A stretch of DNA of 64,000 bases. Source: Ruegeria sp. PrR005 (GTDB lineage Bacteria > Pseudomonadota > Alphaproteobacteria > Rhodobacterales > Rhodobacteraceae). The stretch is from the NCBI RefSeq assembly GCF_010500245.1, contig NZ_JAAGOX010000003.1:1-64000 (forward strand), in the 5' to 3' direction. The notes beneath the pieces are model-generated. The model searched no databases. It was given only the letters and a program-made list of their open reading frames with translations, and was not told where the DNA came from. Every line of letters starts with the position of its first letter. The stretch's first letter is position 1. Positions 1 to 64,000 of this stretch are shown in pieces. Both the position numbers and the translations under genes were made by a program.

Positions 1-17
1 CGGGGAAAGGTTCACAT

Positions 18-77
18 GGCTCAGTTCTCAGTGGAAATTATCCGCCGGCCCGGCTCACTTCTGGGTGGAAATCAACA
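18..77. repeat. Tandem direct repeats resembling an IS21-type terminus
   Basis: Two imperfect copies of a 22-23 base unit lie at about 18-40 and 52-74; both share GGCTCA, TTCT and GTGGAAAT. Repeated short units of this kind, ending near AATCAACA, are typical of the termini of IS21-family elements, where the transposase binds several terminal repeats. No istA or istB is visible, so the element body, if present, lies left of the window. The family assignment is from memory of such termini and is tentative. Confidence 0.35.
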
Positions 78-110
78 ATCGGGACTTCTCGGCAGCGTGC
101 GAAGTGTTCT

Positions 111-305
111 GCTCGACTTGTAGTCAGCGAGAATTTCTTCCGCGACCTCGGCAGCGTCCAAGCGACTGGTTTCTTAGGTCTATTTGCCAACATACTGGCA
201 CTTCACGGAATCATAGAGGAGCGCATGCCAGAACGGCGACCGACCCGACTTGTAGATGCTGAGTCCGCGCCGCAGGTGCTTGATCTGTTTCTTCGCGTTC
301 GGTGA
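111..305 (+). pseudogene. Possible 3' remnant of a truncated protein gene
   Basis: A frame with no obvious start stays open from the IS-like terminus to TGA at 303-305. It reads protein-like: FFRDLGSVQATGFLGLFAN, then LALHGIIEERMPERRP, then LVDAESAPQVLDLFLRVR. I do not recognise the family. The absence of a start codon and ribosome site, and the abutting IS-like repeats, fit the C-terminal tail of a gene interrupted by a mobile element. A chance open frame in GC-rich DNA is a real alternative. Confidence 0.3.
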
Positions 306-416
306 TTTTCCGGTCAAACCAAAGACTTACCCCGAGTGTCCAACTTTGTCTAGGTATAGAGCACGCAGATAGCGTCGGCGAAACGATAATAGTATCGGTT
401 TTTTGTCAGTATGTTG

Positions 417-491
417 TGGTGCCCGGGGGCGGAATCGAACCACCGACACGAGGATTTTCAATCCACTGCTCTACCCCTGAGCTACCCGGGC
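417..491 (-). tRNA. tRNA-Phe (anticodon GAA)
   Basis: Read on the minus strand the sequence folds as a cloverleaf. The acceptor stem GCCCGGG pairs with CCCGGGC, followed by an encoded CCA (417-419). The D arm contains GGGGTAGAGC, the anticodon loop is ATTGAAAATC with GAA, and the T loop is GGTTCGATTCC. Its 3' end faces left, towards the IS-like repeats, so it could be an integration site. Residues 305-416 to its left hold no recognisable gene. Confidence 0.95.
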
Positions 492-702
492 ACGGGAACG
501 GCTTATCCGTTGGGTGCTGGCCTTCTAAGCCGAGAAAAAAGTAGTGTCCAGAGGGTTCTTCAAGTTTTTCAGCCATGCAGTGATTGATCCCCTTAACGCT
601 GGATACTGAGGGACCTTACACTGCTCTGCCCTCTGGAAGCTGGATCGTTTGAAGCTGGAGCTTTCCGCTAGGAATCCTTGGGTGGGAGAAGAGAGAAATT
701 AG

Positions 703-789
703 ATGAAAGTTTCGAACTTCACGGAGGCGCAGAAGGCGTTCATTCTGAAGCAGGGCGAGCAGGGAGCACAGGCAGCCGAGATAAGGAGG
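703..789 (+). pseudogene. IS3-family OrfA 5' fragment (IS407-like)
   Basis: The frame begins MKVSNFTEAQKAFILKQGEQ and continues GAQAAEIRR, which matches the N-terminal helix-turn-helix of IS3-family OrfA (consensus of the type KxSxFTEAQKAFILKQGEEG). It breaks off after about 29 residues, exactly where the opposite-strand OrfB fragment begins, so only the first third of OrfA survives. It cannot make a transposase. Confidence 0.75.
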
Positions 790-938
790 ATGGATCAACT
801 TGTCCGTCTCTGATAGCGCCCGCTGGCAGATAGCTTGGTTCAGAGCATCAAGGACGAAACCGGTGGTTATTGAGGTCGAGACGCACCAGCCGACAATCTT
901 GCGGGCGAAGACGTCGATGATGAAGGCCACATATGCCA
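790..938 (-). pseudogene. IS3-family OrfB internal fragment, inverted
   Basis: Minus-strand translation gives YVAFIIDVFARKIVGW followed by FVLDALNQAICQR and ETDKLIH, the central part of an IS3-type OrfB DDE integrase domain (the block around the second catalytic Asp, up to the DKLIHHSD motif). It is cut at both ends: by the OrfA fragment at 789 and by another OrfB fragment near 940. The orientation is opposite to both neighbours. Confidence 0.75.
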
Positions 939-949
939 ACAACGTCATG

Positions 950-1048
950 CTGGGCTTCTCGCAGCCCTGGAAACCCACGGACAACGGCTTCATCGAGGCG
1001 TTCAACTGCAAGTTCAGGGCGGAATGTCTTTTGCTGGACCGAAGTTTC
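950..1048 (+). pseudogene. IS3-family OrfB C-terminal fragment (IS407-like)
   Basis: Plus-strand translation reads LGFSQPWKPTDNGFIEAFN then KFRAECLLLDRSF. This is the conserved end of the IS407-group OrfB catalytic domain (consensus of the type FSRPGKPTDNAFIEAFNGKFRAEC), including the third catalytic Glu. The usual WRxDYNxxRPH tail is missing. With the 703-789 fragment it may derive from one element whose middle was replaced by the inverted fragment. Confidence 0.75.
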
Positions 1049-1274
1049 AAAAAAACGGGTTTGGCTCATCAACCTTGAAGCGCCAGCGCAAAAGTTGGAG
1101 GCTCAGCGCGACGTCGAGGCCGAGGTGGCACGGCACTGCGTCAAGATAAACAAGGCAGAGACTGTGAGGCAGGGCATCCTTGTCCCAAACCCAAGAGCCT
1201 CGGTAAATGCCGTGGTGCATTGATAGCACAGCTGTTTGAAAACAAGGGGCACGCGTGTGGAAGAAGGACTTGTA
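1049..1274. other. Unassigned stretch between IS remnants and TauE gene
   Basis: There is no recognisable gene. A plus frame reads NLEAPAQKLEAQRDVEAEV to a stop near 1223, but it has no start and matches no family I know; it may be further IS debris. The end of this stretch carries the putative ribosome site (GAAGGA, 1261-1266) for the exporter gene at 1275. Confidence 0.4.
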
Positions 1275-1991
1275 ATGGCCTTTGTGGCCTTTGCGGCCGG
1301 CGGGTTGCTGAAAGGCGCGATAGGAGCGGGCACTCCGGTGATCGCAGTGCCTATCATGTCGATTTACTACGGAGTCCCGTTTGCCGTCGCGGTGTTCGCA
1401 CTGCCCGCCTTTCTGTCCAACCTGTGGCAACTCTGGCGATATCGTACCCAGTTGCCATCGCGCCGCTTTGTTCTGACCATGATGGTGGCCGCCTCGACAG
1501 GAGCGGCAGTAGGCAGCCTGGCTCTGGCCAGCCTGCCGTCGCGATTGCTGATGGGCTGCGTCGCAGCAATGGCGCTTGTTTATGTAGTTTTCCGTCTTGC
1601 GCGGCCTTCGTGGCATCTGCCCTGGCAAACGGCCGAAAGGGTTGTTGGCCCGGTGGCTTTGGCCTCGGGTGTTTTGCAGGGGGCTGCGGGCATTTCGGCC
1701 CCGCTTTCGTTGACCTTCGTCAGTTCATTGGGACTGGAACGGACCGCATTCATCGCCACCATATCGGCCTTTTTCCTGTCGATGTCGGTACTTCAACTCC
1801 CCACCCTTTGGACATTGGGCATTTTAACCCCGGAGAGGTTCCTCATCAGCGCGGTCGCGTGTTTGCCCTTGTTCGGAGCCATGCCGATCGGGGCTTGGCT
1901 GGCGCGTTTTGTCGATCGACGCAGTTTTGACCGGATCGTGTTGGTGTTGCTGACAGGTGTGGCCTTGCGGCTTTTAGCCGAAGTCTTGTGA
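1275..1991 (+). CDS. TauE/SafE-family membrane exporter
   Basis: Predicted inner-membrane permease of the sulfite exporter TauE/SafE family, which moves sulfonates, sulfite or related small anions. Family features visible: the N-terminal half-repeat FAAGGLLKGAIGAG, a second half-repeat around GVLQGAAGISAPL, and about eight hydrophobic segments over 238 residues, near the normal family length. I chose ATG 1275 because GAAGGA sits 8 bases upstream; GTG 1257 and TTG 1236 are possible longer starts. The gene starts directly after IS debris, so its native promoter may have been lost or replaced. A second family member lies at 3175-3942. Substrate unknown. Confidence 0.85.
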   Translation: MAFVAFAAGGLLKGAIGAGTPVIAVPIMSIYYGVPFAVAVFALPAFLSNLWQLWRYRTQLPSRRFVLTMMVAASTGAAVGSLALASLPSRLLMGCVAAMALVYVVFRLARPSWHLPWQTAERVVGPVALASGVLQGAAGISAPLSLTFVSSLGLERTAFIATISAFFLSMSVLQLPTLWTLGILTPERFLISAVACLPLFGAMPIGAWLARFVDRRSFDRIVLVLLTGVALRLLAEVL

Positions 1992-1997
1992 AGAAAA

Positions 1998-2023
1998 GCC
2001 CGGCACCATCTCTGGCACCGGGC
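1998..2023 (+). terminator. Weak hairpin after TauE gene
   Basis: GCCCGG (1998-2003) pairs with CCGGGC (2018-2023), with two inner C-G pairs and a CA/CA mismatch between them. It lies just after the TGA of the exporter. There is no T tract, so it is either a weak terminator or a 3' stabilising hairpin. The remaining DNA to 2237 shows no gene. Confidence 0.4.
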
Positions 2024-2237
2024 GTTAGAATTTGAAAACGCTTTTCAGCTGCCACCACTCACACTAAATCGCAGCCATATCGTACTGAGATTTTACGAGT
2101 TTGACCACGAGTGTCAACATGATACCAGCAAGCGGATATCAGTAAGTTGAAGCGGTAAAGGTTGCGCAAAACTGCAAACTTGGTAATCAGCCAACCGGTA
2201 ATCGAGAAACATCTTTGAGCCTGAAAACGAACATTCT

Positions 2238-2531
2238 ATGTACAAAATATCCAAACTGGCGGAACTCCGAAAACTCGTGCACGGCATGGAGCGGTCTCTT
2301 GGGTTGCAGGAGTTAAGCCCGGTGGAACGGGACTTGTACTATGCGGCGAGCGAGCTTTCCGAAGACTTCAGACAAGTCCGTACCGTTGGTCTGATCGAGC
2401 ATTCCTTGTTGACGGACGTCTCGCGCCCCACTTTCTTTAGGGCCCTCAGGTCACTTGTCAGCAAAGGGTACCTGTCGCAATGCTCGTCGGCAAATCGCGG
2501 GTGCTATGTTGTAAACCAACCCAAGTCATGA
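2238..2531 (+). CDS. Small winged-helix DNA-binding protein
   Basis: A 97-residue protein with no membrane segments. Residues about 30-95 look like a winged helix-turn-helix: a helix (ERDLYYAASELS), then LLTDVSRPTFFRALRSLVSKG as a turn and recognition helix, then a short wing ending GCYVVNQ. The pattern recalls MarR/GntR-like regulators but no ligand domain is present, so the whole protein is essentially a DNA-binding module. It is followed 4 bases later by a membrane-protein gene on the same strand, so the two are probably co-transcribed. Function and target unknown. Confidence 0.65.
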   Translation: MYKISKLAELRKLVHGMERSLGLQELSPVERDLYYAASELSEDFRQVRTVGLIEHSLLTDVSRPTFFRALRSLVSKGYLSQCSSANRGCYVVNQPKS

Positions 2532-2535
2532 GCGA

Positions 2536-3102
2536 GTGATGCGGCTGCACACGGGTCGCATGCACGACTTCCTTTTAGAAACGACGATTGCCTCGTCGGT
2601 TTATTTCTTCACCGTAGTGATCACATTTCTGATCGTGATCCCGGTGCAGAACATCTTGTTCCCCGAGTATCCCAGCCGCGCCAGCCTGCTTTTCCTTCCG
2701 CATGGTGTACGGGTTCTAAGCGCGTGGCTGATGGGATGGAGGGCAATTCCGGCCCTGCTGCCCGGTGTGATCGCCGCGTTTGTCTATGTGGCCGGTTGGG
2801 ACGCGTTCCTGCCAAGTCGCCTGGTGGCAATTGTTGTGGCGGTAAGTGTCGCCCCCTTCACTTTCCTGGCCCTGAAAGCTGTCGGATACAACCTGTTTCC
2901 CTCAGTCGGGCGATCGCCCTGCTGGATCTGCATTCTGGCGGTTGGCGCGATAACATCCATTCTGATATCGGCCCTGACCAACCTTGCCTTCGGCACCAGC
3001 ACCGTTGAATTCGTGGCCTACCTGATCGGCGATGTGTCGGGGTTGTTCTTTGGATTGCTGGCGCTGATCTACCTGTTTCGTTTTCTTGATCGGGTCCGAT
3101 AA
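2536..3102 (+). CDS. MASE1-like integral membrane protein
   Basis: About 188 residues with five to six hydrophobic segments and little else. The stretch FPEYPSRASLLFLPHGVRVL and the following WRAIPALLPGVIAAFVY resemble the membrane-sensor domain MASE1, but no GGDEF, kinase or other output domain follows. The frame opens at GTG 2536 then ATG 2539, and ATG 2560 (MHDFLL) is another possible start. It overlaps nothing but begins only 4 bases after the winged-helix gene. It could be a free-standing sensor working with that regulator, or simply an uncharacterised membrane protein. Confidence 0.6.
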   Translation: MMRLHTGRMHDFLLETTIASSVYFFTVVITFLIVIPVQNILFPEYPSRASLLFLPHGVRVLSAWLMGWRAIPALLPGVIAAFVYVAGWDAFLPSRLVAIVVAVSVAPFTFLALKAVGYNLFPSVGRSPCWICILAVGAITSILISALTNLAFGTSTVEFVAYLIGDVSGLFFGLLALIYLFRFLDRVR

Positions 3103-3174
3103 GTTAACTTGTCATTATTCTGACCAAATGGACATTCATGCAAAGGTAGGCGCAACCGCTTGCCGGTCTGTTGA

Positions 3175-3942
3175 CTATCCTGACAATGCCCGCCGCAAGA
3201 GGTTGAGACCCGCAACCAAAAGCACCAGCAACGTGATCTTGCGGAACATGACCTGGTCGATCCGGTCCTGGGCCAGTCCCCCAATCCACATGCCAATGAC
3301 AGCGGGAACCACCAGAAAACACGAAAACAACACCGTTTCGACCCGCAGAATTCCGGATACCAGATGAGCCCCGACCAGTCCCAGCGCGCCCAGGCCATAT
3401 ATAACGCCCTGGATCCGCATCTGATCCCTCTTTTCCGTGTTCAACGCGGTCAGATAAGCGACCGTGGGCGGCCCCCAGACACCGGACATGCCACCAACCG
3501 CCCCGGCCACCGCGCCGACAATAGCTTCGACAGGAAGCGATTGCTGGGACAGGGTGAACCCCAGACCCAGCAGTTGCATCCCCGCAAACAGGACCACGGG
3601 AACTGCGATCATCAACAAGAAGGTCTCGGGCGCGACCCGCGTTACCAGTTGGGCACTGATCACAAGGAAAACGAAGCCTACGATCAGGAACACCCGAAAA
3701 CGCTTTACCGAGTCGATTGCCGCCGACGTGCCTTGCCGCAGGGCCTGCATGCCATTGGTCACAAGGGTCGGCATGATCAAACCTGCCAGCGCCCAGTCCG
3801 GCGGAAGCACCATGCTGAGCCCCGAAATCGAGATCATCGGCATGGCAAAACCGACCATGCCCTTGATGCAACCGGCCAACAGCACGATCACAATGGCAAG
3901 GATCCAGTTTTCCGGCGAAAGCAGGTCGAGAAAGCTCATCAT
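3175..3942 (-). CDS. TauE/SafE-family membrane exporter (second copy)
   Basis: A 255-residue inner-membrane protein of the sulfite exporter TauE/SafE family. The N-terminal signature LLAGCIKGMVGFAMPM and the internal repeat VGAVAGAVGGMSGVWGPPTV are visible, with about eight membrane segments. It converges on the MASE1-like gene (72 bases between their ends) and diverges from the mcd gene across a 143-base intergenic region. The two family members here share the fold but differ in sequence (for example FAMPM against GAGTPV), so they are not a recent duplication. Substrate not predictable. Confidence 0.85.
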   Translation of the reverse strand: MMSFLDLLSPENWILAIVIVLLAGCIKGMVGFAMPMISISGLSMVLPPDWALAGLIMPTLVTNGMQALRQGTSAAIDSVKRFRVFLIVGFVFLVISAQLVTRVAPETFLLMIAVPVVLFAGMQLLGLGFTLSQQSLPVEAIVGAVAGAVGGMSGVWGPPTVAYLTALNTEKRDQMRIQGVIYGLGALGLVGAHLVSGILRVETVLFSCFLVVPAVIGMWIGGLAQDRIDQVMFRKITLLVLLVAGLNLLRRALSG

Positions 3943-4085
3943 GCCTTCTCATAGCACTCTCAAGCGGCGCTGCACTGCAAAAGTTTGAGCGCAACATTGA
4001 AACGTTTTCAGAGCAAATCACGCATTTTTGTTGCGCTGCATGTGCAAAATGATATGACCGGGCGGACCACGAGAGGATGTGATTC

Positions 4086-5780
4086 ATGGCCCATGACGGA
4101 CAGGACCCGATGACGATGACCACGCAACCCGTTCTATTGCCCGACCTTCTGCGCCTGACCGGCGCAGCACTTGCCCCAGTGGATGCGCTGTTCGAGCGCG
4201 CCCGCGACTCCGTGCGCGAGATGGTGAGCGAAGGCGGCCGCGTGTCCGGGGCCCTGATCGACGCCAATCAGACCGCCGCGCATGGCCTGTCCTGGCTGGC
4301 CACCTATCAGCAATCGCTGCGCCAGATGCAGCGCTGGGCCGAGGCGTTGCAGGCCGAGGGCAAGTTCGGCGAGATCGAACAGCTGATCCACCAGATCGCT
4401 TTTGGCGAATACCTGCACCAGATGGCCGGTGGCATTCCGATGAACCAGGGCGAGGTGGTCCGGCTTCAGGATCTGGGCCTGGGTTGGGACGCCCTGTCGG
4501 GTTTCCAGGCCGCCGAAGTGCAGACCCTGATGGCGAAGGCCAATACACAGGCCGCCCGCACCCGTCTGGTCGAGCTGATGCAGGACCAGGCCGGCGCCAC
4601 CATGTTCGGCGCCTCGGGTCTGGACGAAGAGTTGGAGATGATCCGCGACCAGTTCCGCCGTTACGCGGTGGAAAAGGTCGAGCCCTTTGCCCATGACTGG
4701 CACCTCAAGGACGAGCTGATCCCGATGGAAGTGATCGAGGAACTGGCCGAGATGGGCGTGTTCGGCCTGACCATCCCCGAGGAGTTCGGCGGCTTTGGCC
4801 TCTCCAAGGCCTCGATGGTGGTGGTGTCCGAGGAACTCAGCCGTGGTTACATCGGCGTCGGCTCGCTGGGCACCCGATCCGAGATTGCAGCCGAGCTTAT
4901 CATCGCGGGCGGCACCGACGAACAAAAGGCCAGCTGGCTGCCGCGCATCGCCAGCGCCGAGATCCTGCCCACTGCCGTCTTTACCGAGCCGAACACCGGT
5001 TCGGACCTTGGCAGCCTGCGCACCCGCGCGGTCAAGGGCGAAAACGGCGATTACAAGGTCACCGGCAACAAGACCTGGATCACCCACGCCGCGCGCACCC
5101 ATGTGATGACGCTTTTGGCGCGCACCGATCCCAACACCACGGATTATCGCGGCCTCAGCATGTTCCTGGCCGAAAAAACACCCGGCACCGATGCCGAGCC
5201 CTTCCCCACCCCCGGCATGACCGGCGGTGAGATCGAGGTTCTGGGCTATCGCGGCATGAAGGAATATGAGCTGGGCTTTGACGGGTTCCACGTCAAGGGC
5301 GAGAACCTGCTGGGCGGCGAAGAGGGCAAAGGCTTCAAACAACTGATGGAGACCTTTGAAAGCGCCCGCATCCAGACCGCCGCCCGCGCCATCGGCGTGG
5401 CGCAATCGGCGCTGGATATAGCCATGCAATATGCGCAGGACCGCAAGCAGTTCGGCCGCGCCCTGATCGCGTTTCCCCGCGTCTCCAGCAAGCTGGCGAT
5501 GATGGCGGTCGAGATCATGATCGCACGCCAGCTGACCTATTTCAGTGCCTGGGAGAAGGATCACGGCCACCGCTGCGATCTCGAGGCCGGGATGGCCAAG
5601 CTGCTGGGCGCCCGCGTGGCTTGGGCTGCGGCCGACAATGGGTTGCAGATCCATGGCGGCAACGGGTTTGCGCTGGAATACAAGATCAGCCGCGTGCTTT
5701 GCGATGCGCGCATCCTGAATATTTTTGAAGGGGCCGCCGAGATTCAGGCCCAGGTGATCGCCCGCCGCCTGCTGGGCTGA
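4086..5780 (+). CDS. mcd: Methylsuccinyl-CoA dehydrogenase-type acyl-CoA dehydrogenase
   Basis: FAD flavoenzyme of the acyl-CoA dehydrogenase family, 564 residues. The first about 170 residues are an extension not found in ordinary acyl-CoA dehydrogenases; the canonical domain follows (IPEEFGGFGLS, then the FTEPNTGSDLGSLRT substrate/FAD segment, then YAQDRKQFGR and the C-terminal IHGGNGFALEY). This architecture and length match (2S)-methylsuccinyl-CoA dehydrogenase, which oxidises methylsuccinyl-CoA to mesaconyl-CoA in the ethylmalonyl-CoA pathway for acetyl-CoA assimilation. No other pathway gene is in the window. ATG 4086 follows a GA-rich stretch; ATG 4110 is an alternative start. A different long acyl-CoA dehydrogenase remains possible. 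Confidence 0.8.
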   Translation: MAHDGQDPMTMTTQPVLLPDLLRLTGAALAPVDALFERARDSVREMVSEGGRVSGALIDANQTAAHGLSWLATYQQSLRQMQRWAEALQAEGKFGEIEQLIHQIAFGEYLHQMAGGIPMNQGEVVRLQDLGLGWDALSGFQAAEVQTLMAKANTQAARTRLVELMQDQAGATMFGASGLDEELEMIRDQFRRYAVEKVEPFAHDWHLKDELIPMEVIEELAEMGVFGLTIPEEFGGFGLSKASMVVVSEELSRGYIGVGSLGTRSEIAAELIIAGGTDEQKASWLPRIASAEILPTAVFTEPNTGSDLGSLRTRAVKGENGDYKVTGNKTWITHAARTHVMTLLARTDPNTTDYRGLSMFLAEKTPGTDAEPFPTPGMTGGEIEVLGYRGMKEYELGFDGFHVKGENLLGGEEGKGFKQLMETFESARIQTAARAIGVAQSALDIAMQYAQDRKQFGRALIAFPRVSSKLAMMAVEIMIARQLTYFSAWEKDHGHRCDLEAGMAKLLGARVAWAAADNGLQIHGGNGFALEYKISRVLCDARILNIFEGAAEIQAQVIARRLLG

Positions 5781-5801
5781 TCAATCTTCAAAGGTTTGAA
5801 T

Positions 5802-5827
5802 AGCCCGGCCTTACGCCGGGCTTTTTC
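5802..5827 (+). terminator. Rho-independent terminator after mcd
   Basis: AGCCCGGC (5802-5809) pairs with GCCGGGCT (5815-5822) around a 5-base loop, followed by TTTTC. It sits 22 bases after the mcd stop and just before the end of the convergent multicopper oxidase gene. Confidence 0.85.
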
Positions 5828-5833
5828 TTGGCT

Positions 5834-7219
5834 TCAGGTCACCCGCAGGAACCCGGTCAACCCGGTCTTCTGATGCTCGATCACATGGCAATGGAACGCC
5901 CAGTCGCCCGGATTGTCGGCCACCAGCGCGATGTCGATCACCTCGTCCTTCAACAGCAGCATCGTATCGGTCCAGAGCGGCGGCAGGCTGCGCCGGTTCG
6001 ACGCGATCGGCACGAAGGCCAGCCCGTGCAGGTGGATCGGATGAAGGTTGGGCGATTCGTTGCGCAGCCGCAGAACATAGCTCTTGCCGCGTTCCAGCAC
6101 CGCCAGCGGCGCCGTGCCCGTCGCCGCATCACCAGCCCAGGCTGCGCGATTGATCGACCAGAACGTATAGCCCAGCGTGCCGCAAAACCCATCATTGGGC
6201 GCATTCCCCTCTGGCGTCCAGCCAAAGACGAATTCGTGCATCTCGGCCCGATCCAGATCGGGCTGGGTCAACGGGTTGCGCGGCAGCGGTTTCAATTCGG
6301 CCAGATCGCGCGCGGGACCGTTGCCCGTGGCACGCAGCCCGGCCATCAACCGGGGCGGCTGCCCAGGCAGGTCGGCCATCAATCCAACCTGCCGCCCCTC
6401 CTCCACCGGCATCGCCACCGCCAGATCGACCCTCTGGCCGGGCGCCAGCAGCAGCGGCGCGCCTGTGCGCGGCACCGGCATCTCGATGCTGACTGGGTGC
6501 CCGTCCCAGGCAATGATCCGCGCCACCCCGCCATCGAGATAGAGTTTGTAGATCCGCGTCGTGTCGGTATTGACCACCCGCAGCCGCACCAGCGATCCGG
6601 CGCTGTGGTCATAGACCGGCCCCTGCCGCCAGTTTGCGGTCTGCACATTGCCCATGGTGCCGCCGCGCGCCGCGCCACGCGCGGTATAGGCCGGCAGGAA
6701 GGCATCTGCTGCATCCAGCCGGAAATCGCGCAGATTGATCACCTCTTCGCTGTCGAACCCCGGATCCTCGGCCTCGGCGATGACCATCACCCCGGTCAGG
6801 CCATGGGCCATTTGCTCCATCGTCATGCAATGGGGGTGATACCAATACGTGCCCGCATCGGGCGGGGTATAGGCATAGGCGAAGCCCTCTCCGGGGCCAA
6901 TCGGCATCTGGGTCAGATAGGGTACCCCGTCCATCGCATTCGCGATCCTCAGCCCGTGCCAATGCATCGCGGTATACTCATCCAGAGTGTTGCGGACAGT
7001 GAACCGCATCTCTTGCCCCTGCCGCCCGTACAGAACCGGCGGCGGCGCGTTGGGCGACAGGCTGACCATGCCCTCCGTCCGCTGATGGCGCAGCTGGAAC
7101 GTGGCGGCCTGGACGACCAACTCCTGCGCCCCGGGCGGGGCCATCGCGGACCCCAGACGCGCCAATCCGGCGGCCCCCAGCAGGGCGGCACCTCCAAACA
7201 ACAGATCGCGACGAAACAT
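5834..7219 (-). CDS. Tat-exported multicopper oxidase
   Basis: Periplasmic multicopper oxidase of about 461 residues (laccase/CueO/CopA superfamily), which couples substrate or Cu(I) oxidation to reduction of O2 to water. All four copper-binding blocks are present in order: MHWHG, YWYHPH, HPIHLHG and HCHVIEHQKTGL. At the type-1 copper site the axial position after the last His block is Leu rather than Met. The N terminus [15 protein letters not shown] fits a twin-arginine signal. The start at 7219 is preferred because GAGGTG precedes it; the upstream in-frame ATG at 7231 lacks such a site. No copper chaperone or efflux gene is adjacent, so the substrate is open. Confidence 0.88.
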   Translation of the reverse strand: MFRRDLLFGGAALLGAAGLARLGSAMAPPGAQELVVQAATFQLRHQRTEGMVSLSPNAPPPVLYGRQGQEMRFTVRNTLDEYTAMHWHGLRIANAMDGVPYLTQMPIGPGEGFAYAYTPPDAGTYWYHPHCMTMEQMAHGLTGVMVIAEAEDPGFDSEEVINLRDFRLDAADAFLPAYTARGAARGGTMGNVQTANWRQGPVYDHSAGSLVRLRVVNTDTTRIYKLYLDGGVARIIAWDGHPVSIEMPVPRTGAPLLLAPGQRVDLAVAMPVEEGRQVGLMADLPGQPPRLMAGLRATGNGPARDLAELKPLPRNPLTQPDLDRAEMHEFVFGWTPEGNAPNDGFCGTLGYTFWSINRAAWAGDAATGTAPLAVLERGKSYVLRLRNESPNLHPIHLHGLAFVPIASNRRSLPPLWTDTMLLLKDEVIDIALVADNPGDWAFHCHVIEHQKTGLTGFLRVT

Positions 7220-7402
7220 GCGACACCTCATTTCTTAAGATTGGGAAAGAGGCCGGGCTGTCGGTTGGCTGGACCTGTGCGGCAGGGTGGCATGGGGCGG
7301 TACCGCCCGCAATGCGCCCTCTGGTCGCTGACATGGCTTTTGCCTCTGGCGAGAGCCGGCAAAACCTTGTAGAGGATGCGACTTGCAACCAGGACCCGCC
7401 CC

Positions 7403-8308
7403 ATGACTACACGCGCCGGATTTGTCGCCCTGATCGGAGAGCCCAATGCGGGCAAATCGACCCTGTTGAACCGCATGGTCGGGGCCAAAGTCTCGATCGT
7501 CACGCACAAGGTACAGACCACACGCGCCCGTATTCGCGGCGTGGCGATGGAAGGCGAGGCGCAGATCGTCTTTGTCGACACGCCGGGCCTGTTCCAGCCG
7601 CGCCGCCGACTGGACCGCGCCATGGTCGCCGCAGCCTGGGGCGGTGCGGCGGATGCCGATATCGTGGTTCTGATGGTCGAGGCACATCGCGGCATAACCG
7701 AAGGGGTGGAGCGCATCCTCGAAGGTCTGACCGAGATCGCCAAGGGCCGCACCGTGGCGCTGGCCATCAACAAGATCGACCGGGTACCCGCGGAAAAACT
7801 GCTGGGCCTGTCCGAGGCGCTGAACGCGCGTTTCGAGTTTGCCCGCACTTTCATGATTTCGGCCGAGCGCGGCCACGGGGTTGCGGACCTGCGCAAATGG
7901 CTGGCGGCGGAACTGCCCGAAGGCCCCTGGCTCTATCCCGAGGATCAGATCGCCGATCTGCCGATGCGGATGATCGCAGCCGAGATCACCCGCGAGAAAC
8001 TGACCCTGCGCCTGCATCAGGAACTGCCCTATCAGCTGACCGTCGAGACCGAGAATTGGGAAGAGCGCAAGGATGGCTCGGCCCGGATCGACCAAGTGAT
8101 CTATGTCATGCGCGACGGCCACAAGGGCATCGTGCTGGGCAAGCGCGGCGAGACCGTCAAGGCGGTGGGACAGGCGGCGCGGGCCGAGCTGGAAGAGTTC
8201 CTGGACCGAAAGATCCACCTCTTCCTTCAGGTCAAGGTGCGGCCCAACTGGCTGGAAGAGGCCGAGCGCTATTCCGAGATGGGCCTTGATTTCAAGGACG
8301 GCAACTGA
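7403..8308 (+). CDS. era: GTPase Era
   Basis: Essential ribosome-assembly GTPase that binds the 3' end of 16S rRNA during 30S maturation, 301 residues. The G domain shows the P-loop GEPNAGKST (residues 12-20), DTPGLF and NKID; the C-terminal KH domain contains GKRGETVK. I chose ATG 7403 (MTTRAGF); the frame runs open a few codons further upstream. It heads a plus-strand cluster with DUF1491 and recO. In many alphaproteobacteria era follows lepB-rnc on the same strand; here those genes lie on the opposite strand and converge on recO. Confidence 0.95.
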   Translation: MTTRAGFVALIGEPNAGKSTLLNRMVGAKVSIVTHKVQTTRARIRGVAMEGEAQIVFVDTPGLFQPRRRLDRAMVAAAWGGAADADIVVLMVEAHRGITEGVERILEGLTEIAKGRTVALAINKIDRVPAEKLLGLSEALNARFEFARTFMISAERGHGVADLRKWLAAELPEGPWLYPEDQIADLPMRMIAAEITREKLTLRLHQELPYQLTVETENWEERKDGSARIDQVIYVMRDGHKGIVLGKRGETVKAVGQAARAELEEFLDRKIHLFLQVKVRPNWLEEAERYSEMGLDFKDGN

Positions 8309-8333
8309 CGGCTTCGGGTCGAAAGGGCAGCGC

Positions 8334-8663
8334 ATGGTAAGGCTGACAGCGGAATTCTGGGTCCACGCCTACCTCGCCCGGCTCAGGCTCAACGACATCC
8401 CGGCCTTTGTCACCGCCCATGGCGATAACACCGCCGGTGCCGTTCTAGTCAAGCTGAACACGCTCGATGGGCGTGCAACCGCGCTACACCGGGAATACGA
8501 CCTGATGACCGGTCTCCGGAAATGGACCGAACTGGCCGCTGGCGACGAGGCAGACGTGGATGCCGCCATCGCCCGCCAACGCGGTTTTGACCCTGACCTT
8601 TGGGTGATCGAGGTAGAGGACCGGAAGGGTCGCCACCTGTTGGGTGAAGACGGACTGGAATAA
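8334..8663 (+). CDS. DUF1491 family protein
   Basis: A 109-residue soluble protein starting [19 protein letters not shown] and ending [11 protein letters not shown], matching the alphaproteobacterial DUF1491 family. Its place between era and recO is recurrent in Rhodobacteraceae, and its function is unknown. It starts 25 bases after the era stop, so co-expression with era is likely. The much longer open frame reading back into era is only an overlap shadow. Confidence 0.85.
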
Positions 8664-8722
8664 CCGGTCTTGCGGCCACCGCCCGCTTGCGGTCAGTCTG
8701 TCGCAATGTTCAGGGGGGCCAA

Positions 8723-9448
8723 ATGGACTGGCGCGATCAGGGGATATTGCTGGCAGTGCGCCATCATGGAGAGACCTCGGTCATCATCGAGGTCTTTACT
8801 CAGGAACATGGGCGACACGCCGGGGTGGTGCGGGGCGGAACCAGCCGCAAGATCGCACCGATCCTGCAACCCGGCGCCCAACTGGATGTAACCTGGCGTG
8901 CGCGGCTCGAGGATCACATCGGCAGTTTCGCGGTCGAACCGCTCAGGTCACGCGCGGCGGCGGCCATGTCCGGGCGGATCGCCCTCGCCGGCCTCAATTC
9001 TGTGACCGCGCTTTTGTCCTTTTGCCTGCCCGAACGGGAGCCGCATCCAAATCTTTACCACCACAGCGAGCGCCTGCTCGACCTGCTGGGACAGGACGAG
9101 ATCTGGCCCCTGGCCTATCTGCGCTGGGAACTCGGTCTGCTGGAGGAGCTTGGCTTCGGCCTTGATCTGAGCGCTTGCGCGGTGACCGGGGCAACGGAGG
9201 ATCTCGCATATGTCTCGCCACGTACCGGCCGTGCGGTCAGTTCTGCCGCGGCGGGGGATTGGGCGGACCGCTTGCTGCCACTGCCCCCGTGTCTGCGTGG
9301 GCAGGGTCCGGCCCCCGATGCCGAGATTGCCGAAGCCTTGCGTACCACCGGATTTTTCATGGAGAACCGGCTTGCCCCGTCACTGGGCAACCGCCCCCTG
9401 CCCGAGGCGCGCGGCCGGTTTGTCGATCTCGTCAGTCGGCCGCGTTGA
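8723..9448 (+). CDS. recO: DNA repair protein RecO
   Basis: Recombination mediator of the RecFOR pathway, 241 residues; it helps load RecA on SSB-coated DNA. The N-terminal OB-fold begins [17 protein letters not shown] with the typical [20 protein letters not shown], followed by the helical C-terminal domain ([37 protein letters not shown]). A start at ATG 8723 fits the family; the frame extends upstream without support. Its last 17 bases overlap the end of the convergent META-domain lipoprotein gene. Confidence 0.92.
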
Positions 9449-9824
9449 ACAGCATTTCGTGCCCTGCCTCGTTCCGCAGGATCAGAATGTTACCCGAAAC
9501 CTCGGACTGCTCCATCGCCATCAATGCAGCAAAGAAGGTGCCTTCGGCCTCCAGATCGGGACAGGCCGCGCGTGTTGCCACAAGGTCCCGGACTTCGAAC
9601 CAGGGATAAGGGACGTCCAGCGTGGCGGAATAACCGTTGCAAGGCCCCTGCCCCGCGACACGCCCGGCTTCGGGGAAATCAAGCGTGGCGGAAGCCGGAA
9701 AATCAATACCGTCGATACTGTGCAGAACCCAAGCCCGCCCACCGGCGCCATAGGCAGCCACTGTTTCATCCTGCCCACATTGCGACAGCGACAACAGCGG
9801 CAGAAACAGCGCCGCGCGGAGCAT
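9432..9824 (-). CDS. META-domain lipoprotein
   Basis: A 130-residue exported protein with a short signal peptide ending in a lipobox, LSLSQC (Cys16), so probably lipid-anchored in the envelope. The rest looks like a META/HslJ-type domain: WVLHSIDG near the start, the GPCNGYSA motif, ATRAACPD and the C-terminal [12 protein letters not shown]. Such domains occur in HslJ, linked to novobiocin resistance, but the role here is unknown. It is the last gene of the pdxJ-to-rnc minus-strand run and shares one base with the rnc stop. Confidence 0.75.
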
Positions 9825-10513
9825 CAGCCCGCCTCGCCTTCAAGCCGGTCCAGCAGGGCGCGCGCAGCGGACTGTTCGGCCTGGCGTTTCGAACCGGCGG
9901 TTGCCCGGGCCTCCCGGCCATCTGTCAGGCGCACCACGATGGTAAAAACCGGGGCGTGATCGGGTCCGGATCGGGAGGCGAGTTCGTAAGCGGGTGGTTT
10001 CTGCCCGCGTGCCTGCGCCCATTCCTGAAGCGCAGTCTTGGCGTCCCGGGCATCGGCCTCGACCTGATGGATACGCGCGCCCCAGAGCCGCAGTATGACC
10101 TCTTGCGCGGCGTCAAAGCCGCCGTCGCGATAGATCGCGGCGATAACGGCCTCCATCGCGTCGCCCAGGAGCGCCTGTTTGCGTCGGCCGCCCGACATCA
10201 TCTCGGACCGGCCGAGCTTCAGCACTGTGCCCAGATCAACCTGCCGGGCAACATCGGCGCAGGTTTCCTTGCGCACCAGCGCGTTGAAGCGCGGTGCAAG
10301 CTGGCCTTCGGTTGCGTCTTTATCTGCCTCCAGCAAGGCGGAGGCCATCACCAACCCCAGCACCCGGTCGCCCAGAAACTCCAACCGCTGATTGTCGGCC
10401 CGCGTGGACGAGGATATCGAGCCATGCGTCAGCGCCCGCACCAACAGTTCCGGCCGGGCGAAGACATAGCCGAGCCGATCCTGAAAGGCAGACATGTCCG
10501 CTGATAGTCTCAC
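9824..10513 (-). CDS. rnc: Ribonuclease III
   Basis: Double-strand-specific endoribonuclease for rRNA and mRNA processing, 229 residues. The catalytic signature [14 protein letters not shown] (Glu45, Asp49 in the long form) and the second acidic block [18 protein letters not shown] are intact, followed by a C-terminal dsRNA-binding domain ([12 protein letters not shown], then [14 protein letters not shown]). The frame opens with GTG at 10513 overlapping the lepB stop as GTGA; ATG 10495 (MSAFQDRLG) is an alternative start. Coupled to lepB, as in many bacteria. Confidence 0.95.
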
Positions 10514-11346
10514 TCAACCCCCTTGAAGAAGCGGTCACTGCGCCAGGTCCAGAAGAACAGCATCGAGCGGCCAGCGGAGGAGAACATGATGCGATCGGCC
10601 CGGCCGATCAGGTTCTCGTAAGGCACATACCCGACGCCACCCGCAGATTGTGGCAAACGGCTGTCGCTGGAATTGTCGCGGTTGTCACCCATGAAGAAGT
10701 AATACCCTTCGGGCACTGTATAGACACCGGTATGATCTGACGCCTGATTGCCGATGTTCAGGATCGCGTGGCTTACACCGTTCGGCAGGGTTTCGATCTG
10801 ACGAGACTTCTGGCAGATGCCGCCATCGCCCACAGGTCCGTTTTCGCACCGCGGCCGCAACCGCTGCGGCCCCTGCGCCTCGGCCGTTTCCTCGAATATC
10901 CCGCCATCCTCAAGCTTGACCGCCACGTCATTGATATAAAGCACGCCATCCTTGACCTGGATCCGGTCGCCGGGCAGGCCGATCAGTCGCTTGATGAAAT
11001 CGCGCCCTGAAACCGGGTGGCGGAAAACCACGACGTCACCTCGTTCGGGTGTGCCGCCCAGAATGCGGGTATTGTCTCCTTTCAGCCAGCCACAGACATC
11101 CTCGGCGTCGATGTCGATACCAAAGCGCGGGATCATCAAGCTGGGGCACGAAGCATAGGAATATCCGTAGGCCATCTTGTTGACGAACAGGAAATCGCCG
11201 ATCAGCAGCGTTTCCTTCATCGAGCCCGACGGGATCCAGAATGGCTGGAAGAACAGGGTGCGGAACACACCCGCGATCAGCAGGGCGTAAACGATCGTCT
11301 TGATCGTCTCGACAAAGGAATTTCCGGACTTGGCTTTGCTGGCCAT
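10510..11346 (-). CDS. lepB: Signal peptidase I
   Basis: Inner-membrane serine protease that removes signal peptides from secreted proteins, 278 residues. One N-terminal membrane segment (about 12-33) precedes the catalytic Ser in [10 protein letters not shown] (Ser42) and the Lys base in [11 protein letters not shown] (Lys119); the late motif [13 protein letters not shown] is present. It lies between acpS and rnc, overlapping rnc by four bases. An insert with three cysteines (around residues 165-180) lies in the periplasmic domain. Confidence 0.95.
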
Positions 11347-11380
11347 TCGGCTCTCCAGTTTCAGCGGGTGTTTCGTGGGG

Positions 11381-11827
11381 CTACATGCGGGGCGGGGTCG
11401 GGTAAGTCAAGCTTGCCCCGTCTGTATCGGCGCGCGGGCGCGCCTCGATAACGACAAAGGCCTGCGCCCAGGGGTGGTCGTCGGTCAGGGTGACGTGGAT
11501 GATCGCCTCGTGCCCATCGGGTGTCATCTCGCGCAGGCGTTCCGCCGCCCAGCCCGTGACGTGCATGACCGGCTGGCCGCTGCGCAAATTGGTGACCGCC
11601 ATGTCACGCCAACTGATGCCCATCCGCAGACCCGTGCCCAATGCCTTGGAGCAGGCCTCTTTCGCCGCCCAACGTTTGGCATAGGTGCCGGCAGTGTCAG
11701 CGCGACGCTCGGCCTTGCGCTGTTCGGTTTCGGTAAAGACACGGTTGCGAAACCGATCACCGAACCGGTCGAGCGTACGCTCAATCCGCTCGATATTCGC
11801 CAGATCGGTGCCGATGCCCAAAATCAT
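11381..11827 (-). CDS. acpS: Holo-[acyl-carrier-protein] synthase
   Basis: Transfers 4'-phosphopantetheine from CoA to the acyl carrier protein, Mg-dependent, 148 residues. The metal-binding residues are in place: Asp8 in [14 protein letters not shown] and Glu57 in [16 protein letters not shown]. The stop of the upstream lysE-like gene overlaps the start by four bases (ATGA). The C-terminal tail after VVIEARPRA is slightly longer than usual. It follows pdxJ, a common alphaproteobacterial order (pdxJ-acpS-lepB-rnc) here interrupted by a LysE-type gene. Confidence 0.92.
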
Positions 11828-12444
11828 TGCAGCCGCGCCGTCAGCAGTTTCAACGCAGCGCCACCAAAAAGCAGCGCAAAGCTCAACTCGAACCAGCGGC
11901 GCAGGCGGCGGTACCCCTCACCGATAGTGCGGGTCGAAAACAGCAGCGCATAGCCCAGAAACAGGCCGGTCGAGGCGGTGATGAGCACGCCGAACAACGT
12001 GAACACGCTGCTCAGAGACGCAGCGGGCGGCAACGCGATGGCAAAGACCGCACCCCAGCTCAGGATCGCCTTGGGATTGGTCAGGTGAATCAGATAGCCG
12101 CGAAGGAACAGACGCTTGACGCCGCCCGTAGCGGATCTGAAGGGTTTGGCACTGGCCGGGGCCAGACCTGCTCGCAAGGATTTCACCGCCAGCCACAGCA
12201 GATAGAGCGCCCCTGCATAACGGACCGTCTCGACAATCCAGACATTCGTCAGCATCAGCGCGCTCATACCCAGCGCAGCGGCCAGTCCCCAACTGGCCGA
12301 ACCTGCCACGATGCCCAGCGCCACCGCCAGCGCGGCCGCGCGCCCCTCGGCCATGCCGGTTCCGGCAATGGTCAGGGTGGCAGGACCGGGACTGCCCCCC
12401 GCCACCAGCCAGGCAAGGACAACGAGGCCGAGCCCGGGTGTCAT
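11824..12444 (-). CDS. LysE/RhtB-type amino-acid exporter
   Basis: A 206-residue inner-membrane protein with about six hydrophobic segments. The N-terminal family motif [19 protein letters not shown] and the central [15 protein letters not shown] are typical of the LysE/RhtB/homoserine-lactone exporter superfamily. It is inserted between pdxJ and acpS with four-base overlaps at both ends, so it is a settled member of the operon. Substrate cannot be told from sequence. A second family member lies at 51915-52544. Confidence 0.85.
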
Positions 12445-13187
12445 GCCCGCGCCTCGTCCATCAGGCGGCGCATCTCGGCGATGGCAGGCGTGAGTCCGCG
12501 AAAAATCGCCTCGCCGATCAGGAAATGGCCGATATTCAGCTCCACCACCTCGGGAAAGGCCGCAACCGGCTGCACCGTGTCATAGGTCAACCCGTGGCCC
12601 GCGTGCACCTCAAGACCCAGCGAATGAGCAAAGGCCGACATCTCGCGCAGAGTCTCCAGCTCGCGGTCGCGGGTGGCAAAATCTCCCTCGGCATGGGCAT
12701 CGCAATAGGCGCCAGTATGCAGTTCTATCACCTGCGCGCCGATCCGGTGGGCGGCCTCGATCTGTTTCATGTCGGCGGCGATGAAGATCGACACCCGGCA
12801 ACCGACCTCACGCAGGGGTGCGATGAAATGGGCCAAACGGTTCTCTTCGCGCGCGACTTCAAGACCGCCTTCGGTGGTACGCTCCTCGCGCTTTTCGGGC
12901 ACGATGCAGACCGCGTGCGGCTTGTGGCGCAGGGCGATCTTCTGCATCTCGTCGGTGGCGGCCATCTCGAAGTTCAGGGGCACGCTCAGCGCCGCCATCA
13001 AACCGTCGATATCGGCATCCGTGATATGACGGCGATCCTCGCGCAAATGCGCGGTAATACCGTCCGCCCCCGCCTGTTCGGCGATTTTGGCGGCGCGGAT
13101 CGGATCCGGATACACACCGCCGCGCGCGTTGCGCACGGTTGCCACATGGTCGATGTTCACGCCAAGACGCAGATATTCAGCAGACAT
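12441..13187 (-). CDS. pdxJ: Pyridoxine 5'-phosphate synthase
   Basis: Condenses 1-deoxyxylulose 5-phosphate with 3-amino-2-oxopropyl phosphate to form pyridoxine 5'-phosphate, the last ring-forming step of DXP-dependent vitamin B6 synthesis; 248 residues. Family blocks: [19 protein letters not shown] near the N terminus, [25 protein letters not shown] and [10 protein letters not shown]; the C-terminal [16 protein letters not shown] completes the TIM barrel. It starts 37 bases after the DUF2062 gene and overlaps the LysE-type gene by four bases. Confidence 0.95.
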
Positions 13188-13224
13188 GACAAAGGGTTCC
13201 TTTCCGACTCGCTTGCGGCCGACC

Positions 13225-13881
13225 CTATCCGGGATTTTCCGGGTTTGGCAGGGCGGCCTCTGCCTTTTTCTTGATCGCCTGGAACTTGGCCTTGATCTTG
13301 CTGCGGCGACGCTGCTGGTAGGTCCGGATCAGCGGCAGGCTGAGGTAATAGCAGACAACAGCGGTTACGATTCCGGGCAGTATGCCGCCGATCATGTAAG
13401 GATAGAAAACCTCTTGAAAGAAAACCTTCAAGGCGTGCCAATCGGCGTTCCTATCTGTGAACAGGGCAATGGAGTTATTCTTGAGATCGCCCGCCGCACT
13501 GGCGAACTTGCCCATGAGACCGTGTTCCGAACCTTCCTCGAAATGAGTTCCAAGAATGAAATGCCCGGTTTGCAGCGAGATGACGCCAATTGGCACATAC
13601 GTCAACGGATTGCCAAAGAAAGTCCCACTGAGGCTTGCCAGGATGTTGCCGTTGATCACCCGCGCCAAAATCACTGCGATGACAAAGTGCATCCCGTAGA
13701 ACGGGGTGAAAGAGGCAAAGACCCCTGCCCCTATGCCACGGGCGATTCGTTCAGGGCTGTCCGGCAGCCGACGGACCCTGTGTTTTACGTAGTGAAAAGC
13801 CCGGGTCCAACCGCCACGCGGCCAGATCAGTTCCCACAGCACCTGCAATGGGGACCGTCGATCTCGGCGCTTGAAAACCAC
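13225..13881 (-). CDS. DUF2062 membrane protein
   Basis: About 218 residues. The core [20 protein letters not shown] and [14 protein letters not shown] is the DUF2062 signature, with two to three membrane helices and a charged C-terminal tail ([20 protein letters not shown]). GTG at 13881 (MVFKRRDRR) is preferred as the start because it clears the relA/spoT stop at 13913; an ATG at 13971 would overlap that gene by 59 bases. Function unknown; the family often sits near rsh or pdxJ in alphaproteobacteria. Confidence 0.8.
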
Positions 13882-13912
13882 GCGTGGACGTCCTTTCCGT
13901 ACCCTCTGACCT

Positions 13913-16045
13913 CTAACTCGCCGCGGCGCCTGCCTTGGCCTTTTCCCTGTAGCGTTCGACCGAGGCCACATCGCTTTCCGCTTCGAGGGTCAGCATCAGC
14001 GAGTGCAACTGTTCGACATCACGCAATTCGACACTGATCATCAGCCGATAAAAATCCGGTTTGCGGTCAACAAATTCCAGGTTGGAAATATTCGCCTTCT
14101 TCTCGCCAATCAATGTGCAAATCCGTCCCAGTACACCGGCATCGTTGCCGATGGTCAGTTCCAGCGTTGCGCCATAGACTGCCGGATGAGTGCCCGAGTG
14201 CCAATGGAGATCGACCCAACGACCTGGCTGATCTTCGAACTCGCTCAGCTTTTCGCAATCGATGGCGTGTACGACCACGCCTTTACCGCGATAGGTAATC
14301 CCGACGATGCGTTCGCCCGGCAACGGTTGGCAACAGGACGCGCGATCAAAGCTTTGTCCAGGCTCCAGGCCGATAACGGCCCGCCTGGGTGGGATGGCGT
14401 CGCCCTGGTCCGGGGCCAGATCCGGATAGACCGCCTGCACCACGTCATGCGCTGTCAACTCGGCCGACCCGAGCCGGGCCAGCAACTCGTCCCGGTTCTT
14501 GAGCCTCAGGTGCTTGGCTGCGGTGTCGAGCGCCTTGTCGGTCGCCTTGCGCCCGACATGTTCAAAAGCCGAGCGTGCCAGCTCGTGCCCAAGTTTGATG
14601 AACCGCTCGCGGTCCACCTCACGCAGGGCGCGACGGATCGCGGTCTTGGCCTTGCCGGTGACGGCGATTTCAAGCCAACTCACTTGCGGGGTCTGGCCTT
14701 CGGCGGTGATCACCTCGACCGACTGGCCGTTTTTCAACCGCGTCCACAGCGGCACCCGGATTCCGTCCACCTTGGCCCCGACGCAGGCATGGCCGATTCG
14801 CGTATGAATGGCGTAGGCATAGTCGATCGGTGTCGCCCCGCGCGGCAGCTTGACCACGTCGCCCTTGGGCGAAAAGCAGAACACCTGGTCCGAATACATC
14901 TCAAGCTTGACAGCTTCGAGGAAATCCTCGTGATCTTCCTCGTTGTCGAACTGTTCCGTCAGGCCCGCGATCCATTTGGCCGGATCGACGGCAAAGGGGT
15001 TCTGGGTGCGCACCCCGTCACGATAGGACCAATGCGCCGCCACGCCGGTTTCGGCCACGTCATGCATCTGGCGGGTGCGGATCTGCACCTCGACCCGTTT
15101 GCCGTCGCGCCCCGAGACGGTGGTGTGGATCGAGCGATAGCCGTTCGATTTCGGCTGGCTGATGTAATCCTTGAACCGCCCCGGCACAGCGCGCCAGCGC
15201 TGGTGGATAGCGCCCAGCGTGCGGTAACAATCCTCTTCGGACAGGGTGATGATGCGGAAGCCGTAGATGTCGGACAGGCGCGAGAAGCCCTGATCCTTTT
15301 CCTGCATCTTGCGCCAGATCGAATAGGGTTTCTTGGCGCGTCCGAACACCTCGGCTTCGATACCCGCCTTGTCCAGCTCGTGCCGCATGTCGCCGGTGAT
15401 CCGGTGGATCACGTCGCCGGTTTCGCGTTGCAGCGTAATGAAGCGGCGGATGATCGACTGGCGCCCCTCGGGGTTGAGCACGCGAAAGGCCAGATCCTCC
15501 AGCTCTTCACGCATCCACTGCATGCCCATGCGCCCGGCGAGCGGCGCATAGATATCCATGGTCTCGCGCGCCTTGACGGCCTGCTTCTCCGGCCGCATCG
15601 CCTTGATGGTGCGCATGTTGTGCAACCGGTCGGCCAGCTTGACCAGGATCACACGCAGGTCCTTGGACATGGCCATGAACAGCTTGCGGAAGTTCTCGGC
15701 CTGCTTTGTCTCGCGCGACGACAGTTGCAGATTGGTCAGCTTGGTCACACCATCGACCAGCATCGCCACCTCTTCGCCGAACAGCTCGGACACCTGGCCA
15801 TAGCTGGCCTTGGTATCCTCGATGGTATCGTGCAGTAGCGCGGTAATGATAGTCGCATCGTCCAGCCGTTGTTCGGTCAGGATGGCCGCAACGGCGACAG
15901 GATGAGTGAAATAAGGTTCGCCCGAGTGGCGGAACTGGCCGTCGTGCATTTTTTGCCCGAACTCATAGGCCCGGGCAATGCGTTCGACATTGGTTTTCGG
16001 GTTGTAGTTGCGGACCAGCGCAATCAGATCGTCAACAGAAATCAT
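13913..16045 (-). CDS. rsh: Bifunctional (p)ppGpp synthetase/hydrolase
   Basis: Stringent-response alarmone enzyme of the long Rel/Spo type, 710 residues. Hydrolase HD domain: THPVAVAAILTEQRLDD and LLHDTIED (His72, Asp73) are intact. Synthetase domain: RFKDYISQPKSNGYRSIHTT is intact. Then a TGS domain (KGDVVKLPRGATPIDYAYAI), a conserved C-terminal Cys-containing block (FDRASCCQPLPGERIVGI) and an ACT domain (VLGRICTLIGEKKANI). Both catalytic centres look active, as expected for the single rsh gene of most alphaproteobacteria. It lies 28 bases after rpoZ. Confidence 0.95.
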   Translation of the reverse strand: MISVDDLIALVRNYNPKTNVERIARAYEFGQKMHDGQFRHSGEPYFTHPVAVAAILTEQRLDDATIITALLHDTIEDTKASYGQVSELFGEEVAMLVDGVTKLTNLQLSSRETKQAENFRKLFMAMSKDLRVILVKLADRLHNMRTIKAMRPEKQAVKARETMDIYAPLAGRMGMQWMREELEDLAFRVLNPEGRQSIIRRFITLQRETGDVIHRITGDMRHELDKAGIEAEVFGRAKKPYSIWRKMQEKDQGFSRLSDIYGFRIITLSEEDCYRTLGAIHQRWRAVPGRFKDYISQPKSNGYRSIHTTVSGRDGKRVEVQIRTRQMHDVAETGVAAHWSYRDGVRTQNPFAVDPAKWIAGLTEQFDNEEDHEDFLEAVKLEMYSDQVFCFSPKGDVVKLPRGATPIDYAYAIHTRIGHACVGAKVDGIRVPLWTRLKNGQSVEVITAEGQTPQVSWLEIAVTGKAKTAIRRALREVDRERFIKLGHELARSAFEHVGRKATDKALDTAAKHLRLKNRDELLARLGSAELTAHDVVQAVYPDLAPDQGDAIPPRRAVIGLEPGQSFDRASCCQPLPGERIVGITYRGKGVVVHAIDCEKLSEFEDQPGRWVDLHWHSGTHPAVYGATLELTIGNDAGVLGRICTLIGEKKANISNLEFVDRKPDFYRLMISVELRDVEQLHSLMLTLEAESDVASVERYREKAKAGAAAS

Positions 16046-16073
16046 CCTGTCCGCATCCTTTCGCGCGGCGCGC

Positions 16074-16427
16074 TCAGCCCTGCCCCTGCGCCTCCATCAA
16101 GGCACGCAGCAGACGCTCTTCCGACATATCGTCTTCAGCAGGGCGATCCGATTCGGCACCCATCAACAGCGCCATCTGATCGTCCTCGGGTTCGTCGACT
16201 TCGATCTGCGTCTGGTTGGCCTCGATCAGGCGCTCACGCAGGCTGTCGGCGCTCTGTGTCTCGTCGGCGATCTCGCGCAGCGAAACGACGGGGTTCTTGT
16301 CGTTGTCCCGATCAATCGTGATCGGCGCGCCGGCGGAGATTTCGCGCGCGCGGTGAGCGGCGAGCAATACCAGCTCGAACCGGTTCGGAACCTTGTCTAC
16401 GCAGTCTTCTACCGTTACGCGGGCCAT
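16074..16427 (-). CDS. rpoZ: RNA polymerase omega subunit
   Basis: Small RNA polymerase subunit that chaperones beta' and forms part of a ppGpp-binding site; 117 residues. [19 protein letters not shown] and [13 protein letters not shown] are the family core; the acidic tail is variable. ATG 16427 is preceded by GGAGAG; the longer frame to 16448 has no such site. It precedes rsh, the same pairing as rpoZ-spoT in enteric bacteria, which links alarmone synthesis to one of its targets. Confidence 0.93.
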
Positions 16428-16512
16428 AAGCGACTCTCCAAAGTGCAACCTTGTCCAGAAAGGACGTATCTAGGCGCGTTTCCCGCGGTTGACAAGCAGG
16501 AAATCCCCAGTT

Positions 16513-17088
16513 TCACAGCGTCAAAGGCTTAACTTCGGCCACGTCCTCCGGGGGCAGGTCGGCAAGCATCTCGACCACGGTCTTGCCCAGAACCGGATGA
16601 CGCCAATCCGGCGCCACATCGGCCATCGGAACCAGAACAAAGGCGCGGTCCTGCAAGCGCGGGTGGGGGAGGATCAATTCTGATGGTGCGGTTTTCGCCT
16701 GTGTTTCGGGCGCGAGGCACCGCCAACTCTCGAACTCTTTGAGGCTCGGCAGAACTCTCTCGCCGTGACAGATCAGGTCGAGATCCAGCGTGCGCATCCC
16801 CCATCTCTGCTCGCGCTGTCGTCCGAACAATTCCTCGACACTGTGAAGAACCGCCAGGACATCAACCTCTGATAGATTTCCATTGATGGATATCGCCGCA
16901 TTGACGTAGTCTGGTCCTGCGCCCGGGGGAAAACAGGGCGTCGAATAGAATCGGCTCTCGGCAGTGGCAATCAAACCCTGTCGTGCGAGTTCCTGGATAG
17001 CGTGCCGTAACGTCAGAGCGGGGGGAGTTTGATCAAAACTTAGATTTGCGCCCAAGGCGATAACGGATGTTTGCTGTATTTTGATCAT
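16513..17088 (-). CDS. folK: HPPK, folate pathway pyrophosphokinase
   Basis: 2-amino-4-hydroxy-6-hydroxymethyldihydropteridine pyrophosphokinase, 191 residues; it transfers pyrophosphate from ATP to the pterin before dihydropteroate synthesis. Family blocks: VIALGANLSFDQ, SRFYSTPCFPPGAGPDYVNA, WGMRTLDLDLICHG (catalytic acidic pair in DLDL) and LPHPRLQDRAFVLVPMADV. No folP or folB is beside it; it heads the minus-strand run to rpoZ and diverges from the NYN-domain gene over 134 bases. Confidence 0.92.
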   Translation of the reverse strand: MIKIQQTSVIALGANLSFDQTPPALTLRHAIQELARQGLIATAESRFYSTPCFPPGAGPDYVNAAISINGNLSEVDVLAVLHSVEELFGRQREQRWGMRTLDLDLICHGERVLPSLKEFESWRCLAPETQAKTAPSELILPHPRLQDRAFVLVPMADVAPDWRHPVLGKTVVEMLADLPPEDVAEVKPLTL

Positions 17089-17222
17089 CTTATGTTTCCG
17101 TTCACGTCAAGTGCACCCTTGCCATAAATGGCGTTTCACTTACATTGGGAAGACCATTTCGCCGTTTTTTTAGCACTCACTCACGGACACAGGCGAAACG
17201 GTCCACACCGGAAGGAACAATT

Positions 17223-17795
17223 ATGTTTTATAAAGACGAACGGCTTGCGCTGTTCATCGACGGTTCGAATCTTTATGCGGCTGCAAAGGCTCTTGGTTTT
17301 GACATCGACTATAAGTTGCTTCGCCAAGAGTTTATGCGACGCGGCAAGATGTTGAGAGCCTTCTACTACACGGCGCTGCTGGAGAATGACGAATACTCAC
17401 CGATCCGTCCACTCGTTGATTGGTTGCACTACAATGGCTTCACCATGGTGACAAAGCCGGCGAAGGAATACACCGACAGCATGGGGCGCCGTAAGGTCAA
17501 GGGGAACATGGACATCGAACTGACCGTCGATGCCATGGAATTGGCTCCGCGCGTCGACCATATTGTCCTGTTTTCAGGCGATGGCGATTTCCGGCCGCTG
17601 GTGGCCAGCCTCCAGCGCCAAGGGGTTCGTGTCTCGGTCGTTTCGACGATTCGCAGCCAACCCCCGATGATTTCGGACGAATTGCGCCGCCAGGCCGACA
17701 ACTTCATCGAACTCGAAGAATTGCGTGACGTGATCGGTCGCCCCCCGCGCGACGTTCCGATGGAACCGAGATCGGTCGCGGCGAACGCGCAGTAA
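17223..17795 (+). CDS. NYN-domain (LabA/DUF88-like) protein
   Basis: A 190-residue protein with a PIN-like NYN fold, expected to be a metal-dependent RNase. Acidic positions of the family are visible: FIDGSNLY (Asp14), KGNMDIELTVDAMEL and LFSGDGDFRPLV. ATG 17223 follows GGAAGGA. Homologues form the LabA/DUF88 group; the alphaproteobacterial members are uncharacterised as far as I know. It stands alone between divergent folK and the ispH cluster, 205 bases upstream of ispH. Confidence 0.85.
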   Translation: MFYKDERLALFIDGSNLYAAAKALGFDIDYKLLRQEFMRRGKMLRAFYYTALLENDEYSPIRPLVDWLHYNGFTMVTKPAKEYTDSMGRRKVKGNMDIELTVDAMELAPRVDHIVLFSGDGDFRPLVASLQRQGVRVSVVSTIRSQPPMISDELRRQADNFIELEELRDVIGRPPRDVPMEPRSVAANAQ

Positions 17796-17837
17796 AAGCC
17801 ACGCGCCAAAGCGCAAAGCTCTAATCGCAAAAATAGG

Positions 17838-17865
17838 ACGGCCGGGCGAGCGATCACCCGGCCGT
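17838..17865 (+). terminator. Hairpin after NYN gene
   Basis: ACGGCCGGG (17838-17846) pairs perfectly with CCCGGCCGT (17857-17865) around a 10-base loop. It follows the NYN stop by 42 bases, but only TCTGCG follows, so it lacks a clear T tract. Probably a transcript end or a stabilising hairpin. Confidence 0.5.
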
Positions 17866-17913
17866 TCTGCGTACTGAAAAATGGACTTCGGACCAATGCC
17901 CGTTTTCTAGGCC

Positions 17914-17939
17914 CGTCACGTGACGGTTTCGTGACGTCA
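17914..17939. promoter_or_regulatory. Palindrome and related half-site upstream of ispH
   Basis: CGTCACGTGACG (17914-17925) is a perfect 12-base palindrome. Four bases later CGTGACGTCA (17930-17939) repeats the CGTGACG element and contains the palindrome TGACGTCA. The pair lies 62-87 bases before the ispH start and after the hairpin that follows the NYN gene, a suitable position for an operator. No known regulator is assigned. Confidence 0.45.
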
Positions 17940-18000
17940 TGGCCCGGACTGGACGTTCGTCAGCCAAAGCCTTACCTGTTCCGGGCAAGGAGAAGCCGCC

Positions 18001-18951
18001 ATGACCAAACCGCCCCTTACCCTGTACCTTGCCGCGCCGCGCGGATTTTGCGCCGGCGTCGACCGCGCCATAAAGATTGTCGAAATGGCCATCGAGAAAT
18101 GGGGCGCGCCAGTCTATGTCCGGCACGAAATCGTGCACAACAAATTCGTGGTCGACGTATTGCGCGCCAAGGGCGCGGTATTCGTCGAGGAACTGGATGA
18201 ATGCCCCGATGACCGGCCGGTCATCTTCTCGGCTCATGGCGTCCCCAAATCCATTCCGGCCGAGGCCGAGCGCCGCCAGATGGTCTTTGTCGATGCCACC
18301 TGCCCGCTGGTGTCCAAGGTTCATATCGAGGCAGAGCGTCACGCCGAAAACGGCCTACAAATCATCATGATCGGCCATCGCGGCCACCCCGAAACCATTG
18401 GTACCATGGGGCAATTGCCCGAAGGCGAGGTGCTGCTGGTGGAAACGGTCGAGGACGTGGCCCGCATCGTGGTGCGCGACCCCCAACATCTCGCCTTTGT
18501 GACCCAGACCACCCTGTCGGTGGACGATACCCGCGACATCGTCGCGGCTCTTCAGGCGCGGTTCCCGCACATCGTCGGCCCTCACAAGGAAGACATCTGT
18601 TACGCCACCACGAATCGGCAGGAAGCGGTCAAGGCGGTTGCTCCCGTGTCCGATGCCCTGCTGGTTGTGGGCGCGCCGAATTCGTCGAATTCGCGCAGGC
18701 TGGTCGAGGTCGCGGCCAAGGCAGGGTGCGGATATGCTCAGCTGGTACAACGAGCCGGAGAAATCGACTGGCGTGCTCTGGACGGTATCCGAAGTGTCGC
18801 CGTCAGCGCCGGGGCCTCTGCCCCCGAACTACTGGTCAACGAAGTGATCGACGCCTTTCGCGACCGCTTTGCCGTGACAGTCGAAGTGGTCGAGACCGCG
18901 ATCGAACACGTCGAATTCAAGGTGCCCAGGGTGTTGCGGCAACCCGCATGA
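18001..18951 (+). CDS. ispH: 4-hydroxy-3-methylbut-2-enyl diphosphate reductase
   Basis: Last enzyme of the MEP isoprenoid pathway, an Fe-S protein that makes IPP and DMAPP, 316 residues. The three cluster-binding cysteines are Cys17 (APRGFCAGV), Cys101 ([12 protein letters not shown]) and Cys200 ([12 protein letters not shown]). Other signatures: [34 protein letters not shown] and the late [13 protein letters not shown]. The stop overlaps the glutathione transferase start (ATGA), so expression is coupled. A palindromic candidate operator lies upstream. Confidence 0.96.
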
Positions 18952-19595
18952 CCCCGCCCCGACCGGTTCTGACCGGCTACAGCCACAGCATCTATACCCG
19001 GATCATCCGCCTGATCCTGTTGGAGAAAGGCATAGCATTCGACTACGTGGAGCATGATCCGTTTGCTCAGGGCACGCTTGGTCCGCACCCATTCGGCCGT
19101 GTACCCTTCCTTTGCCATGGGGATTTTGCGATTTACGAAACCGCAGCGATTTCGGCCTATCTGGACGCCGCGTTCGACGGGCCGCCTATGATGCCAGACA
19201 GCCCACAGGCAGCCGCCCGGGCGATACAAGTGGTCTGTATTGCCGATGCTTACGCCTATTGGCCGATGGTTCGCCAGATCTACGAACATGCGGTTTTCCG
19301 CCCCGCCTACGGCGAACCGAGTGATCCTGCGGAAGTCCAGGACAGCTTGCGCCGCACGCCCAAAGTCCTGGCCGCGCTGGACGAGATTGCACGCGAGGGC
19401 CTGGTGTTATCCCAGGGTTTTGGTCGGGCGGAATGCCATCTGGCCCCCATGATAGCCGCGCTCGTACATGCGCCCGAAGGGGCCGACCTGCTGGCCCGCT
19501 ACCCCGGCCTGTATGAATGGTGGCTGCGGACAGCGCCCCGACCCAGCCTGCGCGAGACTGAAACCTCGCTTCCAAGTGGTAACGTTCAAAGCTAG
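18948..19595 (+). CDS. Glutathione S-transferase family protein
   Basis: A 215-residue GST-like protein. The N-terminal thioredoxin-like domain runs to about residue 75 ([20 protein letters not shown], with a HPFGRVPFL block and the Glu-Thr pair [12 protein letters not shown] that binds the glutathione gamma-glutamyl group). The all-helical C-terminal domain follows. There is no Cys in the active-site loop; the first hydroxyl candidates are Ser12 and Ser14. ATG 18948 overlaps the ispH stop. Substrate unknown. Confidence 0.82.
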
Positions 19596-19646
19596 GCTGG
19601 ACAGGCTCGAAAACCCCCTCCTCCACGCGTGACGCCAGGGCGAACT

Positions 19647-19721
19647 ATGACAAAAAATGAATACATCGTGGTCGTGAAGAACACCGAGACAACCGCACAA
19701 TCGTCGGAGAAAAGCTTATGA
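19647..19721 (+). CDS. Possible 24-residue leader ORF
   Basis: ATG 19647 opens MTKNEYIVVVKN, then TETTAQSSEKSL, and ends at TGA 19719-19721. That stop overlaps the ATG of the DUF3429 gene (TTATGAGC), and the gene's own GGAGA ribosome site lies inside the leader's last codons. This arrangement would couple translation of the two. The leader has a purine-rich CAGGG stretch upstream. It may be a regulatory leader or simply chance; there is no protein evidence. Confidence 0.35.
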   Translation: MTKNEYIVVVKNTETTAQSSEKSL

Positions 19722-20170
19722 GCGGTATTCCTCGCGTGCCGCTTTTCCTGGGCCTGGCCGGGCTGCTGCCCTTTATCTGGGGGGCGGCTACCTACCTGCT
19801 TCCCGCCTTGCAGGCGTGGGGCGCAGGAATTCTTGGGCCGCGGTTCATCGGCCCCTATGTCCAGATCGCCTACGGCCAAATCATTCTCGCCTTCATGTCG
19901 GGGGTTCTCTGGGGATTTGCCACCAAAGCTGACGGCGGGCAGGCCGCGACCGGTTATGTCTTGTCCGTAATCCCTGCTCTTTGGGCGTTCTTCATGACCG
20001 GCGGCGGACCGACAAGCGCGGCCGTGAACCTGATTTTCGGCTTCCTGGGCCTTTTGATGCTGGATGCAGCCTTTGCCGCATGGGGGCTGGCGCCAGTGTG
20101 GTGGATGCGGTTGCGCCTGGTGCTGACCTTTGTAGTTGTGTCCTGCCTGTCTGCCGGAGTTTTCCTGTGA
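19718..20170 (+). CDS. DUF3429 membrane protein
   Basis: A 150-residue inner-membrane protein with about five hydrophobic segments. The stretch VPLFLGLAGLLPFIWGAATY and the conserved YGQIILAFMSGVLWGF are the DUF3429 pattern. Function is unknown. ATG 19718 overlaps the stop of the short leader ORF, and its own stop overlaps the methyltransferase GTG (GTGA), so the three are translationally linked. Confidence 0.8.
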   Translation: MSGIPRVPLFLGLAGLLPFIWGAATYLLPALQAWGAGILGPRFIGPYVQIAYGQIILAFMSGVLWGFATKADGGQAATGYVLSVIPALWAFFMTGGGPTSAAVNLIFGFLGLLMLDAAFAAWGLAPVWWMRLRLVLTFVVVSCLSAGVFL

Positions 20171-20760
20171 GCGACCCGGAAACCATTCGCGTTTACCAGA
20201 GCCGGGCCGCTGACTACGCGGCCATGACCGACGAACATAACGCAACCGATCCAGAGCTGACGGCTTTTGTCGCAAACCTGCCGCAGGGCTCTCATGTTCT
20301 AGATCTGGGCTGTGGCCCGGGAACATCGGCCGCCGCACTGGTACGCGCGGGAATGCGGGTCACCGCCATGGATGCGTCCGCCGAAATGGTGAAACTGGCG
20401 GCCCGACATCCCGGCGTCACCGTCCGGCAGGCAACTTTCGATGACGTGGTCGAAATAGCAGAGTTTGACGGCATATGGGCCAATTTCAGTCTCTTGCATG
20501 CGCCACGCCACGCCTTTCCCGGACATCTGGCCGTCTTGCACAGGGCCTTGAAACCCGGCGGGCTTTTCCATATCGCCCTAAAGCTCGGCACTGGCGAGGC
20601 GCGCGACGCGCTTGGCCGGTTCTACAGCTATTACACGGAAGACGAACTGGAGACGCGGATGCAAGTGGCAGGCTTTACAATCATTGACCGGGCCTTTGGT
20701 GCCGGACCTGGATTGAGTGGCGAGGTCTCCGACTGGATCGCGGTGCGCGCCCGTGCCTGA
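20167..20760 (+). CDS. Class I SAM-dependent methyltransferase
   Basis: A 197-residue Rossmann-fold methyltransferase. Motif [20 protein letters not shown] binds S-adenosylmethionine; the acidic residue at the end of strand 2 (VTAMDAS) and motif [14 protein letters not shown] follow; [11 protein letters not shown] is motif III-like. It starts at GTG 20167 overlapping the DUF3429 stop. Its methyl acceptor (small molecule more likely than nucleic acid) cannot be told. Its end overlaps the GTG start of rnhA by eight bases. Confidence 0.85.
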
Positions 20761-21220
20761 ACTTTTTGCCTATACCGACGGTGCCTGTTCGGGAAACCCC
20801 GGTCCGGGTGGCTGGGGCGTCTTGCTGCGAGCGGTTGAAGGGGAAACCATCCTCAAGGAACGCGAACTGAATGGTGGAGAAGGCGATACCACCAACAACA
20901 GGATGGAACTTCTGGCCGCCATCAACGCGCTGGAAACACTGGAACGCCCCTCGCAGATTACAGTTGTCACTGACAGCGCCTATGTAAAAAACGGCGTGAC
21001 CGGCTGGATCTTTGGCTGGAAACGCAACGGCTGGAAAACCGCCGACCGCAAGCCGGTCAAGAATGTGGAACTCTGGCAGCGGCTGGACGCGGCACAGGCG
21101 CGTCACGACGTGACCTGGAAATGGGTCAAGGGACATGCCGGTCATCCCGAGAACGAGCGCGCCGACGAACTGGCACGCGAGGGAATGAAGCCCTTCAAAC
21201 CGGCCAAGGCCAAGCCATGA
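20753..21220 (+). CDS. rnhA: Ribonuclease HI
   Basis: Cleaves RNA in RNA-DNA hybrids, 155 residues. The catalytic DEDD set is intact: Asp9 ([14 protein letters not shown]), Glu52 (NNRMELLAA), Asp74 (VTDSAYV) and Asp138 ([12 protein letters not shown]). The start is GTG 20753, inside the end of the methyltransferase gene. It is followed by the TRIC-like channel gene with a four-base overlap. The order ispH near rnhA is common in Rhodobacteraceae. Confidence 0.95.
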
Positions 21221-21846
21221 GCCTGCTCGCCCTGCTCGACTATGCTTCGGTCCTGGTCTTTGCCCTGACCGGGGCGCTGGTGGCCAGCCGGGCGCAACTC
21301 GATCTGGTAGGGTTTGCCTTTGTCGCCTGCCTGACGGCGGTGGGCGGCGGTACCATGCGTGACCTGCTATTGGATCGCGACCCGGTGTTCTGGGTGGGCC
21401 AGCCCGCCTATATCCTGATCGCCTCGGGTGCCGCCGCGCTGGTCTTCTTCACTGCCCATCTGGTCGAAAGCCGCTATCGCCTGCTGATTTGGCTCGACAG
21501 TTTCGCGCTGTCCATCGCGGTGGCGGCAGGCACCGGGGTGGCGCTGGCGCAGGCACAACCGCCGGTGATCGTGGTGCTGATGGGCATGATGACCGGCTGT
21601 CTGGGCGGGTTGATGCGCGATGTGGTCTGCAACGAAGTGCCACTAGTCCTGAAACAAGGCGAGCTATACGTCTCCTGTGCGCTGGCGGGAGCGGTGGCGG
21701 CGGTGATCGCCACCGGGCTGGGGCTCGCCACCCTGACCGCGCTGGGCCTTTGCGCGATTGTCTGCTGGGGTCTGCGCGCCGGCTCGCTGATCTTTGGCTG
21801 GCGCCTGCCGGTCTATAAAAGCCGCCCGCCGCGCACGCGCGGCTGA
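21217..21846 (+). CDS. TRIC/UPF0126 family cation channel-like protein
   Basis: A 209-residue membrane protein with the internal repeat of the UPF0126 family: [12 protein letters not shown]-type glycine-rich helices appear in each half, with the pore signatures [20 protein letters not shown] and [18 protein letters not shown]. Bacterial homologues of eukaryotic TRIC channels carry the same motifs and conduct K+ or other cations. The ATG overlaps the rnhA stop. It ends the plus-strand run; a repeat-type hairpin follows. Confidence 0.85.
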
Positions 21847-21855
21847 CACCCCTTC

Positions 21856-21896
21856 ATTTCGCCAAAATACTCCGGTGCGCGAGGCAGAGCCTCGCA
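21856..21896. repeat. REP-like element with hairpin between convergent genes
   Basis: ATTTCGCCAAAATACTCC (21856-21873) is followed by a perfect hairpin, GCGAGGC (21879-21885), loop AGA, GCCTCGC (21889-21895). The combination of an ...AAATACTCC core and a GC-rich hairpin recurs between genes in roseobacter genomes as a dispersed element (from memory). Here it separates the ends of the TRIC gene and the minus-strand small membrane protein and may also terminate transcription. Confidence 0.6.
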
Positions 21897-21911
21897 TCCG
21901 CCCTGCCAGTC

Positions 21912-22151
21912 TCAGCGCCGCCGCAAATAGGTCTGCCAGAGCCAGACCACGAGAAGCGCCCCCAGCACCGCGCCGACAAAGCCTGACAGCCATCCCATCA
22001 TGGTCAAGAGGCCGCGCAGGATCAGCCCGCCGATCAGCGCGCCCACGATGCCAATCAGCATGGTGGTGGGAATATCCGCCTCGACCCGCATCAGACGGGT
22101 GGCCAGGAAACCGGCTGCGGCGCCGATGATGATCAGGGCAACTACATGCAT
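21912..22151 (-). CDS. GlsB/YeaQ/YmgE-family small membrane protein
   Basis: A 79-residue protein with three hydrophobic segments. The pattern IIGAAAGFLATRLM, then IPTTMLIGIVGALIGGLIL, matches the GlsB/YeaQ/YmgE (transglycosylase-associated) stress-protein family. It has no catalytic residues. It begins one base after the stop of another small membrane protein and ends the def-fmt minus-strand run. Confidence 0.85.
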   Translation of the reverse strand: MHVVALIIIGAAAGFLATRLMRVEADIPTTMLIGIVGALIGGLILRGLLTMMGWLSGFVGAVLGALLVVWLWQTYLRRR

Positions 22152-22152
22152 C

Positions 22153-22389
22153 TCATTTCCTCCAGTGGAACGGCACGATGATCAGCGCCCCGATGGACGA
22201 AAGAATGGCGTTCATCCCCGGAGAGGCAAACCCGATCCCGAACATGATCCGCACAAAGTAAAACAGGAACGCCCCGCCGACGCAGATGATGATGGATTGC
22301 AGATAGCCGTTATGGGTGAACCCCGATTTTTCGGAGATGTAGCCGACAATCCCGGCGATAACGACCGTTCCCATCAGAACCATGAACAT
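22153..22389 (-). CDS. Small membrane protein downstream of fmt
   Basis: A 78-residue protein with two to three hydrophobic segments (MFMVLMGTVVIAGIVGYISE, YLQSIIICVGGAFLFYFVRI). It resembles the GlsB/YeaQ fold in size and glycine spacing but is not a close copy of its neighbour. ATG 22389 lies 14 bases after the fmt stop; a longer open frame reading into fmt has no support. Probably expressed with fmt. Function unknown. Confidence 0.7.
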   Translation of the reverse strand: MFMVLMGTVVIAGIVGYISEKSGFTHNGYLQSIIICVGGAFLFYFVRIMFGIGFASPGMNAILSSIGALIIVPFHWRK

Positions 22390-22403
22390 GCGCAAAGCCC
22401 CTT

Positions 22404-23309
22404 CTACAGGCGGGTTCCCCTTGGCACGGGCCAGCCGCGCAGGAAGATGTCGGCATCCTGCGCCCCTTTGCCCGCTCGTTGCAAGCGGGTGAGTGACACT
22501 GCACCCGTGCCGCAAGCCACGGTCAACGCATCATCCAGTACCTCACCCGGGGTGCCCTGCCCCATGGTCAGGCGCGAGGCGAGCAGCTTCACCCGTTCAC
22601 CCGCGATCTCGGTCCAGGCGCCGGGAAAGGGCGAGAGACCCCGGATCTGCCGGTCGATCTCGACCGCCGGGCGGGTCCAGTCCACCCGCGCCTCAGCCTT
22701 GTCGATCTTGGCGGCATAGGTGACGCCCACCTCGGGCTGCGGCTCGGGCGTCAATTCGGGCAGGCACGCCAGCGCTTCGACGACCAGATCGGCGCCCATT
22801 GCTGACAGTCGGTCATGCAAGGCGCCGGTGTTTTCCTCCGCCCCGATGGATATCGCGGCGCGCAGCAGCACCGGACCGGTATCCAAGCCTGCCTCCATTT
22901 GCATGATGCAGATACCGGTCTGATCATCCCCCGCCATAATCGCCCGGTGAATCGGCGCCGCGCCACGCCAGCGGGGCAACAGGCTGGCGTGGATATTGAG
23001 GCAGCCGTGGCGCGGCGCGTCCAGCACCGGCTGCGGCAGGATCAGCCCATAGGCCACCACCACCGCCACATCGGCGCCCAGCGCCACGAAATCCGCCTGC
23101 GCCTCGGCCTCTTTCAGCGAAACCGGGTGGCGCACCTCCAGCCCTAGCTCCAGCGCGCGGGCATGGACGGGCGTCGGGCGGTCCTTTTTGCCGCGCCCCG
23201 CCGGGCGGGGCGGCTGGCAATAGACGGCGGCGATCTCATGCCCGGCCTCTACCAGCGCATCTAGCACTGGGACCGAGAAATCGGGGGTTCCCATGAACAC
23301 GACGCGCAT
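22404..23309 (-). CDS. fmt: Methionyl-tRNA formyltransferase
   Basis: Formylates initiator Met-tRNA using 10-formyl-tetrahydrofolate, 301 residues. N-terminal Rossmann domain: [20 protein letters not shown]; catalytic core [20 protein letters not shown] and the folate loop [14 protein letters not shown]-terminal OB-like domain with [19 protein letters not shown]. It follows three def paralogues in an operon that both adds and removes the formyl group. Confidence 0.95.
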
Positions 23310-23313
23310 CGCC

Positions 23314-23811
23314 TCAGCCCCCCATCTTGCGCGCCTTGCGCAGCAGCATGTCGCGTTTCACCTTGCTGAGATTGTCGAAATACATCCGCCCGTTCAGGTG
23401 GTCGATCTGATGCTGCACGCTGGTCGCCTCGATGCCGACAAAATCCCGCCGGTCGACCTGACCCTGTTCGTTCAGGAACCGCACCGTCACCGCACGCGGG
23501 CGCTTCAGCCTGGCAGAGACGCCGGGCAGGTTGGGGCTGGCCTCGTCATGTTCGCGCAACTCGACCGAGGCATGCAGGATCTCAGGGTTCGCCAGACGCA
23601 CCGCACGGCCCCGCTCGGACGAGCCATCGACCACCGCCAGCCGCAGCATCACCCCGATCTGCGGCGCGGCCAGGCCCACACCCGGCATCGCCTCCATCGT
23701 GTCGATCATGTCGTCCCAGATGGCGCGGATCTCGTCGGTGATTTCACTCACTTCGGCGGCGCGGGTGCGCAAATGCTTGTCGGGCCAGGGCAGGCAACGG
23801 CGGACGGTCAT
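23314..23811 (-). CDS. Peptide deformylase paralogue with mutated active site
   Basis: A 165-residue member of the peptide deformylase family, third in a row of three. Motif 1, GVGLAAPQ (44-51), is intact. The Cys-bearing EGCLS motif is replaced by EASPNLPG (no Cys), and the metal/catalytic HExxH motif reads HQIDH (134-138), with the DNA codon CAG in place of a Glu codon. One metal ligand (Cys) and the catalytic Glu are both missing, so ordinary deformylase activity is unlikely. It overlaps the preceding def gene by four bases and is followed by fmt after four. Confidence 0.9.
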
Positions 23812-24305
23812 GGATGGTTTCCCTCATAAGCGGACAGCATGGCGGCGCGGGCCTGCGGGTCCAGATGATCCAGCGTGACGACCCCGTTGAGATGATCGAA
23901 CTCATGCTGGATGCAACGCGCCTCGAACCCGTCGAAATCGGCCATGTGAATGTCGCCCTCGGGCGCGGTCCATTGCACGGTTACCGCCTTGGGCCGAGTG
24001 ACGGGCACCGAGAGGCCTGGGATCGAGAGGCACACCTCCTCCATCTCGACCGGCACCCGCTCGGCGGCCATGATCACCGGGTTGATCATGGCCATCGGGC
24101 TGGAGGTGCCCTCTTTCCAGCCCACATCCATGACAAAGAACCGCTGCATCACCCCCACCTGCGGCGCGGCCAGCCCGCGCCCTTTGGCGGCATACATGGT
24201 GTCGAACATGTCGCGGATCAGATCGTCGGGCACGATCCCCTCGACCGGGTCACAGCGTTGCGACAGGCGTGCATCGGGCCATGTCAGGATCGGCAGGACA
24301 CTCAC
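23808..24305 (-). CDS. def: Peptide deformylase, type with EVCLS motif
   Basis: A 165-residue peptide deformylase, second of three tandem copies. Motif 1 GRGLAAPQ and motif 3 HEFDH (134-138) are intact; motif 2 reads EVCLS instead of EGCLS, with the metal-binding Cys92 retained. The Gly-to-Val change is seen in atypical deformylases and may alter substrate range. Probably catalytic. It overlaps both neighbours by four bases (ATGA). Confidence 0.88.
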   Translation of the reverse strand: MSVLPILTWPDARLSQRCDPVEGIVPDDLIRDMFDTMYAAKGRGLAAPQVGVMQRFFVMDVGWKEGTSSPMAMINPVIMAAERVPVEMEEVCLSIPGLSVPVTRPKAVTVQWTAPEGDIHMADFDGFEARCIQHEFDHLNGVVTLDHLDPQARAAMLSAYEGNHP

Positions 24306-24820
24306 GCCCTCGCCCGCTCGCGCTTCAGCTTCTGCATCTTGCGGGTGATCATCTGGCGTTTCAGCGGCTTGAGATAGTCGATGAACAGCTTGCCATCCAG
24401 ATGGTCGATCTCGTGCTGCACGCAGGTAGCCCAGAGCCCATCAAAGGTCTCGCTTTGCAACTTGCCGTCGCGGTCGATCCATTCCACATCCACCACCTTG
24501 GGGCGGGTCACCTCGGCATATTGCTCGGGGATGGACAGGCAGCCTTCCTCGTAAACATTCGTCTCGTCCGAGCTGGCCAGGATACGCGGGTTGAACATAA
24601 CAAGCGGGCGGGCGGGCGCGCTTTCTTCCTTGACGCAATCCAGCACGATCAAACGGTCGAGTACGCCGATCTGCGGCGCCGCCAGACCGATGCCCGGCGC
24701 GTCATACATGGTTTCCAGCATGTCGTCGGCCAGTGCACGCAGTTCGTCCGAGATATCGGCAACGGGCGCGCAGACCTTTTTCAGGCGCGGATCGGGATGA
24801 ATGAGAATAGCACGTTTCAT
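24302..24820 (-). CDS. def: Peptide deformylase, canonical
   Basis: Removes the formyl group from N-terminal formyl-Met, 172 residues. All three motifs are standard: GIGLAAPQ (43-50), EGCLS (92-96, ligand Cys94) and HEIDH (136-140, catalytic Glu137). The C-terminal basic tail (RKMQKLKRERARA) follows helix 3, as in type-1B-like enzymes. It is the first gene of the def-def-def-fmt run and likely the essential enzyme. Confidence 0.95.
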   Translation of the reverse strand: MKRAILIHPDPRLKKVCAPVADISDELRALADDMLETMYDAPGIGLAAPQIGVLDRLIVLDCVKEESAPARPLVMFNPRILASSDETNVYEEGCLSIPEQYAEVTRPKVVDVEWIDRDGKLQSETFDGLWATCVQHEIDHLDGKLFIDYLKPLKRQMITRKMQKLKRERARA

Positions 24821-24919
24821 GGCCCCGATTTAGGCGATTGCCCGCCCTGCTGCAACGCCCCTTGCACGTGGCGGCAAACAGGCTAGCCTCTGGCCGACCA
24901 GATGACCCCGGAGACAGAC

Positions 24920-26092
24920 ATGAGCTTTGACGACCTGATCGACCGCCACGGTACCTTTTGTTCGAAATGGGACATGATGGAACCCATCTATGGTGTGCCC
25001 GCCCAGGACGGTCTGGCCATGTGGGTCGCCGACATGGATTTCCGCGCGCCCGATCATGTGCTGGCTAAGCTGCGCGAGATGACCGACCACGGCGTGCTGG
25101 GCTATGTCAACTATGACAAACCCTATACCGACGCGATCCGCTGGTGGATGCGCAACCGCCACGACTGGGATGTGGCGCCCGAGGCAATCTTTACCACCAC
25201 CGGGTTGGTGAACGGGGTCGGCATGTGCCTCGATACCTTTACCCAGCCGGGCGACGGGATCGTGCTGTTCACCCCGGTCTATCATGCCTTTGCAAAGGTG
25301 ATCCGCAATGCGGGCCGGCAGGTGGTGGAATGCCAGATGGTCAACACCGATGGCCGGTACGAGATGGACTTTGCTGCCTATGACGCGCAGATGACCGGCA
25401 ACGAGCGCATGGTGATCCTGTGCTCGCCGCACAATCCGGGCGGCCGGGTCTGGACGCGGGAGGAGCTGCGCGCGGTGGCAGATTTTGCCAAGCGGCACGA
25501 CCTCTTGTTGTTGTCGGACGAAATCCACCATGACCTGGTCTATCCCGGCCACACCCATATCCCGATGCCCAACGCGGCGCCCGACATCGTCGACCGGCTG
25601 TTGATGCTGACCGCGCCGTCCAAGACCTTCAACATCGCAGGACTGCATACCGGCCAGGTGATCATACCCGATCCCGAGCTGCGCGGTCGCTTTGCCAAAC
25701 GGATGGCAGCGCTGTCGCTGGCACCGAACTCGACCGGTCAGATGGCGACGCTGACCGCCTATTCGCCGGAGGGGGCCGAATGGGTTGATGGGTTGCTAGC
25801 CTATCTGGACGAGAACCGACGCCTGTTCGACAGCGCCATCGCGGCGATCCCAGGCCTGCGATCGATGCCGCTCGAAGCGACCTATCTCGCATGGGTGGAT
25901 TTTTCGGGCACCGGGATGGACCGGGCCGAATTCACCGAACGGGTCGAACAGCAGGCCAAGATCGCGGTCAACCACGGCACCAGCTTCGGCACTGGCGGCG
26001 AGAGTTTCCTGCGCTTCAACCTGGGCACCCAACGGGCCCGGATCGAAGAGGCGATCGACCGGCTGAACCAAGCCTTCGGCGATTTGCAATAG
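24920..26092 (+). CDS. MalY/PatB-family PLP-dependent C-S lyase
   Basis: Fold-type I PLP enzyme of the MalY/PatB branch, 390 residues, usually a cystathionine beta-lyase or C-S lyase. Family signatures: MWVADMDFRAPDHV, YVNYDKPYTDAIRWWM, CSPHNPGGRVWTREEL, LSDEIHHDLVYPG and the PLP-lysine block TAPSKTFNIAGLHTGQ. GGAG precedes ATG 24920; ATG 24902 in frame is less well placed. It stands alone. Roles in methionine synthesis or sulfur-compound cleavage are both possible. Confidence 0.87.
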   Translation: MSFDDLIDRHGTFCSKWDMMEPIYGVPAQDGLAMWVADMDFRAPDHVLAKLREMTDHGVLGYVNYDKPYTDAIRWWMRNRHDWDVAPEAIFTTTGLVNGVGMCLDTFTQPGDGIVLFTPVYHAFAKVIRNAGRQVVECQMVNTDGRYEMDFAAYDAQMTGNERMVILCSPHNPGGRVWTREELRAVADFAKRHDLLLLSDEIHHDLVYPGHTHIPMPNAAPDIVDRLLMLTAPSKTFNIAGLHTGQVIIPDPELRGRFAKRMAALSLAPNSTGQMATLTAYSPEGAEWVDGLLAYLDENRRLFDSAIAAIPGLRSMPLEATYLAWVDFSGTGMDRAEFTERVEQQAKIAVNHGTSFGTGGESFLRFNLGTQRARIEEAIDRLNQAFGDLQ

Positions 26093-26142
26093 CGCTTCCT
26101 TGGTTCTGTGCTGCGCTTTACCCAACGCAGTACAGGGCGCGG

Positions 26143-26493
26143 TCAATCCTTGCCGATCAGACCGGCAGGCGCATCCGGCGACCGTGCGAAGTCGAGCGGC
26201 GCCCGATCCATCGCTAACGTGTGACGCTTGAACTCATAGACCATCTCACCGCCCTCGCCCCCCGAGGCCACGATCAGGCATTGATAAAGCAGGTTCGACC
26301 CCTCGTAGATATCGACAAGCCCACGCAGCGGCGGCGTAGTCTCGGCCTCGACAGCAAACCCGTCGCGCCAGAGACGAAGCACGGTATAAAGCATTCCATC
26401 CTGCTCGACACGCAGGCGGCTCATCTTCTTCAGCCCGGAAATCCGGGCTGCGGCAAGACCTTCGCTGATCTCCTTGGACACGTAGGTACTCAT
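26143..26493 (-). CDS. Conserved hypothetical protein (116 aa)
   Basis: A 116-residue soluble protein without membrane segments. It begins MSTYVSKEISEGLAAARISG, has a VEQDGMLYTVLRLWRDGFAV strand-rich part and ends in a charged region (FKRHTLAMDRAPLDFARSP). ATG 26493 follows AGGAGG; the frame runs on to 26532 without a site. I do not recognise a characterised family. It converges on the MalY/PatB gene, whose stop lies 50 bases away. Confidence 0.65.
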   Translation of the reverse strand: MSTYVSKEISEGLAAARISGLKKMSRLRVEQDGMLYTVLRLWRDGFAVEAETTPPLRGLVDIYEGSNLLYQCLIVASGGEGGEMVYEFKRHTLAMDRAPLDFARSPDAPAGLIGKD

Positions 26494-26698
26494 TCGATCC
26501 TCCTCGCGCTTGGGAGAAGGGTGCCTCGACAAATGTAAAAAACAAGCAAAGTTTTTGCCGCCAAGCCATTGTTTTCCGTTGTGGGTGGCGGCGGGGCATC
26601 AGGGGATGTGCGTCAGTGCATAGTGCCTGCGCGTCTTTGGCGTGGCCAATCCACCGGGTCGATCCTAGATTTTGAGTACAGTAAAGGTGGAGGCAGAA

Positions 26699-27688
26699 AT
26701 GGGACGGCTGGTTGACGGAGTTTGGCAGGATGTCTGGTACGACACCAAGTCCACTGGCGGATCCTTCCGTCGGAGCGAGGCCGGATTCCGGAACTGGATC
26801 ATCCCCGACGGTTCGGCCGGCCCGACAGGTTCAGGCGGTTTTGCCGCCGCCTCGGGACGCTATCACCTCTATGTCAGCCTTGCTTGCCCCTGGGCCCACA
26901 GAACGCTGATTTTCCGAGCAATCAAAGACTTGGGTGAACATGTCGGTGTCTCGGTGGTTCACCCCGATATGCTGGAAAACGGCTGGTCCTTTGACAAGGA
27001 CCACGATGGGGCAACCGGCGACCGGCTCTATGGGCTTGAATTCGCACATCAACTCTATACGCGCGCTGACCCGACCTATTCAGGCCGGGTGACGGTCCCG
27101 ATCCTGTGGGATACAGAGCGCCAGACCATCGTGTCCAACGAGAGCTCGGAAATCATCCGGATGTTCAACTCTGCCTTCGACGGGATCACCGGAAACACCG
27201 ACGATTACTGGCCCGAAAGCTTGCGGGGCGAGATCGAAGAGATCAACACGCGGGTTTACGATACGGTCAACAATGGCGTCTACAAATGTGGATTTTCCAC
27301 GACTCAGACGGCATATGACGCTGCCGTTCATCCGTTGTTCGACACGCTCGACTGGCTAGAGACGCGGCTCTCGCAGCATCGGTATCTGATGGGCGACCGC
27401 TTGACCGAGGCTGATTGGCGGCTGTTTACCACTTTGATCCGGTTTGACCCGGTGTATCACCTGCATTTCAAATGCAACCGCCGCCGGTTGATCGACTATC
27501 CCAACCTGTGGGCCTATACCCGCGAGCTCTATCAATGGCCCGGCGTCTCGGAGACGGTCAACTTGGACCATATCGTGCGCCACTATCATTTCAGCCACGA
27601 CAGCATCAATCCGCATAGGATCATCCCGATCAACCCGCAACTCGACTATCTCGCGCCGCATTGCCGCGGTCAGCGTCCCGCCGCATAG
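26699..27688 (+). CDS. Glutathionyl-hydroquinone reductase (Xi-class GST)
   Basis: Reduces glutathionyl-hydroquinones to hydroquinones, 329 residues. Xi-class features: the catalytic Cys in SLACPWAHRTLI, VTVPILWDTERQTIVSNESSEI, MFNSAFD and the late GDRLTEADWRLFTTLIRFDPVY with VYHLHFKCNRRRL. ATG 26699 follows GGTGGAGG. It is single-copy here, with 205 bases of unassigned DNA before it, and its end overlaps the convergent receiver gene by 19 bases. Confidence 0.92.
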   Translation: MGRLVDGVWQDVWYDTKSTGGSFRRSEAGFRNWIIPDGSAGPTGSGGFAAASGRYHLYVSLACPWAHRTLIFRAIKDLGEHVGVSVVHPDMLENGWSFDKDHDGATGDRLYGLEFAHQLYTRADPTYSGRVTVPILWDTERQTIVSNESSEIIRMFNSAFDGITGNTDDYWPESLRGEIEEINTRVYDTVNNGVYKCGFSTTQTAYDAAVHPLFDTLDWLETRLSQHRYLMGDRLTEADWRLFTTLIRFDPVYHLHFKCNRRRLIDYPNLWAYTRELYQWPGVSETVNLDHIVRHYHFSHDSINPHRIIPINPQLDYLAPHCRGQRPAA

Positions 27689-28032
27689 TGTTCGACCATT
27701 GCCGCAAGATCCTCGGGCGGGGTGTCGCCGTGGACGTAAGCGCATGCATTGGGGCTGTGAGCAAAAATTGAGCCGTCGGAAAAGAAAGTCGTGTTGGTCA
27801 CGAAAATGACCCGCGCCTTCGGTTGACGATAGCTCGCAAAATCCGCAACCGCCAACGCGCTACCCTGTGCAAGAACGAGATCCAGAACGATGATCTCGAA
27901 ATCGCTGCGGTACAGCGCCAGAATTGCATCTTCTTGCGATTGGACGAGCCTCACTTCGGCCCCATGCCGCTGCAAGTGGCGTTGCCAGAGTTCTCCCAAC
28001 TCCGGGTTACTTTCTACAATAAGCACATTCAT
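27670..28032 (-). CDS. Receiver-only protein with degenerate active site
   Basis: A 120-residue CheY-like receiver with no output domain. The phospho-acceptor Asp51 (IIVLDLVLAQG) and the Thr of FVTNTT are present, but the acidic pair after strand 1 reads VESNP with only one acid, and the conserved Lys before helix 5 is missing (YVHGDTPPEDL where KP is expected). It may act without phosphorylation, or respond weakly. ATG 28032 (MNVLIVESNP) is chosen over longer frames. No kinase lies nearby. Confidence 0.8.
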   Translation of the reverse strand: MNVLIVESNPELGELWQRHLQRHGAEVRLVQSQEDAILALYRSDFEIIVLDLVLAQGSALAVADFASYRQPKARVIFVTNTTFFSDGSIFAHSPNACAYVHGDTPPEDLAAMVEHYAAGR

Positions 28033-28213
28033 AACAGCTAACCTGGCACGTATTTTGTTGTCATACATGGTGCCGTCCCCAAGCACCGTGATCTGATCAA
28101 ATGTTTTACAAATTATTAACATTCGACAACCCGCCTTGGAAGGCCTGCAACGATCTTGAGCTTTGCCGGGAAATCCGCTTCAAGCTGAATGCCAAGCCGG
28201 GACGACGTGAAGA

Positions 28214-29203
28214 ATGATACCTGAACTTGCTGTACCGCCACAGGCGGGTCAAGATTTAACCGATCCGCGCTCGCGCCGTGACCATGGCGGCGGCTTGGAT
28301 CATGCCATCAGACGCTTCGGAGGCGCCCGCCACGAATGGATCGACCTTTCCACCGGCATCAACCCCGAGCCCTATCCAATCGGGCCGCTTGAAACCGCAG
28401 ATTGGGCCGCGCTGCCCGATCACGGCGCTTTCGCAGAACTTACCGCAGCCGCCCGCAGATTCTGGGGTGTCCCCGATGGCGCAGAAATCCTGCCTGCGCC
28501 CGGTGCCTCGGCGCTGATCGCGCGCATTCCGGCCCTCGTGAACCCTGGCGAGGTCCACATCTCGACGCCGACCTACAATGAACACGCCGCCGCCTTCTCG
28601 GCGCATGGCTGGCAAGTCACCGACAGGGGTAATGGTGACGCAAGAGTCGTCGTGCATCCGAACAATCCCGACGGGCATCTGTGGTCGCCCGCCGACACAG
28701 ATGCCCGGCTGAGCGTGATCGACGAAAGCTTCTGCGATGTCACCCCGGACGCAACGATGATCCACCTGGTCGAACGGCCCGGCACCATCGTGTTGAAAAG
28801 CTTTGGAAAGTTCTGGGGTTTGGCGGGATTGCGACTGGGATTTGCGATCGCCCGCCCCGACATCATCGCAAGACTGAACGACATGACCGGCCCCTGGGCC
28901 GTTTCGGGACCAGCCCTGCGCATCGGCGCCCGCGCGCTGAACGATCTGGATTGGGCCAGGGAAACCCGGCAGCGGCTGATCCGTGATGCCGACCGCCTCG
29001 ATATGGCGATGACCGCGCGTGGCGCGGCCTTGGTCGGCGGAACCAGCCTCTTTCGCCTGTACCATGTCGACAAAGCCGCAGAGTGGCAGGAACGGCTGGC
29101 CCAGGTCCGGATCTGGAGCCGCATCTTTCCCTATTCCGACCATTTTCTGCGCCTCGGTCTACCTCCAGCCAACGGCTGGCAACAATTGGAGAGCGCATTG
29201 TGA
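28214..29203 (+). CDS. cobC: Threonine-phosphate decarboxylase-type aminotransferase (cobalamin)
   Basis: PLP enzyme of 329 residues placed directly before cbiB and matching the CobC/CobD group that makes (R)-1-amino-2-propanol phosphate for the cobalamin lower arm. Blocks: [46 protein letters not shown] and the PLP-lysine motif [16 protein letters not shown]. The N-terminal start is uncertain (ATG 28214 taken; family members often start closer to RDHGG). The stop overlaps cbiB as GTGA. No cobalamin riboswitch was seen in the 181 bases upstream. Confidence 0.85.
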
Positions 29204-30120
29204 CAACCCCGATGCTCCTCGGCTTTGCCATGTTGCTGGACGCCGCATTCGGCGAACCAGAGTGGCTTTGGTCACGGGTCAAGCATCCGGCAGTCCTGAT
29301 CGGCAACATCATCTCGACCTTGGATCAGGAGTTGAATGAGGGACAGCACAAGCGGCTGAAGGGTCTGGCCCTTACCATCATACTCTCACTGGGCGCATTG
29401 TCGGTCGGGGCGATCCTGTCGCTGCTGGGGCCATTTGCCGAGCTTTTGATTTGCGCCATCCTTCTGGCGCAGAAATCGCTGGCGACGCATGTGGCCGATG
29501 TGGCCGACGCATTGCGCCTATCCTTGCCCGAAGCCCGCCGCAGCGTTGCGCGTATCGTATCCCGGGACACCGCGGCAATGTCCGAAGCCCAGGTGGCGCG
29601 TTCCGCCATCGAAAGCGCGGCCGAAAACCTCAGCGACGGCGTGATCGCGCCTGCGTTCTGGTTTCTCATCGGTGGTTTGCCGGGTCTTCTTTTCTACAAA
29701 ACCATCAACACCGCAGACAGCATGATCGGCTACATGAACGAGCGATACATCCAGTTCGGGTGGGCCGCTGCAAAGCTCGACGATCTGCTGAACCTGATCC
29801 CCGCGCGGCTGACTTGCCTTATGATCATGGGGTTGTCGAACAACTGGCGCCAGTGGCGCGGCATCGTCGAGGACGCCGAGCGCCACGTCTCGCCAAACGC
29901 GGGCTGGCCCGAAGCCGCCATGGCCCGCGCCCTGGGTGTCGCCCTTGCCGGTCCACGCAGCTATCACGGCCAGATCCGCCATCTTGCCTGGGTCAACGAG
30001 GAAGGGCGCAAGGACATCGGTGCGCGCGAGATCGAGCGCGCCGTTGGTCTCCTGTGGCAAGTCTGGACCTTGGCCTTGGGTCTGGTCTTGACCTTGCTGG
30101 CGGCCACGTTGATCCTTTGA
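29200..30120 (+). CDS. cbiB: Adenosylcobinamide-phosphate synthase CbiB
   Basis: Membrane enzyme that attaches aminopropanol phosphate to adenosylcobyric acid, 306 residues (also called CobD in aerobic-pathway nomenclature). Signatures: [40 protein letters not shown], the [18 protein letters not shown] block, [17 protein letters not shown] and RSYHGQ. Four to five membrane segments. It starts at GTG 29200 in a GTGA overlap with cobC, so the two act in consecutive steps and are coupled. Confidence 0.9.
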
Positions 30121-30150
30121 ACGAGTTATTGCCACAATCAGCAGGTCAAA

Positions 30151-31314
30151 ATGCGTTTCATTTCTTTCTTTCTGGCCAGCTTCGCTTTGGCCAGTCCCGC
30201 AGCCTCGGAATGCGGGGGATCGTTTCCCGAGTTCGTTCAGGGCCTCAAGGCCGAGGCCATTTCACTTGGACATGAACCGTCAACGGTTGACGCCTTTTTC
30301 CAAGGCGCGGCTCAGGACGCCAAGGTGCTCAAGGCTGACCGCGCCCAGGGCGTGTTCCAGAAACCCTTTGTCGAGTTCTCGCGCCGTCTGATCTCGCAAA
30401 ATCGGCTTGATACCGGCAAGGCGATGGGGCGCAAATACGATGCGGTTTTCGACCGGATCGAGGCGGAATATGGTGTCTCTCGCGGGGTGCTTTTGGCGTT
30501 CTGGGCATTCGAAACCGATTTCGGCGGCTATCAGGGCGATTTCAACACCCGCAACGCCCTGATCACGCTAGCGCATGACTGCCGCCGGCCCGAACTGTTC
30601 CGGCCGCAGATCTTCGCCGCGATCGAGCTTTACAGCCATGGCGACTTCGACCCCGCCCGCACCACCGGCGCCTGGGCGGGCGAGATCGGCATGGTGCAGA
30701 TGCTACCGCGCGATATCCTAGAAAACGGCGTCGATGGCGATGGCGACGGGAATGTGACCCTCAAGACCTCGGCGCCTGATGCGCTATTGTCGGGGGGGAG
30801 GATGCTATCGCATCTCGGCTGGCGCGCGGGCGAGCCCTGGCTGCAAGAGGTCACCCTGCCCGCCCGGATGGACTGGTCGCTGAGCGGGCCGGGCAAGCCG
30901 CGTTCAGCGGCGGAGTGGCAAGCAATGGGCGTGCGCCCGCGCGCAGGCAGCCTAGCCGACCTGCCTGCCTCGCTGATCTTGCCGCAGGGCCACAAAGGGC
31001 CTGCCTTTCTCGCCTATCCCAATTTCGACGTCTATTTCGAATGGAACCAGAGCTTTGTCTATGTACTGACGGCGGCCTATTTCGCCACACGGCTGGAGGG
31101 CGGGCAGGTCTATGATGCTGGCAATCCCGCGTCCGGGCTGGACGGTGCCGAAATGAAGGCGCTGCAACAGAAGTTGCAGGCGCGCGGCCATGACGTGGGC
31201 AAGATCGACGGCATTTTGGGCGCAGGCACACGTGCCGCCGTACAGGCCGAACAGGCCCGGCTGGGCCTGCCTGCCGATGCCTGGCCCACGGCGGAACTGC
31301 TGGACCGGTTGTGA
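30151..31314 (+). CDS. Lytic murein transglycosylase (MltB-type) with PG-binding domain
   Basis: Periplasmic peptidoglycan-cleaving enzyme, 387 residues. A signal peptide (1-19) leads to an SLT-2/MltB domain with the catalytic Glu121 in LLAFWAFETDFGGYQGDFN, then GEIGMVQMLPRDIL, and a C-terminal PG_binding_1 domain (about 315-385: LQQKLQARGHDVGKIDGILG and GTRAAVQAEQ). The PG-binding domain is more usual at the C terminus of alphaproteobacterial MltB than in E. coli. It starts 30 bases after cbiB but belongs functionally to cell-wall turnover. Confidence 0.9.
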   Translation: MRFISFFLASFALASPAASECGGSFPEFVQGLKAEAISLGHEPSTVDAFFQGAAQDAKVLKADRAQGVFQKPFVEFSRRLISQNRLDTGKAMGRKYDAVFDRIEAEYGVSRGVLLAFWAFETDFGGYQGDFNTRNALITLAHDCRRPELFRPQIFAAIELYSHGDFDPARTTGAWAGEIGMVQMLPRDILENGVDGDGDGNVTLKTSAPDALLSGGRMLSHLGWRAGEPWLQEVTLPARMDWSLSGPGKPRSAAEWQAMGVRPRAGSLADLPASLILPQGHKGPAFLAYPNFDVYFEWNQSFVYVLTAAYFATRLEGGQVYDAGNPASGLDGAEMKALQQKLQARGHDVGKIDGILGAGTRAAVQAEQARLGLPADAWPTAELLDRL

Positions 31315-31323
31315 GAGGATAGC

Positions 31324-31686
31324 TCACTCTGGCCGGACCGGATACCGCTCACCTTTCTCGGTGATCAGCAGCAGTCGGGTGCCATTCCAGACATAAAGAT
31401 CGCAGCGGCTGAGCCCGTTGCGGAATAGGGTGCAGATGCTGCCATCCTCGGTGATCGTGTATGTGCCGAATGCGGTACCGCCGCCATTGGCCGGGGAATA
31501 GGAATAAGAGAATGACCCGCCCGCCGAATAGGTCGAGCGGCCATCGTCGTAGAAGGTCAGCGTGCGCCCGGCCAGCGCCTCCAGCTCCGCAGCATTCAGG
31601 GGGCGATCGCCCTCTTTCAGGCGCCATTCGGTGGCCATCAGTGGGGTCGCGACAAGAGAAAAGGCAAGGGCAAGGCGCAGGATCAT
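31324..31686 (-). CDS. Hypothetical secreted protein (120 aa)
   Basis: A 120-residue protein with a signal peptide (MILRLALAFSLVATPLMATE). The mature part reads LTFYDDGRSTYSAGGSFSYS, then GTYTITEDGSICTLFRNG and LLLITEKGERYPVRPE; a Cys pair at about 85 and 95 suggests a disulfide. Repeated Tyr/Ser/Gly stretches recall small beta-sheet envelope proteins. No family recognised. It converges on the transglycosylase gene, only 9 bases from its stop, and ends a minus-strand unit after smc. Confidence 0.7.
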   Translation of the reverse strand: MILRLALAFSLVATPLMATEWRLKEGDRPLNAAELEALAGRTLTFYDDGRSTYSAGGSFSYSYSPANGGGTAFGTYTITEDGSICTLFRNGLSRCDLYVWNGTRLLLITEKGERYPVRPE

Positions 31687-31742
31687 GCGCCAAACCTAGC
31701 CCGGCAGCCCCTGCATCCCCAGTCACGTTGCGGTGAGGCGGA

Positions 31743-34700
31743 TCAGGCGACCAGCGCCTCGGCCTTTTTCAGGTCGACCGAGACCAGCTGGCTGACGCCC
31801 TTTTCCTGCATGGTCACGCCGAACAGCCGGTCCATCCGGGCCATGGTCACCGCGTGGTGGGTGATGATCAGGAACCTTGTGTCGGTCTGGCGGCACATCT
31901 CGTCCAAGAGGTCGCAGAACCGCGTCACGTTGGCATCGTCAAGCGGTGCGTCGACCTCGTCGAGCACGCAGATCGGCGCCGGATTGGCCAGAAACACGGC
32001 AAAGATCAGCGCCATCGCGGTCAGAGTTTGTTCGCCACCCGACAAAAGCGACAGGGTCGACAGTTTCTTGCCGGGCGGCTGGCACATGATCTCCAGCCCC
32101 GCATCCAGCGGATCTTCGCTTTCCACCATGACCAGATTGGCCTCGCCGCCGCCAAACAGGTGGCGGAACAGCATGGCAAAGTTCGAATTGACCTGCTCAA
32201 ACGCGGTGAGCAGCCGCTCGCGCCCCTCGCGGTTGAGGCTGGCAATGCCGCTGCGCAGGGTCTTGACCGCCTCTTCCAGATCGCTCTTTTCCTTGGACAG
32301 CGAGTCGAATTCCTCCTGCACCTCGCGCGCGTCTTCCTCGGCACGCAGGTTGACCGCGCCCATAGCGTCGCGCTGGCGCTTGTGCCGGTTGACCTCGGCC
32401 TCGAGCGCATCGCTGTCGGGCATGGCATCAGGTTCCACGCCCAGCTTGGACAACAACTGGTTCGGGGTTACCTGCTGTTCCTCGGCGATGCGTTCGGCGG
32501 CGGCCTGCATGGTCTCACGCGCGGCCTCGGCCCGCGCCTCGGCGGCTGCCCGGCCCTCGCGGGCCTCGGACGCCAGACGTGCCGCCTCGCGTTCGGCCAA
32601 CGCCGCTTCACGGTGGTTCGTCTCGCCCGCGGCGAGCCGATCCGCGGCCTCGGCCCTTCGGGCCTCGGCCGTTTCGGTCTGTTCCGCCAGTTCCTCGCGC
32701 GCCTCGGCGATCTCGCCGGGCACCTGCATTGCCTCGGTCAGCTCTTCTTCCGAGGCGGCCTTGCGCTCTTCCAGCTCGGCGATGCGCTTGCCTGCGGTTT
32801 CCAAGCGGTGGCGCCAACCGCTGAGATCCTTGGTCACCTCCTGGGCACGTTTGGTGCGGGCCTCGCCCTCGCGGCGCACCTCGTCATGGCTGGAACGGTG
32901 CGTCAGCATTGTGATCCGCGCCGCCTCGACCGCGTGGCGGATATCCTCGACCGAGGCACGCGCTGTACCAAGGTCACCCAGTTCCGCCAACCCGGCCTCG
33001 GCCTCGCGCAATTGCGCGCGGGCGGCCATCGCGTCTTCCTTGTGGCGAGTGACGGCAAGACCCAGCGTTTCCAACCTCCCCTGGGCCAGGTTACGCTCGG
33101 CTTCGGCCCGGCTTTGGGCGCGGGCGGCGTCTGCCATCCGCTGATCTGCGGCACGGCGGGCCTCGCGGGCCTGACGGTCGGCCTCGGTCACCTCGCGCAG
33201 GCGCTGCGACAGGCGGTCATGGGCGGCGCGCGCGCCTTCGGCGCGGGCGCTGACCTGCGCCAATTCCTGCTTCAGCGCCTCTAGCCGGTTGAGCTGTTCC
33301 AGCCGCATGGCCGCCGCGCTGGGGGCATCCTCGGCCCAGGCGCGGAACCCGTCCCAGCGCCATAGGTCGCCGTCCAGGCTCACCAGCCGCTGACCGGGCT
33401 TCAGCGCCGATTGCAGGCGGGCCCCAGTGGCGGCATCGACCAGACCGATCTGCGCGATGCGGCGGCTCAGCCGGTCGGGACCGGAGACATGCAGCGCCAG
33501 CGGATCTGCGCCCTCTGGCAAAGGCTGACCCTGGTCGTAATCGGGCAGGTCGAGCCAGCCCGACGGCCCTTCGCCCTCGACCAACGGCGCGCGCAGGTCA
33601 TCGGCCAATGCCGCGCCCAGCGCTTTTTCATAGCCCGGCTGCACCCGCATAAGGTCAAGCACCTGACCGCCCTCGGCGGTGTCGCGTTCGACCAGTTTGG
33701 CCAGCGCGCCGGTCTCGGCGCGGATGGCGCCCAGCTCGCCCTCGGCCTCGGAGAGCTGCGCCCGGGCCTCGGCCTCGCGGGCCTGGGTCTCGCCGCGTAG
33801 CTCGTCGGCGGCGGCCAGCGCCTCTTCCGCAGCCTCGGCTGCCTCGGCGGCCTCTTCGGCGGCACTCTCGGCCCCCTCATAGGCCTCACCCGCGCAGTCC
33901 AGCGCCGCGTGGGCCTCTTCGACCGCGCTTCGGGCGCGGGTCTCCTCGGCCTCCGAGCGGGCCAGCGTCTTGCGGCTGTCCTCGACCAGGCGCTGCGCCG
34001 ACTGGTGGCGGGCGGCCAGCCGGGCCACATCCTCGGTCACCTGGCTCAGATGATCCTCGCGCTCTTGCAGGACAGCAGCCGCCTCGCGGGCCAGTTCCGC
34101 CGCCTCGGCCAGCCGGTCGGCATGGCCGGCGCCAGCCTTGGCCAGTTCGCGCGCTTCCCATTCCAGCCGCTCGATCGTGTCGCCCGCGTCGCGGTTCAGC
34201 CCTGTCTCACGCTCGATATCGCGGCCCAGCTGGGCGATCCGCGCAGTCAGAACCTCGATCTGCTGGCGGGCGCGCTGCTCCTGATCATTGAGCGTGTCGC
34301 GCTGCACATGCAGACGCTGGAGCACCGCTCCGGCAATCGCCTCTTCCTCGCGCAGCGCAGGCAGCGCCGCCTCGGTCTCTGAGCGCAGTGTCTCGGCCTG
34401 CCGGACCGCCGCCTCGGCGCGCGCAGCATCCAGGGTGCGGTGGCGCAACACCTCCTCGGCCCGGGCGCGCGCCTCGTCGGCATCTCGCCAGCGGCGATAG
34501 AGCAGCTGACCCTCGGCCAGGCGCAGTTGTTCACCGATCTCGCGATAGCGCGCCGCCTGCCGGGCCTGCCGCGCCAGCTGCGCCAGCTGAGTGCCCAACT
34601 GTTCCAGCACGTCGTCGACGCGGGTCAGGTTGGTTTCGGTGCCCTTCAGCTTCAACTCGGCCTCGTGCCGGCGTTGGTAGAGGCCAGAGATCCCCGCCGC

Positions 34701-35198
34701 CTCTTCCAGGATACGGCGGCGAGAGGTGGGTTTGGCATTGATCAGTTCCGCGATCTGCCCCTGCCGCACAAGCGCCGGGGAATGCGCCCCGGTCGATGCA
34801 TCGGCAAACAGGATCTGGATGTCACGGGCGCGCACATCCTTGCCGTTGACCTTATAGGCACTGCCCACGTCACGGGTGATGCGGCGCACGATTTCCAGTT
34901 GGTCGGAATCGTTGAACCCCGAGGGCGCCAGCCGCTCGGAGTTGTCCAGCAACAGCGTCACCTCGGCAAAGTTGCGCGCCGGGCGCGAGGAGGCCCCGGC
35001 AAAGATCACATCCTCCATGCCGCCGCCGCGCATCGCCTTGGGGCGATTCTCGCCCATCACCCAGCGCAGCGCCTCCAGCAAGTTGGATTTCCCGCACCCG
35101 TTCGGGCCCACAACGCCAGTCAACCCGTCCGCGATGATCAGATCGGTCGGGTCAACAAAGCTCTTGAAGCCGTTCAGTTTGAGGCGCGTGAAACGCAA
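31743..35198 (-). CDS. smc: Chromosome segregation protein SMC
   Basis: Structural-maintenance-of-chromosomes ATPase, 1151 residues. Walker A GPNGCGKSN (32-40), a long coiled coil full of Ala/Glu/Arg, a hinge near the middle (SGWLDLPDYDQGQPLPEGA, IGLVDAATGARLQSALKPGQ), then the second coiled coil, signature motif LLSGGEQTLTAM and Walker B ICVLDEVDAPLDD. Condenses and orients chromosomes with ScpA/ScpB, which are not in the window. No neighbour is in its operon. The upstream region holds a DnaA box and GANTC sites (see that entry). Confidence 0.95.
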   Translation of the reverse strand: MRFTRLKLNGFKSFVDPTDLIIADGLTGVVGPNGCGKSNLLEALRWVMGENRPKAMRGGGMEDVIFAGASSRPARNFAEVTLLLDNSERLAPSGFNDSDQLEIVRRITRDVGSAYKVNGKDVRARDIQILFADASTGAHSPALVRQGQIAELINAKPTSRRRILEEAAGISGLYQRRHEAELKLKGTETNLTRVDDVLEQLGTQLAQLARQARQAARYREIGEQLRLAEGQLLYRRWRDADEARARAEEVLRHRTLDAARAEAAVRQAETLRSETEAALPALREEEAIAGAVLQRLHVQRDTLNDQEQRARQQIEVLTARIAQLGRDIERETGLNRDAGDTIERLEWEARELAKAGAGHADRLAEAAELAREAAAVLQEREDHLSQVTEDVARLAARHQSAQRLVEDSRKTLARSEAEETRARSAVEEAHAALDCAGEAYEGAESAAEEAAEAAEAAEEALAAADELRGETQAREAEARAQLSEAEGELGAIRAETGALAKLVERDTAEGGQVLDLMRVQPGYEKALGAALADDLRAPLVEGEGPSGWLDLPDYDQGQPLPEGADPLALHVSGPDRLSRRIAQIGLVDAATGARLQSALKPGQRLVSLDGDLWRWDGFRAWAEDAPSAAAMRLEQLNRLEALKQELAQVSARAEGARAAHDRLSQRLREVTEADRQAREARRAADQRMADAARAQSRAEAERNLAQGRLETLGLAVTRHKEDAMAARAQLREAEAGLAELGDLGTARASVEDIRHAVEAARITMLTHRSSHDEVRREGEARTKRAQEVTKDLSGWRHRLETAGKRIAELEERKAASEEELTEAMQVPGEIAEAREELAEQTETAEARRAEAADRLAAGETNHREAALAEREAARLASEAREGRAAAEARAEAARETMQAAAERIAEEQQVTPNQLLSKLGVEPDAMPDSDALEAEVNRHKRQRDAMGAVNLRAEEDAREVQEEFDSLSKEKSDLEEAVKTLRSGIASLNREGRERLLTAFEQVNSNFAMLFRHLFGGGEANLVMVESEDPLDAGLEIMCQPPGKKLSTLSLLSGGEQTLTAMALIFAVFLANPAPICVLDEVDAPLDDANVTRFCDLLDEMCRQTDTRFLIITHHAVTMARMDRLFGVTMQEKGVSQLVSVDLKKAEALVA

Positions 35199-35212
35199 AG
35201 GCGTGCTTTCGT

Positions 35213-35302
35213 GATTCCTGTGTCGGATCAGACTGCATGCCCCAGTTACCCTCTGTCAACGCAAGACCCCTGCATCTGGATGATTCTCAGAGGTTATCCA
35301 CA
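35213..35302 (-). promoter_or_regulatory. GANTC sites and a DnaA box upstream of smc
   Basis: TTATCCACA, the perfect DnaA-box consensus, is at 35294-35302. GATTC, a CcrM methylation site, occurs at 35213-35217 (15 bases before the smc ATG) and at 35282-35286. In alphaproteobacteria, CcrM methylation and DnaA gate cell-cycle genes, so smc may be under such timing. The sites lie in the 123-base gap between the start of smc and the end of the lipoprotein gene. A role is inferred from sequence only. Confidence 0.5.
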
Positions 35303-35321
35303 ATATCTGGCGGCACACTGC

Positions 35322-35726
35322 TCAGTATGGCGTGCATTCGAAGTCGACATAACGGGTTTGCGTCGGTCGCTGCGCCCATAGGTCGATCTCGATACAATCG
35401 AAGCGAAGGACAGACACAGGCAACACCCGGTCCAAAGACCGCGTACCGCAGTCCAGAATGCCCAGGGCCACCGATTGATCCCCCAGCACGCCTTCGACCC
35501 GACAGCCCGAGACCTGGGCCATCGCAAAAGCCGCCCGGTCCCGGATCGGGCCGAAACGTGGCGCGTACTGCGGGTTCAGGCGGATCGCTTCCGCCAGATT
35601 GCCCCGCACTCGAACGTCGAACAGACTGCCGCCCACGTCCACGCGCGTAGCGGGCAGACCACGAAACTCCCGACCCGGCTGAGAGCACCCGACCAGAACG
35701 ATTAGAAGCAGAGACAAGCGGATCAT
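35322..35726 (-). CDS. Hypothetical lipoprotein (134 aa)
   Basis: A 134-residue protein with a lipobox at residues 11-14 (LIVLVGC, Cys14), so an anchored envelope lipoprotein is likely. The mature part contains FDVRVRGNLAEAIRLNPQY, AMAQVSGCRVEGVLGDQSV and a C-terminal FDCIEIDLWAQ, with four further cysteines that could pair. No family recognised. ATG 35726 (MIRLSLLLIV) is preferred to the ATG 15 bases upstream because the signal peptide begins there. It lies between smc and the aminotransferase on the same strand. Confidence 0.7.
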   Translation of the reverse strand: MIRLSLLLIVLVGCSQPGREFRGLPATRVDVGGSLFDVRVRGNLAEAIRLNPQYAPRFGPIRDRAAFAMAQVSGCRVEGVLGDQSVALGILDCGTRSLDRVLPVSVLRFDCIEIDLWAQRPTQTRYVDFECTPY

Positions 35727-35763
35727 GCCAGAGACTGGCACGACAAGCCTTAAGCATTCGTTG

Positions 35764-36984
35764 TCAGCTGGCGAGTTGCCCTTCTCGCAACAGCACTCCC
35801 AAACGCTTCATCCCCTCCTCGATCATCGGCTCAGACGCGCAAGAGAAACTGAGACGCAAGCTGTTCGCCCCGGACCCATCGGCGAAAAAGGCGCGGCCCG
35901 GCACAAAAGCAACCTTGACCGTTTCCAGCGACCGCGCCAACAGAGCGGCTCCGTCGTGTCCCTCTGGCAAGGTAAGCCAGACAAACATACCGCCTTCGGG
36001 CCGGGTCCAGGTGACACCGTCCGGCATGTGACGGGCCAGCGCATCCAGCATCGCGTCGCGCCTGCGCTGGTAGACGGAACGCAATTCGGCGACATGGCTG
36101 TCGAACAGGCGTTCGGCTACGGTATGAATGGCAATCTGGTTGATGCTGGACGAATGCAGGTCTGCTGCCTGTTTCAACAGGACCAGTTGCCGGATTACCG
36201 GCTGGGGGGCAACCACCCATCCCACGCGCAATCCCGGTGACAATGTCTTGGAGAAGGACCCGCAATAGATCGTTCGGCAAGCCTCGATCGTCCCCTTGCG
36301 CGCGATCTCGAGCGCCAGGATCGGTGGCACCGGCGCGCCGTCATAACGCAGCGCCTGATAGGCCGCGTCTTCGATTACCGCGCAATCCATCGTCTCGGCC
36401 TGATCCAACAAACGTTCCCGCCCGGCGTGGTCGACAGTCTCACCGGTTGGATTGGCGAAATCCGCCGAGAGATAGGCGAACTTGACGCGCCCACCGGTTG
36501 CCTTGGCCGCAGCCATGTAATCGGCCGGCGCGCGATTTGTACCGATAGTCAAGCGGTCATAGACCGGTTCATACGCGTTGAAGGCCGCCAGGGCCCCCAG
36601 ATAGGTGGGCCAGCCCACCAGCGCTGTATCGCCAGGCGAAAGGAACAGCTTGCCAAAGTAATCCAAAGCCTGCTGCGAGCCCGAGGTGATCAGGATGTTG
36701 TCCGTCGTGCAAGGCACACCGATGGTCCCCATGTGAACGACCAGCCAGCGGCGCAACGGCAGGTATCCCTCGCTGACCGAATATTGCAGCGCCTGCGCCT
36801 GGCGCGACGGTGTCAACGCCTCGGAGAACGCCTGGGCAAAAGCCTCGGCGGGAAACAGCGACGGATCGGGGATGCCACCGGCGAAGGACAGGATGTCGGG
36901 CTGATCCAGCAGCTTCAACAACTCGCGTATCTCTGACGCTTTCAACCGCGCGGCGCGGGTTGCGAATATCTGTTCAAGGGTCAT
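35764..36984 (-). CDS. PLP-dependent aminotransferase (LysN/2-aminoadipate type)
   Basis: A fold-type I aminotransferase of about 406 residues, of the class found as MocR partner domains and as 2-aminoadipate aminotransferase. Blocks: DILSFAGGIPDPSLFP, ITSGSQQALDYFGKLFLSPG, FANPTGETVD, IEDAAYQALRYDG and the PLP-lysine block YCGSFSKTLSPGLRVGWV. ATG 36984 has GGAG upstream, so it is favoured over the GTG at 36990. The divergent FadR-type gene 145 bases away may be its regulator. Substrate unknown. Confidence 0.82.
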   Translation of the reverse strand: MTLEQIFATRAARLKASEIRELLKLLDQPDILSFAGGIPDPSLFPAEAFAQAFSEALTPSRQAQALQYSVSEGYLPLRRWLVVHMGTIGVPCTTDNILITSGSQQALDYFGKLFLSPGDTALVGWPTYLGALAAFNAYEPVYDRLTIGTNRAPADYMAAAKATGGRVKFAYLSADFANPTGETVDHAGRERLLDQAETMDCAVIEDAAYQALRYDGAPVPPILALEIARKGTIEACRTIYCGSFSKTLSPGLRVGWVVAPQPVIRQLVLLKQAADLHSSSINQIAIHTVAERLFDSHVAELRSVYQRRRDAMLDALARHMPDGVTWTRPEGGMFVWLTLPEGHDGAALLARSLETVKVAFVPGRAFFADGSGANSLRLSFSCASEPMIEEGMKRLGVLLREGQLAS

Positions 36985-37129
36985 GGTCACTCCTCCACCG
37001 TCGCCGCGACCGTAAGACAGCCCAAAACAAAGTCAATATTACTGACCATTATTACAAGAGACGTGAACTTGCGCCGATCACCCACCAGCAATATGTTTTC
37101 CAACACAGATAAAGGGACATTCGAAGTAA

Positions 37130-37900
37130 ATGCCGTTTCAAAAGGTCCAGTCCGAGAAACTCTCGACTTCGGTGGTGCGCCAGATCGAACAATTGATCCT
37201 CCGGGGCATCCTGCGGCCGGGCGAACGCCTGCCTGCCGAACGCGACCTGGCCGAGCGGCTGGGAGTGTCGCGTCCGTCATTGCGCGACGCGGTGGCCGAG
37301 TTGCAATGCGAAGGTCTTCTGACCACCAGGGCTGGCTCGGGGATCTACGTGGCCGAAGTGCTGGGGAATGCTTTTTCACCCGCGTTGACCCGCCTGTTTG
37401 CGTCCCATGACGAAGCGATGTTCGACTACCTCTCGTTCCGTCGAGATATGGAAGGGCTGGCGGCAGAGCGCGCCGCCCGGCTGGGATCGGAAAGTGACCT
37501 GAAAGTGATCCAGGCCATTTTCGACAAGATGGTCGAGGCCCACAAACGCAGCAAGGGTGATGAAGAAGCGCGCCTGGATGCCGAATTCCACATGGCGATC
37601 ATCGAAGCCAGCCACAATGTGGTGATGTTGCACATGCTGCGCTCGATGTTCGACCTGCTCCGGCAGGGGGTTTTCTACAACAGGCAGATCATGTTCCACC
37701 AGCGCACGACGCGTGAAGCGATCCTGGATCAGCACCGGGTGATCAACAACGCACTTCAAGAGCGTGATCCAGCGGGTGCCCGAGCCGCGGTCGAAGCGCA
37801 TCTGAGTTATGTCGAGATATGTCTCGCCGACCAGAAAAAGGCGGAAAAGAACGAGGCCATTGCCCGCCAACGCCTGGAACACGAAAACGCAAGACTCTGA
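37130..37900 (+). CDS. FadR/PdhR-type GntR-family regulator
   Basis: A 256-residue transcription factor. N-terminal GntR winged helix: VVRQIEQLILRGILRPGERL then PAERDLAERLGVSRPSLRDA. C-terminal all-helical FCD ligand domain (residues about 95-235) with the metal-binding Asp/His pattern DAEFHMAIIEASHN and QHRVINNALQERD. The 145 bases between it and the divergent aminotransferase contain TGGTCAGTA (minus strand), a partial half-site of the usual TGGTnnnACCA type. Ligand unknown. Confidence 0.87.
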   Translation: MPFQKVQSEKLSTSVVRQIEQLILRGILRPGERLPAERDLAERLGVSRPSLRDAVAELQCEGLLTTRAGSGIYVAEVLGNAFSPALTRLFASHDEAMFDYLSFRRDMEGLAAERAARLGSESDLKVIQAIFDKMVEAHKRSKGDEEARLDAEFHMAIIEASHNVVMLHMLRSMFDLLRQGVFYNRQIMFHQRTTREAILDQHRVINNALQERDPAGARAAVEAHLSYVEICLADQKKAEKNEAIARQRLEHENARL

Positions 37901-37917
37901 TCCCGCTGTCCCAAAAA

Positions 37918-37944
37918 GAAACCCGGCTCGACGAGCCGGGTTTC
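37918..37944. terminator. Bidirectional terminator between regulator gene and atpF
   Basis: GAAACCCGGCTC (37918-37929) and GAGCCGGGTTTC (37933-37944) form a perfect 12-bp stem with the 3-base loop GAC. It is flanked by A-rich and T-rich ends (CCAAAAA on the left, TTTC on the right), so it can end both the plus-strand regulator transcript and the minus-strand F0 operon transcript. Confidence 0.85.
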
Positions 37945-37966
37945 TTCAATACAGATCTTTCAGCGT

Positions 37967-38527
37967 TCAGTGCAGCTTTGAGCCAACGTCGGAGATCGAA
38001 GCCTCGATCAGCTTGTTCGCTTCGGCGGCGGTCATCTGCTTGGCGATCACGTCACCCGCAGCGGCGACAGCCACCGCGATGGCGCGGTCGCGCACATCGC
38101 GGATCGCGGCCGCCTCGGCCGAGGCGATCTGGTCCTGAGCGGCAGCCAACCGACGGGCGATCGACGCTTCAAGGTCCACCTTGGCTTGCTCGGCCGCACG
38201 CATGGCTTCGTCCTTGGCAGCGGCAACGATGGCGTTGGCCTGCCCCTGGACTTCCTTCTGCTTGCGCTCGTACGACGCCAGCAGGGCCTGAGCCTCTTCC
38301 CGCAGTTTACGGGCTTCTTCCAGGTCCGACTTGATGCCTTCGGAGCGCTTGTCCAGTGCCCCGCCGATCATCGACGGTACCTTGAAATAGAACAGGACCG
38401 CAATAAAGACGAGGAATGCGATGGTCACCACGAAATCGGTGTTCTTCAGTGAAAAGAACGGACCGCTTGCGGCTAGCGCCGGGCTGGCGAAACCTGCTGT
38501 CAGGACAAGGGCGAGAATGTTACGCAT
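37967..38527 (-). CDS. atpF: ATP synthase F0 subunit b
   Basis: Peripheral-stalk subunit b, 186 residues. An N-terminal hydrophobic segment (after a signal-like MRNILALVLTAGFASPALAA) contains FVVTIAFLVFIAVLFYFKVP, followed by a long charged coiled coil (LEEARKLREEAQALLASYE) that reaches F1. It is the last gene of the F0 operon, 5 bases after the b' gene. The N-terminal signal-like part is unusual among b subunits but common in Rhodobacteraceae. Confidence 0.9.
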   Translation of the reverse strand: MRNILALVLTAGFASPALAASGPFFSLKNTDFVVTIAFLVFIAVLFYFKVPSMIGGALDKRSEGIKSDLEEARKLREEAQALLASYERKQKEVQGQANAIVAAAKDEAMRAAEQAKVDLEASIARRLAAAQDQIASAEAAAIRDVRDRAIAVAVAAAGDVIAKQMTAAEANKLIEASISDVGSKLH

Positions 38528-38532
38528 GTCGC

Positions 38533-39078
38533 TTATCCTTTCATCCGGGCTTCGACGGCACCGGCGACGGTCGCGTCATCGGCCTGGCCACCCAGCACGT
38601 TCACCAATTCGCCAGCGGTATCCTTGGCAACCGCCTCGATGCTTTCCAGCGCCCCTGCCCGGATCTCGGCAATCGCCTTCTCCGATTCAGCGGCTTTGGC
38701 GGCAATTTCCGCGTCTGCCTTGGCGATGGCCTCGTTCAGCTCCGCCTGAATCTCGGCGCGGGCTTCACCGGCGATACGCTGTGCTTCAGCGCGGGCTTCG
38801 GCCAGTGCCTTGGTATAGGCTTCTTCCGCTGCAAGCGCCTTGGCCTTCAGGTCTTCGGCAGCGGCGAGGTCGTTTGTGATGGTCCCCTGCCGTTCGGCCA
38901 GGATTGCCGCGATACGCGGCAGGGCCACGCGCGACAGGACCAGAAAGACGACGACCAGCGTGATGACAAGCCAGAAGATCTGGTTCGGGAACCAGTCGAA
39001 ACAGAGCTGCGGCATACCAATGGCAGAGCCATGGGAATCGACGCAGGTGCTGACAGCTCCGGTATGTTCAGTCGCCAT
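38533..39078 (-). CDS. atpX: ATP synthase F0 subunit b'
   Basis: The second, divergent b-type stalk subunit found in photosynthetic bacteria and alphaproteobacteria, 181 residues. One hydrophobic segment ([20 protein letters not shown]) follows a polar N terminus; then a coiled coil with a high content of Ala/Glu ([19 protein letters not shown]). It lies between c and b, so the order is I-a-c-b'-b. Named atpX or atpG in different genomes. Confidence 0.88.
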
Positions 39079-39164
39079 GTTGTCCTCCGTCGGAACGTTG
39101 TCTTTACAACAGGTGGGCCGCTATGGCTTGGGCCCACCTGCGCGTAAGGATCAGGTTCCGCGAA

Positions 39165-39389
39165 TTAGACGGCGAACATCAGCAACAGAGCGACGAGGAA
39201 CGCGAAGATCCCCAGAGCTTCTGCGAATGCGATGCCGATGAACAGGGTCGCGGTTTGCGACGCGGCGGCCGAAGGGTTGCGCAGGGCGCCGGCCAGGAAG
39301 TTGCCGGCCACGTTGCCCACACCGATTGCGGCTGCGCCGGAACCGATTGCTGCCAGGCCTGCGCCGATATGTGCGAGATCGCCTTCCAT
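39165..39389 (-). CDS. atpE: ATP synthase F0 subunit c
   Basis: Proteolipid ring subunit, 74 residues with two membrane helices. Helix 1 is glycine-rich ([20 protein letters not shown]), the polar loop has RNPS, and helix 2 carries the proton-binding Glu58 in [13 protein letters not shown]. There is no Na+-type motif, so a proton ring is expected. ATG 39389 (MEGDLAHIG) is preferred to the longer frame into the intergenic hairpin. Several c copies are needed per complex, which makes the preceding hairpin noteworthy. Confidence 0.93.
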
Positions 39390-39441
39390 GATGTGTCTCC
39401 TTACGATTGGAAGTTGAATGTCAGGGTTATCAGGTGCGTAG

Positions 39442-39460
39442 GGTGGGCAGTTTGCCCACC
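39442..39460 (-). repeat. Perfect hairpin between atpB and atpE
   Basis: GGTGGGCA (39442-39449) pairs with TGCCCACC (39453-39460) around a 3-base loop. It lies 7 bases after the atpB stop and 53 bases before the atpE ATG. The GTAGGGTGGGCA...TGCCCACC form recurs as a dispersed repeat in roseobacter genomes (from memory). In the transcript it would fold between the a and c genes and could protect or process the c-subunit mRNA. Confidence 0.6.
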
Positions 39461-39466
39461 GCTGCA

Positions 39467-40237
39467 TTAGTGATGCGGGTGCAGCGCGTCCTTGAGGTAC
39501 ACGCAGGTCAGGATGGTGAACACGTAGGCCTGGATAAAGGCCACCAGCACCTCGAGACCGTACATCGCAGTGATCGCCAGGACCGAAACCGGGCTGATCG
39601 CGGCGATAGCGGCAAAGCCTGCGAACACCTTGATCACCGCGTGGCCCGCCATGACGTTACCGGCAAGACGAATGGAGTGGCTGACCGGACGCACGAAGTA
39701 GGAAATCAGTTCGATGATCGCCAGAACCGGGCGCAGCGCCAGAGGCGCGCTCGATACCCAGAACAGGCTCAGGAAGCCGGCACCGTTCTTGACGAAACCC
39801 AGGATGGTCACGGTCAGGAACACCGCCAGCGCCAGCACCACGGTCACCGCAAAATGCGAGGTGGTGGTAAACGACTTGGGCAGCAGGCCCAGGAAGTTGG
39901 CGGTCACGATGAACATGAACAGCGTCATGACATAGGGGAAGTATTTCACCCCGTCCTTGCCGCAGATGTCCTCGACCATCTTGTAGATGAAGCCATAGGC
40001 CAGCTCCGCGATCGACTGCATGCGCCCCGGAACGATGGCGCGCTTGGAGGTGCTGAGCACCAGCAGGCCGATGATCGCCAGCACCGCCAGACCCATCCAC
40101 AGGGTCGAGTTGGTAATGGTGAACATGCCCACCGCGCCGTCGCCGAACAGCGGCTTGACGATGAACTGATCCATCGGGTGGAAGACCAGGCTACCACCCT
40201 CTGCTGCCTTGTCTGCGGCCTGTGCTTCGCTTGCCAC
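39467..40237 (-). CDS. atpB: ATP synthase F0 subunit a
   Basis: Membrane subunit with the proton half-channels, 256 residues and five to six helices. The essential Arg lies in [12 protein letters not shown]; other blocks are [40 protein letters not shown] and the C-terminal [20 protein letters not shown]. It starts 2 bases after the atpI stop and is separated from atpE by a hairpin. Confidence 0.94.
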
Positions 40238-40239
40238 GT

Positions 40240-40599
40240 CTAGTCCCTCTCGTCTCTCTCGGCCTTTGCCTTCGCGGCTTCAGCCTCTGTCTTCGCCTGA
40301 ATTTCGCGCGCACTGCGGAGCATGACATTCACCCCGGCGGCAAGACCCAGCAATGTGAACAGCACCAGGAAGATCGGGATCGTCCCGAACAGGCTGTCCA
40401 GCCCGTACCCAATGCCAAATCCGATCCCCAGACCGGAAACCATCTCGATCACCATGCGCCAGGCCAATTCGCCCTGTGCATGGCTTGCATCTGCGCGTTT
40501 CTCGGCCTTGCTTCCGGCCTTCTTGGCCGCCGCGATCCGCGCCTCCAGCTGCGTCAGCCGCTGCTTTTGGTCGTCTTCGGTCACGGGCGGAGCTCCCAC
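40240..40599 (-). CDS. atpI: ATP synthase assembly protein AtpI
   Basis: A 119-residue protein with two membrane helices ([40 protein letters not shown]) and charged ends; the AtpI/AtpZ-like N1R type common in Rhodobacteraceae. It aids assembly of the c ring or F0 and possibly Mg2+ supply. A GTG start at 40584 ([10 protein letters not shown]) is an alternative to 40599. First gene of the F0 operon; the promoter should be in 40600-40757. Confidence 0.85.
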
Positions 40600-40757
40600 G
40601 CAGTGTTGGCACTCTGCTAAGGGGCAAGCGCCTCGGAGTCAACGCCGCAGTGCCGAGCTGTACAACCCAAGCAAGCGACTGTTTTTATTGAAAAACACAT
40701 ACGCTCAAACTCGCCGCGCGAATGCGCCGCATCCGCTGTTAGCGCCAAAAGGGCCAA

Positions 40758-41156
40758 ATGGGCATATTCAACCAAATGGTTGACGATCGTTTCGCCATAT
40801 GTTTCTGGCAAGACATGCCTGAACCGCTTGACGACGTCTTTGCCGCCCTCGCCGACCCTACAAGGCGCGCCATCCTCGCAATGCTGCTTGAGGATGACAT
40901 GGCCGTGACCGACGTCGCCGAACCCTTTGAGATGTCCTTGGCCGCGATCTCGAAGCATCTGGTCATACTGACCCGCGCCGGGCTGATCAGCCAGGAAAAG
41001 CGGGGCCGGGTGAAATGGTGCAAGCTGGAGCCGGACTCGCTGCGCGCGGCCAGCGTCTGGATGCAGGGGTTCGGCCAGTTCGAACCGGTGAACCTGGATG
41101 CGTTCGAGCGGTTCCTGGAAACCGAGTTGGGCGAGGATGCCCAGCCCGACAGCTAG
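40758..41156 (+). CDS. ArsR-type winged-helix regulator
   Basis: A 132-residue transcription factor of the ArsR superfamily (non-metal group). Family blocks: FAALADPTRRAILAMLLEDD, then DVAEPFEMSLAAISKHLVIL with the recognition helix, then LTRAGLISQEKRGRVKWCKL. There is no metal-binding CxC motif. ATG 40758 begins MGIFNQMVDD, the typical start of this subgroup. Such proteins are often paired with SRPBCC genes; none is adjacent, and it diverges from atpI over 158 bases. Confidence 0.87.
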   Translation: MGIFNQMVDDRFAICFWQDMPEPLDDVFAALADPTRRAILAMLLEDDMAVTDVAEPFEMSLAAISKHLVILTRAGLISQEKRGRVKWCKLEPDSLRAASVWMQGFGQFEPVNLDAFERFLETELGEDAQPDS

Positions 41157-41169
41157 GTGGTGGCACCGG

Positions 41170-42075
41170 TCAGGCCGCCGCCCTTCGAACCGGGCTTTCC
41201 AGAAGCATAAGCAGCGCGATTGCCGTCATGGCGATGCCAATCAGGACCAGACCCGTCGGCACACCATTGCCCAGCGCGATTTCCCAGCAGATCACCCAGC
41301 TTGGCGTCAGATAGGTATAGGCCATCACCTTGGCCGAAGGCAGCCGGAGCGTTGCGTATTGCAACAGCACAAACGTCATAGCGCTGGCACAGATCGCCAC
41401 ATAGAGAAGTCCGATCCAGACGATCGGGGGCAAATGCATCCAGTCGGTCGCGCGAATATCCTGCCAGCCATAGATCGTCAGGATCACGCAACCTGCCAGC
41501 AGCATCCCAAGAGTAAAGACAACTGTCGGCTCACCCCGATTCAGCTTGCGCACCATCGGTGTATAAACGGCGTGCGCGATACACCCGTAGAAATAGATGA
41601 TCTCGCCCCGACCGATCTCGAATGCACGAAACGCGGACCAATCGGCGCGAAAGATCACCCAAAGCGCCCCTGTCGCCCCGATGGCAAGCGCCAGTGCCAT
41701 CCGCGTTGTCGTGACCTGCTTCAACAGGAACCACCCGGCCAGCGCCGACAGGATCGGGGTCAGGGTAAAGACCGCCGCCGCACTGACCGGCGGCGCGGTC
41801 TTCAGCCCTTCGAACATCATCACGAAATAAGCAGCAAAAAGGCCGCCCAGAACGAAATACCGCCAGGGCGCATGCAGCGCGCTGCGCGGCACTCCGGTGG
41901 TGACCGAGGCTACGCCCGCAATCACCATAGCGGCCAGGGCGAACCGGGCCGCGTTCAAGGCCGCCGGTGCTATCTCGTTGGCGACAAGGGATCCCAGCGA
42001 AAAACTGCCCGCCACCAACGCCGAAAAGCACAGCATCGCAAGATGCCCGCGCCCTTCGGGGCTCAGCCCACCCAT
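41170..42075 (-). CDS. EamA/DMT-family transporter
   Basis: A 301-residue inner-membrane protein with ten hydrophobic segments in two EamA halves. Features: FSALVAGSFSLGSLVANEIA, TPILSALAGWFLLKQVTTTR and the second-half YLTPSWVICWEIALGNGVPT. ATG 42075 overlaps the LysR gene's end by 13 bases on the same strand; the long frame beyond it is a shadow of LysR. It exports metabolites of unknown nature. Confidence 0.83.
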   Translation of the reverse strand: MGGLSPEGRGHLAMLCFSALVAGSFSLGSLVANEIAPAALNAARFALAAMVIAGVASVTTGVPRSALHAPWRYFVLGGLFAAYFVMMFEGLKTAPPVSAAAVFTLTPILSALAGWFLLKQVTTTRMALALAIGATGALWVIFRADWSAFRAFEIGRGEIIYFYGCIAHAVYTPMVRKLNRGEPTVVFTLGMLLAGCVILTIYGWQDIRATDWMHLPPIVWIGLLYVAICASAMTFVLLQYATLRLPSAKVMAYTYLTPSWVICWEIALGNGVPTGLVLIGIAMTAIALLMLLESPVRRAAA

Positions 42076-42941
42076 GTTTGCGCTTCCTGTTTCAGAAACT
42101 TGAGGAAGCTCTGCACCTTGGGCGTCCTGTGCAGGTCGACATGTGTCACCAGCCAAAGCTTGCCCGCCCATTCGTCCTGGGGCGGCATCATCTCTATCAA
42201 CTCGGGATGCCGCGCCGCCTCCCAGCGCGGCACAAAACCGATACCCGCTCCGGCAAGAACGGCCTGCTGGATCGATGCATTGTCCGAGCACCGGAACACG
42301 ATCTTGTCCGCCGGAGCGTTCTGCCTTAACCAGATATGAAAGGGCGCCCGGCTGTTTTCATCGTCGGTTCCGACAAAGACATGGTTCTTCATGTCTTCCA
42401 CTCCGCCAAGGCTGCCGTGCTTCTCGACATAGTCCTTGCTGGCATAGAGTCCCGCTTCCTGAGAGACGAAGGGCTGAACCACATTATCCGGCTGGTCCGG
42501 CACGCGCCCGGCCCGGATCGCCACATGTGCTTCGCCATATTCCAGCCGGAAAAGACGGGCCCCCGTCAGAAACCGCACGATCAATCCGGGGTGCTGGCGC
42601 TGAAACGCGGTCAGCACCGGCACCACCAATGGCGCCAGCGACTCGAGCGATGTCAGGACCAGTTCGCCCGAGACATCGTCTCCGACCCCTTTCAATCGGC
42701 CGACCAGCTGATTGAACTGGTCATCCGTGGCCTGCGCCACCCGCAACAGATCCAGACCGGCCTCCGTCGGCGTGTAACCACGGGCATGCCGCTGGAACAG
42801 CTTCACGCTCAATCGCGCCTCCAGCGCATCAATATGGCGGATGACGGTGGCGTGATGCACCCCCAACACCTCTGCCGCACCGCTTACCGTCCCCATCCGG
42901 GCCACCTGATAAGCGGTGCGAACCTCGTCCCAGTTTTCCAT
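42063..42941 (-). CDS. LysR-family regulator
   Basis: A 292-residue LTTR. N-terminal HTH: YQVARMGTVSGAAEVLGVHH then ATVIRHIDALEARLSVKLF, typical of the LysR fold with a His in the recognition helix. C-terminal type-2 periplasmic-like effector domain (from about residue 92). It diverges from the azoreductase gene over 116 bases and is followed by an EamA transporter. Either could be a target. Effector unknown. Confidence 0.85.
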   Translation of the reverse strand: MENWDEVRTAYQVARMGTVSGAAEVLGVHHATVIRHIDALEARLSVKLFQRHARGYTPTEAGLDLLRVAQATDDQFNQLVGRLKGVGDDVSGELVLTSLESLAPLVVPVLTAFQRQHPGLIVRFLTGARLFRLEYGEAHVAIRAGRVPDQPDNVVQPFVSQEAGLYASKDYVEKHGSLGGVEDMKNHVFVGTDDENSRAPFHIWLRQNAPADKIVFRCSDNASIQQAVLAGAGIGFVPRWEAARHPELIEMMPPQDEWAGKLWLVTHVDLHRTPKVQSFLKFLKQEAQTWVG

Positions 42942-43057
42942 TCGACAATCAATCCATCTGTGCGCACGTCAACATTTGATGTGATTTTTCCAGCGTTGCG
43001 TTCACATTTGCAATGACCAATTTCACCCCACCGCATACAAATCTCAAAGGGGTTCCA

Positions 43058-43639
43058 ATGACTCAGACCGTTCTGCATATCGACGCATCCGCCCGCCGCC
43101 AGGGTTCGACGACCCGAGATCTTTCGGCCGACATCGTCAGTCGGCTTACCCCGGCGCGCATCATCCGCCGCGATTTGTCCACGCCCCTGCCCCTGCTGAC
43201 CGAAGCCTGGGTCGATGCCAACTTTACCCCACCGAACAGCCGGACCGACGAGCAGCGCAAGACACTCGCCCTGTCGGATCAACTGGTGCAGGAGCTGAAG
43301 GACGCCGACACGATCGTTATCGGCCTGCCGATCTACAACTTCTCGGTGCCTGCCGCGTTCAAGGCCTGGATCGACCTTGTCGCCCGTGCGGGTGTGACCT
43401 TTGCCTATTCCGAAAACGGGCCCCGGGGTCTGCTGACCGGGAAACGGGCCATCCTCGCGGTGGCGTCCGGGGGGACAGCTGTGGATTCCGACATCGACTT
43501 TGCCACGGGCTATGCCCGTCATGTGCTGGGCTTCATCGGGATCACCGATGTCAGCGTGATCGCCGCAGACCGCATGGCCGTCGATCCCGAGGCCGCTCTG
43601 ACCGCAGCCCGGACCCAGATCGGCCAAATCGCCGCCTAA
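43058..43639 (+). CDS. azoR: FMN-dependent NADH-azoreductase
   Basis: Flavoenzyme of the AzoR/AcpD group, 193 residues, reducing azo dyes and quinones with NADH. Blocks: VLHIDASARRQGSTTRDLS at the flavin phosphate site, IGLPIYNFSVPAAFKAWIDL with the GPRGLLTG motif (YSENGPRGL), and the C-terminal LGFIGITDVSVIAADRM. ATG 43058 (MTQTVLHID) is chosen over the longer frame. It faces the LysR gene across a shared promoter region. Confidence 0.92.
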   Translation: MTQTVLHIDASARRQGSTTRDLSADIVSRLTPARIIRRDLSTPLPLLTEAWVDANFTPPNSRTDEQRKTLALSDQLVQELKDADTIVIGLPIYNFSVPAAFKAWIDLVARAGVTFAYSENGPRGLLTGKRAILAVASGGTAVDSDIDFATGYARHVLGFIGITDVSVIAADRMAVDPEAALTAARTQIGQIAA

Positions 43640-43708
43640 CCGCTCTGGCAATTGTCCGCGCCGCGCGCAATGATCGCGTGCGGCGCAGATGATCCGAGAG
43701 GGAGTGGT

Positions 43709-44455
43709 ATGAAGAAGATCGGGATTTTGGGCGGCGTCGGCTGGCCCTCGACCATAGACTACTATCGCGCCATCGCCGAGGGCGCCGGTCGGTTCTTTGC
43801 CAGCCGCGGTCACACCTCGCCGCTGCCCATCCCGCGCATGACTATCGAATCGGTGACACAGTCCCAGACACGCGCGCTGCGTGGCCGGGCTGGTGATGAG
43901 CGCAGCTGGTCCGGCTTTGACGCCGTATTCCGCGATGCCTTGCTTACCCTTCAGAATGCCGGCTGCGATTTCGCCATCATCGCTTCCAACACGCCCCACG
44001 CGCGGCTGCACGCGATCCGGCTGGGCGTCTCCATGCCGATCCTGTCGATATTCGACGCAACTGCCGAGGCCACGGCCCAAACCGGGCTGACCCGCGCGCT
44101 GGTTCTGGGAACGACCGTGACCATGCAGGCCCGCGACTATGCCAATACCCTGTCAGGCTTCGGCATTACGGCCAATGACCCGCTAAGCGACGCCGAGATT
44201 GCCGAGATGCAGGCCCTGATCGACGAAGATCTCTATGCCGGTGTTTCACCACACGCGCGGGACAGGCTCCTTGCCTATTGCGACCGCAATGCCACCCCGG
44301 GCACGGCGATCCTGCTGGCCTGTACCGAATTGCCGCTCGCCTTTCCTGAACATGTCGATGATGTGACCTTCAACACAGGCGGGCACCTTTTCGTCAATCC
44401 ATCGGCGGCACATGTCGCTGCGGCCCTGAAACTGGCGTTGGAGGAAGAAGCCTAA
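43709..44455 (+). CDS. Aspartate/glutamate racemase-family protein
   Basis: A 248-residue protein of the Asp/Glu racemase (YgeA-like) family. MKKIGILGGVGWPSTIDYYR and the second catalytic Cys in LLACTELPL are present. The first catalytic block reads IIASNTPHA with Ser93 in place of Cys; related one-Cys members with Thr or Ser there are known. ATG 43709 follows GGGAG. It starts 69 bases after the azoreductase. Substrate and stereochemistry unknown. Confidence 0.82.
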   Translation: MKKIGILGGVGWPSTIDYYRAIAEGAGRFFASRGHTSPLPIPRMTIESVTQSQTRALRGRAGDERSWSGFDAVFRDALLTLQNAGCDFAIIASNTPHARLHAIRLGVSMPILSIFDATAEATAQTGLTRALVLGTTVTMQARDYANTLSGFGITANDPLSDAEIAEMQALIDEDLYAGVSPHARDRLLAYCDRNATPGTAILLACTELPLAFPEHVDDVTFNTGGHLFVNPSAAHVAAALKLALEEEA

Positions 44456-44459
44456 GGGC

Positions 44460-45017
44460 TCAGGCGTGCCCGGCGCTGGCAGACAGCAGCAGCGCGTCTA
44501 TTCCCAGGGACTTCAACGCCGCCTCCCATTTGTCCTCGTCCGGTGTGTTGAAAACCAGATCGCTGTCGGCTTCGGCCGTCAGCCACCCGTTGTCCGAGAT
44601 CTCGGCCTCCAACTGCCCCGGCCCCCAGCCGGAATAGCCAAGCATCAGCGCCTTGCGCGCCGGCCCCCGGGCATTGGCAATGTCTTCGAGGATGTCGAGC
44701 GTCGCGGTCATGCTGAACTTGTCGGTGACTTTCAAAGAATGCAGGTTTGCGGAATAATCCGACGAGTGCAGGACAAAGCCCCGACCGGTCTCGACCGGGC
44801 CGCCAAACCGCACCGCGGCCTGCGCCACAGCGGGGTCCTCGCAAGCCATATCCATCTGCGCCAGAAGGTCGCCAAGGCGCAGATCGGCAGGTTTGTTGAC
44901 AATCAGACCCATCGCGCCGTCCGTGCCGTGGCTACACATGAAGATGACGGAACGATCAAAACGAGGGTCGCCCATGCCGGGCATGGCGATCAGCAGTTTT
45001 CCGGTCAGGTCCAGCAT
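44460..45017 (-). CDS. AlgH/YqgE (UPF0301) family protein
   Basis: A 185-residue soluble protein of the AlgH/YqgE family, of uncertain role although linked to alginate regulation in Pseudomonas. Blocks: LTGKLLIAMPGMGDPRFDRS, MGLIVNKPADLRLGDLL, VRFGGPVETGRGFVLHSSDY and the late GYSGWGPGQLEAEI. It stops 4 bases after the racemase stop and diverges from the DsbD-like gene over 141 bases. Confidence 0.92.
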   Translation of the reverse strand: MLDLTGKLLIAMPGMGDPRFDRSVIFMCSHGTDGAMGLIVNKPADLRLGDLLAQMDMACEDPAVAQAAVRFGGPVETGRGFVLHSSDYSANLHSLKVTDKFSMTATLDILEDIANARGPARKALMLGYSGWGPGQLEAEISDNGWLTAEADSDLVFNTPDEDKWEAALKSLGIDALLLSASAGHA

Positions 45018-45158
45018 TGATGGTCATGTCTCCTTACCACTTAACAATGGGGTTCGGCGCTGCGCGGCGCAAGCAGTTGCCCGCCAGCCGCGCGGAAATT
45101 GCGCAGTCTGAACCGATCGTGACTTGGCAAATGCCGGACGCGGGGCCATCTTTACCGC

Positions 45159-45971
45159 ATGAACCGCACATTGCTCGGCGCACTCGCCATCGTCTCTCTC
45201 AGCTTTGGGTTGGCTGGCCAGTCCAGGGCCGCTGGCCTTGATGATCTTGTACAGGTCGATATCCTCGACGGCGGCATGACAGCGCGCGGCACCGTTCTGG
45301 GCGCGATCCGGCTGACCCTCGCCGACGGGTGGAAAACCTATTGGCGCGCACCGGGCGAGGCGGGAATTCCGCCCAGTTTCAACTGGAGCGGATCGCGCAA
45401 TGTCGGCGAACTGACAATCACATGGCCGGCACCGCATGTGTTCGAGCAAAGCGGTCTGCGCTCAATCGGGTACAAGGATCAGGTGGTCCTGCCGATCGAG
45501 ATTACCCCCCGGAAAGCCGGACAACCGGTCCGGCTCAAGGGCGCGATGGATTTTGGCGTGTGCAAGGATATTTGCGTGCCTGCAAGCCGGAACATCGACC
45601 ATACGCTGGACGCCAACGCCCCCCGCAACCCGGCGATTGCCGCTGCGCTGGCGCAACGGCCCTACTCGGCCAGCGAGGCCGGGGTACGCTCGGCGACCTG
45701 CCGGCTGATGCCCACCGGCAATGGCATGCAGATAGAGGCCGAGATCACTTTGCCCTATACCGGCGGCAGCGAACTGGCCGTTTTCGAACCCAGCGACCCA
45801 ACCCTTTGGGCCACCGAGGCCGAGACGCGCCGTCAGGGAAACACATTGTACGCCCGGTCCGAGATCCTGAACGCCGCCGGCGGCGCCTTCGCGCTGGACC
45901 GGTCGCAGATGCGGATCACCGTTCTCGGCAGCAAGCACGCGGTCGACATCTTGGGCTGTCTGCCGGGGTAA
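45159..45971 (+). CDS. DsbD-alpha-like periplasmic protein
   Basis: A 270-residue exported protein (signal peptide about 1-24) with the DsbD N-terminal alpha-type domain: LTLADGWKTYWRAPGEAGIP, KDQVVLPIEITPRKAGQPV and the redox Cys pair in FGVCKDICVPA. There is no DsbD membrane domain or C-terminal thioredoxin domain. A further Cys occurs near ATCRLM and another near LGCLPG. It may pass electrons to, or bind, a partner such as ScsB/CcdA-type reductase elsewhere. Confidence 0.8.
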   Translation: MNRTLLGALAIVSLSFGLAGQSRAAGLDDLVQVDILDGGMTARGTVLGAIRLTLADGWKTYWRAPGEAGIPPSFNWSGSRNVGELTITWPAPHVFEQSGLRSIGYKDQVVLPIEITPRKAGQPVRLKGAMDFGVCKDICVPASRNIDHTLDANAPRNPAIAAALAQRPYSASEAGVRSATCRLMPTGNGMQIEAEITLPYTGGSELAVFEPSDPTLWATEAETRRQGNTLYARSEILNAAGGAFALDRSQMRITVLGSKHAVDILGCLPG

Positions 45972-45974
45972 CGC

Positions 45975-46394
45975 ATGGAGCAACGGCCGCTTGTCGGCGC
46001 CCTCGCCGTTGTCCTTCACGACAACCATGTTCTTCTGGCCCAACGCGGCAAGGATCCGGGCCGTGGCCTGTGGGGGTTCCCCGGCGGCCATGTGGAATGG
46101 GGCGAAACCGTGCGCGATGCCGTCATTCGCGAGCTGTTCGAGGAAACCGGCATCAGCGCCCGCCCGCAACGTTACCTTACACATTTCGACCTGATCCGGC
46201 GCAGCGACAGCGGGGAAACCCTGGTGCATTACCTGTTGGTCAGTGTTCTGTGCCGCTATGTCGAGGGCGAGCCGCGCGGCGGAGATGACGCGTTGGATGC
46301 CAGATGGGTGCACATTGACGATGTCCGGCAAGGCACATTGCCTCTGCTTGACCGGGTCGCAGAGCTTTTGATCATCGCCCTTCGCGACGGTTGA
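45975..46394 (+). CDS. NUDIX hydrolase
   Basis: A 139-residue pyrophosphohydrolase. The NUDIX box is complete (GGHVEWGETVRDAVIRELFE then ETGI). The hydrophobic strand VGALAVVLHDNHVLLAQRGK precedes it. It follows the DsbD-like gene by 3 bases and converges on the RND pump gene, 9 bases away. Substrate (nucleotide or nucleotide-sugar) cannot be told. Confidence 0.9.
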   Translation: MEQRPLVGALAVVLHDNHVLLAQRGKDPGRGLWGFPGGHVEWGETVRDAVIRELFEETGISARPQRYLTHFDLIRRSDSGETLVHYLLVSVLCRYVEGEPRGGDDALDARWVHIDDVRQGTLPLLDRVAELLIIALRDG

Positions 46395-46403
46395 GTCTGC
46401 AGC

Positions 46404-49400
46404 CTACTGCGGCTGGCGTCGGCCTCGCCGGGCCAGCACCAGGCTCGAGACCGCCATTGCCAACAGGGTCAACGCAAATGCCCCTGCGACGAACAGGGCC
46501 ATGCCCGCGACCATGGGGGGCCTGTCCGCGATTTGCGGCACGATCTCGACAAGGCGCGGGGGCAAAGACCCAAAGACCGCTGGCCAGAAAACCGTCACGC
46601 CAAGCCAGCCAAGCGTCGATATTCCGCATGTGACAACTGCCCAGCGCGCCAACCTGTCCGGCCCGCGCAGCGCACGTTTCAGCGCGGTCAGCGGCCGCAC
46701 CACATCATTCTGAATTGCAAGCAGGGCCGGCACAACCAGCAGTACGAGCAGCACACCAAACCCCAACCCGTAAACCAGGGTGATCACGGTCGGCTTCAGG
46801 AACTGCGCCTGCTGCGAGCTCTCATAAAGCAGCGGCGCAAGACCCAGCACCGTCGTGAGAGAGGTCAGCAGAACCGGCCGCAACCGATCCGCTGTGCCGT
46901 CGATGATCGAGGGGAGCAGTCCGCGCGTTTCGGCATATTCGTCAATCGTCGTCACCAGAACGATCGAGTCGTTGATGATGATCCCGGTCATCCCCAGAAG
47001 CCCCACAACCGTGAACATGCTGAGCGGCACTTCCCAGATGTAGTGGCCCCAGATCGTTCCCACCAGCCCGAACGGAATGATCGCCATCACCACCAAGGGC
47101 CGGGTCCAACTGGCAAAGACCCAGGCCAGTACCAGGTAGATGCCGGTCAGGCAAAGGATCACGCCCGAGGCCGCCTCAGTCAGGAAGGTGTCCTCTTGTT
47201 CGCTCAGCCCCGCCAGCCTCCATTCGACCTGACGTTCGCTGGCGATCCGTGGCAGGATCTCGGTTTCCAGCGCCGTCGAAATCTCTGCCGCCCGCGCCGG
47301 ATCGTCTTCGGAGATATCCCCGGTGACCGAGACGACCCGAATGCCGTTTTCCCGTTTCACCGTGGAAAACCCGGTGCGCTGCGTGACCGAAACGATATCG
47401 GCCAGCGGAACATACGTGCCTTGCGGCGTCCGCATCAGCGTCCGCTCCAGGAAATCGGCGGTCAACTCGTTCTCTGGCAGCTCGACCCGGATCTGCGCGC
47501 TGCGCGGCCCGTCAGGATAGGTTGCCGCCTCGATCCCGTTCAGCCGCGCCCTCAGCGCCCGGCCCAGCGCATCGACGGTAAAGCCCAGCGCCTGACCCTG
47601 CGCGGTCAGGTCCAATACGATCTCTTCCTTGTCATAGCTCAGATCGTCCTCGACCCCCGAAACCTCCGGGTACCGCGACAGCGCGGTTTGCAGATCCTCA
47701 GCGGCCGATTTCAGCACCTGCGCCGAGGCGCCATAGAACTGTACGTCAAGCGCATCGCCACCCGGCCCCGACCGCCAGCCGCGAAAACTGAGCGTTTCGA
47801 CCTTGGGATGCCGGTTCACGAAATCCTGCAACTCTCCGACAAAGGCAAAGCTGGAATAGGGGCGTTCATCCGCGTCGATCAACTCGATCGAGATTCCGCC
47901 CAGCAGATCCGCATCCTTGGTGTCGGAACCGGCAAGCCCGGGCCCTGCGTTTCCGCCGATCTCGGCCATCACAAAGTCGATCGGATTGCGGCCGTGGCGC
48001 TCTTCGTAGATGCGGCCAAGTTCCTCGGTGGCGCGCTGCAACTCGCGCATCATCGCCATCGTGTCGTCGCGGGTGGCGCCCTCGACCATGCTGAAATTGC
48101 CGGTGACCGAGCCGCGTTCGGGCGCATTGAAAAACCGCCATTGCACATCACCGGTGATGAACAGCGCCACCTGGCTGGCCAGAACCGTCACCGTCCCCGC
48201 CAGAACGACATAGCGCGCCCGCACGACCCAGCCCACGAAACGGCGAAACAGATGGTCGCGCAGCCAGCGAAACCCCTTGTTCACCACCCGGTTCGGCCAG
48301 TCATACCAATGTTCCTTGGCTGAATGCGCAATGGCATGGGACATGTGGTTGGGCAGGATCAGGAAACACTCAACCAGCGACGCGGCCAGCACGGCGATCA
48401 CGGTGAACGGAATGTCCCCTATCAACTTTCCGAAATGCCCTCCGATTGCGGTAAGGCCGAAAAAGGCGATGATCGTGGTCAACGTCGCGGCAAAGACCGG
48501 CATCGCCATGCGTCTTGCTGCGGTTTCCGCGGCAACGACCGGGTGCTCCCCCAGCCGCCGCGCCCGGAAATCGGCATGCTCCCCAACAACGATGGCATCA
48601 TCCACCACGATGCCCAGCGTGATGATCAGCCCGAACAGCGACACCATGTTGATCGTCAATCCAGCCGCATACATCAGGGCCACCGCAGCGAACATCGACG
48701 CCGGGATCCCCGCCGCCACCCAGAATGCCGTCCGAGCGTTCAGGAACAAAAACAGCAACAGAACGACCAGTCCCAGCCCGACAAGCCCGTTATCGACCAG
48801 AATGTTCAGACGGTCGGTGATCGCCTCGGCCCGGGTCCGGATCAGATCCATGGTCACGCCCTGGGGCAGGCCTGCCTCCATCACCTCGACCAACTCTTCG
48901 ACCTGATGCTGAACCTTGATCGCATCGCCCTGATCCGACCGATCCACCCGGACCGACATTGCAGGCTGGTCCCCGACCCAATAGCTCCGGTTGCGCGTGA
49001 CCCCTTCGACCCGGATCGTCGCCACATCCGAAACGCGCAGCTTGGACCCATCGGGGTTCGAGCGCAGGACGATCCCGCCGATCTCTTCGGGGCTGCGCTT
49101 CTCCGCCCCGGTGCGGATACGTGCATTTGCACCTGTCACGTCGCCCGCCGGATCACCTGTGACCTCGGCCGCAATCGCCGCCGCGATTTCGGACATGGAT
49201 ACATCATTGGCGATCAGCTTGGCCGATGGCACTTCGACCACCGTGCGCGGGGCGGCCAGGCCCCGGATCGTGGTCCGTGTCACCCCGATCTCGAACAGCC
49301 GGACGATCAGCTCGTCGGTAAATCGGGCCAGTTGCTCGGGCGAGACGGGTCCGGTGATCACAACGTCGGTCACCCGGTCCCGCCAGACCCCACGACGGAC

Positions 49401-49805
49401 CGATGGCTCCTCGGCATCCTCCGGCAGGGTCGTTATCGCATCCACCGCCGCCTGCACGTCATCGGCGGCCTGTGCCATGTCCCAGCCGGGTTCGAATTCC
49501 AGCGACACATTGGCACGCCCCTCACGCGAGGTGGCGGTCGAGCTTTCCACCCCGTCTACGGCCAGCAAGGCCGGTTCCAGAACCTGCACGATGGCGCTGT
49601 CAACATCTTCGGGTCCGGCCCCTTCCCACTCGACATTGACCGTCACGTTCTGGACGATCACGTCGGGAAAAAACTGCGCCCGCATGTTCGGAATGGCCGC
49701 TGCCCCCAGCACCAGCAGGACCACAAGCAGCAGATTGGCGGCGGTCCGATGACGCGTGAAGTAGCTCAGAACTCCGCCAGCGGCTTTGGGGATATCGCGG
49801 ACCAT
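46404..49805 (-). CDS. RND efflux transporter (AcrB/HAE1 type)
   Basis: A 1133-residue inner-membrane proton antiporter with twelve predicted helices and two large periplasmic loops. The N-terminal helix (ANLLLVVLLVLGAAAIPNMR) leads into the porter loop; in the membrane, LGIVVDDAIVVGEHADFR carries the conserved acidic pair, and the second half has MTGIIINDSIVLVTTIDEYA. It lies 6 bases after the adaptor gene. The outer-membrane TolC-like partner is absent from the window. Substrates unknown. Confidence 0.9.
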   Translation of the reverse strand: MVRDIPKAAGGVLSYFTRHRTAANLLLVVLLVLGAAAIPNMRAQFFPDVIVQNVTVNVEWEGAGPEDVDSAIVQVLEPALLAVDGVESSTATSREGRANVSLEFEPGWDMAQAADDVQAAVDAITTLPEDAEEPSVRRGVWRDRVTDVVITGPVSPEQLARFTDELIVRLFEIGVTRTTIRGLAAPRTVVEVPSAKLIANDVSMSEIAAAIAAEVTGDPAGDVTGANARIRTGAEKRSPEEIGGIVLRSNPDGSKLRVSDVATIRVEGVTRNRSYWVGDQPAMSVRVDRSDQGDAIKVQHQVEELVEVMEAGLPQGVTMDLIRTRAEAITDRLNILVDNGLVGLGLVVLLLFLFLNARTAFWVAAGIPASMFAAVALMYAAGLTINMVSLFGLIITLGIVVDDAIVVGEHADFRARRLGEHPVVAAETAARRMAMPVFAATLTTIIAFFGLTAIGGHFGKLIGDIPFTVIAVLAASLVECFLILPNHMSHAIAHSAKEHWYDWPNRVVNKGFRWLRDHLFRRFVGWVVRARYVVLAGTVTVLASQVALFITGDVQWRFFNAPERGSVTGNFSMVEGATRDDTMAMMRELQRATEELGRIYEERHGRNPIDFVMAEIGGNAGPGLAGSDTKDADLLGGISIELIDADERPYSSFAFVGELQDFVNRHPKVETLSFRGWRSGPGGDALDVQFYGASAQVLKSAAEDLQTALSRYPEVSGVEDDLSYDKEEIVLDLTAQGQALGFTVDALGRALRARLNGIEAATYPDGPRSAQIRVELPENELTADFLERTLMRTPQGTYVPLADIVSVTQRTGFSTVKRENGIRVVSVTGDISEDDPARAAEISTALETEILPRIASERQVEWRLAGLSEQEDTFLTEAASGVILCLTGIYLVLAWVFASWTRPLVVMAIIPFGLVGTIWGHYIWEVPLSMFTVVGLLGMTGIIINDSIVLVTTIDEYAETRGLLPSIIDGTADRLRPVLLTSLTTVLGLAPLLYESSQQAQFLKPTVITLVYGLGFGVLLVLLVVPALLAIQNDVVRPLTALKRALRGPDRLARWAVVTCGISTLGWLGVTVFWPAVFGSLPPRLVEIVPQIADRPPMVAGMALFVAGAFALTLLAMAVSSLVLARRGRRQPQ

Positions 49806-49811
49806 GACCGG

Positions 49812-51269
49812 TCAGCCCCCTGTGCGCTCTTCCAGCCGCTGCACCAGGCGTGCAGGCACGCGGGCTTCGGCAAGCTGGCCCAGCAGCCGCTGTTTCACAT
49901 CCGCCGGCATCCGATCGTTCCCCTCGACAAAGGCCACAAGGCGCGCCCGGCGTTCATCGGACAGCTCCAGCAGCGAGACGTCCGGCTCACCTGCTCCGGC
50001 CTCGACCCGCAGCGGCCGGACCTTGATACCCGGCCCCAGCAATGGCGTGCGGCCGATCACCACCTCGCGCCCTTCCAGTCCGTCGCCACGGACGAGAACA
50101 TGGTCGCCCTGACGCCGCAGCAGCGACACCGGCAACTCCTCCAGACGGTCTTCTGCACTCAGCACCAGCACCGTTCCCGACGCATCCAGCGCCGAGGCTG
50201 GCAGTTGCACCACATTCAATAGCGGGGGTTCCTCGACACTCACCGTTACGAAGTCGCCCGGCTTGAACCCCGGCGACGCATCCAGCCCGGCATAGATAAG
50301 GCGACCCGACTGACCGTCCCCTGCCGCCGCGCTGTCACGGCTGATGCTGCCCTGGGCGACCAAATCGGCCCCGGTAACGTCAAGCTTGACCGTAACAGGG
50401 GCGCCGATCAGCCGACCAGACGCGTCAAGCAGACGCGCATATTGCGCCGTCGAAATCCGAAAGGCCACTTCCAGAGCGGTCGGGTCGATCAGTTCGGCCA
50501 GTTTCTCGTTAACCGAGACCAGTCGCCCCTCGACCAGCGTTACCCCGCTCAGCGTGCCGTCAAAGCTCGCGAATACTTCGGTTTCTTCCAGATCCCGCTC
50601 GGCCAGTTCCAGCGCCAGACGCGCACGTGCCAGCCGGGTCACCGCCTGGTCCACCCGTGCCTCGGCCTGGGCCACCGCGATCTGGCGGGACAAAACCGCC
50701 TGGCGCGCCTGGGCATCCGCCAGTTCGGCGGTTTCCGCCGTGGCGGCGCTGCCTACCCCGCGCTCGACCAGATCCTGCTGACGTTGCATCGCCTGAGCGC
50801 GCAGGGTGGCCTGATCCTCCGCCGCCTGTAATTCGTGTCCCGCCAGAATCAAGGCCCGGGCGGCATCGCGTTCCTCGGCTTCGGCATCCATCAGATCCGA
50901 GCGCGCCCGGTCCAGTTCGGTCTGCGCCTTGGCAGGGTCTATCCGCACCAGAACCTCGCCCGCATGAACCGTGCCGCCGTCGACAAAGTTTTCCGAAAGC
51001 CCGATCACCCGTCCGCCCATGGCGCTGCGCAATTCGAGAGTGCGGCGGCTTTGTACCTTGCCAAATGCTTCCAGAACCGGCGTGACGGTGCCGGATTGTG
51101 CTGTTTGTACATTGACCGCGAACACCCGTTCACGCGCCGCAGGCGGTTTCTTGTCGGCGTTCATCCGGGATTGCACGGCGTCCAACACCAATTGCCCGGC
51201 CCAGACCAGCAGGGCCAGGGCAACTGAGGCAAGAAAGACACCAAGCAGGCTTTGCCGAAGAAATCGCAT
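49812..51269 (-). CDS. RND periplasmic adaptor (membrane-fusion protein)
   Basis: A 485-residue MFP partner of the RND pump. An N-terminal anchor (LLGVFLASVALALLVWAGQ) is followed by lipoyl/hairpin parts (KVQSRRTLELRSAMGGRVIG, VRIDPAKAQTELDRARSDLM), a coiled coil, a beta-barrel (FDGTLSGVTLVEGRLVSVNE) and a membrane-proximal domain. The tail has extra residues after VRPLRVEA. First gene of the pump unit; no local regulator. Confidence 0.88.
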   Translation of the reverse strand: MRFLRQSLLGVFLASVALALLVWAGQLVLDAVQSRMNADKKPPAARERVFAVNVQTAQSGTVTPVLEAFGKVQSRRTLELRSAMGGRVIGLSENFVDGGTVHAGEVLVRIDPAKAQTELDRARSDLMDAEAEERDAARALILAGHELQAAEDQATLRAQAMQRQQDLVERGVGSAATAETAELADAQARQAVLSRQIAVAQAEARVDQAVTRLARARLALELAERDLEETEVFASFDGTLSGVTLVEGRLVSVNEKLAELIDPTALEVAFRISTAQYARLLDASGRLIGAPVTVKLDVTGADLVAQGSISRDSAAAGDGQSGRLIYAGLDASPGFKPGDFVTVSVEEPPLLNVVQLPASALDASGTVLVLSAEDRLEELPVSLLRRQGDHVLVRGDGLEGREVVIGRTPLLGPGIKVRPLRVEAGAGEPDVSLLELSDERRARLVAFVEGNDRMPADVKQRLLGQLAEARVPARLVQRLEERTGG

Positions 51270-51365
51270 TGTTTACCGGGTTCCGGTCGCAGGTGACAGT
51301 ATCATAGACAAGCTAGGAGGCCCGATAAAATTGCCAAGCCTCATATGCTTGAACGTGATCCTGAC

Positions 51366-51908
51366 CTATTTCCGTCGCAGATGCTCATCCAATCGTGGCA
51401 TGATCTCGACAAAGTTGCAGGGACGATGGCGGTAATCGAGCTGTTTTTCCAGAATACCGTCCCAGGCATCCTTGCAGGCGCCCGGACTGCCGGGCAGCGC
51501 AAACAGGTAAGTGCCCCCCGCAACCCCGCCCGTGGCGCGCGACTGCACCGCCGAGGTTCCGATCTTTTCCATCGAGATCAGGGTAAAGACGGTGGCGAAA
51601 GCCTCGATCTCTTTCTCGTAAACGTCGCGATGCGCCTCGACCGTCACGTCGCGCCCGGTCAGGCCGGTGCCGCCGGTCGAGATGATGACATCGACATCCG
51701 GATCGGCGACCCAGGCGCGCAGCTGGTCGGCGATCTGGGCGCGCTCGTCCTGAATGATGTGCCGGTCGGCCAGCACATGTCCTGCCCGTGCGATCCGGTC
51801 GACCAGGGTCTGGCCAGATCGGTCCTCTTCCAGCGAGCGGGTATCCGACACGGTGAGCACCGCGATACGGACAGGAATGAAATCGAGGCTTTCGTCGATG
51901 CGCGACAT
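51366..51908 (-). CDS. moaB: Molybdenum cofactor biosynthesis protein MoaB
   Basis: A 180-residue MogA/MoaB-type protein that adenylylates or binds molybdopterin. Motifs: [34 protein letters not shown] (the active-site GGTG loop) and [18 protein letters not shown]. It is the last gene of the UDG-phosphoesterase-LysE-MoaB minus-strand unit, 6 bases after the LysE gene. Confidence 0.92.
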
Positions 51909-51914
51909 GGCGGA

Positions 51915-52544
51915 TCAGGTCCTTTCAAGAATGGCGAGCCGCAGCGCCAATGCTGCAAAGATGCCCGCCGTCACGCGGCCCAGGATGCGGCCCAGGCGCG
52001 AGTCGGTGGTCAGGCGTCGGCCGAGGCCGCCCGCAAAAAGTCCCACCAACCCGTTGATGACAAACCCGCCCACCCCGATGATGGCACCAAAGACCAGAAA
52101 CTGTGGCAGGATCGGGCCTGCCTCGGGCGAAACGAATTGAGGAATAAAGGCCAGCACGAACAGGATCACCTTGGGGTTGGTCAGATTCACCAGCATCCCG
52201 TCGCGAAACGCATGGCGCGCAGCGCGCGGCGGCGCATTGGCGGCAACGGCCCCTTGCCGCAGCGCCCCCCAAGCCAGCCACAGCAGATAGACCACGCCGA
52301 CCCAGCGGATGGCGTCGAACAGCCAGGGCATCGCCTGCACCGCAGCGCCCAGACCCAGCCCTGCCACCGCGACATGCACCATGCCGCCCGCCGAGATACC
52401 GGCGCTGGCCGCCCAGGCGGCACGCGGACCAGATCGCAACCCTTGGCCGAGGCAGAACATCATATCGGCGCCCGGCGTCAGGTTCAGCGCCAGCGCGGCC
52501 GGCAAAAACGTCAAGAATGTGATGGGCTCGATCATTGCGGCCAC
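51915..52544 (-). CDS. LysE/RhtB-type amino-acid exporter
   Basis: A 209-residue inner-membrane exporter of the LysE/RhtB superfamily with about six helices. Blocks: FLPAALALNLTPGADMMFCL near the N terminus and GMLVNLTNPKVILFVLAFIP. Its first 13 bases overlap the end of the phosphoesterase gene. It is a distinct paralogue of the exporter in the pdxJ-acpS operon. Substrate unknown. Confidence 0.86.
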   Translation of the reverse strand: MAAMIEPITFLTFLPAALALNLTPGADMMFCLGQGLRSGPRAAWAASAGISAGGMVHVAVAGLGLGAAVQAMPWLFDAIRWVGVVYLLWLAWGALRQGAVAANAPPRAARHAFRDGMLVNLTNPKVILFVLAFIPQFVSPEAGPILPQFLVFGAIIGVGGFVINGLVGLFAGGLGRRLTTDSRLGRILGRVTAGIFAALALRLAILERT

Positions 52545-53131
52545 TCGAACCAGTTGACGGTGGGACCCAGGTTTGCAAGCCGCGTCCGCCCCATGCTGCC
52601 CCGCGCGCCCCAGCTGTCATGGATATGACCGCATAGCGCCAGCTGCGGTTGCACCCGTTCGATGGCGTCGCGGATCGCGGTCGATCCGACCGACTTGCCA
52701 TCCGAGGTGACATCGCCGAACCCCTTTGGCGGCGAATGGGTGATCAGGATATCGGTAGCGGTGCAGCGCGCCAACATCTCGGATGCCTCGCCCTCGGTCA
52801 TGTCACAGGACCAGTCCCCAAAGGGCGTGGGCGGCACGCCATAGCCCAGCCCGAACATCCGTATCCCGTCCACCGTGGCCGAGGTGCCATGCAGCACATG
52901 CACGCCTTCGGGCGCGGCGGCCTCCAGCTCGGCGGCGCTTTCGGCGTTTCCGGGCACCAGCACCAGCGGCACCATGATCCCGGCCAGCATCGCCATCGCT
53001 TGATCCAACCCCTGGCGCCCGTTGCAGTAATCGCCTGCGCCGATCACGATATCGGCCTCCAGGCTTGCAGCGACCAGATCGGCGGCCCGGGCGCGCGCCA
53101 TGTGGAGATCGGAAAAGGCCATTATGCGCAT
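52532..53131 (-). CDS. Metallophosphoesterase (calcineurin-like)
   Basis: A 199-residue phosphoesterase with the metal-ligand motifs of the family in order: MAFSDLHM, VIGAGDYCN, VPGNAESA, THSPPKGFGD and GHIHDSWG. In the usual GNH(E/D) motif the His is replaced (GNAES), which may change the active site. The start at ATG 53131 overlaps the UDG stop by one base (TGATG). Substrate unknown. Confidence 0.85.
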   Translation of the reverse strand: MRIMAFSDLHMARARAADLVAASLEADIVIGAGDYCNGRQGLDQAMAMLAGIMVPLVLVPGNAESAAELEAAAPEGVHVLHGTSATVDGIRMFGLGYGVPPTPFGDWSCDMTEGEASEMLARCTATDILITHSPPKGFGDVTSDGKSVGSTAIRDAIERVQPQLALCGHIHDSWGARGSMGRTRLANLGPTVNWFEWPQ

Positions 53132-53907
53132 CACTGCTCCTTCAGCTTTGCCTTGAGTTCCAGAAGGTCGGCCCAGGCCTGCCGCTTCATCTGCGGCTGT
53201 CGCAGCAGATAGGCAGGGTGGAACATCGGCATGACCGGCAGGTTCATCGCCTGGGTCCATTGGCCCCTGAGCCGCGTGATACCCCGTTTTCCCAGCACCG
53301 CGTCACAGCTGATATTGCCCATCAGCACCAGAACCTGCGGCTGTGCCAGCGCCACATGCCGTTCCAGGAACGGTTTCATCATCCCGATCTCGACCGGCAG
53401 CGGGTCGCGGTTCTGCGGCGGCCGCCAGGGCAGGACATTGGTGATATAGACGTTTTTCTGCCGGTCGAGGCCAATGGCCGCCAGCATCCGGTCCAGAAGT
53501 TGACCGGCGCGGCCGACAAAGGGGCGCCCCTCGCGATCCTCGTCGCGGCCCGGCGCCTCGCCAATGATCATCACCCGCGATCCCGGCATCCCGTCGGCAA
53601 AGACAAGGTTGCGCGCGCCCTTCTTAAGCTCGCAATGGTCGAACTCCGCCAGTGCCTGGCGCAGCGACGGCAGCGCCGTCGCGCTGGCCGCAGCCTTACG
53701 CGCCTCTTGCACCGGATCCGTCTTTGGCACCACTTGCGGCGCGGCCGGAGCGGCAGACGTCGCGGCAGCGGTGCGATCCGGGCGCGGCGCGGTATCGGCC
53801 AAGGCATAGCGATCCACCGGCGCGTCGCCGATCGCTTCGGTTACGCCCAGTTCCACCTGCCATTCCAGCAGGGCCAGCGCCGCATGAGGATCAAGTGCCG
53901 ATTCCAT
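53131..53907 (-). CDS. Family-4-like uracil-DNA glycosylase lacking Fe-S cysteines
   Basis: A 258-residue uracil-DNA glycosylase. Motif A IIGEAPGRDEDREGRPFVGR and the late motif MFHPAYLLRQP are intact. The first about 75 residues are an Ala/Pro-rich extension. The protein has only two Cys (92 and 201); the other positions that hold the 4Fe-4S ligands in classical family-4 enzymes read otherwise (for example LPWRPPQNR, with Trp161 where Cys is expected, and MMKPF). Repair of uracil in DNA is likely, but the metal cluster is not. Confidence 0.85.
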   Translation of the reverse strand: MESALDPHAALALLEWQVELGVTEAIGDAPVDRYALADTAPRPDRTAAATSAAPAAPQVVPKTDPVQEARKAAASATALPSLRQALAEFDHCELKKGARNLVFADGMPGSRVMIIGEAPGRDEDREGRPFVGRAGQLLDRMLAAIGLDRQKNVYITNVLPWRPPQNRDPLPVEIGMMKPFLERHVALAQPQVLVLMGNISCDAVLGKRGITRLRGQWTQAMNLPVMPMFHPAYLLRQPQMKRQAWADLLELKAKLKEQ

Positions 53908-53988
53908 GCCCCCAATCTAACCGTCTGCGCGGCAAGGGAAAGCGGATTGCCGCTGGACAGCGCGCAACGCGCAGCCGAGCATGGCGGC

Positions 53989-54573
53989 ATGTTTCGACTG
54001 TTCTGCCTGAGCCTGATCGTCTTTTTTGTTGCCGCGTTTCATGACGCCCGGGCGGCGGAATGTCCCGCGGGCACCGCCCAATGCGGTGCATCAAACTGCT
54101 GCGGCCTGTCGCAAACCTGTATCTGGGACGGGTACTGCGTGCCTTTGGGCGGCACCTATTGCGGCGGCGGCCGGTCCTGCGGGCCGTTCGAGGACTGCGT
54201 GGCAGGCGGCACCAGATGCGCGCCCAAGGGCGCGGGCAAATGCCAGACCGGCCTGACCTGCGGGCCCGGCATGACCTGTTCGGTTTCCGGCGACTGCGTG
54301 CCGCTTCCGAAACCAGAGCTGACCCTTCCCCAAAACCCGCCCTGCAAGGACGGACGGGTCTGTCCGGCGGGGACCCAGTGCCTGCCCGGGGGAGGGTGCA
54401 GCCGCGTCGGCTGGTACCTGTGCGAAGAGACCGGATCACAATGCAGGCCGGGCTTCAAATGCTCGGCCGAACGGGGCTGCGTGCCGCAGCTGGCGGTCGA
54501 TTGCGGGCGCGGTGCATGGTGCAAGCCGGGCGAGACCTGCCTGCCCGAGGGCGGCTGCACCCCCTCCGACTGA
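53989..54573 (+). CDS. Secreted protein of six four-Cys modules
   Basis: A 194-residue protein with a signal peptide (1-23, cleavage near DARAAEC). The mature chain holds 26 Cys. They form six modules of C-x5-C-x5-C-x5-C with small spacing variants: Cys 32-50, 58-77, 85-103, 119-137, 145-164 and 172-190, each ending in a Gly-containing turn before the last Cys (GYC, GTRC, GDC, GGGC, ERGC, GGC). Cys25 and Cys37 are extra. The repeats recall eukaryotic disulfide-rich knots, but I know no family name. It is encoded divergently from UDG; ATG 53989 is used and the longer frame back over UDG is a shadow. Confidence 0.75.
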   Translation: MFRLFCLSLIVFFVAAFHDARAAECPAGTAQCGASNCCGLSQTCIWDGYCVPLGGTYCGGGRSCGPFEDCVAGGTRCAPKGAGKCQTGLTCGPGMTCSVSGDCVPLPKPELTLPQNPPCKDGRVCPAGTQCLPGGGCSRVGWYLCEETGSQCRPGFKCSAERGCVPQLAVDCGRGAWCKPGETCLPEGGCTPSD

Positions 54574-54644
54574 GGCGACGGGCCGTATTGCCCCCGGCCC
54601 GCGCGCTTTCTATAAGCGGCGCAATCGCCTGACCGGAGCCGCCC

Positions 54645-55580
54645 ATGTCATTTGCCCACCGACACCTGCTTGGCATCGAACAGCTGTCTCCCGCAGATAT
54701 CACCGCCATTCTGGATCTGGCCGAGACCTATGTCGACCTGAACCGGCAATCGGCCAAGCATTCCGACGTGCTGTCGGGGCTGACCCAGATCAACATGTTC
54801 TTTGAGAACTCCACCCGCACCCAGGCCAGTTTCGAACTGGCGGGCAAGCGGCTGGGCGCGGATGTGATGAACATGTCGATGCAGGCCAGTTCGATCAAGA
54901 AGGGCGAGACCCTGATCGACACCGCGATGACATTGAATGCGATGCATCCCGATCTTCTGGTGGTACGGCACCCGCATTCGGGCGCCGTGGACCTGCTGGC
55001 GCAGAAGGTGAATTGCGCGGTGCTGAACGCGGGCGACGGGCGGCACGAACACCCGACCCAGGCGCTCTTGGATGCGCTGACGATCCGCCGGGCCAAGGGG
55101 CGGCTGCACCGGCTGAACATCGCCATCTGCGGTGACATCGCGCATAGCCGCGTGGCGCGTTCAAACTTGATTTTGCTTGGAAAAATGGAAAACCGCATCC
55201 GTCTGATCGGGCCACCGACGCTGGTTCCCTCTCAGTTCGCAGAGTTTGGCGCCGAGGTCTATGACGACATGCGCGAGGGTCTGAAAGACGTCGACGTGGT
55301 GATGATGCTGCGGCTTCAGAAAGAGCGGATGGATGGCGGCTTCATCCCGTCCGAGCGCGAGTATTACCACCGCTACGGGCTGGACCGCGAGAAGCTGGGA
55401 CTGGCCAAGGCGGATGCGATTATTATGCATCCGGGGCCGATGAACCGGGGGGTCGAGATTGATGGGACCTTGGCGGATGACATCAACCGGTCGGTGATCC
55501 AGGAGCAGGTGGAAATGGGTGTCGCGGTGCGCATGGCGGCGATGGAGCTCTTGGCGCGCAACCTGCGCGGGGCGGCATGA
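54645..55580 (+). CDS. pyrB: Aspartate carbamoyltransferase
   Basis: Catalytic subunit that makes carbamoyl-aspartate in pyrimidine synthesis, 311 residues. Binding motifs: [19 protein letters not shown] (carbamoyl phosphate site), [47 protein letters not shown], then [10 protein letters not shown] and the late [13 protein letters not shown]. No regulatory pyrI is present, as usual for the group where PyrB pairs with a PyrC-like partner. Its stop overlaps the next gene by four bases (ATGA). Confidence 0.96.
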
Positions 55581-56101
55581 CCCGGCTGAGTGTCCCCCAC
55601 AACGAGAGCGGCCTGATCCGCCTTTACGCCCTGAACATGCGGCCCGAGGAGGCGCGGTTCCTGCGCGAGCCGGGGGCGGTGGCGCAACTCCTGGGACTCG
55701 ACGCGCTCGACATGGATCATGTCGAGGTCTTCCCGGTCTCGGACCTCGAAGAGCTTGGGCTTTATGGTTATCTTACAGAGGGTTGCGGGATATCCGAGGA
55801 TCAGCTCAACCGCGCGGAACTGGCCGCGCACAAGGGCTGGATGCTGCTGCTGCGCAGCCGCGCGTTCGGCGGGAACCCGGTCGAAATTACCTTGCCCGAA
55901 GCGCTGGAGCCGGTGGGAGAATATCGCGAAGAAGGCACCGACTGGAGCGGGACACCGATCGAGACGGCAAGCGCCCTGCCCCATTCCGCGCCGCGTCTGC
56001 CGCCGCGCGAGGCGCGGCGCAAGGCGCGCAATATCGGGTTTACCCTGTTCGCCGTTGTCATGTCGCTGATCATCGGGGGGCTGGCATGGCTGATCTTTTG
56101 A
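55577..56101 (+). CDS. Hypothetical protein with C-terminal membrane anchor
   Basis: A 174-residue protein without a recognised family. The soluble part ([39 protein letters not shown]) runs to about 150; the last 22 residues form one helix ([20 protein letters not shown]), so it is probably a tail-anchored inner-membrane protein. It overlaps pyrB by four bases and is the first of three genes between pyrB and pyrC. Confidence 0.7.
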
Positions 56102-56113
56102 CCCGCGAATTGA

Positions 56114-56156
56114 CCGTTTTGTACCGGCCCCGGAAGGCGAATGTGCCGTTTTGTAC
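56114..56156 (+). promoter_or_regulatory. Direct repeat CCGTTTTGTAC upstream of the 128-aa gene
   Basis: CCGTTTTGTAC occurs at 56114-56124 and again at 56146-56156, 32 bases apart start to start, about three helical turns. Both lie in the 118-base gap before the 128-residue gene, the only sizeable gap between pyrB and pyrC. The spacing suits a dimeric or cooperative regulator binding one DNA face. The binding factor is unknown. Confidence 0.45.
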
Positions 56157-56219
56157 ATCGGCAATTTCACGGTTTGTTAACGGCTTCGGCGGCGTGACCG
56201 CCGTCCGGGGAGCACGGAC

Positions 56220-56606
56220 ATGAGCGGCGCGACGTTCCGATTTCCCGCCGACCGAGGGGCCTATATCCGCAACCACACCTGGATGGCGGCGATTGCCATG
56301 GGCGGCGCCATGGCGGTGCTCTGGGCGATGGTCAATCCCTATGTCTGGACCGGTGCTCCGGCGGGCCTCGCCGCGATTGCGCTGCGCGGCTGGTACCTGG
56401 CGTCGGAGGAGCTGGCGGTGGTCTGGGAAATCTCGGACGGTACGCTCAGCGGCCCGGGCCACCGGGTGCCGCTTAACCAGATCGAGATGGTGCGGACCAT
56501 GGGCAGCTATGTGCAGGTGATCACCAAGGGCGGTGACAAACACCTGATCAGATACCAGGCGGACCCGGCCGCCACCAAGGCCGCCATCGAAAGGGCGATA
56601 AGATGA
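56220..56606 (+). CDS. Hypothetical membrane protein, PH-like (128 aa)
   Basis: A 128-residue protein with two hydrophobic segments (MAAIAMGGAMAVLWAMV, PAGLAAIALRGWYLASEEL) followed by a soluble beta-rich part, VWEISDGTLSGPGHRVPLNQ then IEMVRTMGSYVQVITKGGDK, which recalls bacterial PH-like (YdbS/YdbT-type) domains. It has normal high GC. Its stop overlaps the DUF4268 start (ATGA). Function unknown. Confidence 0.65.
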   Translation: MSGATFRFPADRGAYIRNHTWMAAIAMGGAMAVLWAMVNPYVWTGAPAGLAAIALRGWYLASEELAVVWEISDGTLSGPGHRVPLNQIEMVRTMGSYVQVITKGGDKHLIRYQADPAATKAAIERAIR

Positions 56607-57583
56607 CCGAACTCGGTAAGCTCACAAAGGTCGATCTTCGAAAGATTTGGCAGACAGAGGCTAGGGACTTTACTCCGTGGTTAGCTCAGGAAGAAAACCT
56701 ACAGCAGCTTGGAGAGGTAATTGGCTTTGAACTTGAATTAGAGGCCGTCGAGCAAAATGTAGGCCCGTTTCGCGCAGACATATTGTGTAAGAACACTCTG
56801 ACCGACGAATGGGTTTTGATCGAAAACCAGTTGGAAAGGACTGACCATACCCACTTGGGGCAACTCATTACTTATGCTGCTGGCTTGGATGCCGTGACTA
56901 TCGTCTGGATTGCCTCAAACATTGCAGACGAACACCGCGCGGCATTGGATTGGCTGAACGAAGTTACCAATCAAAACATTCGTTTCTTTGGCATCGAGGT
57001 TGAGTTGTTAAAAATTGGAGAGAGTCCCGCCGCTCCAAGATTCAATCCGGTTAGTCTTCCGAATGATTGGTCCCGAAGCACAAGCGCTGCGAAGAGGGAA
57101 ATGAGACATATACCTCTAACAGACACAAAAAGGATGCAATTGGACTACTGGGATGCTGCCGAGGCCCTGTTGACAGGGCGGCATGCATTCCTGAAGCCAC
57201 TGAAAGCTCCAGCACAGTCTTGGATTGCTCACTCCATAGGAAAATCTGGCTTTCTAGTCAGCATGGTGATGAATAGCAAAGCTCGCTGGATACGTGCTGA
57301 AATCTATCTAGGTGGAAAAGAGGCTAAAGTTCACTTCGACAAGCTCTTTGAGAAAAGAAGAAGGATCGAAAATACTTTTGGAAGCGAACTGGAATGGCAG
57401 CGGCTAGATGGAAAGCAAGACTGTCGAATTTGTATCTCTAGAACCTCGGATCCAAATGACAGATCCGACTGGCCAGACCAACATCGGTGGTTGATCGAGT
57501 CACTTATTCGTCTTCACGACACATTTCGCCCCATCATAGCAGAGTTAAGCCCCTTGTTGCCCGGGACTCGTGACAATGAATAA
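56603..57583 (+). CDS. DUF4268 protein with nuclease-like N-terminal half
   Basis: A 326-residue protein. The N-terminal half reads like a PD-(D/E)xK nuclease fold: Asp59 in FRADILCK and the ENQ of WVLIENQLERTDHTHLGQLI (Glu74, Gln76). The C-terminal half matches DUF4268 (WIRAEIYLGGKEAKVHFDKL, SDWPDQHRWLIES). Hand counts of two 60-base lines give 45% G+C against about 75% in one line of pyrC, and codons are AT-rich, so it looks acquired. It overlaps its upstream neighbour as ATGA and the pyrC start by 8 bases. DUF4268 proteins often lie near restriction or defence genes; no partner is here. Confidence 0.78.
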   Translation: MTELGKLTKVDLRKIWQTEARDFTPWLAQEENLQQLGEVIGFELELEAVEQNVGPFRADILCKNTLTDEWVLIENQLERTDHTHLGQLITYAAGLDAVTIVWIASNIADEHRAALDWLNEVTNQNIRFFGIEVELLKIGESPAAPRFNPVSLPNDWSRSTSAAKREMRHIPLTDTKRMQLDYWDAAEALLTGRHAFLKPLKAPAQSWIAHSIGKSGFLVSMVMNSKARWIRAEIYLGGKEAKVHFDKLFEKRRRIENTFGSELEWQRLDGKQDCRICISRTSDPNDRSDWPDQHRWLIESLIRLHDTFRPIIAELSPLLPGTRDNE

Positions 57584-58856
57584 CATCCTTTTCACCAATG
57601 CCCGGCTGATCGACCCCGAGGCGGGCACCGACGAGCGCGGCGCGCTGCTGGTCGAGGGCGGGCGGATCGTGGCGCAGGGCCATGAGATCGGCGTGCCCGA
57701 ACATGTCGAGGTGGTCGATTGCGGTGGCAAGTGCCTGGCCCCCGGTATCGTCGATATCGGCGTCAAGGTGGGCGAACCGGGCGAGCGCCACAAAGAGAGC
57801 TATAAGTCCGCGGGACAGGCGGCGGCGGCGGGCGGTGTCACCACCATCGTCACCCGGCCCGACACCAACCCGGCCATCGACACGCCCGAGGCGCTGGAAT
57901 TCGTCACCCGCCGGGCGCAGGCCGACACGCCGGTCAACGTGCTGCCGATGGCGGCGTTGACCAAGGGGCGGCAGGGCCGTGAGATGACAGAGATCGGGTT
58001 CCTGCTGGATGCAGGCGCGGTGGCGTTTACCGATTGCGACCATGTGGTCGCCAACACCAAGGTGTTTTCCCGCGCCCTGACCTATGCCCGGTCGTTGGGC
58101 GCGCTGGTCATCGCGCATCCGCAGGAGCCGGGGCTGAGCGAGGGGGCGGCGGCCACCAGCGGCAAGTTCGCAGCGCTCTATGGCCTGCCCGCCGTGTCGC
58201 CCATGGCCGAGCGGATGGGTCTGGACCGCGATATCGCGTTGCTGGAAATGACCGGGGCGAAGTATCACGCCGACCAGATCACCACCGCGCGTGCGCTGCC
58301 CGCGCTGGAACGCGCCAAGCGCAATGGGCTGGACATCACCGCCGGCACCTCGATCCACCATCTGACGCTGAACGAGCTGGATGTTTCGGGTTATCGCACC
58401 TTCTTCAAGGTCAAGCCGCCTTTGCGCAGCGAGGATGACCGGCAGGCGGTGATCGAGGCGGTGCGCACGGGCTTGATCGACACGATCAGTTCCATGCACA
58501 CGCCACAGGACGAGGAAAGCAAGCGGCTGCCTTTTGAGGAGGCCGCAAGCGGCGCGGTGGCGCTGGAAACGCTTTTGCCTGCGGCGCTGAGGCTTTATCA
58601 TGCCGGGCAGCTTGACCTGCCTACCCTGTTCCGGGCCATGGCGCTGAACCCGGCGCGGCGGCTGGGGCTGGAGGCCGGGCGGCTGAGTGCGGGGGCGCCT
58701 GCCGATCTGGTGCTGTTCGACCCGGACGTGCCCTTTGTTCTGGACCGGTTCACGCTGCGGTCGAAATCGCAGAACACCCCGTTTGACGGCCAGCGGATGC
58801 AAGGTAGGGTGCTGGCGACCTATGTGGCCGGACAGGCCGTTTACCGGAGAGACTGA
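57576..58856 (+). CDS. pyrC: Dihydroorotase (PyrC)
   Basis: Zinc amidohydrolase that closes the ring to dihydroorotate, 426 residues. It belongs to the class-I/AllB-like branch: LFTNARLIDPEAG, GGKCLAPGIVDIGVKVGEPG and TTIVTRPDTNPAIDTPEALE. The metal block usually reading DxHxH is DIGVK here, so the catalytic His pair is absent; together with PyrB in the same operon this fits the inactive-dihydroorotase type (PyrC/PyrX) that holds PyrB, with an active enzyme elsewhere. The start ATG 57576 lies within the DUF4268 gene; GTG 57570 is the alternative. Confidence 0.85.
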   Translation: MNNILFTNARLIDPEAGTDERGALLVEGGRIVAQGHEIGVPEHVEVVDCGGKCLAPGIVDIGVKVGEPGERHKESYKSAGQAAAAGGVTTIVTRPDTNPAIDTPEALEFVTRRAQADTPVNVLPMAALTKGRQGREMTEIGFLLDAGAVAFTDCDHVVANTKVFSRALTYARSLGALVIAHPQEPGLSEGAAATSGKFAALYGLPAVSPMAERMGLDRDIALLEMTGAKYHADQITTARALPALERAKRNGLDITAGTSIHHLTLNELDVSGYRTFFKVKPPLRSEDDRQAVIEAVRTGLIDTISSMHTPQDEESKRLPFEEAASGAVALETLLPAALRLYHAGQLDLPTLFRAMALNPARRLGLEAGRLSAGAPADLVLFDPDVPFVLDRFTLRSKSQNTPFDGQRMQGRVLATYVAGQAVYRRD

Positions 58857-59467
58857 TGCCCGTTTTCGATACGCCCGTGATGCTGCTGATCCTGTGGGCC
58901 GTGATCGGCTATGGGCTGGGCTCGGTGCCCTTTGGCCTGATCCTGACCCGCGCGATGGGGATGGGCGATCTGCGCAAGATCGGCTCGGGCAATATCGGCA
59001 CCACCAATGTGCTGCGCACCGGTAATAAGGGGGCGGCGGCGCTGACCCTGCTCCTGGATGGTGGCAAGGGGGCGGTGGCGGTGCTGCTGGCGCGGCTGTT
59101 CGCGGGCGAGGACGCGGCACAGGTGGCGGCGCTGGCATCGTTTGTCGGCCATTGCTATCCCATCTGGCTGGGCTTCAAGGGCGGCAAAGGGGTTGCGACC
59201 TTTCTCGGCCTGTGGCTGGCGCTGGCCTGGCCGGTCGGCATCGCCTGCTGCCTGAGCTGGCTTGCGGGCGCGGCGGTGACGCGGATCTCGTCCATGGGGG
59301 CGCTGGTGGCGGCGGCAAGCTCGACCTTCTGGCTGGTGTTCCTTGGATATGGCACCGGGTTTGCGCTGGGTGTCGTGCTGACGCTGATGGTGTTCTGGCG
59401 ACACCGGGCCAATATCGCACGGCTGAAGGCCGGGACCGAGCCGAAGATCGGCCAGAAATCGGCGTGA
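58856..59467 (+). CDS. plsY: Glycerol-3-phosphate acyltransferase PlsY
   Basis: Inner-membrane enzyme that acylates glycerol 3-phosphate from acyl-phosphate, 203 residues and about five helices. Its three motifs are present: GSVPFGLILTRAMG with the GSGNIGTTNVLRTGNKGAA loop, then the GHCYPIWLGFKGGKGVATFL block, and the late FWRHRANIARLKAGTEPKIG. The ATG shares one base with the pyrC stop. Confidence 0.94.
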   Translation: MPVFDTPVMLLILWAVIGYGLGSVPFGLILTRAMGMGDLRKIGSGNIGTTNVLRTGNKGAAALTLLLDGGKGAVAVLLARLFAGEDAAQVAALASFVGHCYPIWLGFKGGKGVATFLGLWLALAWPVGIACCLSWLAGAAVTRISSMGALVAAASSTFWLVFLGYGTGFALGVVLTLMVFWRHRANIARLKAGTEPKIGQKSA

Positions 59468-59721
59468 GGGAGCGGGCGCTGGCGCGCTTGCGCGCCTGGC
59501 CCATTGGCACGAATACCGGCCGGTCCGGCGGGCGGCGGTATTCCGTGTCCAAATCCGTGTTTGCCGGTGGGCGGTCGGTCAAGTTGGTGGCGACCGAGTT
59601 GGGCGGAACCGATTACATCAGCCTCAACCTGTATGACCTGAGCGGCGGCGCGCGGCTGTTTCCCTGTGAGATGCCGGTCGAAAAGGTCGTGACCTTTCTT
59701 GCCGATCTGGTGGAAGATTGA
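59464..59721 (+). CDS. Small conserved hypothetical protein (85 aa)
   Basis: An 85-residue basic protein beginning with GTG 59464 in a GTGA overlap with plsY. It reads RERALARLRAWPIGTNTGRS, then RRYSVSKSVFAGGRSVKLVA, TELGGTDYISLNLYDL and FPCEMPVEKVVTFLADLVE. It has no membrane segment or recognised domain. Short proteins of this type follow plsY in other roseobacters, but I cannot name a function. Confidence 0.7.
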   Translation: MRERALARLRAWPIGTNTGRSGGRRYSVSKSVFAGGRSVKLVATELGGTDYISLNLYDLSGGARLFPCEMPVEKVVTFLADLVED

Positions 59722-59915
59722 TCATTTACCGATCTGTCAACCCGGAATTTTCGCACACCCGACCTAAACCTGCGCACGATCAACTTGAGTTGCTTTGAAC
59801 GTGATCGGGGGGCTGCCCATCTGGGGTTCACCACGGCGAGATTGGGCCGTGCGGGATCCAATGGACCCGGCCGGAAATTGCGCCGACGGGTCAGCCAAAA
59901 TCGAAAGGCATGACA

Positions 59916-60389
59916 ATGAACACCTTCAAATCCTTCCTGGGCGGCGTCGCCCTGTCCGTCGCACTGGCAAGCTCGGCTCTGGCCGCCGGTGTGGAACTGA
60001 ACGCAAGCTCGACCGGTCTGGCCATGCAGGGCTATGACCCGGTGGCCTATTTCACCGTGGGCGAAGCCACCGAAGGCGACTGGAAGATCACCTCGGTCTA
60101 TCATGACGCCACCTATCGCTTTGCCAGCGCGGAGAACAAGGAAGCGTTCGAAGCGAACCCGGAAGCCTATCTGCCGGCCTATGGCGGCTATTGCGCCTTT
60201 GGCGCCGCGATGGGCTTCAAGTTCGACGGCGACCCGGACAACTGGAAGATCGTCGACGGCCAACTGTACCTGAACCTGTCCGACGAGATCCAGGCCAAGT
60301 GGGAAGAGGACATCCCCGGTTTCATCGTGAAGGCCGACGCCAACTGGACTGACATCGCTGCCAAATCCCCGGCGGAGTTGCAGAACTAA
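59916..60389 (+). CDS. YHS-domain exported protein
   Basis: A 157-residue protein with a signal peptide (MNTFKSFLGGVALSVALASS to about ALA at 24) and a YHS domain: MQGYDPVAYFTVGEATEGDW, YRFASAENKEAFEANPEAYL and PAYGGYCAFGAAMGFKFDG. YHS domains bind metals or partners in transport proteins. AAGG lies 9 bases before ATG 59916; the ATG 6 bases upstream is too close to that site. 188 bases of unassigned DNA precede it and a strong terminator follows. Confidence 0.86.
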   Translation: MNTFKSFLGGVALSVALASSALAAGVELNASSTGLAMQGYDPVAYFTVGEATEGDWKITSVYHDATYRFASAENKEAFEANPEAYLPAYGGYCAFGAAMGFKFDGDPDNWKIVDGQLYLNLSDEIQAKWEEDIPGFIVKADANWTDIAAKSPAELQN

Positions 60390-60407
60390 GTACGGCCACA
60401 CCCAAGG

Positions 60408-60445
60408 AAACCGGCGGCAGAGCGATCTGCCGCCGGTTTTCGTTT
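60408..60445 (+). terminator. Strong terminator after YHS gene
   Basis: AAACCGGCGGCAGA (60408-60421) pairs perfectly with TCTGCCGCCGGTTT (60426-60439) around a GCGA tetraloop of the GNRA class, followed by TCGTTTG. A 14-bp stem with a stable tetraloop marks the end of the YHS transcript before the minus-strand sugar cluster. Confidence 0.9.
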
Positions 60446-60529
60446 GTTGGTGGGGAATGTCGGTCTAGAGGCGATGGGGGTCCGGCCGGTGTTGACGGCG
60501 CGTGGCGGGACCCGTAACGCACCGACCGG

Positions 60530-61339
60530 CTACCAGCCGGGAAATCGTCTTTCGATCAGGTTGGGAAGCCAGATCGTCAGTGTTTTCTTGATCCAGGATG
60601 TCACCACGATGCCCGGCGTGAGGCGCGCGAGACTCCCGTCTTTGGGGGTGTATCCGATGACCTGTCTCGTTTCGGACAGGTCCCAGCGCATCCCCGGATT
60701 GTCGGACATCAGGTTCAGCGCGGCAAAGCCGACATTCTCGGCCGTGATCGCGGCGCGCATTCCGCTGAGGAAGTCACGGTCGCTGAGCCACATCTCCTGG
60801 CCCCACCGGCCCATGGCCATATGCGGGCCGGGCCGGTTGCCATGGGTCCATTGGGTCCACCCGATCCGCAGGCAGATCACGGAGAGGCCGTGGTACCGGG
60901 CGAAATAGGCGCCGGTGCGTTCGCAGAACAGCTTGGACATCCCGTAGGCATTCACCGGACCCGGCGCCAGGCTGCTGGTCAGCCGGTCCCGTGTGAACCG
61001 CTTGTCACCATGCAGCCAGTTCGAACTGGCCAACACCACGCGCTTTACCCCCTGGGCTGCGGCGTGGTGGTAGAGGTCGAGCGTTGCGTCCATGTTGTTG
61101 CGGATCGCGGAGCCCCAGGAGGCCGCCGGCTCCCGGTCTCCGGCCAGGTGGACGATCACATCCACATCGGCGAGGTGCCGCACCCAGGCGTCGCCATCGG
61201 CGAGGTCGGCGACGAAGATGCGCGGATGCCCGGCGTCGCGAATGTCGAGACCGGTCACGTCGAAGTCCGTGTCCGCATCGAGCAGGTCGAAGAGCTTGCG
61301 GCCAAGATGCCCGCCGGCCCCGGTTATGAGGACATGCAT
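60530..61339 (-). CDS. NAD-dependent sugar epimerase/dehydratase family protein
   Basis: A 269-residue extended-SDR protein. Nucleotide-binding motif TGAGGHLGRKLFDLLD, catalytic YxxxK as YGMSK, Asp in LDIRDAG at the end of strand 2 (NAD preference). Blocks AGDREPAASW and VVLASSNWLHGD resemble uronate dehydrogenase (Udh). It may oxidise or epimerise a hexuronate or related sugar. Its first 16 bases overlap the end of the mutarotase-like gene. Confidence 0.8.
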   Translation of the reverse strand: MHVLITGAGGHLGRKLFDLLDADTDFDVTGLDIRDAGHPRIFVADLADGDAWVRHLADVDVIVHLAGDREPAASWGSAIRNNMDATLDLYHHAAAQGVKRVVLASSNWLHGDKRFTRDRLTSSLAPGPVNAYGMSKLFCERTGAYFARYHGLSVICLRIGWTQWTHGNRPGPHMAMGRWGQEMWLSDRDFLSGMRAAITAENVGFAALNLMSDNPGMRWDLSETRQVIGYTPKDGSLARLTPGIVVTSWIKKTLTIWLPNLIERRFPGW

Positions 61340-62235
61340 GTCAAGAGCTCCTTTTCCGGCCGGGTCAGGGCGAGGTCACCTGGAGGCGCACCCCGCCAGA
61401 TCCGGAAGTTCTGGGTGAACCGCAGCTCGGCCTGTGGGGCGAGGTTGCGCGCGGGCGCGTGCCATTCGGCTTCGCAATAGGCGTAGTCGCCGGAGTTGAA
61501 GATTTCGAAGGGCAAGCCGTGGGCATAGCTGTCGCCGGGCGCGGACGGCCCGGTGGTGCAGAGGATGGATATGTCGTGGAGCAGATTGCGGATCAGGGTC
61601 CGCCCGGTCGGGTTTGCGGTGGCGATCTTGAATTGATGTGGGTCCTGGCAGGTGCAGGTGAGGCCATCCGCAGAGCTTGTTGCCCGGCCATCGTGCCGGT
61701 CGAAGACCGGGCGGATGGCCGGGTGGAGGCCGGGAACCGCGATCCGCGCCGGATGATCCAGCATCATGACCGACCAGATGCCGCACCGACGCGGGGCACT
61801 GCCGCAGTTCCGCAAGCTGTGCGCGATGGAAAACGCGGAGCCGGAGCGCAGCGTGACCGTTCGCGTGATCTGTAGCTGCGAGATGGGGCAGACGGGGCTG
61901 ACCAGGGACACGGCCTCGGGCGAGTGTGTTGCAATGTGGTAGGCGCCCGCATCGAGCGCGGGATAGGGGGCGCCTGCGGGCCAGTCGCGGTCCGGGGCGA
62001 CCCAGGTCTTTTCTCCGCCCCAGAGGGGAAAGCCGAACTGGGGTGAGCGTGTGGGCAAGCTGGCAAGACTGTCGGCGCGGAATGGCTGACCCAGGAGGTC
62101 GGGGTTCTGGAACAGCAGCGACCGGCCGCCAAGGGCAACGTCCCACAGGCGACCACCAATGCCGGGAAGCAGGGTGAGCGTCAGCGCGTCGCGCTTTATG
62201 CTGAGTTCGCGCCAGGGATCGGGACGTTCGGTCAT
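61324..62235 (-). CDS. Aldose-1-epimerase-like protein
   Basis: A 303-residue protein of the galactose-mutarotase-like fold. LLPGIGGRLWDVALGGRSLL is the typical opening of the domain; FPLWGGEKTWVAPDRDW and PFEIFNSGDYAYCEAEWHAP follow. The catalytic His/Glu pattern of GalM is not clearly kept, so ligand binding or epimerase action on another sugar is possible. ATG 62235 (MTERPDPW) is chosen; the frame continues upstream to 62262. Part of the sugar cluster. Confidence 0.7.
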   Translation of the reverse strand: MTERPDPWRELSIKRDALTLTLLPGIGGRLWDVALGGRSLLFQNPDLLGQPFRADSLASLPTRSPQFGFPLWGGEKTWVAPDRDWPAGAPYPALDAGAYHIATHSPEAVSLVSPVCPISQLQITRTVTLRSGSAFSIAHSLRNCGSAPRRCGIWSVMMLDHPARIAVPGLHPAIRPVFDRHDGRATSSADGLTCTCQDPHQFKIATANPTGRTLIRNLLHDISILCTTGPSAPGDSYAHGLPFEIFNSGDYAYCEAEWHAPARNLAPQAELRFTQNFRIWRGAPPGDLALTRPEKELLTCMSS

Positions 62236-62278
62236 CGGAACAGGACCGGCACGGTTCAGCAACCGTGCCGGTCAAGGC

Positions 62279-63277
62279 TTAGATATGTTTGAACTGGGCG
62301 ACGTTTGCGGCCGTGATCGGCATCACGCCGGTCTCGACCCGCTCGGGCAACGGATTGATGCCAGCCGCGCGCCAGTCGGGCAGGACCTTGAGCGCGTCGG
62401 TGTTCTGCCAGTGCATCATGTGGAAGGCCAGGAAGATTTCCAGATAGGATTTCTGCGCCACGGCCCCGTGGATTGTCCCGTCTTCGATATAGGGCAGCAT
62501 GTCGTCGTTGCGGTCCATGGCGACGATCTTGATATCGCCGACGCGGCCCGCTTCGGTGACCGCGATGGCCGCGCCCTTGCCGCTGTCGCCATCGGTGCCG
62601 CCGATGCCCACGATATCAGGATGGGCCTGGATCGCCTGAAGATAGGCGGTGGGCGCATAAGACGGATCGGCCTTGTCGTTGACCACGTCGACGACCTCGA
62701 TATCGGGATATTTCTCGGCGAATACCTGTTTGTAGCCTTCGACCCGCTCCAGCGTGGAGGGAGCCGGGAAGGTTCCGAGAATGACCTTGCCCTTGCCGCC
62801 GATGGCCTCGGCCAGCATTTCACCGCCGACGCGACCGGCCTGCACGCCGTTGATGCCGAGGAAGGTCGAGCGCGGGCTGTTCGGGATATCGCCGATGCAG
62901 CAGGTCACGGGGATGCCCGCGGCCACGGCGCGCTCGACCCCGGGGGCCAGGGTTGCGGGATCTCCGGGGAAGATCAGGATGCCGGCGGGGCGGCGGGCGA
63001 TCAGTTCGTCAAGCTGGCGGGCCTGAGCGGCGGTGTCGAAATCGAGCGGGCCGGTGAAGGTGGCCTTGATGCCCATCAGCTCTTCGAGGTCCTTCATGGC
63101 ATTGCGATAGTCCACCCAGAAAGGCACCTGGGTCACGATGGAGAGGAAAACGTATTCCTTGCCTGCTGCCTGTGCCATCGCCTCCTTGGACAAGAGCGGC
63201 AGGCCGAAGGCGCCGGCCAGACCGGCCATTGTTCCGGCGGTCAGCAGACTGCGCCGTTTCACGTTGAGTTCAGTCAT
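62279..63277 (-). CDS. ABC transporter sugar-binding protein
   Basis: A 332-residue periplasmic binding protein of the RbsB/Peripla_BP_4 type, with a twin-arginine-like signal (VKRRSLLTAGTMAGLAGAFG). Blocks: VTQVPFWVDYRNAMKDLEEL, GILIFPGDPATLAPGVERAV and GIGGTDGDSGKGAAIAVTEA. It is the first gene of the transporter in this reading order after the permease and likely binds the sugar used by the epimerase and mutarotase-like proteins. Confidence 0.88.
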   Translation of the reverse strand: MTELNVKRRSLLTAGTMAGLAGAFGLPLLSKEAMAQAAGKEYVFLSIVTQVPFWVDYRNAMKDLEELMGIKATFTGPLDFDTAAQARQLDELIARRPAGILIFPGDPATLAPGVERAVAAGIPVTCCIGDIPNSPRSTFLGINGVQAGRVGGEMLAEAIGGKGKVILGTFPAPSTLERVEGYKQVFAEKYPDIEVVDVVNDKADPSYAPTAYLQAIQAHPDIVGIGGTDGDSGKGAAIAVTEAGRVGDIKIVAMDRNDDMLPYIEDGTIHGAVAQKSYLEIFLAFHMMHWQNTDALKVLPDWRAAGINPLPERVETGVMPITAANVAQFKHI

Positions 63278-63325
63278 CGAGTTCTCCCTGTTGGATGGTT
63301 GATTTTGAGTACTGTTTGCCGGGTC

Positions 63326-64000
63326 TCAGCCCCGGTGCCGTCGGATCAGCATGTCGAGCGCAACGGCGGCCACCAGAACGGTGCCGATCACGATCATCTG
63401 CCAGTAGATGGAGACCGCGAGCATGGTCATGGCGTTGTTGATGAGCGCGACGAAGACGACGCCCAGAAAGGCGCCGAGGATCGTGCCCTCGCCGCCGCGC
63501 AGGGAGGCGCCACCGATGACGGCGGCGGCGAGCACCTGAAGCTCGATCCCGTTACCGGCGGTCGGCGTGCCACTCATCAGGCGCGAGGCGAGAAGAACGC
63601 CCGCCAGGGCGGCCAGTACGCCGGTGAGCGCATAGGCGATGATGCGGACCCGGGTCACGTGGATGCCCGACAGCAGGGCGGCCTTTTCGTTGGCGCCGAT
63701 GAAATAGACCTGACGGAAGAACCGCGTGTGCCGTACCGCCAGATCGAAGACGACGACGAGCGCCAGCGTGAACAGGACGATGACGGGAAAGCCGCCAAGT
63801 TCGGCCTTGCCGATCCAGGCAAAGCCCTGCGGCAGGCTGGAGACGGAAAAGCCCTCGGTCAGGACCAGCGCGATCCCGCGGGCGATGGACATGGTTCCCA
63901 GCGTGGCGATCAGCGGGTTGATCCCGAGCCCGGTCACCAGAAGGCCGTTGGCGACGCCCGCCACGGCGCCCAGCAGCAGGCCGCATAGGACGGCAAGCGG
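63326..64000 (-). CDS. ABC sugar-transporter permease (5' end cut by window)
   Basis: RbsC-type (BPD_transp_2) permease. The visible 225 or so residues contain several helices and the EAA-like region, GNGIELQVLAAAVIGGASLR. The frame stays open to the window end (PLAVLCGLLLGAVAG...), so the N terminus is missing. It lies 48 bases before the binding-protein gene on the same strand; the ATPase is probably further upstream, outside the window. Confidence 0.87.
   Translation of the reverse strand, partial: PLAVLCGLLLGAVAGVANGLLVTGLGINPLIATLGTMSIARGIALVLTEGFSVSSLPQGFAWIGKAELGGFPVIVLFTLALVVVFDLAVRHTRFFRQVYFIGANEKAALLSGIHVTRVRIIAYALTGVLAALAGVLLASRLMSGTPTAGNGIELQVLAAAVIGGASLRGGEGTILGAFLGVVFVALINNAMTMLAVSIYWQMIVIGTVLVAAVALDMLIRRHRG

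What the first reader, a model, noticed from the sequence alone, without database searches (positions are those of the whole stretch)
56603..57583. AT-rich DUF4268/nuclease-like gene seated inside the pyr operon
Hand counts give 45% G+C in two lines of this gene against 75% in one line of pyrC. The gene overlaps its upstream neighbour as ATGA and the pyrC start by 8 bases, so it was inserted with coupling kept on both sides. The N-terminal half resembles a PD-(D/E)xK nuclease with an ENQ motif. An acquired gene tied to pyrimidine synthesis could be a phage-defence or nucleotide-sensing element.
Basis: partly seen in the sequence, partly recalled or inferred. Interest (0 to 1): 0.65.

Follow-up and report, generated by a model that had tools for sequence, protein, structure and literature searches.

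The report
Phage-defence gene lodged in pyrimidine operon
A probable anti-phage nuclease gene has slipped, almost to the base, between two genes of the pyrimidine-synthesis operon, and related bacteria carry different versions of it, or nothing, at the same spot.

Summary
The 326-aa gene at 56603-57583 has 47.9% G+C (GC3 49%) against 61.5-67.2% in its neighbours and overlaps both (ATGA; 8 nt). Four of four sampled congeners lack it and share one intact orf128|pyrC junction; homology resumes within a few bases of the ORF ends, so the insert is the ORF itself. The protein is PADLOC's PDC-S11 (E 4e-123), a phage-defence candidate. Its N-terminal domain models as a NucS/EndoMS-type PD-(D/E)xK nuclease (Z 11.5) whose ExK is E-N-Q; [quoted passage not shown]

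New: the place is a recurrent slot. I found PDC-S11 in the pyrB-pyrC interval of 23 genomes, 22 times directly before pyrC. These alleles are nearly one clade. In Paracoccus the slot is empty, PDC-bearing or otherwise filled, scattered over the pyrC tree; strains with 93-97% identical PyrC carry PDC proteins 40-94% identical.

Best reading: a single-gene anti-phage nuclease kept as a swappable guest of a biosynthetic operon, borrowing its transcription and translation. Nuclease activity, defence and any response to pyrimidine levels are untested; nothing supports nucleotide sensing.

The parts
54645..55580 (+). pyrB (aspartate carbamoyltransferase), first gene of the pyr string
   Evidence: Pfam OTCace_N 1.5e-43 and OTCace 1.2e-21
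55577..56101 (+). orf174, small accessory protein of the pyrB-pyrC interval
   Evidence: ORF; belongs to a cluster of 80 interval ORFs in relatives; no Pfam family at E<=0.001
56220..56606 (+). orf128, small accessory protein directly upstream of the guest gene
   Evidence: ORF; belongs to a cluster of 102 interval ORFs in relatives; directly precedes pyrC with an ATGA overlap in 4 of 4 congeners
56603..57583 (+). guest gene: PDC-S11 / DUF4268 protein, 326 aa, low G+C
   Evidence: PADLOC PDC-S11 4.1e-123; Pfam DUF4268; G+C 0.479
56603..57067 (+). N-terminal NucS/EndoMS-like PD-(D/E)xK domain (about residues 1-155)
   Evidence: model m621a8ffbff29 against 2vld_A Z 11.5, rmsd 1.9, 103 residues
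56822..56830 (+). E74-N75-Q76, the ENQ motif in the place of ExK
   Evidence: E, N and Q each in 71 of 71 rows of A2; read
57110..57541 (+). C-terminal DUF4268 domain (about residues 170-313), YbjN/type III secretion chaperone-like in the model, fast-varying
   Evidence: Pfam DUF4268 residues 178-311; fold; mean pairwise identity 0.348 against 0.681 for the N domain
56603..56606 (+). upstream stop-start overlap ATGA (orf128 stop, guest start)
   Evidence: sequence
57576..57583 (+). downstream overlap ATGAATAA (guest stop, pyrC start)
   Evidence: sequence
57576..58856 (+). pyrC (dihydroorotase-type amidohydrolase)
   Evidence: Pfam Amidohydro_1 4.2e-12; matched in 380 of 394 family genomes

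Best explanation
The gene is a single-gene anti-phage effector of the PDC-S11 family. A NucS-like PD-(D/E)xK nuclease domain is joined to a fast-varying DUF4268 domain, which I take to be the sensor or target-binding part. It lives as a guest directly before pyrC: transcribed with the pyr genes and coupled to its neighbours by stop-start overlaps, so that it needs no promoter, integrase or partner gene. In its host family the pyrB-pyrC interval works as an allelic slot: empty, PDC-bearing and otherwise filled versions, and divergent PDC alleles, replace one another, most likely by homologous recombination through the conserved pyr flanks. Gene transfer agents, which move pieces of about 4.5 kb in this order, are a plausible vehicle. 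Shown: family, fold at model level, precise insertion, recurrence in one slot, scattered occupancy, purifying selection. Inferred: co-transcription, defence, cleavage, sensor role of DUF4268, recombination route.
For: PDC-S11 match over the full length. Insert equals the ORF in 4 of 4 congener comparisons. 23 slot genomes, 22 directly before pyrC. 13 slot genes need 2 location changes on a 96-row tree (shuffled mean 12.4, 0 of 500 as low). Paracoccus: 19 empty, 4 PDC, 6 other, 1 unread of 30, needing 10 changes on the pyrC tree. Eight of nine strain pairs with PyrC over 90% identical (7 strains) have PDC only 40-75% identical. PDC dN/dS 0.06 and 0.09 with dS above that of pyrC in two usable pairs. 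NucS-like fold with E19, D59, E74, Y91 in 71 of 71. Relatives between hsdS and hsdR. PDC-S11 in 10 P. aeruginosa strains, 90% resistant (PMC10855318, passage).
Against: No test of defence or cutting was found. The ExK lysine is Q in 71 of 71, so activity is not certain. Starred branches alone force only 4 of the 10 changes. Slot occupancy is rare in the less biased sample: 2 of 111 readable listed family genomes. No recombination tract was seen, and between genera PDC alleles are far apart (about 55-70% in DNA), so no recent transfer between genera was caught. The other slot cargo has no PADLOC match in the four proteins tried.
Confidence: 0.6

Rival explanations
1. The pyr slot is chosen for regulation: phage takeover drains UTP, the pyr genes are derepressed, and the nuclease is induced during infection. 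The operon itself is the nucleotide sensor.
For: One lineage of the gene is almost confined to the pyr slot, always coupled to or next to pyrC or orf128.
Against: No regulatory evidence was sought or found; relatives work, if they do, in hsd operons or alone. Simple hitch-hiking explains the same facts.
Confidence: 0.1
2. The gene was in the pyr operon of the family's ancestor and has been lost many times; no horizontal movement is needed.
For: Slot genes are nearly one clade; holding all 13 together is not rejected (p-AU 0.73).
Against: Loss would have to restore the exact RTGA junction again and again. Gene and PyrC identities part company, and PDC dS exceeds pyrC dS. G+C is still far below the host's in the window and in most slot genes.
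Confidence: 0.12
3. It is a DNA-repair nuclease like NucS/EndoMS (mismatch cutting), useful to the cell and not a defence gene.
For: Best fold matches are NucS/EndoMS.
Against: Patchy presence (39 of 394 family genomes with any match at E<=1e-10), hypervariable C domain, neighbours in restriction-modification operons, lysine of the active site replaced.
Confidence: 0.1
4. The nuclease site is dead; the protein is a regulator or decoy that binds DNA or a phage protein.
For: Q76 in 71 of 71 rows and in 23 of 23 slot rows.
Against: E19, D59, E74 and Y91 are kept in 71 of 71, which a dead site would not need; 5 of 23 slot alleles have a lysine at position 87 instead of Q, which could stand in. From memory, BglII is active with an ExQ site.
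Confidence: 0.08

Closest known systems
PDC-S11 (PADLOC-DB v2 single-gene phage-defence candidate; Pfam DUF4268, PF14088)
   Same: Full-length match, same two-part make-up; a relative from an hsd operon hits the same models
   Different: Sits in a core biosynthetic operon slot kept by one clade, not in a restriction-modification operon
NucS/EndoMS (archaeal and actinobacterial mismatch or flap endonuclease)
   Same: Catalytic-domain fold, and E127, D160, E174, Q187, Y191 equivalents by spacing
   Different: K176 is Q; the other domain is DUF4268; patchy and hypervariable
GmrSD-type type IV restriction enzymes with an added DUF4268
   Same: DUF4268 occurs as an extra domain (PMC4619093, passage)
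   Different: No DUF262 or DUF1524 domain found by Pfam at E<=0.001
Defence hotspots with interchangeable cargo between core genes
   Same: Different alleles and cargo at one fixed site
   Different: The site is inside an operon, the cargo is one ORF without mobility genes, and stop-start overlaps are kept (comparison with hotspots is from memory)

Membership tests
PDC-S11 (PADLOC candidate family) | Match to the family's profile models over the full length | tested here: met
   PDLC04911 4.1e-123, residues 1-313 of 326; PDLC04912 9.9e-118
PDC-S11 (PADLOC candidate family) | Anti-phage activity | not testable with these tools
   No test of it in the passages read; correlation only (PMC10855318)
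Pfam DUF4268 (PF14088) | Score above the gathering cut-off | tested here: met
   97.2 bits against 27
PD-(D/E)xK nuclease superfamily | Characteristic core fold | tested here: met
   2vld_A Z 11.5, 5gke_A Z 11.3, also 2p14, MspJI and FokI rows near Z 8; model only
PD-(D/E)xK nuclease superfamily | D...(D/E)xK residues | tested here: not met
   D59 and E74 kept, but K is Q76 in 71 of 71 rows; ExQ variants are known from memory (BglII)
NucS/EndoMS | Sequence relationship to the family | tested here: not met
   No NucS hit by single sequence or profile in solved structures up to E 10; resemblance is of fold only, 16% identity
GmrSD type IV restriction | DUF262 and DUF1524 domains | tested here: not met
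   Only DUF4268 found by Pfam at E<=0.001
[quoted passage not shown]
   Top 18 rows by Z (8.2 to 6.7) are all of this group and cover the domain, but Z is at the margin the tool gives for chance, and Foldseek E is 1.6e-3

The most novel reading that the evidence does not exclude
PDC-S11 is an ORF-sized mobile unit: a gene bounded only by RTGA stop-start overlaps that moves between translationally coupled junctions (hsdS|hsdR, pyrB|pyrC, orf128|pyrC) without any mobility gene, and its pyr-slot clade uses pyrimidine depletion during infection as the signal that raises its expression.
Probability: 0.1. Interest if true: 0.85.

Novelty: new variant of a known kind. Interest (0 to 1): 0.55.

Why it matters
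If right, a core biosynthetic operon doubles as an exchange site for a defence gene. Such genes are missed by searches that look only at defence islands, prophages and integrases. The slot offers natural empty, occupied and allele-swapped strains that differ at one gene, a ready-made test of what PDC-S11 recognises. It also makes an old question, how genes enter operons without breaking them, directly testable.

Tried and rejected
Vertical inheritance with loss only: set aside, because loss must repeatedly restore the exact overlap and PDC and PyrC identities part company. General defence hotspot with many defence families: not supported. Besides orf174-like, orf128-like and PDC-S11 ORFs the surveyed intervals gave only 15 singletons of at least 100 aa, 8 of them antisense, and orf174, orf128 and two of the six other Paracoccus inserts have no PADLOC match at E<=1, while a PDC-S11 relative in the same call does. 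The six other Paracoccus inserts resemble interval ORFs of other genomes (E 1e-11 to 5e-40). A foreign flank dragged in with the insert: not seen in the window against L003. Solved relatives by sequence: chance-level hits only. NCBIfam: no match for the gene. Viral fold library: a 110-aa DUF4268 phage protein at 40% identity is the most useful hit; nothing about function. Phages: 4 of 50,697 records match, one at full length in an Archaeoglobus provirus. Plasmids: 354 of 72,556 records, 58 covering at least 80%. Papers: 2 hold DUF4268 and 2 hold PDC-S11. Searches on restriction-modification with pyrB/pyrC (2 unrelated papers by listing), operon insertion (5, listing only) and anti-phage genes in this setting (none) gave nothing on this slot by their listings.

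Weak points. The trees are 'quick' trees with many weak forks; on the Paracoccus tree starred branches alone force only 4 changes of the empty state and 1 of PDC. The dN/dS figures for L247/L249 and L251/L253 are not used, because the pyrC frames of L247 and L251 are broken or carry unread bases. L233, L247 and L251 were left out of the 190-pair comparison, their PyrC being cut. The family survey used 115 of the pyrC places listed (of 380 genomes with a match), taken from the top by similarity, plus 5 chosen carriers and 4 congeners; 4 of these 124 loci gave no pyrC hit. The 96-row tree left out 5 family loci that are the same contigs as loci of the search for related loci, and 9 that were partial or distant. 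The Paracoccus and Roseovarius surveys were chosen because carriers had been seen there, so their frequencies are not family rates. Of the 39 family genomes with a match, neighbours were read only for those with a locus.

Full report
Observation. The ORF at 56603-57583 (+) encodes 326 aa. Its G+C is 47.9% and GC3 49.4%; pyrB, orf174, orf128, pyrC and plsY have 61.5-67.2% and GC3 0.80-0.85. Its start overlaps the stop of orf128 as ATGA and its stop overlaps the pyrC start by 8 bases.

It is an insertion. In the four congeners held (G001-G004), orf128 and pyrC meet at one junction, GGGCGATGACATGAGYAAC, with the orf128 stop overlapping the pyrC start. None has a homologue at E<=1e-3; two chance-level hits lie at E 0.4 and 0.7. 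Window and congeners align up to 56606 and from 57571 on. In the last 60 bases before the guest 54-56 match, and in the first 60 of pyrC 54-57 match; differences next to the guest are confined to three bases before ATGA and one or two after the pyrC ATGA. So the inserted DNA is the ORF and almost nothing else: no integrase, no second gene.

What the protein is. PADLOC's PDC-S11 models match over nearly the full length (4.1e-123), Pfam finds DUF4268 in residues 178-311, PHROGs an unnamed family. A model from 71 sequences (mean pLDDT 89.8, pTM 0.56, so the domain arrangement is unsure) has two domains. The first aligns best with the core of NucS/EndoMS: 2vld_A Z 11.5, rmsd 1.9 over 103 residues; 5gke_A Z 11.3. 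A review passage lists D160, E174, K176, K44, E127, Q187 and Y191 for Pyrococcus NucS (PMC7343888, passage). By fold range and spacing I match six of these with D59, E74, Q76, E19, Q87 and Y91; the pairing is inferred, not read from a residue alignment. E19, D59, E74, Q76, H82, H84 and Y91 are unchanged in 71 of 71 rows and Q87 in 70 of 71; among 23 slot alleles Q87 is K in 5 (L230, L015, L017, L245, L023). The lysine of ExK is thus glutamine throughout; from memory, BglII shows that an ExQ site can be active.

The second domain modelled alone (pLDDT 94.7, pTM 0.88) resembles class I type III secretion chaperones and YbjN (Z 8.2 to 7.8 for the best rows; Foldseek E 1.6e-3). This is near the margin the tool gives for chance, though the leading rows agree with each other. 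The group includes DR1245, a partner of the SSB-like protein DdrB (PMC3575483, start of abstract in the listing), so a protein-binding role is a reasonable guess. The C domain averages 35% pairwise identity against 68% for the N domain and is the lower in all 2485 pairs.

The slot. Of 394 family genomes, 39 (own included) match at E<=1e-10, 19 of them at E<=1e-50. Of these 19, 8 are in the pyrB-pyrC interval or directly before pyrC: 7 directly before pyrC, and one (L023, G350) between pyrB and the orf128 homologue. For G198 the contig ends before pyrB. A scan of named genomes kept the 80 best of 561 relatives; 7 of the 80 have pyr neighbours, among them Roseovarius marisflavi, three Paracoccus and three MAGs. 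In the genus around Paracoccus sp. WLY502, 9 of 125 genomes carry the gene, 6 of the 9 in the slot. In the genus around R. marisflavi, 12 of 84 carry it, 8 of the 12 in the slot; for one (L251) only pyrC was within reach. Without double counting this makes 23 slot genomes. The guest's stop overlaps the next start by 4 nt in 14 of 23; the rest lie between -11 and +1 nt. Elsewhere the gene sits between HsdS and HsdR (L168, L172; Pfam), before HsdR-like or methyltransferase-like ORFs recognised by eye, or with no close long neighbour.

In the survey of 124 intervals (115 listed family genomes, 5 chosen carriers, 4 congeners; 4 without a pyrC hit), interval ORFs of at least 100 aa form three clusters: orf128-like (102), orf174-like (80) and PDC-S11 (6; a seventh, L061, lacks pyrB in the stretch), with 15 singletons, 8 of them antisense. 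Among the 111 readable listed genomes only 2 (G111, G122) hold PDC-S11 there, so occupancy is rare. Of 113 loci without PDC-S11, 85 have an RTGA stop-start overlap at pyrC: pyrC is natively coupled to whatever precedes it, and the guest keeps that coupling.

Turnover. Thirteen slot genes on a tree of 96 need 2 changes of location (shuffled mean 12.4; 0 of 500 as low); a tree holding them together is not rejected and scores higher than the free one (p-AU 0.73). One lineage has thus specialised on this place. Within it, gene and host do not travel together. In the 30 Paracoccus pyrC loci nearest to that of L161 the junction is empty in 19, holds PDC-S11 in 4, another small ORF in 6, and was not read in 1. 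On their pyrC tree these states need 10 changes, no fewer than shuffled labels (mean 9.4; 200 of 200 as low), though well-supported branches alone force only 4. Of nine pairs (7 strains) with PyrC over 90% identical, eight have PDC 40-75% identical and one 94%; over 190 pairs the correlation is 0.40. In the two usable close pairs, dS of PDC exceeds dS of pyrC (0.594 against 0.304; 2.438, saturated, against 0.280) while PDC dN/dS is 0.06 and 0.09. So the protein is under constraint and its alleles are older than the strains that carry them, as expected of alleles exchanged in place. Between genera PDC genes share about 55-70% of DNA letters, so no recent transfer between genera was caught.

Route. 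RcGTA-like gene transfer agents are conserved in most Rhodobacterales genomes; RcGTA moves pieces of about 4.5 kb that integrate by allelic replacement and need homologous-recombination proteins (PMC9690577, abstract and passages). pyrB plus guest plus pyrC is about 3.2 kb in Paracoccus. The window's genome has two matches to TIGR02217, which I recall as a gene transfer agent family; that recall is untested. The route is inference.

How it most likely works. Step 1, shown: the ORF lies in the pyr gene string with overlaps on both sides. Step 2, inferred: it is made from the operon's transcript. Step 3, inferred: the DUF4268 part recognises something of the phage, probably a protein or protein-DNA complex, and its variation reflects an arms race. 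Step 4, inferred: the NucS-like part then cuts phage DNA. Step 5, inferred: selection for rare alleles keeps the slot turning over through flank-mediated recombination. The first entry needs a precise illegitimate event, for which the short RTGA repeat may have served; this is a guess.

Published evidence. PDC-S11 was found in 10 P. aeruginosa strains, 90% of them in the resistant group (PMC10855318, passage); it is named in a S. suis survey (PMC12813430, passages); DUF4268 is an extra domain in GmrSD homologues (PMC4619093, passage). Searches for DUF4268 and PDC-S11 found four papers in the library held, which lacks most subscription journals and preprints; three of them were opened, for passages.

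Verdict. The protein belongs to a known candidate family. The new part is its clade-specific, allele-swapping residence in a core biosynthetic operon.

Noticed in passing
window 55577-56101 and 56220-56606; L264, L266, L275, L277, L278, L284: Small accessory ORFs of the pyrB-pyrC interval (orf174, orf128 and relatives, many with membrane-like stretches by eye) also come and go between relatives, with no Pfam family at E<=0.001 for orf174 and orf128 and no PADLOC match for the four tried.
   Followed up: partly
L097:229-1428: A matrixin/astacin-like metalloprotease ORF (Peptidase_M10 6e-10) lies in the pyrB-pyrC interval of one relative, G336.
   Followed up: no
L247 (2475-3748) and L251 (2472-3909): pyrC is split over two reading frames or holds unread bases in two slot carriers; may be assembly errors or real breaks.
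   Followed up: no
BK065154.1:88-1017: A full-length relative of the gene (33.5% identity) lies in an Archaeoglobus provirus.
   Followed up: no
L025-L032 (loci): A separate branch of DUF4268 proteins sits directly before type III methyltransferase-like ORFs with 1- to 4-nt overlaps in most; recognised by eye only.
   Followed up: no
window 53969-54573: A cysteine-rich repetitive protein end is encoded just before pyrB.
   Followed up: no
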